Positions 1-32,655 of a stretch of 32,655 nucleotides of DNA are shown in pieces. The stretch spans positions 1 to 32,655 of the forward strand of contig JALWFG010000009.1 of NCBI GenBank assembly GCA_027038965.1, written 5' to 3'. The notes beneath the pieces were generated by a model. That model was not told the origin of the DNA and did not search any database. It saw nothing but the letters and a program-made list of their open reading frames with translations. The translations under genes were made by a program, and so were the position numbers. Positions within the stretch are counted from its first letter, which is position 1, and every line of letters starts with the position of its first letter. Source of the DNA: Candidatus Desulfofervidaceae bacterium (GTDB taxonomy: Bacteria > Desulfobacterota > Desulfofervidia > Desulfofervidales > Desulfofervidaceae).

Positions 1-240
1 CCAGCCAAACTGGACGTTGGGATATCGATTGGAAAAGCTATTATAAAGGCGCCTGTAATTTTGCCTAAGCCTTTTTTCTGAAAATACAAATTGAGGACTA
101 CCGTACATTTCTACCAATTTATCAATAAACACTCCGTCTATAGCCTGCCGAATGTGGCTTAAATAGCCCCTGCCAAATTTATTCATAAACCCCATTTGGA
201 GCTTTTTTATAACTGGTTTTTCGTAATTTTTTTTAACCAT
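1..240 (-). CDS. PLP-dependent decarboxylase, LysA/ornithine decarboxylase-like (N-terminal 80 residues; runs off the window)
   Basis: The frame stays open from an ATG at 240 to the window edge. The visible part contains the stretch LVEMYGSPQFVFSEKRLRQN, followed by YRRLYNSFSNRYPNVQFGW. This matches the start of the alanine-racemase-fold barrel of fold-type III PLP decarboxylases (diaminopimelate, ornithine or carboxynorspermidine decarboxylases), where the next motif would hold the PLP lysine (outside the window). A 40-residue N-terminal extension (MGFMNKFGRGYLSHIRQAIDG) precedes the barrel, as in LysA-like enzymes that sit beside ATP-grasp genes rather than housekeeping LysA. The ATG lies 1 nt after the stop of the ATP-grasp gene, so the two are translationally coupled. 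Family is fairly sure; substrate is unknown. Confidence 0.8.
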   Translation of the reverse strand, partial: MVKKNYEKPVIKKLQMGFMNKFGRGYLSHIRQAIDGVFIDKLVEMYGSPQFVFSEKRLRQNYRRLYNSFSNRYPNVQFGW

Positions 241-241
241 T

Positions 242-1279
242 CTAGCGCTCTCCTTTGGTAATAATATTCTGGAATACAGACATGTCTGTAACTATATCGT
301 AGGTGTAGCGCACATAAAGCTTTCCTGCTGGATAATCCCTAGGACTTTTTAAGGGCAAACCAAAGGCCGTCTTTACCATAGTGGCAGGCAAATTAACCCC
401 TACCCCAGTGGCAAAGTAAACCCAAGCGGGAAAACGAGGATTAATCTCTATCAGATAGACATCATCTGCCGAAACAATACACTCCAATTCAAAGGCCCCT
501 TTCCAATTAAACTTTTGCACAAACTTCTTGGCCGCCTTTAAAAGAACATCGTTTTTAACAGTCACCCCTGTCCATATCTTCCCCAAACTTGTAATCCATA
601 GCTTTTTTATGGCCACAAGCCCCAGGTCATTTCCCAATCCATCCCCTACTCCAATAACATTCATCTCTTCCCCAGTCACTACCTGTTGGACAACCACTGG
701 ATATCCCCATTCAGCGACAATCTGACGGAAATATCCAACTGCTTCCTGATAGGTATAGGCTCGGTAGGCCTTATAAAATACCCCCTTAACCATTACTGGC
801 AATCCAATCTCTTCAATGGCCTTCATCAAATCTTGATAAGAGGCAATTGTTTTAGTTTTAGGCATCTTAAGACCAATTTTTTTAGCTACCTGTGGTAATT
901 TTGTCTTTCCCCGCAAGTCAAATTGTTCCTTGGTTGGCAAAAAGGTCTTAATCCCCTGAGATTCTAAAAGAGGGGCCGCTTTAATATAAAGGGGCATTTC
1001 AGCATCTAAGGTAGGAATTATCATATCCAAACCGACTTTATCCTTTAAATAGATTAAACGTCCAATATACTCTTCTTCGGAACTGGAAGGATAAGGCAAA
1101 ACAAAGGCCTTATCCACCAGCCAATCCATATATATCCCTGGTTCCATAGCATCATAGGCCAACCCGATGGCCTCTATCTTCAAATCTTTGTCTTCTTTCA
1201 AACTCCTAATGACCCCAACACCAGGGCCTGGATTATCCACGGCATTGATTCCTGAAACTCCTATGCAAAGTCTTTCCAT
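242..1279 (-). CDS. ATP-grasp ligase, CarB/biotin-carboxylase-like
   Basis: 345 residues. The N-terminal part (1-120) looks like a pre-ATP-grasp Rossmann domain (LCIGVSGINAVDNPGPGVGV). A small lid follows with the ATP-binding lysine region GLPVMVKGVFYKAY (about 160-173). The catalytic metal-binding segment is FELECIVSADDVYLIEINPR, ending in the E-I-N-P-R signature that coordinates Mg2+. It is shorter than carbamoyl-phosphate synthase halves and lacks a biotin carboxylase C-domain, so it is a stand-alone ATP-grasp that probably joins a carboxylate to an amine through an acyl phosphate. It lies 13 nt after the PqqD-like gene and 1 nt before the decarboxylase. This arrangement suggests formation of a modified amino acid or peptide; the substrate cannot be read from the sequence. 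Confidence 0.85.
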   Translation of the reverse strand: MERLCIGVSGINAVDNPGPGVGVIRSLKEDKDLKIEAIGLAYDAMEPGIYMDWLVDKAFVLPYPSSSEEEYIGRLIYLKDKVGLDMIIPTLDAEMPLYIKAAPLLESQGIKTFLPTKEQFDLRGKTKLPQVAKKIGLKMPKTKTIASYQDLMKAIEEIGLPVMVKGVFYKAYRAYTYQEAVGYFRQIVAEWGYPVVVQQVVTGEEMNVIGVGDGLGNDLGLVAIKKLWITSLGKIWTGVTVKNDVLLKAAKKFVQKFNWKGAFELECIVSADDVYLIEINPRFPAWVYFATGVGVNLPATMVKTAFGLPLKSPRDYPAGKLYVRYTYDIVTDMSVFQNIITKGER

Positions 1280-1292
1280 TCTCTAAAGCCCC

Positions 1293-1529
1293 TTAAATTA
1301 ACCTATAAGAACGCAACTGTTCCATAAAATCCATCAGATCCCGACTGGCACTCTCTTTATCTATCCCATACTCCTCGGTTAGCAGGTCCACAATCTCCTT
1401 TTCTTCCCTCCCTTCTTTAAGGGCCTCCAAAATAAAAAGACCCGTCCCATTTGTGGTAAAACTGTTTCCTGTGACAGGATCAAAGATAAAACCCTCTTCA
1501 CTAATGGCCAATTGCTTCAATCTTTCCAT
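1293..1529 (-). CDS. PqqD-family small protein (peptide-chaperone-like)
   Basis: 78 residues, stand-alone. The pattern is typical of PqqD: EEGFIFDPVTGNSFTTNGTG, then a helix (LFILEALKEGREEKEIVDLL), then a winged-helix-like end (YGIDKESASRDLMDFMEQLRSYRLI). In RiPP pathways PqqD proteins hold the precursor peptide for the modifying enzyme; others are linked to ATP-grasp or HprK-like proteins. The start is supported by GAGGAG a few bases upstream. A candidate promoter lies in the 83-nt gap after the MFS gene. It precedes the ATP-grasp by 13 nt, and both proteins begin with the same MERL residues. No precursor peptide was recognised in the visible part. Confidence 0.85.
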   Translation of the reverse strand: MERLKQLAISEEGFIFDPVTGNSFTTNGTGLFILEALKEGREEKEIVDLLTEEYGIDKESASRDLMDFMEQLRSYRLI

Positions 1530-1564
1530 AACACTCCTCGGCGATTTAAAGTAATACCTTGGCT

Positions 1565-1592
1565 ATTTTAAATAGAATACAGTAAAAATCAA
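1565..1592 (-). promoter_or_regulatory. Candidate sigma70 promoter of the PqqD/ATP-grasp/decarboxylase cluster
   Basis: Minus strand: TTGATT (1592-1587), 16-nt spacer, TAAAAT (1570-1565). The predicted start near 1558 gives a leader of about 30 nt before the PqqD ATG. If real, the three-gene cluster can be expressed separately from the MFS gene upstream. Confidence 0.4.
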
Positions 1593-1612
1593 CACATTAA
1601 GATTGAATTTGG

Positions 1613-2752
1613 TTAATTAGGCATAAGAATCAAAAATAATACATTACTCAACAGCCCAAAGATACCTGCAAAATAAAAGATGGCAGATATTCCTATAGTG
1701 TCCATAACAAAGCCCAATACGATAGGGGAAAGCATCATACCTACACTCATAGCCATATTAAAAATGCTCATAGAAGCAGCCATTCCGGTTTCTTTTCCTA
1801 CCACTACTATAATCGCAGCCGCAGCGGGCATAGCAACCGCACCACCTATTCCCATAAGCGCACCTACTACCAAAAGTTGAGAAAAATTATTACAAAAAGG
1901 GAAAAGCATTAAGGAGATAGAAGCCACCAACGAACCCAAAAATACGAGGTAAAATCTGTTATATCTATCCGCCAAAACTCCAAAAAGTCTTTGAAAAAGG
2001 CCCGTGATAAAGATAATAACAGAAATTAGCAAACCTATCTGAGCGGGTAATATAGAAAATTTGGCTGCCAAAATTGGCAAAAAGGTCATAATCCCGCCTC
2101 TACCTATGGCATTGGCCATCCGAAACACAAAAAGGGCCCTAATAATTTTATTTTTTAAAATTTGTCTCAAAGAAATATTTTTCTTTTTTATCTGATGGTG
2201 AGTTTTTATTTCAGGTAAGAACAAAAGGGTGATAAAAAAGGCCATAAGGCTTAAAAGAGACATGGTAAAAAAGGCCATTTTAAGGCCAAATTTATCGTTT
2301 AAGAGCCCTCCCAGAAAAGGCCCTGTCCCCATACCTAAAAAAAGGGCAAGGGTAAAGGTTGCCATAGTTCTTCCCTCTTCTCCCTTTTTGGCAATATCCC
2401 CAATATGGGCCATAGCAATAGGAAGCACCATGGCCGAAGCAAAACCGTGAAATAAACGAATACAAACAAGTTGAGACACGCTTTGGGCAAAGGGATAAAA
2501 TAAAGAAACTAGGGCATAAAGAAACAGGCCAGTTATAATAAAGGGCTTTCTTCCATTTTTATCAGAAAATTTCCCAATGATGGGCATAAAAACAATTCTA
2601 GATAAGGAAAACCCTGAAAATATAATTCCTAAGCTCACACCTGTAGCCCCAAGGCTTTGGGCATAAATGGGCATCAGAGGAACAATAATGCCCAATCCAA
2701 TCATAGTAACCAAAATGGCAATAAAAAGGATATTAAAGATTCTTTGATTCAT
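1613..2752 (-). CDS. MFS transporter, 12-TM drug/metabolite efflux type
   Basis: 379 residues from the ATG at 2752 (MNQRIFNILFIAILV). The frame opens further upstream only through a TTG at 2788 that coincides with a -35-like TTGACA, so the ATG is preferred. About 12 hydrophobic segments are visible. The MFS signature between TM2 and TM3 is present as GKFSDKNGRKPFI, and a motif-C-like glycine-rich stretch (LGMGTGPFLGGLL) in TM5 points to an H+-driven exporter of the TetA/MdtG type. It is co-oriented with, and 83 nt upstream of, the PqqD/ATP-grasp/decarboxylase genes, so it could export their product. This link is inference; a candidate internal promoter leaves them separable. Confidence 0.85.
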   Translation of the reverse strand: MNQRIFNILFIAILVTMIGLGIIVPLMPIYAQSLGATGVSLGIIFSGFSLSRIVFMPIIGKFSDKNGRKPFIITGLFLYALVSLFYPFAQSVSQLVCIRLFHGFASAMVLPIAMAHIGDIAKKGEEGRTMATFTLALFLGMGTGPFLGGLLNDKFGLKMAFFTMSLLSLMAFFITLLFLPEIKTHHQIKKKNISLRQILKNKIIRALFVFRMANAIGRGGIMTFLPILAAKFSILPAQIGLLISVIIFITGLFQRLFGVLADRYNRFYLVFLGSLVASISLMLFPFCNNFSQLLVVGALMGIGGAVAMPAAAAIIVVVGKETGMAASMSIFNMAMSVGMMLSPIVLGFVMDTIGISAIFYFAGIFGLLSNVLFLILMPN

Positions 2753-2760
2753 GTTTTCCC

Positions 2761-2788
2761 AAGTTAATGGAAAGCACTTATTTGTCAA
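2761..2788 (-). promoter_or_regulatory. Candidate promoter of the MFS gene
   Basis: Minus strand: TTGACA (2788-2783), 16-nt spacer, TAACTT (2766-2761). The start of transcription would fall within a few nt of the ATG at 2752, which has only a weak GGGA as ribosome site. Confidence 0.3.
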
Positions 2789-2871
2789 GAGAAAGACAAT
2801 GCACCGCCAGGGTACAGGACAGGGCTAAATTGACACATTTTGGTGTTAGGTGTAGATAACGGTTGAAACAA

Positions 2872-2901
2872 TTGTCCTGCACCCCTAGGGGTGCAGGACA
2901 A
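2872..2901. repeat. Perfect 30-bp palindrome, copy 1
   Basis: The left arm TTGTCCTGCACCCCT (2872-2886) is mirrored exactly by 2887-2901 with no loop. A near-identical copy lies at 7302-7328, and a degenerate half copy at 2809-2821 (AGGGTACAGGACA). It lies between the divergent MFS and NSS transporter genes and is followed by ATTTTTT on the plus strand. Confidence 0.85.
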
Positions 2902-2929
2902 CTATTTTTTAAACAGCCTCTATTTATTC

Positions 2930-2958
2930 TTGACAAGTTGTATTCTTATGTGTAGTAA
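2930..2958 (+). promoter_or_regulatory. Candidate promoter of the NSS transporter operon
   Basis: TTGACA (2930-2935), 17-nt spacer, TAGTAA (2953-2958). The predicted start falls at or next to the ATG at 2965. There is no Shine-Dalgarno before either candidate ATG, so a leaderless mRNA is possible. A second TTGACA-N17-TAGATA pair (2830-2858) lies upstream of the palindrome. Confidence 0.4.
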
Positions 2959-4494
2959 ATGGCCATGGAGGAAAGAGCAAGCTGGGCAAGCAAAATCGGC
3001 ATGATTTTAGCCACGGCCGGGGCTGCGGTAGGGCTTGGTAACCTCCTTCGTTTCCCAGTACAAGCCAGCCAACATGGAGGCGGGGCCTTTATGATTCCTT
3101 ATTTCTTCTTTCTCTTGATTATGGGAATCCCCCTCATGTGGCTTGAATGGACCATTGGCCGAATGGGAGGCAAATATGGTCATGGCACTACCCCTGGGAT
3201 ATTTAGCCTTCTCTGGAAACATCCCTTATCTCGTTACTTAGGTGTTTTAGGACTTGTCATTCCCCTTATTTTGGCAATGTATTACCTCTATGTATGTTCC
3301 TGGACATTGGCCTTTGCCCTATTTTCTTTAAAGGGTTCTTATTACGGCTTAAATGACTTAAAATCCATGGCCTCGTTTTTACATAGTTATCAAGGAATAG
3401 GAAATGGTTATTTCACCTCCATTCTGCCTGCTTATTTGTTTTTCCTGGTTACCCTGGCAACCAATTTCTTGATCATGTATCGCGGTCTGGCTAAGGGGAT
3501 AGAACGCCTCTCTAAATTGGCCATGCCAGCCCTTTTTTTGATTGCCATTTTGCTTATGGTTCGGGCCCTTACCTTAGGGACCCCTGATCCAACTCACCCA
3601 GAAAGGAATGCCTTAAATGGCTTGGGTTTTTTGTGGAATCCCCACTTTTCAGAGCTCAGAAATGCCAGCACCTGGCTAGCCGCTGCAGGCCAGATATTCT
3701 TTACCTTAAGCTTAGGATTAGGGACCATTCAGTGTTATGCCAGTTATTTGCGCGAAAACGATGATGTTGTCCTCTCAGGCCTTACGGTAACGTCTTTAAA
3801 CGAAACGGCTGAAGTAATTTTTGGAGGTTCCATTGCTATTCCGGCTGCAGTAGCCTTTTTTGGAATTAATGCCATTTCCAAGGGAGGGGCCTTTGATCTG
3901 GCCTTTCTTTCCACCCCCTTGGTGCTTGCCCATATACCGCTTGGTCGGTTGTGGGGATTCCTCTGGTTTTTACTCCTCTTTTTTGCAGGGCTTACTTCTT
4001 CGGTGTCTATTATTCAACCCTTTGTCTCCTTTCTTATAGATGAGCTTAAGGTCCCCTGGAAGAGGGCGGTAATTATCACGGCCTTTATCGTTTTTATTCC
4101 GGCTCATTTAATCGTCTTTTGGCTTAAATACGGCTTCCTGGATGAACTTGATTTTTGGATTGGGACCGTAAGCCTACCCCTTTTAGGTACCATTGAAGTT
4201 ATTCTATTTGCTTGGGTCTATGGGATAGATAAAGGCTTTGAAGAAATGCATAAAGGGGCCCTTTTGAAAGTTCCCAGTTTCTTTAAATCCATCTTAAAAT
4301 ATGTCACCCCTGCCTGCCTAATCGGGCTCTTCATTATTTGGATGGGACAGGATGGAATCAACATCTTTTTGATGAAAGGTGTGCCTGAAGCCGCAAGGCC
4401 ATACCGCTGGGTGGCCCGAGGGCTTATCGGTTCGGCATTTATCTTCTGTTCTTGGCTTGTAAACAGGGCTTGGAGGAAGGCCAATGAAACCTAG
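2959..4494 (+). CDS. Sodium-dependent amino-acid transporter, NSS/SNF family (MetP/LeuT-like)
   Basis: About 511 residues with 11-12 membrane helices. The N-terminus WASKIGMILATAGAAVGLGN followed by LLRFPVQASQHGGGAFMIPY is the NSS signature: the unwound TM1 that binds Na+ and substrate and the conserved G-N-x-x-R-F-P. TM6/TM8 equivalents (FTLSLGLGTIQCYASYL; FAGLTSSVSIIQPF) are also typical. In-frame TAG TAA immediately upstream limit the start to 2959 or the ATG at 2965 (MEERASWASK); the latter better fits the putative leaderless promoter. The gene overlaps the downstream 35-aa small-subunit gene by 11 nt. Proteins of this branch with such a partner import methionine or alanine in Corynebacterium; the substrate here is not determined. 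Confidence 0.92.
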   Translation: MAMEERASWASKIGMILATAGAAVGLGNLLRFPVQASQHGGGAFMIPYFFFLLIMGIPLMWLEWTIGRMGGKYGHGTTPGIFSLLWKHPLSRYLGVLGLVIPLILAMYYLYVCSWTLAFALFSLKGSYYGLNDLKSMASFLHSYQGIGNGYFTSILPAYLFFLVTLATNFLIMYRGLAKGIERLSKLAMPALFLIAILLMVRALTLGTPDPTHPERNALNGLGFLWNPHFSELRNASTWLAAAGQIFFTLSLGLGTIQCYASYLRENDDVVLSGLTVTSLNETAEVIFGGSIAIPAAVAFFGINAISKGGAFDLAFLSTPLVLAHIPLGRLWGFLWFLLLFFAGLTSSVSIIQPFVSFLIDELKVPWKRAVIITAFIVFIPAHLIVFWLKYGFLDELDFWIGTVSLPLLGTIEVILFAWVYGIDKGFEEMHKGALLKVPSFFKSILKYVTPACLIGLFIIWMGQDGINIFLMKGVPEAARPYRWVARGLIGSAFIFCSWLVNRAWRKANET

Positions 4495-4591
4495 TGGGTG
4501 GTTTTTTATGATTATAGCCTGGAGCGGAATCTTATTCTTGGACGTCTACTGTTTTTGGCAAATGTTCAAAAAAGGGAATAAACATGGTTAA
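4484..4591 (+). CDS. MetS-like small membrane subunit of the NSS transporter (35 aa)
   Basis: The ATG at 4484 lies inside the 3' end of the transporter gene, 7 nt after a clear GGAGG (4472-4476). The product begins MKPSGWFFMIIAWSGILFLD and ends in a basic tail (QMFKKGNKHG). It is one membrane helix with the N-P/K-P-S and I-A-W-G-like pattern of the putative methionine/alanine importer small subunit family (MetS/MaAIMP). The reading frame overlaps the transporter by 11 nt and the next gene by 8 nt, so all three should be translationally coupled. Its size is below usual gene-calling limits. Family assignment is from memory of the pattern and position. Confidence 0.75.
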   Translation: MKPSGWFFMIIAWSGILFLDVYCFWQMFKKGNKHG

Positions 4592-5573
4592 AGAAGTCCT
4601 AATTGCCTTTTCGGCCCACCGCTTAGAGGCCATTCCCTTTTATCAAAAGGCATTCAACCAAGCCGATATCATCATCTTAGAAGATGCACCTCATCCCTTA
4701 TTCCCCTCTTTGCTCCTAGATCAAATTACGCCGGAGTTCTATGTAAAAAGCCTTGATACAGACTTTCCTTTATTTTTAACAAAACAGTATCAACTGTTAC
4801 AAAAAGTCTATAAATTGAAAAAGAAAGTTACCCAAATAGACCCTTATGTAGAAAAATTGCTTCAGATGTATCAATTCCTGGAAGAAGGTAAGACACCCCA
4901 AGAAATAAGAGAGAATCCCTCTTTTAAAGAAGTTTATGCCTGTGAGCATGAAGCCAGCGGGAAATTGTTGGAGTTTTACCAAGCGGCAATGGAAAATGAC
5001 TTTGAAAAGGCAATCCAAACTGTTTGTGCCTTTGCTAAGGCAGATGCTCAAAGAATTTCTTTAAGAGATAAATTGAGGGCCCAAGCCATCGCCCATTATT
5101 TAAGAGAAAAAAACGGCCAGGTATTTATAGAAGCCGGCTATATCCACCTCTTTCTTGCCAAATATCTCCAAAGACTCATGCCCCAAGGATTGAGGGTTCG
5201 GACCACATTTTTGTTGGCTAGGCCTGCCTGTGAAATATCAAAGAAAATTTTGGGGAAGACTCTACCTCATCCCTTTGTCCCTGGTGACCTGTTGACTTTT
5301 TGGTATCTTGCCCAGAGGGCCCCTTCTAGTGGCAAAAAAAGGCTTTGGGCAGCTCGGACCTTAATTTATAACAAACTTCTTGTCACTGAAGAATTGAAGC
5401 CTACAGAAAATGTCCCCTTCCCTCATCTCGTAGAAGAATTCAAAATCAAGGCCCTTTTAAGCCAGCTTTCCTATGAAGATTGTGCCAAACTTTATGAAGT
5501 TATAAAATTTTTACCCAGACAAAAGGCCTGGGAATGGACCCAAAAGACCATAGGTGTTTCTTTTAAGAGCTAA
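4584..5573 (+). CDS. Uncharacterised protein, possibly TraB/EreA/ChaN-like fold
   Basis: 329 residues, soluble, no signal peptide. No family was recognised with certainty. Two motifs resemble the TIKI/TraB/EreA superfamily. One is an N-terminal strand plus histidine-glutamate (LIAFSAHRLEAIPFYQKAF, about 6-24), followed by a strand ending in glutamate (ADIIILEDA). The other is a later segment (LRDKLRAQAIAHYLREKNG, then QVFIEAGYIHLFLAKYL, about 170-205) like the R-x-x-x-M-A-x-x-I ... G-x-x-H of that group. The middle is helical and charged. It overlaps the small subunit gene by 8 nt, so it may act with the transporter, for example in processing or sensing its substrate (inference). Confidence 0.6.
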   Translation: MVKEVLIAFSAHRLEAIPFYQKAFNQADIIILEDAPHPLFPSLLLDQITPEFYVKSLDTDFPLFLTKQYQLLQKVYKLKKKVTQIDPYVEKLLQMYQFLEEGKTPQEIRENPSFKEVYACEHEASGKLLEFYQAAMENDFEKAIQTVCAFAKADAQRISLRDKLRAQAIAHYLREKNGQVFIEAGYIHLFLAKYLQRLMPQGLRVRTTFLLARPACEISKKILGKTLPHPFVPGDLLTFWYLAQRAPSSGKKRLWAARTLIYNKLLVTEELKPTENVPFPHLVEEFKIKALLSQLSYEDCAKLYEVIKFLPRQKAWEWTQKTIGVSFKS

Positions 5574-5753
5574 GGCAAAAATCCTCAGAGCTTGAAGCGG
5601 TTGAAAAATTGTCAGGAGTTTGGTTTAACCCCCAGTTATTGATTTTATTTAGAGTTAGAGATAGGGTAAATAAAATTTTTGCAAGAGTGGATAATAGAGG
5701 AAGCGGTAAATCAAAGGTGGTAAACATATGTCCACTTAAAAGGGGGGCATTAT

Positions 5754-7298
5754 ATGAAAAAACTTCCCATAGGTATTCAGACATTTAGTGAGATAATACA
5801 AGAAAATTACTACTATGTGGATAAAACAGAGTTTGCATACAAACTTATCACAAAAGGTAAGTATTATTTCTTATCCCGTCCCAGACGATTTGGCAAATCC
5901 CTCTTTCTGGACACACTGGCAGAGATATTTTCAGGCCATAAGACACTATTTAAAGGCCTGTATGTTTATGACAGGTATGACTTCACACCTCATCCAATTA
6001 TAACGATATCGTTTGGTAGTGGAGATTATTCAACTTCTATAGAACGAATAGAAAGGAAGATAGGCTGGATACTTGAAAGAAATCAGAATGAGCTAAAGAT
6101 ACAATGCGAAAAGACTCAAAACGAGGAATGTTTTGCAGAGCTTATAGAAAAGGCCTACCGCAAATACAATCAGCGAGTAGTTATTCTTATAGATGAATAT
6201 GATAAACCCATTCTTGATAACATTACGAACAAAGAGGTAGCAACAGAGGCAAGAAATATACTGAAGAACTTTTACAGTATTATTAAAGACCACGATAGAT
6301 ATATCAGGTTTGTCTTTATTACAGGAGTATCAAAGTTTTCAAAACTAAACCTGTTTAGCGGTTTGAATAATTTAGAGGATATTACCATAAATAAGGAATA
6401 TGCTGAGATATGCGGCTATACTCATGATGACCTACTGACTGTCTTTAAAGACAGACTAGAGGGTGTCAACTTGAACCTGGTCAAGAAGTGGTATAATGGC
6501 TATAGCTATTTCGGCAAACCTCTTTATAATCCCTTTGATATACTTTTGTTTCTCTCAGCCGGTCATGACTTCAGAAATTACTGGTGGCAGACAGGCAATC
6601 CTTCATTTCTTATAGAAAAGCTCAAGGAAGAAAACTATTACATTCCAGAGCTTGAGAATGCCTTAATCTCAGAAGAGACACTGGAAACCTTTGATGTGGA
6701 ATACATAGACCTGAGGGCACTTCTCTGGCAGACAGGATATTTGACAATCAAAGAGAGACTAACAGATGATACAGGGAGTAACCTATACAGACTCTCTGTC
6801 CCCAACCTTGAGGTTCAGTTTTCCCTAAACAGGCTATTTATAGACTACCTCACAAACCAGAGGATAGAAAAGACAAGGTATGAGCTTAATATAAAGAATG
6901 CCTTGAAGGAAAATAACTTTGACTCATTCATAAATTACCTGAAGACCATCTTTGCAACCATCCCATATCAAAACTATGCCAACAATATTATATCCAAGTA
7001 TGAGGGATACTATAGCAGCGTCATTTTTGTCTATCTTATGGCACTGGGTTATGATCTTATACCCGAAGATATAACAAATAAAGGGAGGATAGATTTAACC
7101 TTAAAGATGAAGGACAAAATTCTCATCATAGAGTTTAAAGTTGATGGACAGAAAGAGAAACCCATAAAGCAAATTAAACAAAGGAAATATTATGAAAAAT
7201 ACTTGCAGGAGAATAAAGAGATCTATCTACTTGGAATAATATTTGATTCCGAAGAAAGGAACATAAGAAAGTGGGAAATAGAAAGAGTGAATGGGTGA
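5754..7298 (+). CDS. AAA-ATPase-like / PD-(D/E)XK nuclease-superfamily protein
   Basis: 514 residues. The N-terminal domain begins LPIGIQTFSEII, typical of the PF09820-type AAA-ATPase-like family. It has a P-loop SRPRRFGKSLFL (Walker A 42-49) and Walker B VVILIDEYD (142-150). The C-terminal domain carries the PF08011-type nuclease core: D447 in GRIDLTL, then E460-F-K462 in IIEFKV, matching the D...E-x-K pattern. Such genes are often multicopy and patchily distributed; their role is unknown and toxin or defence functions are guesses. A good ribosome site (AAGGGGGG) precedes the ATG. The stop is only 3 nt from a palindromic repeat also found at 2872. Codon choice (ATA, AGA, AGG rich) is more AT-rich than its neighbours, which suggests acquisition. 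Confidence 0.9.
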   Translation: MKKLPIGIQTFSEIIQENYYYVDKTEFAYKLITKGKYYFLSRPRRFGKSLFLDTLAEIFSGHKTLFKGLYVYDRYDFTPHPIITISFGSGDYSTSIERIERKIGWILERNQNELKIQCEKTQNEECFAELIEKAYRKYNQRVVILIDEYDKPILDNITNKEVATEARNILKNFYSIIKDHDRYIRFVFITGVSKFSKLNLFSGLNNLEDITINKEYAEICGYTHDDLLTVFKDRLEGVNLNLVKKWYNGYSYFGKPLYNPFDILLFLSAGHDFRNYWWQTGNPSFLIEKLKEENYYIPELENALISEETLETFDVEYIDLRALLWQTGYLTIKERLTDDTGSNLYRLSVPNLEVQFSLNRLFIDYLTNQRIEKTRYELNIKNALKENNFDSFINYLKTIFATIPYQNYANNIISKYEGYYSSVIFVYLMALGYDLIPEDITNKGRIDLTLKMKDKILIIEFKVDGQKEKPIKQIKQRKYYEKYLQENKEIYLLGIIFDSEERNIRKWEIERVNG

Positions 7299-7301
7299 AA
7301 A

Positions 7302-7328
7302 TGTCCTGCCCCCTAGGGGTGCAGGACA
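7302..7328. repeat. Near-perfect 27-bp palindrome, copy 2
   Basis: TGTCCTGC-CCCCT (7302-7314) faces AGGGG-T-GCAGGACA (7315-7328). It matches copy 1 (2873-2900) except for one missing A, which leaves a bulged T. It starts 3 nt after the stop of the AAA-ATPase gene. Confidence 0.8.
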
Positions 7329-7524
7329 GAGTACTCCCTTGCTGATGATATATATACCTTAATTCTCCTCCAGACAAAGTGAGTAAATCATCTTAAAAGG
7401 CGGCTTTTAAGAAAAGGTCTTTCATTTTTTTGGAAAGTTCTATAACCAAATTTGGTTCAAAAGCAGCCTTGCCATTCCTAGGGACATGCGATAGAATGGG
7501 CTGCAATTCTTGAGGATTGAAGCT

Positions 7525-9834
7525 ATGGTCTATAAAAATATCCTTTCCTTAATTGGAAATACGCCTATTGTTGAGCTTTCAAAGCTTAATCCCAACCCTA
7601 GGGTAACTATTCTGGCCAAGTTGGAAATGTTTAACCCCGGCGGCTCTATCAAGGACCGAGTCGCCTTGGCCATGATTGAAGGAGCTGAAAAAGCAGGCCT
7701 GCTTGACAGGGGCAAAATTATCATTGAAGCCACGAGCGGCAATACAGGAATTGGGCTGTCCATGGTCGCAGCAGTTAAAGGCTATAGAATTGTTTTGGCC
7801 ATGCCTGAATCCGTCAGTCTTGAAAGAAGGCGCATCTTACGTGCTTATGGGGCTGATTTACTTCTTACCCCTGCCCATCTTGGAACAGATGGAGCCATAG
7901 AAAAGGCCTATCAGTTGGCTAGAGAAAATCCTGACAAATATTACCTAACCGATCAGTTCAATAATCCCTTCAACTGGCAAGCACATTATTATGGGACTGC
8001 CCCTGAAATATGGGAACAAACAGGCGGCAAGGTAGACATGGTGGTTGCGGGTCTAGGGACCACAGGGACTGCTATGGGAATCTCACGTCGCCTTAAGGAG
8101 TATAACCCAAAGATAAAAATGGTTGGAGTAGAACCATATCCCCAGGAAAGAATTCAAGGACTTAAGAATCTTAAAGAGTCTTATGTTCCTGGAATTTATG
8201 ACAAAAATTTATTGGATGAAAAAATAAATGTCCGCCTAGAAGATGCCATCAAAACCGCTAGAAAGCTCGCGAAAGAAGAAGGTATCCTAGTAGGAATGAG
8301 CTCTGGAGCGGCTATGTATGCCGCTATCCAGAAGGCCAAAGAATTAAAGTCAGGAATTATTGTTGTTATCTTTCCTGATGGGGGCGAGAGGTATTTAAGC
8401 ACCTCCCTCTTTGTAGAAAAACCCGCTTTAACCATAAGGCTTTACAATACCTTAAGTCGAAAAAAGGAGTTTTTGCAACCCTTAAAACCCGGAGAGATAA
8501 GCCTTTACTCCTGTGGTCCAACGGTTCATGATGTGCCTCATCTCGGGGTTTGGAGGCGGTTGATTGTTTCTGATTTGTTAAAAAGGTACCTTGAATTTAA
8601 GGGGCTTAAAGTCAAGCATGTCATAAATATTACAGATATTGATGATAAAACCATTGCCAAGGCCATCAAAGAAAATAAGCCTCTCAAGGAAATCACCCAG
8701 TTTTATACTCAAGTGTTTCTGAAAACGGTTGAGATCCTTGGAATAAAGCCTGCCGATTATTACCCTTTGGCAAGCGAACATGTCCCTGAAATGCTAAAGA
8801 TTGCCGAACATCTTCTTCAAAAGGGGTACGCCTATGAAAAACATCACTCCATTTATTTTGATATCACCCGATTTAAAGAATATGGCAAACTTTCCCATAT
8901 CAATTTGGAAAAGATTAAGGTAGGATTGACGGTTGACCTAGACAGTTACGAAAAGGAAAATCCAAGAGATTTCACCCTTTTAAAGCGGTGTACTCTTCAG
9001 GAACTAAAGGCAGGAATATATTACGACACTCATTGGGGAAAGGTTCGGCCTGGTTGGCATATTGAATGCGTGGCCATGGCCATGAAATATCTAGGCGAAA
9101 TAATAGATATCCACACTAGTGGAAAGGATCTGATCTTTCCTCACAACGAGAATGAAGTTGCCATTGCTGAAGCCTTTACAGGAAAAATCTTTTCCAGATA
9201 TTGGATCCATAGTGAACTCGTCTTTGTAGATGGGAAAAAAATGTCTCGGTCCTCTGGCAATTATGTTACCATAGAGAATCTCCTGGCCAAGGGATACAGC
9301 CCTCAGGAAATTCGTTATTTTTTCATAGTCACTCATTATCGCAAGCCCCTTCAGTTTTCCTTTAATGCCTTGAATGCTGCCAGGCTTGGCCTCCAAAAAC
9401 TCCAAAGTTTTATCTTCGCGCTTTTAGCCCTGCCACCCGGCCCCTCATATAAAGGACTTGATAAAGAAATAACTACTCTAGAACAAGGGTTCACAAAGGC
9501 CATGGATAATGACTTAAATGTCTCTAGTGCCATGGCAGCCCTTTTTGACTTTGTGAGAAAGATGGATCCTGTAGTAAAGAATAAGGGCATAAGCGAGATG
9601 GATAAAGAAAACATTTTGAAGACCCTGAAGAAGATAAATGAAGTTTTAAATATCTTTGTCTTTGAGCTCCCGGAGATAGATTCAAAAATTAAGTCCCTTA
9701 TAGATGAAAGGAATAAGGCTAGAACAAACAGGGATTGGGAAAAGGCAGATAGAATCAGAAAGGAAATCGCCCAAAAGGGTCTTGTGTTGATAGATACCCC
9801 ACGAGGCACCTTTTGGTGCAAGAAAGGTGCTTGA
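7525..9834 (+). CDS. Cysteine synthase / cysteinyl-tRNA synthetase fusion (CysK-CysS)
   Basis: 769 residues from the ATG at 7525 (MVYKNILSLIGNTPIVELSK), 9 nt after GAGG; an upstream in-frame TTG (7510) is less likely. Residues 1-295 are a complete O-acetylserine sulfhydrylase: the PLP lysine lies in NPGGSIKDR (K43), the substrate loop is EATSGNTGIG, and the PLP phosphate loop is GLGTTGTAMG. After a short linker, residues about 302-769 are a full class I cysteinyl-tRNA synthetase: the zinc cysteine in YSCGPTV, HLGV in the HIGH position, NITDIDDK, GWHIECVAMA, FPHNENE and KMSRSSGN. The junction has no frameshift and no internal start. One polypeptide would make cysteine and load it on tRNA(Cys). 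The synthetase HIGH variant is unusual. A separate cysS elsewhere cannot be excluded. Confidence 0.93.
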   Translation: MVYKNILSLIGNTPIVELSKLNPNPRVTILAKLEMFNPGGSIKDRVALAMIEGAEKAGLLDRGKIIIEATSGNTGIGLSMVAAVKGYRIVLAMPESVSLERRRILRAYGADLLLTPAHLGTDGAIEKAYQLARENPDKYYLTDQFNNPFNWQAHYYGTAPEIWEQTGGKVDMVVAGLGTTGTAMGISRRLKEYNPKIKMVGVEPYPQERIQGLKNLKESYVPGIYDKNLLDEKINVRLEDAIKTARKLAKEEGILVGMSSGAAMYAAIQKAKELKSGIIVVIFPDGGERYLSTSLFVEKPALTIRLYNTLSRKKEFLQPLKPGEISLYSCGPTVHDVPHLGVWRRLIVSDLLKRYLEFKGLKVKHVINITDIDDKTIAKAIKENKPLKEITQFYTQVFLKTVEILGIKPADYYPLASEHVPEMLKIAEHLLQKGYAYEKHHSIYFDITRFKEYGKLSHINLEKIKVGLTVDLDSYEKENPRDFTLLKRCTLQELKAGIYYDTHWGKVRPGWHIECVAMAMKYLGEIIDIHTSGKDLIFPHNENEVAIAEAFTGKIFSRYWIHSELVFVDGKKMSRSSGNYVTIENLLAKGYSPQEIRYFFIVTHYRKPLQFSFNALNAARLGLQKLQSFIFALLALPPGPSYKGLDKEITTLEQGFTKAMDNDLNVSSAMAALFDFVRKMDPVVKNKGISEMDKENILKTLKKINEVLNIFVFELPEIDSKIKSLIDERNKARTNRDWEKADRIRKEIAQKGLVLIDTPRGTFWCKKGA

Positions 9835-9859
9835 CGTCATCAAGTGAAGTCGGTATAAA
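9831..9859 (+). promoter_or_regulatory. Strong sigma70-like promoter
   Basis: TTGACG (9831-9836), exactly 17-nt spacer, TATAAA (9854-9859). The -35 overlaps the cysK-cysS stop codon. Transcription would begin near 9866, just before a hairpin and an intrinsic terminator. Confidence 0.65.
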
Positions 9860-9861
9860 TC

Positions 9862-9953
9862 ATTGCCGGGGATGCTGCTCCGGTGGTATTCCCTAATCAA
9901 AGCCTCTGCTGAACTCTGAATGGCCTTCTTCCGCTTTTCAGCAGAGGCTTTTT
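9862..9953 (+). ncRNA. Candidate small RNA or regulatory leader (about 90 nt)
   Basis: It is delimited by the promoter at 9831-9859 and the terminator ending at 9953. A 5' stem of up to 8 pairs (9862-9869 with 9880-9887, including G.U pairs) competes with another possible stem (9868-9873 with 9888-9893). The RNA ends in a 15-bp terminator stem plus a U run. It could be a free sRNA, or an attenuator leader for the 52-aa gene and trmJ, whose Shine-Dalgarno follows directly. No known riboswitch class was recognised. Confidence 0.5.
9899..9953 (+). terminator. Intrinsic terminator / attenuator hairpin
   Basis: AAAGCCTCTGCTGAA (9899-9913) pairs perfectly with TTCAGCAGAGGCTTT (9937-9951) around a 23-nt loop and runs into TTTTT. 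It separates cysK-cysS from the next gene set. Confidence 0.8.
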
Positions 9954-9964
9954 AGGAGACGAAG

Positions 9965-10123
9965 ATGACTCAAGATGAAGAAAAAATCTTGAAGGTAGTA
10001 AAGGAAATCGTAATCAAGTTTATAGAAATGGGAAGAATTTCTCCCACCGGCTTCCCTGATTGTTTTAAGAGCGTTTATAATACCGTCAAAGAAACCGTAG
10101 AAGGAAAATCAGACCAGGATTAA
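9965..10123 (+). CDS. Small conserved-looking protein (52 aa), function unknown
   Basis: ATG at 9965, 6 nt after AGGAG (9954-9958). The product starts MTQDEEKILKVVKEIVIKF, continues IEMGRISPTGFPDCFKSVYN and ends TVKETVEGKSDQD. It is acidic, soluble and probably two helices around a G-R-x-S-P-x-x-F turn. I recall similar short proteins in Deltaproteobacteria but cannot name a family. Its TAA overlaps the trmJ ATG (TAATG), so the two are translationally coupled. The terminator just upstream means its expression depends on read-through or attenuation from the 9831 promoter. Confidence 0.7.
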   Translation: MTQDEEKILKVVKEIVIKFIEMGRISPTGFPDCFKSVYNTVKETVEGKSDQD

Positions 10124-10848
10124 TGTATCGTTTAAGGCCAGAAAATATAGGAGTCATTCTTGTAAGGCCTGCCATTGCTGGAAATATCGGGGCTGTCGCT
10201 AGGGCCATAAAAAACTTTGGGTTCAAACACCTCATTCTAGTAGCACCTCAAGCCTCTCCTACCCATCCTGAGGCCATTGCTCGTGCCTCTGGGGCAGATG
10301 ATATCCTCAGAGAGGCCGCTATATATGACGATTTAGAATCTGCTGCCTCCAATTTCCACTATCTAGTGGGAACTACGGCCAAAAAAAGATATAAACAAAC
10401 TCGGTACTTCCCTAGAGAAATCGCCCCTTTATTAACGGCCATCTCCCAGCAAAACAAGATTGCCTTGATTTTTGGTCCGGAGAGAACAGGCCTGACCAAC
10501 ACAGAAACCATTCATTGCCATACTTTAATCACCATCCCCACAGCCCCTATCCACCCTTCGTTGAATCTTTCTCATGCGGTGGCTGTAGTCCTTTATGAAT
10601 TATTTACTCAAGTCTCTCAAGGTATTTCCTGGTGTATGCCCCCCTTGGCCTCTACCTCTCAGCTAGAGCAAATGTATGAGCATCTCATGAATTCCTTGGA
10701 AAAAATCGGGTTTGTTATTGGTGGACCAAAAGGACATACCTATCGGGTACTCAAAAGACTTTTGGGGAAAATTCCCCTGACAGAGGCCGATGTAAAAATC
10801 ATCAGAGGAATATGTCATCAAATTGACTGGTTTGCAAATCAAAAATAG
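10123..10848 (+). CDS. trmJ: TrmJ-family tRNA/rRNA 2'-O-methyltransferase (SpoU class)
   Basis: 241 residues. SPOUT knot motifs are present: motif 1 at the start (ILVRPAIAGNIGAVARAIKN, where N-I-G-x-x-A-R holds the catalytic arginine), motif 2 (IALIFGPERTGLTN) and motif 3 (IPTAPIHPSLNLSHAVAVVL). This is the TrmJ/LasT subgroup, which methylates the ribose at position 32 of tRNA in known members. The C-terminal helical region (QLEQMYEHLMNSLEKIGF) is also typical. It starts within the stop of the 52-aa gene. Confidence 0.9.
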   Translation: MYRLRPENIGVILVRPAIAGNIGAVARAIKNFGFKHLILVAPQASPTHPEAIARASGADDILREAAIYDDLESAASNFHYLVGTTAKKRYKQTRYFPREIAPLLTAISQQNKIALIFGPERTGLTNTETIHCHTLITIPTAPIHPSLNLSHAVAVVLYELFTQVSQGISWCMPPLASTSQLEQMYEHLMNSLEKIGFVIGGPKGHTYRVLKRLLGKIPLTEADVKIIRGICHQIDWFANQK

Positions 10849-10889
10849 TTTTGAAATCTTTTGATAAAAATGTTAGAATGGAGATGAAT

Positions 10890-11333
10890 ATGTCGGAAGG
10901 AAGTAGACATAAAATCCGAATTGCGGTAATAGATGGGTATGGAGGAGGCATAGGTAGCGTGGTTGTAAAAAGGTTAAAGGATGAATTTGGAGAACATGTA
11001 GAAATCATTGCCTTAGGAACAAATGCTATTGCTACCGCCCAAATGATGAAATCAGGGGCCAATAAAGGGGCCACTGGAGAAAATGCCATTGTTTTTAACG
11101 CCCCTCAAGTGGACTTTATCATCGGGTCATTAGGGATTATGCTTTCCTATGGAATGATGGGGGAAGTAACGCCCAAAATGACTGAGGCCATTGCGGCCAG
11201 TCCAGCTCGGAAGATTCTCTTACCCTTGGCGCAGGAAAATGTGGAAATTGTGGGAATAGGGGAAGAACCATTACCCCATTTGGTAGAAAAAATAGTTAAA
11301 AAATATTTAAAGGAGTGGGTAGACAATGTGTGA
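10890..11333 (+). CDS. DUF3842 family protein
   Basis: 147 residues from the ATG at 10890, chosen because GGAG (10880-10883) lies 6 nt upstream; earlier in-frame starts (10851 TTG, 10878 and 10884 ATG) lack this. It begins with a Rossmann-like strand-loop (KIRIAVIDGYGGGIGSVVVK), then VEIIALGTNAIATAQMMKSG, which binds a nucleotide or cofactor by analogy only. This combination is the signature of DUF3842, often found beside cooT. It overlaps the cooT-like gene by 8 nt. Function is unknown. Confidence 0.85.
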   Translation: MSEGSRHKIRIAVIDGYGGGIGSVVVKRLKDEFGEHVEIIALGTNAIATAQMMKSGANKGATGENAIVFNAPQVDFIIGSLGIMLSYGMMGEVTPKMTEAIAASPARKILLPLAQENVEIVGIGEEPLPHLVEKIVKKYLKEWVDNV

Positions 11334-11520
11334 AGCATCTGCCTATGTGGTCAAAGATGGGGAAGAGGAACTTTTTTTAGAATCTGTAGATGTTATTGAG
11401 CCCCAAGGGGATAAGCTACGTTTGGTAAATATCTTTGGCGAGCAAAAAATAGTTAAGGCCAAGATAAAACGCATGTCTCTGGTAAATCATAAGATTCTTT
11501 TAGAAATAGAGGAGGGGTAA
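11326..11520 (+). CDS. cooT: CooT-family nickel-binding protein
   Basis: 64 residues beginning MCEASAYVVKDGEEELFLES; later parts are VDVIEPQGDKLRLVNIFGEQ and KIVKAKIKRMSLVNHKILLE. In CooT of Rhodospirillum the N-terminal Met-Cys chelates Ni(II) for carbon monoxide dehydrogenase maturation; Cys2 is present here. The family is wider than CO metabolism and no CODH gene is visible. It overlaps the DUF3842 gene by 8 nt, a pairing which suggests a shared metal or cofactor task. Confidence 0.88.
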   Translation: MCEASAYVVKDGEEELFLESVDVIEPQGDKLRLVNIFGEQKIVKAKIKRMSLVNHKILLEIEEG

Positions 11521-11522
11521 TC

Positions 11523-11897
11523 ATGGCCAAGATTTTGGTAGTGGATGATGAAGAACATATCAGGATGCTCTATGAAGAGGAGCTGAAAGAAGAAGGCTAT
11601 GAAGTAGCTACTGCGGCTTCAGGTAAAAATATTTTGGAATTGATAGAAAAGGAAAAACCCGATTTAATTATTTTGGATATTAAAATGACTGATTGCAATG
11701 GGTTAGATGTGCTTCAGCAGATTCGGAACAATTATTATAACTTACCTGTTATTCTCTCTACCGCATATGAAACTTATAAAAGTGATATTAAATCCATGGC
11801 CGCAGATGCCTATGTAGTTAAATCCTTTGATTTGACAGAGCTTAAAAATAAAATCAAGCAGTGTTTAGAAGCAAGGGTCTCGGCTAGCAAAAGGTAA
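11523..11897 (+). CDS. Orphan CheY-like response regulator receiver
   Basis: 124 residues, receiver domain only. Acidic pocket D8/D9 (VVDDEE), phospho-acceptor D52 (IILDIKMTD), switch S79/T80 (PVILSTAY) and K100 (YVVKSFD) are present. The residue after the conserved lysine is Ser rather than the usual Pro. There is no output domain and no histidine kinase nearby. It overlaps the dGTPase start by 1 nt (TAATG) and follows cooT by 2 nt. Confidence 0.93.
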
Positions 11898-12937
11898 TGG
11901 GGTGTATTCGAGAAATTTTGGAAGAAAGGGAACGCAAGACCCTCTCTCCACACGCCACCCTGAGTTCTCAATCTCGAGGTCGGTTAAGAGCAGAAGTTGA
12001 GTGTCCTCTTCGCACCGCCTTTCAAAGGGACAGAGACCGGATTATTCATTCTAAGGCCTTTCGGCGTCTCAAACACAAAACTCAAGTTTTTTTGTCTCCT
12101 ACTGGGGATCACTATCGAACCCGCCTTACTCATACCCTAGAAGTAGCCCAAATCGCAAGGACAATTGCCAGAGCCCTTTTCCTCAATGAAGACCTTACTG
12201 AAGCCATTGCTCTAGGGCATGATTTGGGACACACACCATTTGGACATGCTGGAGAAGAGGTATTGAATGAAATTGTTCCAGGGGGTTTTTCACATAGTGA
12301 ACAGAGTTTAAGGGTAGTAGACATTTTAGAAAAAAATGGGCGGGGGCTAAACCTCACCTATGAAGTCAGGGATGGCATTGTCAAACACTCTAAGGGAAGA
12401 GGGGAAATTATTCCCACTCTACCGGAAAATAAGGCCATCACTCTAGAAGGACAAATTGTTCGAGTTTCTGACATTATAGCCTATGTGAGCCATGATTTAG
12501 AGGATGCCATTCGGGCGGGAATTATTAAAGAAGGCGACATTCCAGACATTTGTCATAAAGTCCTAGGACATTCCCATGCCCGCCGTATTAATAGTATGGT
12601 TTCTAGCGTGGTTACCGAAACTCAAAATAAGGATGGAACGCTGAGCATTGGAGACGATGTTTTAGAGGCGATGCTTCACCTACGCAATTTTTTGTTTGAA
12701 AGGGTCTATTTTAATCCCGTAGTTAAACAAGATTTTGAAAAGGCCAAACGGGTCATAGCAGACTTATATCACAAACTTTTGGAAGACAAATCACTATTTT
12801 TCAAACTCAGTGGTCAAAGGAAATTTAAAGAAGGCAAAGAACGGGCAGTCTGCGATTTCATCGCGGGAATGACTGACCGTTATGCCTTAGATTTGTACAA
12901 ACGTATTTTTTTGCCCAAGCCGTGGATAATTTTCTAA
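11897..12937 (+). CDS. Deoxyguanosinetriphosphate triphosphohydrolase-like HD protein
   Basis: 346 residues. The family block [19 protein letters not shown] is followed by the HD metal centre: H79 (RLTHTLEV), H108-D109 ([13 protein letters not shown]) and D192 ([13 protein letters not shown]). Length and motifs match bacterial dGTPase-like (dNTPase) proteins of the shorter type, which hydrolyse dNTPs to nucleoside and triphosphate. The stop codon is directly abutted by the stop of the convergent ihfA gene. Confidence 0.92.
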
Positions 12938-13210
12938 TTATATCTTTTCAATCTCTCGACTTGGTTTAAAAGTTACAGTTGCATAGGCAGGTACCTGGAT
13001 TATCTCTCCTGTGGCTGGATGTTTCACCCGCTTGGGTTTGCGAAGCACAGGCTGCCACTTTCCAAAACGGACAATCTTTACATGCTCTCCCTTTTGAAGG
13101 GTTTCTTTGATAATCTGGAGAGCCTCATTAATCACATCCTTTATCAACAGTTTTGGTAGGCCTGTCGTTTTGTGAACGTGTTCTATAATATCCCTTTTGG
13201 TCACCTTCAT
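12938..13210 (-). CDS. ihfA: Integration host factor alpha / HU-family DNA-binding protein
   Basis: 90 residues from the ATG at 13210, which overlaps the pheT stop (TGATG); AAGGTG provides the ribosome site. An in-frame GTG at 13213 is possible. HU/IHF features: VTKRDIIEHVHKTTGLPKLL, the core VKIVRFGKWQPVLRKPKR, and a beta-arm with the DNA-intercalating proline in HPATGEIIQVPAY. The position right after pheT is the classical ihfA locus. Nucleoid architecture and site-specific bending are the expected roles. The usual GxF signature appears as RFGKW, a mild variant. Confidence 0.88.
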   Translation of the reverse strand: MKVTKRDIIEHVHKTTGLPKLLIKDVINEALQIIKETLQKGEHVKIVRFGKWQPVLRKPKRVKHPATGEIIQVPAYATVTFKPSREIEKI

Positions 13211-15612
13211 CACCTCACCTTGATTTGGAATTTTTTGACTATTTTATTCACAATATTCCTATGGATTTTTTCTACCTCTTTATCTTTTAAGGTCCGGTCA
13301 GGAGCACGATAAATAAATCTGTATGTAAGACTTCTTGTCCCTTCAGGAACTTCGTTACCTTGATAAACATCAATAACTTCCAATTCTTCTAAAAATGGCA
13401 CCTTTAGAGAAGAAACAAAGTCCTTGATGGCCTGAGCCGTGCACCTCAACGGCACAATAAAAGAGGCATCTCTAAAGGTAAATGGGAACTTGGGCAAGGA
13501 TTCAAACTGCCTTTGTTTGGGAATACACCTCAAAAGCTCAGTTATGTCAAGCTCAAACACATAAGCAGGACTTTTTAGGTCCCAATGGGCTTGAACCTCA
13601 GCCTGAAGCTCACCCACATAACCAATCTTTAAATTGCCCTGAAGAATATAGGCTGCCTTGGTAGGATTTAAATAAGGAATATCATTGCAAGGAACACAGG
13701 AAAAATTCCTTATACCAATCAGTCTAAATAATCCTTCTAAATGTCCTTTAACATCAAAAAAATCGGCTGCACCCAGGGGATTGAAGTGCCAAGATGGATC
13801 GTAATGATATCCACTCAAAATCCCCCCTATTTTATACCTTTCTTCAGGCAACTCTTCCCCTCTATCTAAAAATACCTTCCCTAATTCAAACAGTCGCAAG
13901 TGATTTATTTGCTGATGCTGATTATAAACACAGGCATCCAAAAGACCGGGAATAAGGGAAGAACGCATCACTGAGCGGTCGGCAGTTAGAGGATTGAGCA
14001 ATCTTACTACCCTTCTCATCTCATGACCCTGAGGCAGAAGGAGTTTATCAAGGCTTTTAGGATCAATAAAGGCATACGTAATGATTTCATGCCACCCAAG
14101 TCCTACCATAAAGTCTTTAATTTGTTCCCGCCATTTTTGGTGGGAAGGCACTTGTTTACCCTTTAAAGGTACCAAGGGGAAGGAAGGTTCAATTTTATCA
14201 TATCCGTAAATTCGGGCAATCTCTTCAATAAAATCAATTTCTCTTTCTAGGTCATGCCTATAACTGGGAGGAGTTACTTCTAAGGTATCTTCCCTTTCTC
14301 TGATTTCTATCTGAAGGTTGGAAAGGATACCTTTAACTACTTCTTTCTCAAGTTTAACGCCTAGGATTTGGTTAATTCTAGGCAGACGTAAGGCAATCTT
14401 CTTGGGACAATACGGTCGGGGATAATTATCAATCATCCCTGATACTACCTTCCCTTGAGCCAGGGTTTGGATAAGATGAGTAGCCCTTTGGACGGCATTA
14501 TATGTTCCCTCAGGATCCACCTCCCTTTCAAACCGATAAGAAGACTCGGTAGAAATTCCGAGTCGTTTGGCGGTTTTGCGAATGGTAATGGGATTAAAAT
14601 AGGCGCTTTCTAGAAAGACATCCTTTGTCTGAGGAGTAATCTCGGATTCATATCCCCCCATGATACCTGCCAAGGCAATGGGAGTCTTAGCATCACAAAT
14701 CAGCAAGTCATCTTGAGAAAGTTTATGCCTTTTCCCATCTAAAGTGCAAATCTCCTCTCCTTGCCTAGCTAATCTTACAATCACATGTTTTTGAGCAATT
14801 TTCTCGGCATCAAAGGCGTGTAAGGGTTGACCATATTCAAGCATCACATAATTGGTAATATCCACGACATTATTTATAGGGCGTAGCCCTGACAAAAGCA
14901 ACCTTGCTTGCATCCACCAAGGTGAAGGGACAATGGTTATATCCTTAATAAGACGGCCAATATACCGATAACAATGATCAGGAGCCTCTATAGCAACCTT
15001 GAATTCCTGTTTAATGTCTCCATCAATCTCAGAAATTTCAACTTGGGGTAAGCGAATTCCTCCTCCAGTTAGGGCGGCTACTTCTCTAGCAATGCCCAAA
15101 ATGCTCAGACAATCACCTCTATTTGGGGTAATAGAAACCTCAAGCACAACGTCATCAAGCCCCAATGCCTTGTTTAAGGGCATTCCCAGAGGGAGCTCAG
15201 AAGATAGACTCCAAATTCCACTATGGTCCTCGCCCAACCCTAACTCCTTTTGAGAACAAAGCATGCCCGGAGATTCAATCTCTCTTATCCTGGCCTTTTT
15301 CACCTTAATCCCTGAGGGCAGCTCACATCCCTCTAAGGCCAGGGGAACAAACATACCTTCTTTTATATTTGGGGCACCGCAAACCACCTTAATCTCGCTT
15401 TGCCCCAGAGAAACTCGGCAAATCCGGAGCTTATCTGCATTAGGATGGGGGGCTATTTCCTTTATTTGACCTATAAACACATCCTTCAGATAAGAGAAGG
15501 GGGTAAGGATTTCCTCTACCTCAAGCCCAACCATTGTCAATCTTTCAGCCAATTCTTGAACAGAATACGAAAAATCAACAAAGTCCTTTAACCATCTAAT
15601 CGGTACTCGCAT
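13210..15612 (-). CDS. pheT: Phenylalanyl-tRNA synthetase beta subunit
   Basis: 800 residues, full length. The order is: N-terminal start MRVPIRWLKDFVDFSYSVQE; EMAP/tRNA-binding domain (VFIGQIKEIAPHPNADKLRI, about 45-150); B3/B4 editing region (ISTESSYRFEREVDPEGTYN); B5 DNA-binding-like domain (LEVTPPSYRHDLEREIDFIE); catalytic-like core (ADRSVMRSSLIPGLLDA); and a C-terminal ferredoxin-fold anticodon-binding domain (LPKFPFTFRDASFIVPLRCT). It forms the alpha2-beta2 enzyme with PheS, encoded 8 nt upstream. Confidence 0.97.
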   Translation of the reverse strand: MRVPIRWLKDFVDFSYSVQELAERLTMVGLEVEEILTPFSYLKDVFIGQIKEIAPHPNADKLRICRVSLGQSEIKVVCGAPNIKEGMFVPLALEGCELPSGIKVKKARIREIESPGMLCSQKELGLGEDHSGIWSLSSELPLGMPLNKALGLDDVVLEVSITPNRGDCLSILGIAREVAALTGGGIRLPQVEISEIDGDIKQEFKVAIEAPDHCYRYIGRLIKDITIVPSPWWMQARLLLSGLRPINNVVDITNYVMLEYGQPLHAFDAEKIAQKHVIVRLARQGEEICTLDGKRHKLSQDDLLICDAKTPIALAGIMGGYESEITPQTKDVFLESAYFNPITIRKTAKRLGISTESSYRFEREVDPEGTYNAVQRATHLIQTLAQGKVVSGMIDNYPRPYCPKKIALRLPRINQILGVKLEKEVVKGILSNLQIEIREREDTLEVTPPSYRHDLEREIDFIEEIARIYGYDKIEPSFPLVPLKGKQVPSHQKWREQIKDFMVGLGWHEIITYAFIDPKSLDKLLLPQGHEMRRVVRLLNPLTADRSVMRSSLIPGLLDACVYNQHQQINHLRLFELGKVFLDRGEELPEERYKIGGILSGYHYDPSWHFNPLGAADFFDVKGHLEGLFRLIGIRNFSCVPCNDIPYLNPTKAAYILQGNLKIGYVGELQAEVQAHWDLKSPAYVFELDITELLRCIPKQRQFESLPKFPFTFRDASFIVPLRCTAQAIKDFVSSLKVPFLEELEVIDVYQGNEVPEGTRSLTYRFIYRAPDRTLKDKEVEKIHRNIVNKIVKKFQIKVR

Positions 15613-15620
15613 TTTTGCCT

Positions 15621-16643
15621 CTAAAACTGCTTTAAAAAACGCAAATGATTTTCAAAGAAAAGACGAATGTCATTGATCCCATACTTAAGCATGGCAATCC
15701 GTTCCACCCCCAGCCCAAAGGCAAAGCCTGTCCACCTCTCTGGATCATAACCTACCTTCTCAAACACCGCCGGGTCTACCATACCACAACCTAGGATTTC
15801 CAACCAACCAGTTCCTTTGCAAACTCGGCATCCTTTGCCACCACAAATGATGCAAGAGATATCCATTTCAGCACTAGGCTCTGTAAATGGAAAAAAGCTA
15901 GGGCGGAACCGCACTCCAATATCCTTGTCGAAAATGGCCTCCATAAAGGCCGTAAGCACCCCTTTAAGATGGGCAAAAGAGATATCCTTATCTACCAATA
16001 AACCCTCTACCTGATGAAACATAGGAGTATGGCTTACATCGGCATCACAGCGATATACTGCCCCAGGAGCAATAACCCTTATTGGAGGGGGCTGTTTTTC
16101 CATAATGCGGCTCTGAATGGAAGAAGTGTGGGTTCGCAAGACAACCTTGGGAGAGATATAAAAGGTATCTTGCATATCTCTGGCAGGATGATGGGGTGGA
16201 ATGTTGAGGGCCTCAAAGTTATAGTAATCTAGTTCCACATCTGGACCTTCAGCAATCTCAAAACCCATGTGGAGAAATACATCACAAATTTCCCTTAAAG
16301 TCTGGGTAATAGGATGCCATGTGCCACCAAAATAGGCTCGCCTGCCAGGCAACGTAATGTCTATTACAGCTAAATTCTCATTTTGCTCTAGTTGCTTTAG
16401 TTCTTGAATTTTTAGTTCAAGCTGCCGTTTAAGATGTTCTTTTATTTCATTGGCCGTTTTGCCCACAATAGGACGTTCTTCTGAAGGAATATTTTTTAGC
16501 TCCCTTAAGAAAGCAGTTAATCTCCCCTTACGTCCCAGATATTTGACCTTTACCCCTTCTAGGTCCCCTTGGGAGGAACTAGCCTTTATGGCAGCAATTG
16601 CCTCTTGCTCAATCTTTTTAAGTTTCTTTATGACATCTTCCAT
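15621..16643 (-). CDS. pheS: Phenylalanyl-tRNA synthetase alpha subunit
   Basis: 340 residues. It has an N-terminal coiled coil (1-100), then class II motifs: TLPGRRAYFGGTWHPITQTL, the motif 2 region VIAPGAVYRCDADVSHTPMF, and motif 3 GFAFGLGVERIAMLKYGIND. A four-cysteine cluster (CIICGGKGCRVCKGTGW) replaces the usual single short loop and may bind zinc. This CxxC variant is known in some bacterial PheS proteins. It lies between rplT and pheT in the translation operon. Confidence 0.97.
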   Translation of the reverse strand: MEDVIKKLKKIEQEAIAAIKASSSQGDLEGVKVKYLGRKGRLTAFLRELKNIPSEERPIVGKTANEIKEHLKRQLELKIQELKQLEQNENLAVIDITLPGRRAYFGGTWHPITQTLREICDVFLHMGFEIAEGPDVELDYYNFEALNIPPHHPARDMQDTFYISPKVVLRTHTSSIQSRIMEKQPPPIRVIAPGAVYRCDADVSHTPMFHQVEGLLVDKDISFAHLKGVLTAFMEAIFDKDIGVRFRPSFFPFTEPSAEMDISCIICGGKGCRVCKGTGWLEILGCGMVDPAVFEKVGYDPERWTGFAFGLGVERIAMLKYGINDIRLFFENHLRFLKQF

Positions 16644-16653
16644 GGTCTTAAGG

Positions 16654-17016
16654 CTATGCAGAAACTACCTTTTCCTTTGCCAAAGCAACTAGCTTGTTAA
16701 AGCCCTGTGGGTCTTGGATGGCCATCTCTGCCAACATTTTCCGATTAATTTCTACTCCTGCCAATTTCAACCCATGCATAAATTTGCTATAGCTCAAACC
16801 ATTCTCTCTGGCAGCGGCGTTAATCCGTAAAATCCAAAGCTGACGAAAGTCCCTTTTTCTAGCCTTTCTATCGCGATAGGCATAATTAAGGGCACGAAAA
16901 ACGGTTTCTCTGGCCCGAGCATACCACCTGCCCCGAGCTCCCCAATAACCTTTAGCCAACTTTAAAATCTTTTTATGGCGTCTTCTTCTCTTAGTTCCTG
17001 TTTTCACTCTTGGCAT
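16654..17016 (-). CDS. rplT: 50S ribosomal protein L20
   Basis: 120 residues with the hallmark N-terminus [20 protein letters not shown] and the conserved [20 protein letters not shown] segment. It binds 23S rRNA early in assembly; in several bacteria L20 also represses its own operon. It follows rpmI by 12 nt. Confidence 0.98.
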
Positions 17017-17028
17017 TTTTCCACCTCA

Positions 17029-17229
17029 CTAAAAAGAATTTGGGATCAAGCGTTTGACACGTTTCATATCTTCCCGAGCTACCAAGGCAAACACACGTAA
17101 GCGACGTTTACGTTTAGGGTCTTTTTTGCTTAATAGATGGCTATGCCAGCCTTTACCTCGTCTTACTTTGCCACTTCCTGTAACCTTAAATCTTTTAGCT
17201 GCGCTCCGATTAGTCTTTATTTTGGGCAT
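17029..17229 (-). CDS. rpmI: 50S ribosomal protein L35
   Basis: 66 residues, basic, with the L35 pattern MPKIKTNRSAAKRFKVTGSG and the C-terminal half beginning WHSHLLSKKDPKRKRRLR. It is separated from infC by an inserted secreted-protein gene, which is unusual. Confidence 0.98.
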   Translation of the reverse strand: MPKIKTNRSAAKRFKVTGSGKVRRGKGWHSHLLSKKDPKRKRRLRVFALVAREDMKRVKRLIPNSF

Positions 17230-17250
17230 CTCATACTCCTTATTTGAAAC

Positions 17251-17631
17251 TTAGTTTTTGTTCGTTTTAATCACAGACAAAGGGGAACTCTGGTTTTTTA
17301 AATCATTCTCTTTTATCCTTTGCCTTATTGCCTTTAAATGACCATTTATTTCTTTTTTTATCTCCCTCAATTGCTTTATGTCTTTGCAAAATGGTTCATC
17401 TGGATATTTTTTGCATATATCTACTCTATCTTTTCTCATTTTGGCCAAAACCCTACTCAACTGCCATTTCTTCTCTTTAATTGCCTTGCAATCTGGATCT
17501 GTCTTATGCGTCAAGCAATACACCCTTATTGCCCTTTTTATCCCTTTAGCCATTTTTGCCTCTGCCTTTATAGTTCCAAACAACACCGCTATACAAACAA
17601 ACACGCCCACTATCAGTATAGCCCTTTTCAT
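17251..17631 (-). CDS. Secreted Cys-rich helical protein of unknown function inside the infC-rpmI operon
   Basis: 126 residues. A Sec signal peptide is clear: KR near the start, a hydrophobic stretch (AILIVGVFVCIAVLFGTI) and an AEA cleavage site near residue 25. The mature part is basic and helical, with two similar units: YCLTHKTDPDCKAIKEKKWQ and ICKKYPDEPFCKDIKQLREI. Each has a C-x8-C pair ending D/E-P-x-C, suggesting two disulfides. No family was recognised. It is co-oriented, starting 13 nt after infC and ending 21 nt before rpmI, so it should be co-transcribed with the ribosomal genes. The location in one of the most conserved bacterial operons is odd. Confidence 0.75.
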   Translation of the reverse strand: MKRAILIVGVFVCIAVLFGTIKAEAKMAKGIKRAIRVYCLTHKTDPDCKAIKEKKWQLSRVLAKMRKDRVDICKKYPDEPFCKDIKQLREIKKEINGHLKAIRQRIKENDLKNQSSPLSVIKTNKN

Positions 17632-17644
17632 CCCCTTCCTCCTT

Positions 17645-18160
17645 TTATGACTTTGGTGCTAAAAACATTACCATATGCCTTCCTTCCATTTGAGGGGCCC
17701 TGTCCACCTTGGCAATATCCTTTAACTCCTCCACAATCCTGTCTAAAATGGCCCTCCCTAAGTCTTTATGAACCACCTCTCTGCCCCGAAACCAAATCAT
17801 TACCTTTACCCTAGCCTTATCTTCACTCAGAAAACGTTTTATATGCTTTAGTTTAAATTGAAAGTCATGTTCTTCTATTTTGGGCCGTAACTTTATTTCC
17901 TTTACTTGAACCTGAGCCTGCTTTTTCTTGGCCTGCTGAAGTTTCTTCTTCTGCTCATACTTGTATTTGCCATAATCCATAATCCGACACACAGGCGGAT
18001 TAGCATTAGGCGCCACTTCTACCAAATCAAGCCCCTCTTCTTCTGCCCTACGCAAAGCCTCATCGATGCTCACCACCCCGATCTGACTTCCATCCGAGCC
18101 TATTAATCTTACCTGTCTGGCCCTTATTTGCCGATTGACTCTTACTTTATTTTTACTAAT
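17645..18160 (-). CDS. infC: Translation initiation factor IF-3, with AUU start
   Basis: 171 residues when started at the ATT at 18160-18158. This adds the essential N-terminal stretch [20 protein letters not shown] before [20 protein letters not shown]; a start at the later GTG (18076) would cut the conserved domain. A strong GGAGG (18173-18169) lies 8 nt before the ATT. The ATTAG overlap puts the start codon over the thrS stop. E. coli infC also uses AUU, which lets IF-3 discriminate against its own mRNA and autoregulate. The C-domain ([20 protein letters not shown]) is complete. Confidence 0.93.
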
Positions 18161-20087
18161 GGATGTTCCCTCCTTTTGTTCTTGGAATTTGGGCCTCTTT
18201 TTGCAGCATTTCTATAAATTCGTCAAGGGACATATTACCCAAATTCTCTCCTGTCCTCTTCCGAGGAGTAACTGTCTGCGTTGCTACCTCTTTATCCCCA
18301 ATTACTAACATAAATGGAATCTTTTGCAATTGGGCTTCACGAATTTTATAACCTAATTTTTCATTTCTAAAGTCTGCCTCCACCCTAAAATCAAGGGCTT
18401 GCAGCCTTTTGAAAACTTGCGAGGCATAATTTACGCTTCTATCCGTAATACTCAACACCTTCACTTGAACTGGAGCCAGCCAGGTTGGAAAGGCACCTGC
18501 AAAATGCTCGGTGAGGACACCAATAAATCTCTCCAAGGCCCCCAAAATTACCCGATGCAACATGGCAGGGCGTTTCTTCTCTCCATTTTTATCTACATAA
18601 CTTAGGTCAAATCTCTGCGGTAAGGCAAAGTCACATTGAATAGTAGCACATTGCCATTTGCGCCCTAAGGCATCTTTCAATTTGATGTCAATTTTGGGGC
18701 CATAAAAGGCACCTTCTCCTTCACAAACATCATATTGAAGCCCCTTACTTTCCATCGCTTGAATTAAGGCGTTTGTAGCGTGCTCCCATATTTCGTCAGA
18801 GCCGATGGATTTTTCTGGTCGAGTGCTTAATTCCATTTCAAAATCAAATCCAAAGATATTGAGCACCTCTTCTACAAAATCTATCACCGCCCGGATTTCA
18901 TCAAGGAGTTGATCAGGACGACAAAAGATATGGGCATCATCTTGGGTAAATTGCCTCACCCGTAACATGCCATGAAGCACACCAGATTTTTCATGACGAC
19001 ATACTGTACCTAGCTCAAAATATCTTAAAGGTAAATCTCGATAGCTCCTGATTTTAGACTTATAAATCAAAATGTGGGCCAAACAATTCATCGGCTTAAT
19101 GCCATAAAGTTGATCATCTATCTTGGTAAAATACATATTTTCTTTGTAATAGTCCATGTGGCCTGACCTTTTCCATAACTCGGCCTTTAAAAGCTGAGGT
19201 CCTTTAACCATCTGGTAACCACGCTTGAGGTGTTCTCTTATTTCAAATTCCTCCAAAATATGCCTTAAAATGGCCCCTTTAGGTAGATAAACCGGAAAAC
19301 CGGCCCCAATCTCCTCAAATTGGGTAAAGAGCTCTAATTCCCTCCCTAGGCGCCGATGATCCCTCTTTTTGGCCTCTTCAATAAAGGCCAGATATTTCTT
19401 TAAGTCCTTCTTGTTAAAAAAGGCAGTACCATAAATTCGTTGAAGCATAGGGTTTTTCTCGTCCCCCTTCCAGTAAGCGCCGGCTACTGAAAGGAGCTTA
19501 AAGGCCTTAAGACGCCCTGTATGTTCTATATGAGGACCCCGACATAGATCAATAAACTCCCCATTTTGATAGATGGAAACCACATCCTCAGGAATTTCAT
19601 TTAGTATTTCTAGCTTATATGTTTCTCCTAAAGAGGAAAATAGCCTTTTGGCCTCTTCCTTGGACATTTCTTTTCGGACAAATGGCTGCTTCTCGCTTAC
19701 AATACGTTCCATTTCCTTTTCGATCTTTGCCAAATCATCCGACGTAAACCCAGGGGGATAGTCAAAGTCGTAATAAAACCCGTTTTCAATCGCCGGGCCA
19801 ATGGTTACCTTGGCCTCAGGAAACAGGCGCTTTACGGCAGTTGCCATAATATGGGCGGCACTATGTCGCAAAATCTCCAATCCTAAAGGGGAGTCTTCAG
19901 TAATGGCTTCTATCTCACTATTTTGATTGAGGTTAAAGCTCAAATCCACTGCCTTTCCATTTACCTTAGCGGCTATTAGCTTGGTATCATCATAGCCTCC
20001 AAGTCTAACTAAGGCCTCTTTAACAGTAATCCCCTTTGGGAAACGAGACTTTGCATCACCCAACTGAATTTCAATTTCTTCTGACAT
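18156..20087 (-). CDS. thrS: Threonyl-tRNA synthetase
   Basis: 643 residues, full length. The domains are an N-terminal TGS domain (1-62), the editing domain with [11 protein letters not shown] and a Cys in the [20 protein letters not shown] region, class II catalytic motifs ([12 protein letters not shown] with a zinc cysteine; [40 protein letters not shown]), and a C-terminal anticodon domain (about 540-640). The start has GGGGAG upstream. It begins 18 nt after the tRNA-Val gene and overlaps infC by 5 nt. Confidence 0.97.
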
Positions 20088-20105
20088 TTTCTCCCCATAA
20101 AAAAA

Positions 20106-20180
20106 TGGTAGGCACGGGCGGGATCGAACCGCCGACTTCTACCGCGTCAAGGTAGCGCTCTCCCACTGAGCTACGTGCCT
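20106..20180 (-). tRNA. tRNA-Val (anticodon GAC), CCA encoded
   Basis: The minus strand folds as a cloverleaf. The acceptor AGGCACG pairs with CGTGCCT, followed by discriminator A and CCA. The D arm is GCTC...GAGC. The anticodon arm CTACC-TTGACGC-GGTAG gives anticodon GAC. The T arm is GGCGG-TTCGATC-CCGCC. Total 75 nt. It lies at the head of the thrS operon. Confidence 0.96.
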
Positions 20181-20192
20181 ACACCAGCATTT

Positions 20193-20221
20193 AAATTACC
20201 AATTCTTTCACTCCGTGTCAA
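20193..20221 (-). promoter_or_regulatory. Promoter of the tRNA-Val/thrS/infC/.../ihfA operon
   Basis: Minus strand: perfect TTGACA (20221-20216), 17-nt spacer, TAATTT (20198-20193). Transcription would start a few nt before the tRNA 5' end at 20180. No other clear promoter was seen before thrS. Confidence 0.6.
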
Positions 20222-20399
20222 GAATGTTTGATCCTTCAATCCCTTCTACGCCAACATAGAGGCAGATAGAAAATAACAAAAAAAATTGAAAAAGTCCAGA
20301 TGAAAGAGCAAATAAAAAAACTTTAAATATCATAAGTATACCCGAAACCGTTTGGAAACCTTCCAGAGCAGCCAGGACCCAAAACTTTTATTTCCGGTG

Positions 20400-20429
20400 T
20401 TGACACCTATATTAAATCTCTGCTAATAC
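20400..20429 (+). promoter_or_regulatory. Promoter of leuB
   Basis: TTGACA (20400-20405), 18-nt spacer, extended -10 TGC-TAATAC (20421-20429). It lies 33 nt upstream of the leuB ATG. Confidence 0.55.
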
Positions 20430-20462
20430 CTTTAAGCAACCATTTTTTGGTAAGGAGGAAGT

Positions 20463-21545
20463 ATGGAAAATTTCAAAATTGCGGTTTTGGCAGGAGATGG
20501 GATTGGACCTGAAATTATGAAACAGGCCCTAAAGGTTTTAAAGGTCATAGAACAAAAGAAGAAGGCTAGCTTTGAGTTGAAGGAAGGGCTTATTGGAGGA
20601 TGCGCCATTGATAAATTTGGAATTCCCTTCCCTGAAGAAACACAGCAATTAGTCCTGAAGGCTGATGCCGTGCTTTTGGGCGCCGTGGGTGGCCCTAAAT
20701 GGGACAACCTTGAATTCAGCATCAGACCAGAAAGGGCCCTTCTGGGACTGAGAAAGTTGCTTCAAGCATTTGCCAATTTAAGACCTGCCAAACTTTATGA
20801 ACCCCTTATTGAGGCCTCTTCCTTAAAACCAGAGGTTGTCTCTGGGGTAGATATCATGGTGGTAAGAGAGCTTACAAGTGGCATCTACTTTGGCGAACCA
20901 AGGGGTATCATAGAGGAAGAAGGAGAACGAGTAGGGATTAACACCCTAAAATATCGAGAACATGAAATCAAACGCATTGCTAAAGTGGCCTTTGACACGG
21001 CTAGAAAACGGCATAAAAGGGTATGCAGTGTAGATAAGGCCAATGTTTTGGAAGCCACAGTGCTTTGGAGAGAGGTAGTCACCGAGGTCCACAAAGATTA
21101 TCCTGATATAGAGCTTTCTCACATGTATGTAGACAACGCAGCCATGCAGATTATCCGCTGGCCCAAACAATTTGACGTAATGGTTACTACCAATATCTTT
21201 GGCGACATCCTAAGCGATGCTTGTGCTATGCTGACAGGGTCATTAGGAATGCTTCCTTCTGCTAGCATAGGAGGCAAAATTGGCCTTTATGAGCCTATCC
21301 ATGGCTCGGCTCCAGATATTGCTGGCCAGGATATTGCCAATCCCATCGCAACCATCAATTCGGTGGGAATGATGTTTACCCACAGTTTTAACATGCCTGA
21401 AATTGAAGTTGCCATAGACAAGGCCGTTCAAATGGTTTTGGAACAGGGCTATCGCACCAAGGATATTTGGGAAAAGGGAAAGACCTTAGTAGGAACTGAA
21501 AAAATGGGCGATTTGATCGCTGAAGCCCTTGAAACGTGCCTCTAA
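20463..21545 (+). CDS. leuB: 3-isopropylmalate dehydrogenase
   Basis: 360 residues, family length. It starts [20 protein letters not shown] (NAD-loop region). Substrate-binding arginines are in the [11 protein letters not shown] region, and [16 protein letters not shown] marks the IPMDH rather than isocitrate class. Metal-binding aspartates are in [20 protein letters not shown], and the NAD motif is [20 protein letters not shown]. It catalyses the third step of leucine synthesis. AAGGAGG precedes the start. leuA, leuC and leuD are not adjacent. The 3' end overlaps the convergent PAP2 gene by 60 nt. Confidence 0.96.
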
Positions 21546-22388
21546 AGAGGGGGCAATTCTAAGACAAATAGCGGCCAAGAATACTCCAGCTATCACATCC
21601 GCTAAATAGTGATAATGACAGTAAATGGTGGAAATAATTAAAAGGGCGGTCAAGACACCATAGATGACTGCCCATTTTGGTCCCAAAATTTGGGCATAAT
21701 AAGTACACATAATGCTAATTTGGGTATGACCGCTAGGAAAGGCGTCGGTTTTGTTCTTTTCTACCGCATCCAAAAAAGAGGCAATATGTTTGGCTAAATG
21801 GGTGCCCTTATAGATTCCATCTGGGGGATCTAGGTAAAAACGAGGTCCTAAGGCAGGGAAAAACAGATAGCCAATATAGGACGCATAAAATCCCAAAATG
21901 ATTCCAAAGGCAACGGTAGCAAGCCTTTTGTCTCTTTTCAAGAAGAGCATGATGGCTAATATTGGAGGCATAAAATAATAACTGGTATAAGCCAGTTGTA
22001 ATATCTCTGTTAGCAAGGGGTTGGCGTATTGCTTTAATAAAAGACACGGATATTGACCACAAAACGCCTTATCTAGGGAGGCAAGAGTAGCATCCCAAAA
22101 GTGGGGATTAATATAGATGATAAGTTTGCCAAGGCTTTCAAATACGATTGGGATGAGGATAAAAGGATAAAAAAGGTGGATAAAGGTTAGTCTTTTCCGA
22201 AAATCAAAAGGGAAAAAGGAAGCCAAAATGACAAAAAAAATCAATCCTATATAGGTCGCTATTAAGGAATTATCCTGGGGCAATTTGGGCTTAAAAACAA
22301 GGCTTAAAAAAAGCAAAAATGAGACAAAAACAAGGTTTAAAATATCATAGGGAAGAAGATTAATTCTGTTTAAAAAATGCCTCCACAT
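21486..22388 (-). CDS. PAP2-superfamily membrane phosphatase / phosphotransferase
   Basis: 300 residues with about six membrane helices. The PAP2 catalytic motifs are visible: [13 protein letters not shown] (motif 2, catalytic His) and [20 protein letters not shown] (motif 3, His and Asp). Motif 1 is degenerate or absent, as in the inositol-phosphorylceramide-synthase-like branch. The likely substrate is a lipid phosphate at the periplasmic face of the membrane. It overlaps dinG by 29 nt at its start and leuB (opposite strand) by 60 nt at its end. Confidence 0.87.
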
Positions 22389-24261
22389 CCTTCAAATCCT
22401 TTGTTATTTGGCAATCTGGCAAATTTTCTAGAAATTTCCTTCCATATCCTTTAGCTTCAACCCTAGGATCCAAAATGGCCAAAATTCCTCTATCATTCTG
22501 ATGGCGTATTAATCTCCCTAATCCTTGCTTCAGGGCTAAGATGGCCTGAGGCAGTTGATAATGCCAAAAGGCACTCTTGCCCTGCCTTTCTAACACCTCT
22601 GCCTTGGCTTTGACAAGAGGATCTTCAGGCACTGAAAAGGGAAGACGGTCAATAATCACACAACTCAAGGCTTCTCCAGGGACATCTATGCCCTCCCAAA
22701 AGCTGGCTGTGGCAAAGAGCACAGAGTGAATGTCTGTTTTAAACATGTTTAAAAGATGTGGAGCCGAGTGTTCTCCTTGGATGAACATTTGATAAGGCAA
22801 GTGCGGCTTCACCAATTGGTATGTCTCCTGCATGGCCTTAATACTGGTAAAAAGGACAAGGGCCCTGCCTTGAGAGGCCTTTAAAATTTTGATGATCTCT
22901 TGGGATGCTTTGGGGATAAACTCCTTAGTGTTAGGGTCAGGCATCCTGGGAGGAAGATATAACAAAGTTTGGTGCTGGTAATTAAAAGGGGAACCAAGGA
23001 CAACGCCTGATGTCTCTGGGGGCAAGCCAAGCCTTGATTTAAAAAAGGCAAAATTGTCTCCAGCATTTAAAGTAGCCGAGGTGAAAATAAGACACTTTAC
23101 CTTCGGATAAAGGATTTCTTGCAGGATTAAATCGGCCCGAATAGGAGAACAACCCATGCTTACGCTTTTCTGTCTTTTTTCTACCCAATAGACATAGTCC
23201 TCATCACTCATTTGGGAAACAAACTTCAAATCAGACACGATTTCTGAGAGACGCATCTCAAGGTTTTCTCTAATCTCGCTGTCCATCTTGTCTTTGCGAA
23301 TAAAGGTAAGAAGCCTTTCAAGAGACTGGAAAAGGGAAGATAAATTTTGCTCTAACAACCTCGGTTCTAAAACATCTCTTAAGCTTACTCTTCCCCTTAC
23401 CCTGCCAAGCACTTCTTTAAAAAAATGACGGGATTTTTCTTCTACATCCTTGAGGCATTTATTAACCTCTGGAGTTAGATAGGTGAAACTTGACTTAGTA
23501 TCTCGCAAAAACTCCTTAATTCTGGCATTGCTTACTTGAAGCCCAAAATAAGAACTCACAACCTCCTCTAACTGATGGGCCTCGTCAAAGCATACTCCTT
23601 CATAAGGGGGGATAACCCAGCCATGGCCCCGTTTTTTCAAGGCCAAATCGGCCATGAAGAGGTGATGATTAACAAGGATTAGAGATGCCTTTTTGGCCCA
23701 AGTCTTCATCATTGTGATAAAACAATCATTCCAAAACGGACACTTTTGTCCCAAACACTGTTCAGTGGTAGCAGTCAGGTCGGACCACCCAGGCCAATCA
23801 GGCGGAAGTTCCAGCTCGGAGATATCCCCTGTTTGAGTCTTTTCAAGCCAACGGGCGATTTGTTCATATTCCGATGTCTGCATAATTCTGCCTTGACCCC
23901 TTCTATGCCACCGAAAGAGACAAAGATAATTGCGCCGACCTTTAAGATAGGCTACAGAAGGAGTTTGCCCCAAAATTTTTGCCAACAAGGGAATATCTTT
24001 ATGGAAAAGCTGGTCTTGAAGGCTTTTTGTGCCAGTAGAAATGACGATCTTTTTCCCACTCAAAATGGACGGGATCAAGTACGCAAAGGTCTTGCCAGTT
24101 CCAGTGCCTGCTTCCACAACAAGAAATTGTCTTTTTTCTATGGCTTCGGCTACCCTCTGGGCCATTTCAAGTTGGGATGGCCGCCATTCGTAATGAGGTA
24201 GCCTTTGAGCCAAAAGCCCCTTAGGGCCAAAGATATGATAAATGGATTCCTTAAGCCCCAC
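22360..24261 (-). CDS. dinG: DinG-family ATP-dependent DNA helicase (XPD-like, Fe-S)
   Basis: 633 residues. Walker A is VVEAGTGTGKTFAYLIP (51-58 core), followed by STGTKSLQDQL. Four cysteines expected to hold a 4Fe-4S cluster are C114, C169, C174 and C180. The DEAH box is at 226-229 (VCFDEAHQ). Motifs III-VI follow: IFTSATLN, LFATASFWEGIDVPGEALSC and QGLGRLIRHQNDRG, the last holding the arginine finger. It is a 5'-3' SF2 helicase for D-/R-loop or repair intermediates. A GTG start is used at 24261, overlapping the pdxA stop by 11 nt. Confidence 0.93.
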   Translation of the reverse strand: MGLKESIYHIFGPKGLLAQRLPHYEWRPSQLEMAQRVAEAIEKRQFLVVEAGTGTGKTFAYLIPSILSGKKIVISTGTKSLQDQLFHKDIPLLAKILGQTPSVAYLKGRRNYLCLFRWHRRGQGRIMQTSEYEQIARWLEKTQTGDISELELPPDWPGWSDLTATTEQCLGQKCPFWNDCFITMMKTWAKKASLILVNHHLFMADLALKKRGHGWVIPPYEGVCFDEAHQLEEVVSSYFGLQVSNARIKEFLRDTKSSFTYLTPEVNKCLKDVEEKSRHFFKEVLGRVRGRVSLRDVLEPRLLEQNLSSLFQSLERLLTFIRKDKMDSEIRENLEMRLSEIVSDLKFVSQMSDEDYVYWVEKRQKSVSMGCSPIRADLILQEILYPKVKCLIFTSATLNAGDNFAFFKSRLGLPPETSGVVLGSPFNYQHQTLLYLPPRMPDPNTKEFIPKASQEIIKILKASQGRALVLFTSIKAMQETYQLVKPHLPYQMFIQGEHSAPHLLNMFKTDIHSVLFATASFWEGIDVPGEALSCVIIDRLPFSVPEDPLVKAKAEVLERQGKSAFWHYQLPQAILALKQGLGRLIRHQNDRGILAILDPRVEAKGYGRKFLENLPDCQITKDLKDVEAFFKQN

Positions 24262-25255
24262 TTCTTTTTACCATTTCGGCTGCCATTTTAATGGCCGCCA
24301 GGAGACTAGATTCATCTGCAATTCCCTTACCGGCAATATCGTAGGCCGTACCGTGATCTACAGAAGTTCGCACAATAGGAAGTCCCATCGTTACATTTAC
24401 TCCGTCCCGAAAATGAAGCAATTTAAAGGGGATTAAGCCTTGATCGTGATACATACATATCACTACGTCATAGTGTCCTTCTTTGGCCCAATAAAATATG
24501 GTATCTGGGGGGAAGGGACCTTTGACCTGATAGCCCTCCCTCTGGGCCTGCTCCACTGCTGGGCCAATGGTTTCTATTTCTTCTCTGCCCATCAATCCAT
24601 TTTCGCCTCCGTGGGGGTTAAGCCCAGCTACCGCGATTTTTGGGGGAAAAATCCCTAATTTTTGTTCAAAAAAACGATGTGTCAGACGAATTAAATCAAG
24701 GATTTTTCCCTTATTTATCAAGCCTGGCACATCCTTCAGGGCTACATGAATAGTAACAAGGGCTACCTTAAGGTTTTCTCCGGCCAGTAGCATGGCATAA
24801 TGTTTGGTTTGGGTCAGCTCGGCCAGAAGGCCAGTATGTCCACTAAAAGGGATGCCCGCCTTGTTAATCACGGCCTTGTTCACAGGACAGGTTACGATAC
24901 CTGCAATTTTGCCCTCAAGGGCCAGGCAAGTGGCCTTTTTAATGTAATCATAAGCCGCCTTACCCACCGCGGCTGTGGGTTGAGCATAGTTGAGATCTGA
25001 GTTTTGCAAATCAGAGACAGCCATTAGGGAAATGATTCCAGGATGAAGTTCGGTCTGGAATTCCCAGGCCGGGGGAACGATGGAAACCTCTTTCTTTAAA
25101 ACCCTGGCTGCCTTTAACAAGGCCCCCTTGTCTCCAATCACTACTGGTTGACATATTTCATAAATTTCAGGGTGGCCAAGGGCCTTAAGTGTGATTTCAG
25201 GGCCTACACCACAAACATCCCCCAAGGTAATGCCTAAAATAGGTTTAGGGGCCAT
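24251..25255 (-). CDS. pdxA: 4-hydroxythreonine-4-phosphate dehydrogenase
   Basis: 334 residues, family length. The segment LGITLGDVCGVGPEITLKAL replaces the usual GDPAGIGPE. Metal-binding histidines are in FSGHTGLLAELT, AGLNPHGGENGLMGREEIE and VVICMYHDQGLIPFKLLHF; the signature TSVDHGTAYDIAGKGIADES closes it. It acts in DXP-independent pyridoxal phosphate synthesis (pdxA/pdxJ route). AAAGGAG lies before the start. It is the first gene of a pdxA-dinG-PAP2 operon. Confidence 0.95.
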   Translation of the reverse strand: MAPKPILGITLGDVCGVGPEITLKALGHPEIYEICQPVVIGDKGALLKAARVLKKEVSIVPPAWEFQTELHPGIISLMAVSDLQNSDLNYAQPTAAVGKAAYDYIKKATCLALEGKIAGIVTCPVNKAVINKAGIPFSGHTGLLAELTQTKHYAMLLAGENLKVALVTIHVALKDVPGLINKGKILDLIRLTHRFFEQKLGIFPPKIAVAGLNPHGGENGLMGREEIETIGPAVEQAQREGYQVKGPFPPDTIFYWAKEGHYDVVICMYHDQGLIPFKLLHFRDGVNVTMGLPIVRTSVDHGTAYDIAGKGIADESSLLAAIKMAAEMVKRSGA

Positions 25256-25306
25256 TGCAAAGCTCCTTTGTTTTCTTATCTAAACCTTATGCTATATAAC
25301 AGCTCC

Positions 25307-25336
25307 ATTAAACACTTTCTTCAACGCTCATGTCAA
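25307..25336 (-). promoter_or_regulatory. Promoter of the pdxA operon
   Basis: Minus strand: TTGACA (25336-25331), 18-nt spacer, TTTAAT (25312-25307). The predicted leader is about 45 nt. Confidence 0.55.
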
Positions 25337-25469
25337 TATCTCTCTGGCCAGATTTTATTGTTCTGCTTCAGTTGGCTTGGCCAAGGAGCTTAAGTGGTTA
25401 AGTAATTGAGTAAGTGGGATTAAAAGGACTGAAGTGCAACGCCGCGCTAAATTAAAACTTAAGTAATAT

Positions 25470-25504
25470 TAAACAAAGACCCCCTGCCAATTGACAGAGG
25501 GTCT
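25470..25504 (-). terminator. Intrinsic terminator of the porin gene
   Basis: On the minus strand AGACCC (25504-25499) pairs with GGGTCT (25482-25477), with an inner CTG/CAG and CAATTG extension. TTTGTTT follows. It lies 10 nt after the porin stop. Confidence 0.75.
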
Positions 25505-25513
25505 ATAATTTCT

Positions 25514-26725
25514 CTAGAAGCTATAGAAAGTGGAAAAGGTAATTCTGTTACCTTGCCTTACGGTATCCCGCATGGTGTTCATGTGGATGTATTCAAAAAT
25601 GAATTTAATGCCAGGAGTCACTTGATACTGGATATTTCCAAACCATTGCATATTTTGTTTAAACCGCCTTTTGTAAAAATCGTAATCTCCACTTTGGCCC
25701 CAATCAAATTTTTTTAAATCAGAAGTTGTGTTGTGGTCTATTCCAAAGCCACCTGCTAAGGCAAGTTTCTTAATAGGGGTCTTATACAATAGACTTATAA
25801 AGCCGCCTTGGGACCTAATTTCATCCCCAGTAAAGGGATTGTAATCCATATCATATCTTAACCAATGTCCTCCAATTCCCTGTCCAACCCAGGCCTCACC
25901 CTTGATTTCTACAGGATTCTTTCTCAACCGATATTCAAATACGGCCAGCCATTTGTGAAGCCTTAGGTCTGGCGTAGAATTAAAGGTAACATCACTCCCA
26001 CTTTGGGTAGCAGATTTTGCCTTTTCAGTCATATAGCCACCGCCAATTGCAATAAGACTTCCTTTGTCAAAAAAAGGCAGATTATAGGCAATCCGTCCCA
26101 AAATCCATGGCCAGGACCAACGGTTGTCTTCAGGAGAGGTCCGGCGGTGTCTCATTAACGAAAACAAGAATTCAAAATCGCTAAGCCGTTGTCTTAAAGT
26201 AACCTGAGGAATGCGCCACCAGAGGTTACCACCCGCCGTTAAGATACCAAATTCAGACATATGCGGATTCTGCTGGGCCACAGGCACCCAATCTTGCCCT
26301 ATCCTGAGATCGGTCTTGGTTTCCTTATTATTGAGATCAACATATGCCAGTCTGATCCTAGGGGCAATATTGTTTCCAAAGGTACCCCCATAAAAGTCCA
26401 TTTCAAACCTTCCTAGACCTACCCAATTACCCGAGGTGTGTCTGACCTTAAAACCAAACCGGGTATCTCTAGGATTAAAATCAATTGAATCCACCTTGTA
26501 GTCGGGTTTATCTGAAATCACCCCAATAAAATCATTGTAAGCATCAAAGGCTACGGTATCGTAGTGGAGGTCAATCTTAACCCGACCATAAAGTTCCATA
26601 TCGTATTTTGACCACACTCTGCCTTGAACAAGGGTCTTTCCTGTTCCCTCTGCCATGCTAGACCAAGTAAGACTCCCTATCAAAATCAACACCATCACCC
26701 CAATCCAACACCATTTCTTTCCCAT
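25514..26725 (-). CDS. Outer-membrane beta-barrel porin-like protein
   Basis: 403 residues. A Sec signal peptide (WCWIGVMVLILIGSLTWSSM, cleavage near AEG) is followed by amphipathic strands with alternating aromatic residues. Examples are VQGRVWSKYDMELYGRVKID, TRFGFKVRHTSGNWVGLGRF and WFGNIQYQVTPGIKFIFEYI. It ends in FSTFYSF, whose terminal Phe is the BAM-recognition signal. The G-R-F-E-M-D-F-Y-G and L-R-I-G-Q-D-W segments resemble Desulfobacterota porins of unknown substrate. It has its own promoter candidate, GAGGAGG ribosome site and terminator, so it is a single-gene unit. Confidence 0.87.
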   Translation of the reverse strand: MGKKWCWIGVMVLILIGSLTWSSMAEGTGKTLVQGRVWSKYDMELYGRVKIDLHYDTVAFDAYNDFIGVISDKPDYKVDSIDFNPRDTRFGFKVRHTSGNWVGLGRFEMDFYGGTFGNNIAPRIRLAYVDLNNKETKTDLRIGQDWVPVAQQNPHMSEFGILTAGGNLWWRIPQVTLRQRLSDFEFLFSLMRHRRTSPEDNRWSWPWILGRIAYNLPFFDKGSLIAIGGGYMTEKAKSATQSGSDVTFNSTPDLRLHKWLAVFEYRLRKNPVEIKGEAWVGQGIGGHWLRYDMDYNPFTGDEIRSQGGFISLLYKTPIKKLALAGGFGIDHNTTSDLKKFDWGQSGDYDFYKRRFKQNMQWFGNIQYQVTPGIKFIFEYIHMNTMRDTVRQGNRITFSTFYSF

Positions 26726-26745
26726 AACTCCCTCCTCAATTTGTT

Positions 26746-26775
26746 TTAGTAGCCTTTTATCTTTTTGTTTGACAA
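26746..26775 (-). promoter_or_regulatory. Candidate promoter of the porin gene
   Basis: Minus strand: TTGTCA (26775-26770), 18-nt spacer, TACTAA (26751-26746). The leader would be about 15-20 nt and includes a strong GAGGAGG. Confidence 0.35.
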
Positions 26776-26875
26776 AAATCCAGTCCCAGAGTGACAGACG
26801 GACATAATGAAAGTCTAATGGTTCAAAAACAGGGGTAAAAGGAAATCAAATCGGTATGTCGAAACAAAACCAATC

Positions 26876-27559
26876 TCAAGACTTTTCGTGTAATTCTCTA
26901 AGCAAGGCCTCTATTTCCGTTTTAGGAATCTCAAGGGGTAAAGTTCTTTTGAGTTTTTCTTCAACGCTTAACCAGTCTTTGAGCTTTATTTTTTCAATCA
27001 TATCTGAATAGACTAATGCCTCAAGAATCTTTTGGCGTTCTGGTTGAGAAGAAATATGCCTTTTTAGAACATCTCGGATTTTACCCAAGATTTGGAGGAA
27101 GAGAGCGTATTCTTCACCAAACATTTTTTCCATCTCTTGGCGTAGCCTTCTGGCCAAGGCAGGGCTTTTACCACTAGTGGAAATGGTTATGATAAGGTCT
27201 CCTTTAGTTACTAAAGAAGGCACGATAAAATTGCATTTTTCAGGTTGATCTACAATATTGCATAAAATACCCTTCTCATTTGCTTCTTGACTCAGCCTCA
27301 GATTTAATTCTTCATCATCTGTGGCCCCAATTAACAAAAAAGTACCTTTTAAATACTCGGTTTTATATTCACTTCCTAAATAGGCAATCTTTCCCTGGGA
27401 GACCATATTTTTCAATTCCTCAACTAATGTTTGAGCCACTACAAAGACCCGGGCCTGACACTCCAACAAACGCCTTATCTTCCTCAGGGCCACCCGGCCT
27501 CCTCCTACCACAAGACACCTTTTATCCTTCAAATCTACCAAAACAGGGTAATAGCGCAT
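26876..27559 (-). CDS. Precorrin-2 dehydrogenase / sirohydrochlorin ferrochelatase (Met8/CysG N-terminal type)
   Basis: 227 residues. The NAD-binding motif is RCLVVGGGRVALRKIRRLLE near the start (PVLVDLKDKRCLVVGGG). The conserved segment FLLIGATDDEELNLRLSQEA and the active-site region NIVDQPEKCNFIVPSLVTKG, followed by GDLIITISTSGKSPALARRL, are typical of CysG-B/Met8. It oxidises precorrin-2 to sirohydrochlorin; siroheme is the cofactor of (dis)similatory sulfite reductases. There is no SAM methyltransferase domain. The ATG overlaps the stop of the glycosyltransferase gene (TAATG). Other heme genes often adjacent to it are absent in this window. Confidence 0.92.
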   Translation of the reverse strand: MRYYPVLVDLKDKRCLVVGGGRVALRKIRRLLECQARVFVVAQTLVEELKNMVSQGKIAYLGSEYKTEYLKGTFLLIGATDDEELNLRLSQEANEKGILCNIVDQPEKCNFIVPSLVTKGDLIITISTSGKSPALARRLRQEMEKMFGEEYALFLQILGKIRDVLKRHISSQPERQKILEALVYSDMIEKIKLKDWLSVEEKLKRTLPLEIPKTEIEALLRELHEKS

Positions 27560-28494
27560 TATTTTTTCTCCCTAACCACATAAATGGTTTTTTTTTGGGT
27601 TTCGTGATAGGCACGAATGATTAATTCTGCTAGCAAACCTAGGCTAATAAACTGAACCCCTATAAAGAGCAAAAGCACCCCTAACAGCAAAAGCGGCCTT
27701 TGGGAAAGTTGGACTTGATAAAAAATCTTCATAAAGGAAAGATATAAACAAATCATCAATCCCACAAAGCTTGAAAGCAGACCAGGAAGACCGAAGAAAT
27801 GTAAGGGTTTAGTAGAATAGTTTAACAGAAATTTGACTGTAATCAAATCTAAAATCACCCTAAAGGTCCGAGAAAGCCCGTATTTTGTCTGGCCATATTT
27901 CCGAGGATGATGTCTGACAGGAATTTCGGTAATACGCGCTCCTACAAGGGCAGCCAAGGCAGGAATAAAACGATGCATTTCACCATAGAGATGGAGATTT
28001 TTAACTACCCACTTGCGATAGGCCTTCAGAGAACAGCCATAATCGTGGATTTTGACCCCAGTAATTTTGCCAATAAGCCAATTGGCAATCCGAGAAGGGA
28101 TCTTCCGTTTCAAAGTGGCATCCTGCCTGTTTTTACGCCAACCACTTACAAGGTCGTATCCCTCATCTATTTTTTTAAGAAATAGGGGGATATCAGCAGG
28201 ATCGTTTTGAAGGTCTGCATCCATAGCCAAGACAACTTCACCTTCGGCCTCAGCAAATCCAGCCGCCATCGCAGCCGTCTGCCCAAAATTGCGGGTAAAA
28301 CGAATTAATCTCAAGTGGCTATCATTTTCTCTCAATTCACAAAGCACCTGCCAGCTTTTGTCTGTGCTACCATCATCTACAAAAATAATCTCATACTCTT
28401 TGCCCAAGGGGGAAAGGACCTGATGTAACTTTTGATAAAGCAACGGCAAATTTTGTTCCTCATTATAAACAGGAATAATCACTGAAATATCCAT
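27559..28494 (-). CDS. GT2 glycosyltransferase, polyprenyl-phosphate sugar transferase type
   Basis: 311 residues. The GT-A core has ISVIIPVYNEEQNLPLLYQK, IIFVDDGSTDKSW, and the metal-binding VVLAMDADLQNDPADIPLFL. RHHPRKYGQTKYGLSR is a substrate/acceptor motif of DPM1/ArnC-like proteins. Two C-terminal membrane helices (FFGLPGLLSSFVGLMICLYL; LLLLGVLLLFIGVQFISLGL) anchor it to the inner membrane. It likely loads a sugar onto undecaprenyl phosphate for glycan or lipid A modification. It has no Shine-Dalgarno, and a promoter lies only a few nt upstream. It is the first gene of a two-gene unit with the siroheme gene, an unusual pairing. Confidence 0.9.
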   Translation of the reverse strand: MDISVIIPVYNEEQNLPLLYQKLHQVLSPLGKEYEIIFVDDGSTDKSWQVLCELRENDSHLRLIRFTRNFGQTAAMAAGFAEAEGEVVLAMDADLQNDPADIPLFLKKIDEGYDLVSGWRKNRQDATLKRKIPSRIANWLIGKITGVKIHDYGCSLKAYRKWVVKNLHLYGEMHRFIPALAALVGARITEIPVRHHPRKYGQTKYGLSRTFRVILDLITVKFLLNYSTKPLHFFGLPGLLSSFVGLMICLYLSFMKIFYQVQLSQRPLLLLGVLLLFIGVQFISLGLLAELIIRAYHETQKKTIYVVREKK

Positions 28495-28501
28495 GTCGGC
28501 A

Positions 28502-28530
28502 TTTCTAGCAAGACATCAAAAAATTGTCAA
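28502..28530 (-). promoter_or_regulatory. Promoter of the glycosyltransferase/siroheme unit
   Basis: Minus strand: TTGACA (28530-28525), 17-nt spacer, TAGAAA (28507-28502). The -10 ends 7 nt before the ATG at 28494, so the mRNA may be leaderless. Confidence 0.5.
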
Positions 28531-28556
28531 TGAACAAGCTCAAAAAAACAAAACCC

Positions 28557-28585
28557 TTGTCAACCCTTCCTGATTTGGGTAAAAT
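28557..28585 (+). promoter_or_regulatory. Promoter of the type II secretion operon
   Basis: TTGTCA (28557-28562), 17-nt spacer, TAAAAT (28580-28585). It is divergent from the glycosyltransferase promoter. The leader to the preferred gspG ATG (28692) is about 100 nt. Confidence 0.55.
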
Positions 28586-28691
28586 TTTTATAGGTGTTTC
28601 CAAATACCGCCTGCTGGGGAGTGGAATACCTTAAATGGCGGCTAATAAATACCCCAGCCCAGATGGTATTTGTCTGGCCATTCAGGGACCA

Positions 28692-29129
28692 ATGTTAAAA
28701 ACCGAGCGGGGATTCACCCTATTGGAGTTGATGATTGTTGTGGTCATTTTAGGCATTTTAGCCACTTTTTTAATGCCTAAGATTATGCAAAAACCTGATG
28801 AGGCTAGGATAGTAAAGGCAAAAAGTGATATTAAGGCCATAGAATTGGCCCTTAAGATGTATAAACTTGATAACGGCATGTATCCCACCACAGAGCAAGG
28901 ATTAAAGGCACTTATAGAAAAACCAGAAATTCCCCCTATTCCCCAACACTGGAAGGAAGGAGGTTATCTGGATACAGGTAGCATTCCTAAAGATCCATGG
29001 GGCCATCCCTATATCTATCGTAGTCCTGGTGATAATGGTCGTGATTATGAGATTATCTGCCTGGGGGCAGATGGAAAAGAGGGGGGAACAGGGGTCAATG
29101 CCGACATTAAAAGCTGGGAGCTGCATTGA
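28692..29129 (+). CDS. gspG: Type II secretion major pseudopilin GspG
   Basis: 145 residues from the ATG at 28692, chosen because it gives the usual short prepilin leader MLKTERG before [16 protein letters not shown] (Glu5 conserved). An in-frame ATG at 28635 would add 19 residues. The globular part has the GspG block [20 protein letters not shown] and the C-terminal calcium loop [17 protein letters not shown]. The leader peptidase (GspO/PilD) cuts after the Gly. It assembles the periplasmic pseudopilus. It overlaps gspH by 4 nt. Confidence 0.95.
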
Positions 29130-29530
29130 AACAGGGATTTACCTTAATTGAAGTCGTTGTTATCATGGCCATTTTAACCGTGGCCCTTGTTGCCTTTGTG
29201 CCCAAAATGACCTCTTTTTTTACGGAAAAAGCCAATAATCCCGCCATTGAGTTATTGAATCGCTTGACCCAAAGGGCATTTGAAGAGGCCCGGGAAAGCC
29301 ATTGTCCCATTGCTATCTGGGGGACAAAGGGGTCAAATCACATCTATTATGCTAATAAACAATACACACTTCCTTACGATGTATTTGATGTCAAGGTAAA
29401 CAGAAATTATCAAGAAGGGTTGAGGTATTATTTTTTAATCTATCCTTGCGGAATTATGGATCAGGTAAAGGTTACATTTGGCAATGGCAAAACGATTGAC
29501 TCTCTACCTTTATTGCTCAGGTGGAGATAA
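29126..29530 (+). CDS. gspH: Type II secretion minor pseudopilin GspH-like
   Basis: 134 residues, TTG start overlapping the gspG stop (TTGA). The very short leader MKQG is followed by [20 protein letters not shown]. The globular part is small and beta-rich, without a strong family signature, so the GspH name rests on position between gspG and gspI. It overlaps the annotated gspI start by 53 nt. Confidence 0.8.
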
Positions 29531-29861
29531 AAAAGGATTCAGCCTGTTAGAAGTGCTTATAGCCTTGGCCATCTTTGCCATTTCTGCCTTTGGTATTTAT
29601 GGCCTTTTAAATGAGTGCATTTATGCCCAGAACTTTGCCCAAAGGCGTTTAGAGCTCGTTCTAGCCTCTACCAACTTAATCTTCCCGGCCATAAATAACC
29701 TACCTGAACCCACAGACGGATGGGTATATTTAGAAGACAATCCTGACATAGAGGCGCAGCGGATTAGTAAAGAGAGCACAGGTATGTATGGAATTATTAA
29801 AACAGAGTGGGATTTCAAAAAAGGGAAAATAACGATTGGTTATACATTTTATGAGAAATAA
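29478..29861 (+). CDS. gspI: Type II secretion minor pseudopilin GspI-like
   Basis: 127 residues if started at the ATG at 29478; a TTG at 29496 is the latest possible start, since no start codon lies between it and the processing site. The leader is therefore unusually long (14-20 residues, ending GGDKKG) before FSLLEVLIALAIFAISAFGI. The rest (ECIYAQNFAQRRLELVLAST, then WVYLEDNPDIEAQRIS) fits GspI, a core component of the pseudopilus tip. It overlaps gspJ by 11 nt. Confidence 0.82.
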   Translation: MAMAKRLTLYLYCSGGDKKGFSLLEVLIALAIFAISAFGIYGLLNECIYAQNFAQRRLELVLASTNLIFPAINNLPEPTDGWVYLEDNPDIEAQRISKESTGMYGIIKTEWDFKKGKITIGYTFYEK

Positions 29862-30375
29862 AGGGGGTTTTACTCTGCTGGAGGTGCTGGTAGCTGTCGC
29901 CATCGCGGCTGTAATCATGGCTGGAGCATATAAAATTTTTTCAAATTTAATCCTTATAAGAGAACACTTCAAAGGTAAAAAAGACAAAATAGAAATCATA
30001 GCAAAGATGGTGTTGCTGATGCAGGCAGACATCAGGGGCAAGGTGGGAAAGTTTATAGTTAGAAAGGACGATGAGGGCGTTACTTACCTGGAATTTACAA
30101 CTACCCATTCTCTGTTTTTTAGTGGGGCTGTGCCGGTCAAGATCAGCTATTTTTTAAAGAAGGATGAAAATAACAGGCAATATCTCTATCGTAAGGAAAC
30201 AGATGTGGCAAGCGGAATAGACCTTTGTATCCCCCTAACTAACATGGTTCAAGGCATAGGCTACAAATTTTATCTCCATAATCACTGGCAGGACACACCC
30301 ACCAATCTCATTCAGGTATGTTTTAAGATACGCTCTGAAACATATTGCTTTGCCCAGAGGGGAATTGTTGAATAA
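29851..30375 (+). CDS. gspJ: Type II secretion minor pseudopilin GspJ
   Basis: 174 residues from the ATG at 29851 (MRNKGG-FTLLEVLVAVAIA), which overlaps the gspI stop and gives a normal leader; a TTG at 29836 would add 5 residues. The prepilin helix (AVIMAGAYKIFSNLILI) is followed by a GspJ-type segment (LMQADIRGKVGKFI, TYLEFTTTHSLFFSG). It forms the pseudopilus tip with GspI and GspK. Confidence 0.85.
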   Translation: MRNKGGFTLLEVLVAVAIAAVIMAGAYKIFSNLILIREHFKGKKDKIEIIAKMVLLMQADIRGKVGKFIVRKDDEGVTYLEFTTTHSLFFSGAVPVKISYFLKKDENNRQYLYRKETDVASGIDLCIPLTNMVQGIGYKFYLHNHWQDTPTNLIQVCFKIRSETYCFAQRGIVE

Positions 30376-31264
30376 CAAAGGTATTGTCTTGATCCTGGTG
30401 CTTGTTTTGGTGGCCAGTTGTGTGGCCGCCGTAGTGGTTATTACCTCATGGGTCTCAAGAAATTGCGATTGGTCGCAAAGGGTTTATACTGCCAATAAGG
30501 CCGGTATTTATATCCATACGGCCTTAAAGGCAGCAGCAAAATTGCTTGAAGAAGACGACAACCACTATGACTCACCAGATGACAACTGGGCAAAGTTACC
30601 TCCTCTGCCTATTAAAAATGGAGAAGTTATGGTTCAGATAATTCCTACAAACGCTAAAATTGACTTAAATCTATTTTTTACGCATAATAACAGCTTAAAA
30701 AGACGATTAAAAACGGCCATAGCCGACATTCTGGTGACACATGGGGTAGATGAAGAGGTATTAAATTATATGCAAGCATGGGTAGAAAAGGATGTAGATT
30801 ATGACGAGGCCTATTATTTAAGCCATCTGCCACCGTATTTGCCCAGAAAACAACCTTTTTATTCTTTAAAAGAAATAGACTTTATCAGGGCAATGGCCAA
30901 TTTTAGCAATCTCTTTCATGACTATTTTACCGTAGATGGTTCGCAGCGGATCAATATCAATTTTGCGTCTAAAGTAGTACTTCAGGCATATCTGCCTGAA
31001 ATTGAGCCCTCAATAGATGACCTTCTTTCTTATAGGCAAAAACACCCCTTTACAAACATCACTCAATTAAGAAATGTCGCAGGAATTACCGACGACATTT
31101 ATCTGGCGGTGCAACCATACATCACCACTGAAAGTGATAAATTTGCTGTCAGGATTGTCGTCAATATAGATAAATATGCTTATTGCGCCACGGCCTTAAT
31201 AAAAAGGCAGGGCAAAAGAACACAAATTTTGAAATATTTTGAAGGGAAAGGCTTTTATGAGTGA
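30368..31264 (+). CDS. gspK: Type II secretion minor pseudopilin GspK
   Basis: 298 residues from the TTG at 30368, chosen because AGAGGGG (30356-30362) lies 5 nt upstream and it matches the 8-nt overlap style; TTG at 30365 or 30350 are alternatives. The short leader NNKG precedes IVLILVLVLVASCVAAVVVI. As in GspK proteins, position 5 is not Glu. The large domain has the GspK blocks KIDLNLFF, DYDEAYYL and ININFASKVVLQAYLP, then a helix-hairpin-helix-like region (FTNITQLRNVAGI). It caps the pseudopilus. Confidence 0.88.
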   Translation: MNNKGIVLILVLVLVASCVAAVVVITSWVSRNCDWSQRVYTANKAGIYIHTALKAAAKLLEEDDNHYDSPDDNWAKLPPLPIKNGEVMVQIIPTNAKIDLNLFFTHNNSLKRRLKTAIADILVTHGVDEEVLNYMQAWVEKDVDYDEAYYLSHLPPYLPRKQPFYSLKEIDFIRAMANFSNLFHDYFTVDGSQRININFASKVVLQAYLPEIEPSIDDLLSYRQKHPFTNITQLRNVAGITDDIYLAVQPYITTESDKFAVRIVVNIDKYAYCATALIKRQGKRTQILKYFEGKGFYE

Positions 31265-32282
31265 GGTTGTGATTGCGGTTCTTCAAAATGGAGCTTGGCA
31301 ATTTTATAACGAAAAAATAGAGCCTATCAATCCCAAAAGGCTTGATGGTAAAAAGATATATGCCATTTTGCCAGACAACCTCTTTTATTTTTTTCAAACC
31401 GAGATCACTGCCAGAAAGCGAATCACCGAAACCGTGCGCGCCTATGCCAAAAACTGTTTCCCTTTAGAAGAAACTGACTTTGTGGGATATGTAAAAACCA
31501 AACCTATTCTTGGTTATATATTTAAGAGAGAAATTAATGGGCAGGAACTTATAAAAAAGGCGTCTCTTATTACCACTCCCCTTCTTATTCAATTCGTCTT
31601 AAAACACTCCCCTTTTATCTATGCCGCAAATGGCATCGTAGCCATTGTCAATAACGGCCTTCTAAGATACCTCCCTGGTGATGAAGACACGGCCAGGGAG
31701 CTTTTAAAAGGCATAGATAGCCCTTATACCCTGATTACCCCGGATATAAAAGACACCATCAAAGGTTTAATTAAGGCCCAAAAGGCCAAAAAGACAAAGC
31801 TACTTCACCTCAATGTGATGGATACCCCTTCTATTTCTGTTACCAAAAGCATTACCCTTGGCATTTCTATGTTAATCCTTATTATCTTCTGCCTTACAGG
31901 GGGTATCTTAAGATATAAGGTGGCCACCTCAAGGCTTAAAAATCTATCTCAAAGGATTGAAGCCATTTACGAACAGGCATTTAAAGGCAAGTCTTATCCT
32001 GATCCCTATGGCATGCTTTTATATAAGGCCAGAAGCTGCTCTTTGCAAAAGGGCATTCCCCCATTAAGATTGCTTTATATTTTAAGCCAGGCCCAAAACG
32101 GCCGCCTGAACATTGACCTGATTAGCTACAAAGAGGGCAAATACGAGCTTAAAGGTCAGACAGAGGATTATGATCGCCTTGTGAAATATGTAAATGCCCT
32201 TAAAAGATTAAAGGTGAAGGCCAAGATATTAAATACCACCTCCAAGGGTGGCAAACTTAAATTTAGCATTATGTGCAGGTAA
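31257..32282 (+). CDS. gspL: Type II secretion inner-membrane protein GspL-like
   Basis: 341 residues from the ATG at 31257 (MSEVVIAVLQNGAWQFYNEK), overlapping gspK by 8 nt; an upstream in-frame start (31239) is less likely. The cytoplasmic actin-like half (1-195) includes KKIYAILPDNLFYFFQTEIT. One membrane helix (ITLGISMLILIIFCLTGGIL, near 203-222) and a periplasmic ferredoxin-like part (INIDLISYKEGKYELKGQTE-like) follow. This is the GspL layout, though sequence identity to the family looks low. gspM would normally follow; instead an insertion sequence begins within about 5 nt of the stop. Confidence 0.8.
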   Translation: MSEVVIAVLQNGAWQFYNEKIEPINPKRLDGKKIYAILPDNLFYFFQTEITARKRITETVRAYAKNCFPLEETDFVGYVKTKPILGYIFKREINGQELIKKASLITTPLLIQFVLKHSPFIYAANGIVAIVNNGLLRYLPGDEDTARELLKGIDSPYTLITPDIKDTIKGLIKAQKAKKTKLLHLNVMDTPSISVTKSITLGISMLILIIFCLTGGILRYKVATSRLKNLSQRIEAIYEQAFKGKSYPDPYGMLLYKARSCSLQKGIPPLRLLYILSQAQNGRLNIDLISYKEGKYELKGQTEDYDRLVKYVNALKRLKVKAKILNTTSKGGKLKFSIMCR

Positions 32283-32285
32283 AAA

Positions 32286-32450
32286 GTCAACTACTCCTCC
32301 CTGACGGAAGGAGCTTGTAGCTGATGCTACGCTGTGGTAGCACCGCTACATTGGGACGGTTGACGGCGCCCCACTGGGAGGGATATACCGCTCCCAGTCC
32401 CGACCTCTCTCTTTTGGAGAGAGGCCAGATAGTTTTTGACTATGTTCCTG
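32286..32450 (-). ncRNA. Putative omega-RNA / right-end hairpins of the IS200/IS605-family element
   Basis: On the minus strand three stem-loops follow each other: GTAGC-GGT-GCTAC (32349-32337), GTAGC-ATCA-GCTAC (32330-32317) and CTCCTTCC-GTCA-GGGAGGAG (32313-32294), then GTAGTTGAC at the presumed element end. The first overlaps the tnpB stop region, as expected for omega-RNA scaffolds. The 5' limit is a guess. The guide would be the flanking 3' sequence from gspL. Confidence 0.45.
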
Positions 32451-32655
32451 CTGGCATTGAGGTCGGCATTGAGGGAATAGCCACATTGATTACAAACAAA
32501 GTGAGACTGATCCATTCGGTTAGAACGAGAAATATGTCCGCACTTACTGCATTTTTGAGAGGTGTAACGGGCATCTACATAGACAACCCTTACTCCCTTT
32601 GCCTGAGCCTTATACTCTATAAACTGCTGGAGCTGGGCAAAATTCCAACTATGTA
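32327..32655 (-). CDS. tnpB: TnpB RNA-guided nuclease (OrfB), C-terminal part
   Basis: The last 108 codons lie in the window; the start is beyond the right edge. Visible features are the segment FAQLQQFIEYKAQAKGVRVV, the block YVDARYTSQKCSKCG that opens a four-cysteine zinc ribbon, its second half FVCNQCGYSLNADLNASRNI, and the RuvC-III aspartate in NADLNASRNI. The C-terminal tail (about 40 residues) is translated from the omega-RNA scaffold region, as usual. TnpB cuts DNA guided by an RNA made from the element's right end. No disruption is seen in the visible part. Confidence 0.92.
   Translation of the reverse strand, partial: HSWNFAQLQQFIEYKAQAKGVRVVYVDARYTSQKCSKCGHISRSNRMDQSHFVCNQCGYSLNADLNASRNIVKNYLASLQKREVGTGSGISLPVGRRQPSQCSGATTA

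Follow-up and report, generated by a model that had tools for sequence, protein, structure and literature searches.

Gene content, duplication and distribution of the cassette

The window, which is the whole 32,655-bp stretch of DNA analysed, comprises the entire contig C9 and opens inside a gene cassette (Table 1). Because the window is the whole contig, the cassette is incomplete here: the contig edge falls within the decarboxylase gene, leaving the left half of the system only. The first-pass annotation described four minus-strand genes, for a stand-alone PqqD, a CarB-like ATP-grasp, a LysA-like decarboxylase and an MFS exporter, and this arrangement is confirmed, with gaps of 13 nt between the PqqD and ATP-grasp genes and 1 nt between the ATP-grasp and decarboxylase genes. 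Pfam and NCBIfam searches also support the assignments as PqqD (PF05402, 1.3e-16), CarB-like ATP-grasp, MFS and Orn/DAP decarboxylase, the last of these scored on the complete copy. That copy lies on contig C14, where the full order is PqqD – ATP-grasp – decarboxylase – urea transporter (UT)/M23 peptidase fusion – outer-membrane barrel – TPR protein. The final ~130 bases of C9 are identical to the C14 copy, and the C9 break is a typical repeat-induced assembly break.

Homology between C9 and C14 ends at about window position 1600, which places the MFS gene outside the duplicated unit, and an MFS homologue is found nearby in only 1 of 87 related loci. The MFS protein can therefore be discarded as a cluster member and as the pathway's exporter; the envelope part of the system consists instead of the UT-M23 fusion, a 14-strand barrel and the TPR protein, all encoded beyond the contig end. 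Scanning for promoters and terminators upstream of pqqD gave no information. PADLOC returned no match for phage defence, and that reading was dropped.

Table 1. Positions of the cassette features and the adjoining gene in the window
Feature	Position	Strand	Remarks
Lasso-type leader motif, decarboxylase residues 6-23 (YEKPVIKKLQMGFMNKFG)	172..225; YxxPxI 208-225	-	Y and P in 73/73
Stand-alone PqqD/RRE, 78 aa, lasso-B1 type	1293..1529	-	D64/F68/N27 match LppB D70/F74/N33
CarB-like ATP-grasp ligase, 345 aa	242..1279	-	E266, E278, N280 and R282 of the ATP-grasp motif conserved
Fold-type III PLP decarboxylase, N-terminal 80 codons	1..240	-	Truncated by contig end; complete homologue C14:3294-4652 (L004); PF02784/PF00278 on complete copy
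Duplicated segment	1..1600	-	C14 1935-3533, 95.2% identical DNA; boundary just upstream of pqqD
MFS transporter	1613..2752 (ORF to 2788 with TTG start)	-	Outside cassette

About 80 loci, spread over more than 10 phyla, have the same gene order as C14; they are the best-scoring of 380 matches, and close relatives are over-represented among them. Among these best 80 of 380 matches, PqqD is adjacent in 75 of the 76 informative loci and the decarboxylase is adjacent in 72 of 74, so the association of the three genes is not due to chance. The earlier proposal that they form one conserved functional unit is thus borne out by neighbourhood analysis. The outer-membrane protein (35/54) and the TPR protein (40/53) are adjacent less consistently in the same best 80 of 380 matches. 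A survey of 395 genomes of the phylum finds the ATP-grasp in 16 and UT-M23 in 15, with both present in 15, and in Aquificota genomes the cassette parts co-occur though they are unlinked. Carriers of the cassette include Aquificota, Thermodesulfobacteria, Verrucomicrobia, Planctomycetes and others; among them are the cultivated species Thermodesulfatator autotrophicus and Thermodesulfobacterium hydrogeniphilum. A search for further conserved genes beside the cassette found lineage-specific neighbours only, such as sigma-54 regulators, DUF4405 and, in Verrucomicrobia, S74 endosialidase-chaperone proteins. We found no publication that joins PqqD, ATP-grasp, decarboxylase and urea transporter, nor one that joins PqqD with a urea transporter; the cassette has no published description that we could find, and the six-gene set is unstudied.

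A lasso-type leader on the decarboxylase and its probable PqqD partner

The most distinctive element of the cassette is the N-terminal tail of the decarboxylase. An extension of 40 residues had been noted from the sequence; the extension is real, but it spans about 33 residues and contains a conserved leader-like motif. The motif is near-invariant, with the consensus YEKPVIxKLxxGxMNKFG. In addition to the invariant Tyr and Pro (Table 1), an aliphatic residue or Phe occupies position +5 in 72/73 sequences, G17 is kept in 71/73, N20 in 70/74 and K21 in 69/74. Discrete lasso RREs bind motifs of this class, the YxxP leaders (PMC13381572).

The PqqD protein has matching features. Its closest PDB structures are the lasso RREs TfuB1 and TbiB1, and its best match in NCBIfam is NF033530, albeit at 47 bits against a cut-off of 70. 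The Tyr-binding Asp and pocket Phe of LppB (PMC13381572) serve as the comparison for the YxxP-binding residues, which are strongly conserved among the best 80 of 380 matches: D64 is present in 79/80, F68 in 78/80 and N27 in 60/80, with Ser in the rest. Docking of the leader on the RRE is thus well supported by sequence, and PqqD would be expected to bind the tail physically. Covariation between leader and PqqD beyond that of the decarboxylase core is not seen in a partial Mantel test (r = -0.05), where both motifs are near-invariant and have little to co-vary.

Two features of lasso-peptide systems, a discrete B1-type RRE and a YxxPx[L/V/I] leader, are therefore found, the latter on the decarboxylase, while a precursor consisting of a leader followed by a core peptide is not found in this genome. 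The separate precursor peptide that had been expected was likewise not found: a query of the genome with the leader matches the two decarboxylase copies only, the next matches being at chance level, and the leader that PqqD would bind is carried by the decarboxylase itself. This genome has no lasso B2 leader protease (PF13471), and neither do 7 of the 9 others with the cassette.

The ligase, the decarboxylase and the envelope proteins

The predicted structure of the C14 ATP-grasp (pLDDT 92.6) is best matched by 2pn1 (Z 31.2); PylC matches at Z 24.6-24.9. The 2pn1 entry is uncharacterised by its title.

The complete decarboxylase has the fold and general family of LysA, as first described, but its nearest relative is not LysA: its closest PDB match is N-citrylornithine decarboxylase 7kh2 (5e-84, compared with 4e-63 for LysA). 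It has the PLP Lys, the HIG and GGG motifs and the catalytic Cys, together with the GPxCM and VGAYN motifs in common with the 7kh2 enzyme, FigC. Its score against the LysA model TIGR01048 is 222.7 bits, under the cut-off of 297.9. The Arg of the LysA motif NDxxRPxxY, presumably the substrate Arg, is lost (NLLFTxxWY instead), and Met follows the catalytic Cys (CM) where LysA has an acidic residue (CE). In a tree that leaves out BtrK, SbnH, AcsE and MccE, and from which the L125 sequence was excluded as a defective long branch, the decarboxylase forms its own clade, and a split with support of 0.996 sets it and FigC off from LysA and ODC. The reading as a housekeeping LysA was rejected: a separate LysA lies in a dapF-dapA-dapB operon on contig C15, so the decarboxylase is not the genome's only LysA; an ODC-like gene is also present beside a spermidine-synthase-like gene. 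Enzymes of the FigC/SbnH/AcsE/MccE/BtrK group work on conjugated amino acids (PMC7857480), and a conjugated substrate may be suggested for the cassette enzyme. The earlier view that a small amino-acid-derived metabolite is built remains plausible, given that the decarboxylase comes nearest to FigC, a conjugate-type enzyme; the part of that view that assigned export to the MFS protein does not stand.

The UT-M23 protein is a fusion in which PF03253 and PF01551 both score above cut-off. Its UT domain matches PF03253 at 2e-64 and TIGR03441 at 123.6 bits, below the cut-off of 274.6. Glu is present in 44/63 members where DvUT has Gln, and Ala, Ser or Thr in 61/63 where DvUT has Glu, at pore positions that we take to be equivalent to DvUT Q24 and E187. 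The Zn-ligand and catalytic residues of the M23 domain (H350, D359, H434, H467 and H469) are invariant in 63/63, suggesting a catalytically intact peptidoglycan hydrolase. The product of the outer-membrane gene is predicted to be a 14-strand barrel; barrels of the OmpG/CymA/FadL-like kind are mainly uptake or diffusion pores.

A proposed leader-docked enzyme pair and its relation to known systems

From gene order, co-occurrence, the leader, the RRE residues, active-site signatures and folds, all computed here, we infer a model that covers physical docking, reaction order, substrate, product identity and the direction of transport. The lasso-type YxxPxI tail of the decarboxylase would be bound by PqqD acting as an RRE, and PqqD would keep the ATP-grasp ligase alongside the decarboxylase. 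This ligase could then couple another small molecule to the side-chain amine or carboxylate of an amino acid, and the FigC-like decarboxylase would take the alpha-carboxylate off the conjugate to give a small amide-amine. This product (or the substrate, if transport is inward) may traverse the altered urea-channel protein with its periplasmic M23 domain and then pass the 14-strand outer-membrane barrel, assisted by the TPR protein. The pore of UT relatives is only 2-3 Å wide (PMC10541013); such a width is more suited to urea-like molecules than to a larger amide-amine and counts against passage of the product. The cassette probably makes a small amide or amine, and this product would cross the envelope. 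We give about an even chance to the general proposition that an enzyme with a permanent RiPP leader as docking tag, recognised by a stand-alone PqqD, assembles a small-molecule metabolon with its own trans-envelope conduit, a urea-channel/peptidoglycan-hydrolase fusion. Slightly short of even is the chance we give to the specific reading of the six genes as reuse of the RiPP docking code outside RiPP biosynthesis, in which a leader-docked pair ligates and then decarboxylates and an amide-amine crosses the envelope.

The envelope proteins could instead serve uptake: a nutrient related to peptidoglycan or urea would be imported by means of the barrel, the M23 domain and the UT channel, and then assimilated or detoxified by the enzymes in the cytosol. 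UT proteins form passive channels, and the nature of such barrels and the intact M23 residues are also consistent with this idea; however, synthesis is the better fit for an operon that pairs a ligase with a conjugate-type decarboxylase, and the conserved neighbours include neither degradative enzymes nor a periplasmic binding protein, making uptake unlikely but still worth keeping in mind. We regard as rather improbable a scheme in which the ATP-grasp loads an amino acid covalently onto the decarboxylase leader, for example onto the Lys of MNKFG, with PqqD presenting the leader and the decarboxylase acting in cis, much as a carrier protein is used by BtrJ/BtrI/BtrK. Conservation of the leader and MNKFG segment, N20 and K21 included, goes far beyond what docking needs, the cassette has no carrier gene, and BtrK decarboxylates carrier-bound glutamate (PMC7857480). 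Yet the Lys is lost in L057 (MNPLG), L073 (MNTYA) and the L096/L099/L100 group (LREKK), all of which keep the cassette, and this weakens the case for it as an obligatory acceptor; nor was a releasing enzyme recognised in the cytosol.

An ordinary LysA- or ODC-like paralogue for amino acids or polyamines, with accessory proteins and PqqD as a regulator, would agree with the fold and general family of the decarboxylase. The genome already encodes LysA and an ODC-like enzyme in their own contexts, the LysA substrate Arg and acidic residue are replaced, and the leader is kept across phyla, all of which render this account improbable. PqqD proteins usually serve RiPPs, and some RiPPs have unlinked precursors, so that the decarboxylase leader might merely mimic a precursor encoded elsewhere; given the outcome of the leader query and the distribution of the lasso protease family, we consider a true RiPP pathway very improbable.

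RREs and leaders are treated as hallmarks of RiPPs, and a stand-alone RRE counts as a RiPP marker in genome-mining tools. A widespread enzyme-borne leader would show that the RRE-leader code also builds enzyme complexes. If the leader-docked pair proposed here is real, it would represent an RRE-dependent pathway outside RiPPs, and part of the orphan discrete lasso RREs would be reassigned; lasso-type RREs without lasso machinery have been reported with RRE-Finder (PMC7470986). It would also provide a peptide tag and receptor that evolved naturally as a pair and that thermophiles offer in heat-stable form.

The docking elements most resemble those of lasso systems with a discrete RRE and a YxxP leader (TfuB1/TfuA, TbiB1, PbaB1 and LppB/LppA relatives), with which the cassette shares the PqqD sequence, the Tyr-binding Asp, the pocket Phe and the YxxPx[I/V/M/F] motif. 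Its leader is fused to an enzyme rather than to a core peptide, however, and it differs further in that no precursor was found and that this genome has no B2 protease. The nearest solved decarboxylase structure, GPxCM, VGAYN and the logic of ligation followed by decarboxylation are shared with FigC/FslC and the NIS synthetase FigA of rhizoferrin biosynthesis, whereas the cassette partner is an ATP-grasp, no NIS gene is present in the cassette, and the decarboxylase has an extra leader tail and a separate clade. BtrJ is reportedly the ATP-grasp of butirosin biosynthesis. The BtrJ-BtrI-BtrK system likewise combines an ATP-grasp with a decarboxylase of LysA fold whose substrate is a conjugated amino acid (BtrK: PMC7857480), but the cassette contains no ACP-like gene, and BtrK scores far lower than FigC when the PDB is searched. 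PylC, CarB-like ligases and 2pn1 share the fold of the cassette ATP-grasp at about 16-19% identity. The UT-M23 protein has PF03253 in common with the urea transporters DvUT, UT-A and UT-B, and PF01551 and the catalytic residues in common with M23 peptidases; unlike the urea transporters, it fuses UT to M23, and the presumed Q24 and E187 equivalents of its pore are changed to Glu and Ala in most members.

A six-gene cassette and its conservation

The three cassette genes in the window, separated by 13 and 1 nt, belong to an operon that is complete on a second contig of the same genome (C14), where a second pqqD was found. It encodes PqqD, an ATP-grasp protein, a decarboxylase, a urea-transporter/M23-peptidase fusion (UT-M23), an outer-membrane barrel (OMP) and a TPR protein, and is followed on C14 by an AFOR gene. 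The window is an entire contig, C9, of a 2.19-Mb genome in 21 contigs. The copies share 95.2% identity over window positions 1 to ~1600, a boundary that falls a short way ahead of pqqD; in the ~130 bases nearest the contig end they do not differ at all, and this accounts for the break inside the decarboxylase. The MFS gene, assigned to the cluster as its exporter in the first-pass annotation, lies outside the duplicated block and has a homologue near the cassette in only 1 of 87 related loci; we therefore exclude it.

Features of the window, of C14 and of two related loci
Feature	Position	Strand	Remarks
MFS gene	window 2788/2752-1613	minus	
pqqD	window 1529-1293	minus	
ATP-grasp gene	window 1279-242	minus	
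Decarboxylase, first 80 codons	window 240-1	minus	cut by contig end
AAA-ATPase_like + PD-(D/E)XK nuclease protein	window 5754-7298	plus	predicted; PF09820/PF08011
Cysteine synthase/cysteinyl-tRNA synthetase (CysRS) fusion	window 7510-9834	plus	PALP, residues 12-290; CysRS, 322-770
Type II secretion pseudopilin-like genes	window 28635-32282	plus	run of genes
Truncated TnpB-like protein	window 32327-32653	minus	Cas12f1-like TNB zinc-ribbon domain (PF07282); right contig end
Second GspG-like gene	C14 41-472		opens C14, close to the cassette
pqqD	C14 2005-2241		
ATP-grasp gene	C14 2255-3292		
Decarboxylase	C14 3294-4652		452 aa
UT-M23	C14 4660-6732		690 aa
OMP	C14 6729-7607		292 aa, signal peptide
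TPR protein	C14 7624-8352		242 aa
Tandem ATP-grasp genes	L020 1783-3923		one cassette, genome G024
Two additional genes past TPR gene	L032 13891-16405		Verrucomicrobia

Of the 29 genomes searched for it, about 14 carry a near-full-length cysteine synthase/CysRS fusion, in most cases together with a stand-alone CysRS encoded separately, here on contig C7.

A profile search of GTDB genomes recovered 380 ATP-grasp relatives, the best 80 of which are assigned, by record titles of which a few for metagenome bins (Klebsiella, Akkermansia) look misnamed, to Aquificota, Desulfobacterota, Thermodesulfobacteria, Verrucomicrobia, Lentisphaerae, Planctomycetota, Gemmatimonadota, Ignavibacteria/Kapaibacteria, WOR-3, Thermotogota, Nitrospinia, Thiotrichaceae and Wallbacteria. 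Related loci repeatedly show the order pqqD–ATP-grasp–decarboxylase–UT-M23–OMP–TPR. Within the best 80, counting only loci on long enough contigs, the ATP-grasp gene adjoins pqqD in 75/76 and the decarboxylase in 72/74, and it has UT-M23 downstream in 55/62; the figures for OMP and TPR are 35/54 and 40/53. The three-gene unit proposed earlier is thus real, and the set was rightly called unfamiliar; the missing operon half, the cross-phylum conservation and the RiPP-type leader on an enzyme lay beyond that reading.

In 11 genomes the locus was missing UT-M23 or not long enough to show it; 9 of them encode UT-M23 elsewhere, and of 5 such genomes searched for the decarboxylase, 4 also have it. 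Among 395 sampled genomes of the phylum, UT-M23 occurs in 15, all of them among the 16 with the ATP-grasp gene; in the sixteenth (G024) the contig ends inside the decarboxylase. This co-occurrence, in related and hence non-independent genomes of 11-12 genera, is a functional linkage beyond adjacency.

Predicted chemistry and envelope components

The decarboxylase profile matches the N-citrylornithine decarboxylase FigC/FslC (7kh2, 5e-84) above LysA structures (4e-63). The cassette enzymes share GPxCM and VGAYN with FigC, and have neither the Arg of the LysA motif NDxxRPxxY nor its acidic residue next to the catalytic Cys. In a small tree they form their own clade, split together with FigC from LysA, DokD and ODC (support 0.996). 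The FigC subfamily, which includes SbnH, AcsE, MccE and BtrK, decarboxylates conjugated amino acids (PMC7857480). The ATP-grasp protein retains the catalytic E/E/N/R set, and its predicted structure (pLDDT 92.6) best matches the uncharacterised 2pn1 (Z 31), with PylC at Z about 25. Together these features suggest that ligation followed by decarboxylation would be the most economical chemistry. In the tandem ATP-grasp cassette of G024, PqqD is longer and the leader (LKSVNKYAG) has diverged; this may be a two-ligation variant, from which the chemistry could be read.

No sequence departs from the M23 residues (63/63), so this domain is expected to hydrolyse peptidoglycan. Relative to DvUT, the urea transporter used for comparison, the pore is altered: Glu replaces Gln in 44/63, and Ala, Ser or Thr replaces Glu in 61/63. 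The predicted OMP structure (pLDDT 91.1) is a 14-strand barrel that most resembles CymA, OmpG and FadL-type pores; in at least one Verrucomicrobia locus its gene also encodes N-terminal TPRs. UT-M23 and the barrel look like a conduit across both membranes, with a wall-opening hydrolase. Of the two additional genes at L032 and other Verrucomicrobia loci, one encodes an S74 endosialidase-chaperone domain and the other has no family.

A leader on the decarboxylase and its proposed docking to PqqD

The N-terminal extension noted previously is present on the decarboxylase; rather than a mere extension, it is a nearly invariant RiPP-type leader, [KR]xYEKPVIxKLxxGxMNKFGxxPxYARKVRxxIDGV. Across 74 sequences, Tyr6 and Pro9 are conserved in 73/73, residue 11 is I/V/M/F in 72/73, and Gly17, Asn20 and Lys21 occur in 71, 70 and 69. 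Leaders at L096, L099 and L100 (Thermodesulfobacteria) retain YQKPTIxKLQVG and have lost MNKFG (LREKK), with the rest of the operon intact. With the leader as query, the genome search matched the two decarboxylase copies alone, and no space is left in the operon for another gene, which points to the decarboxylase's own tail as the most likely natural partner of PqqD. A partial Mantel test detected no extra leader–PqqD covariation, with little power because both motifs are nearly invariant.

Discrete lasso-peptide RREs, PqqD-type leader-binding proteins, bind [Y/W]xxPx[L/V/I/F/A] (PMC13381572; also PMC6784204), and the closest PDB matches of the cassette PqqD, TfuB1 and TbiB1, are both lasso RREs. 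Asp70 of LppB forms a hydrogen bond with the leader Tyr, its Phe74 contributes to the lining of both pockets, and its Asn33 holds the kink at Pro in place (PMC13381572). The equivalent residues, taken from alignments made in the PDB comparison, are Asp64 (79/80), Phe68 (78/80) and Asn27 (60/80, replaced by Ser in the remaining 20). By these sequence correspondences, the cassette would belong with systems that use RRE–leader docking.
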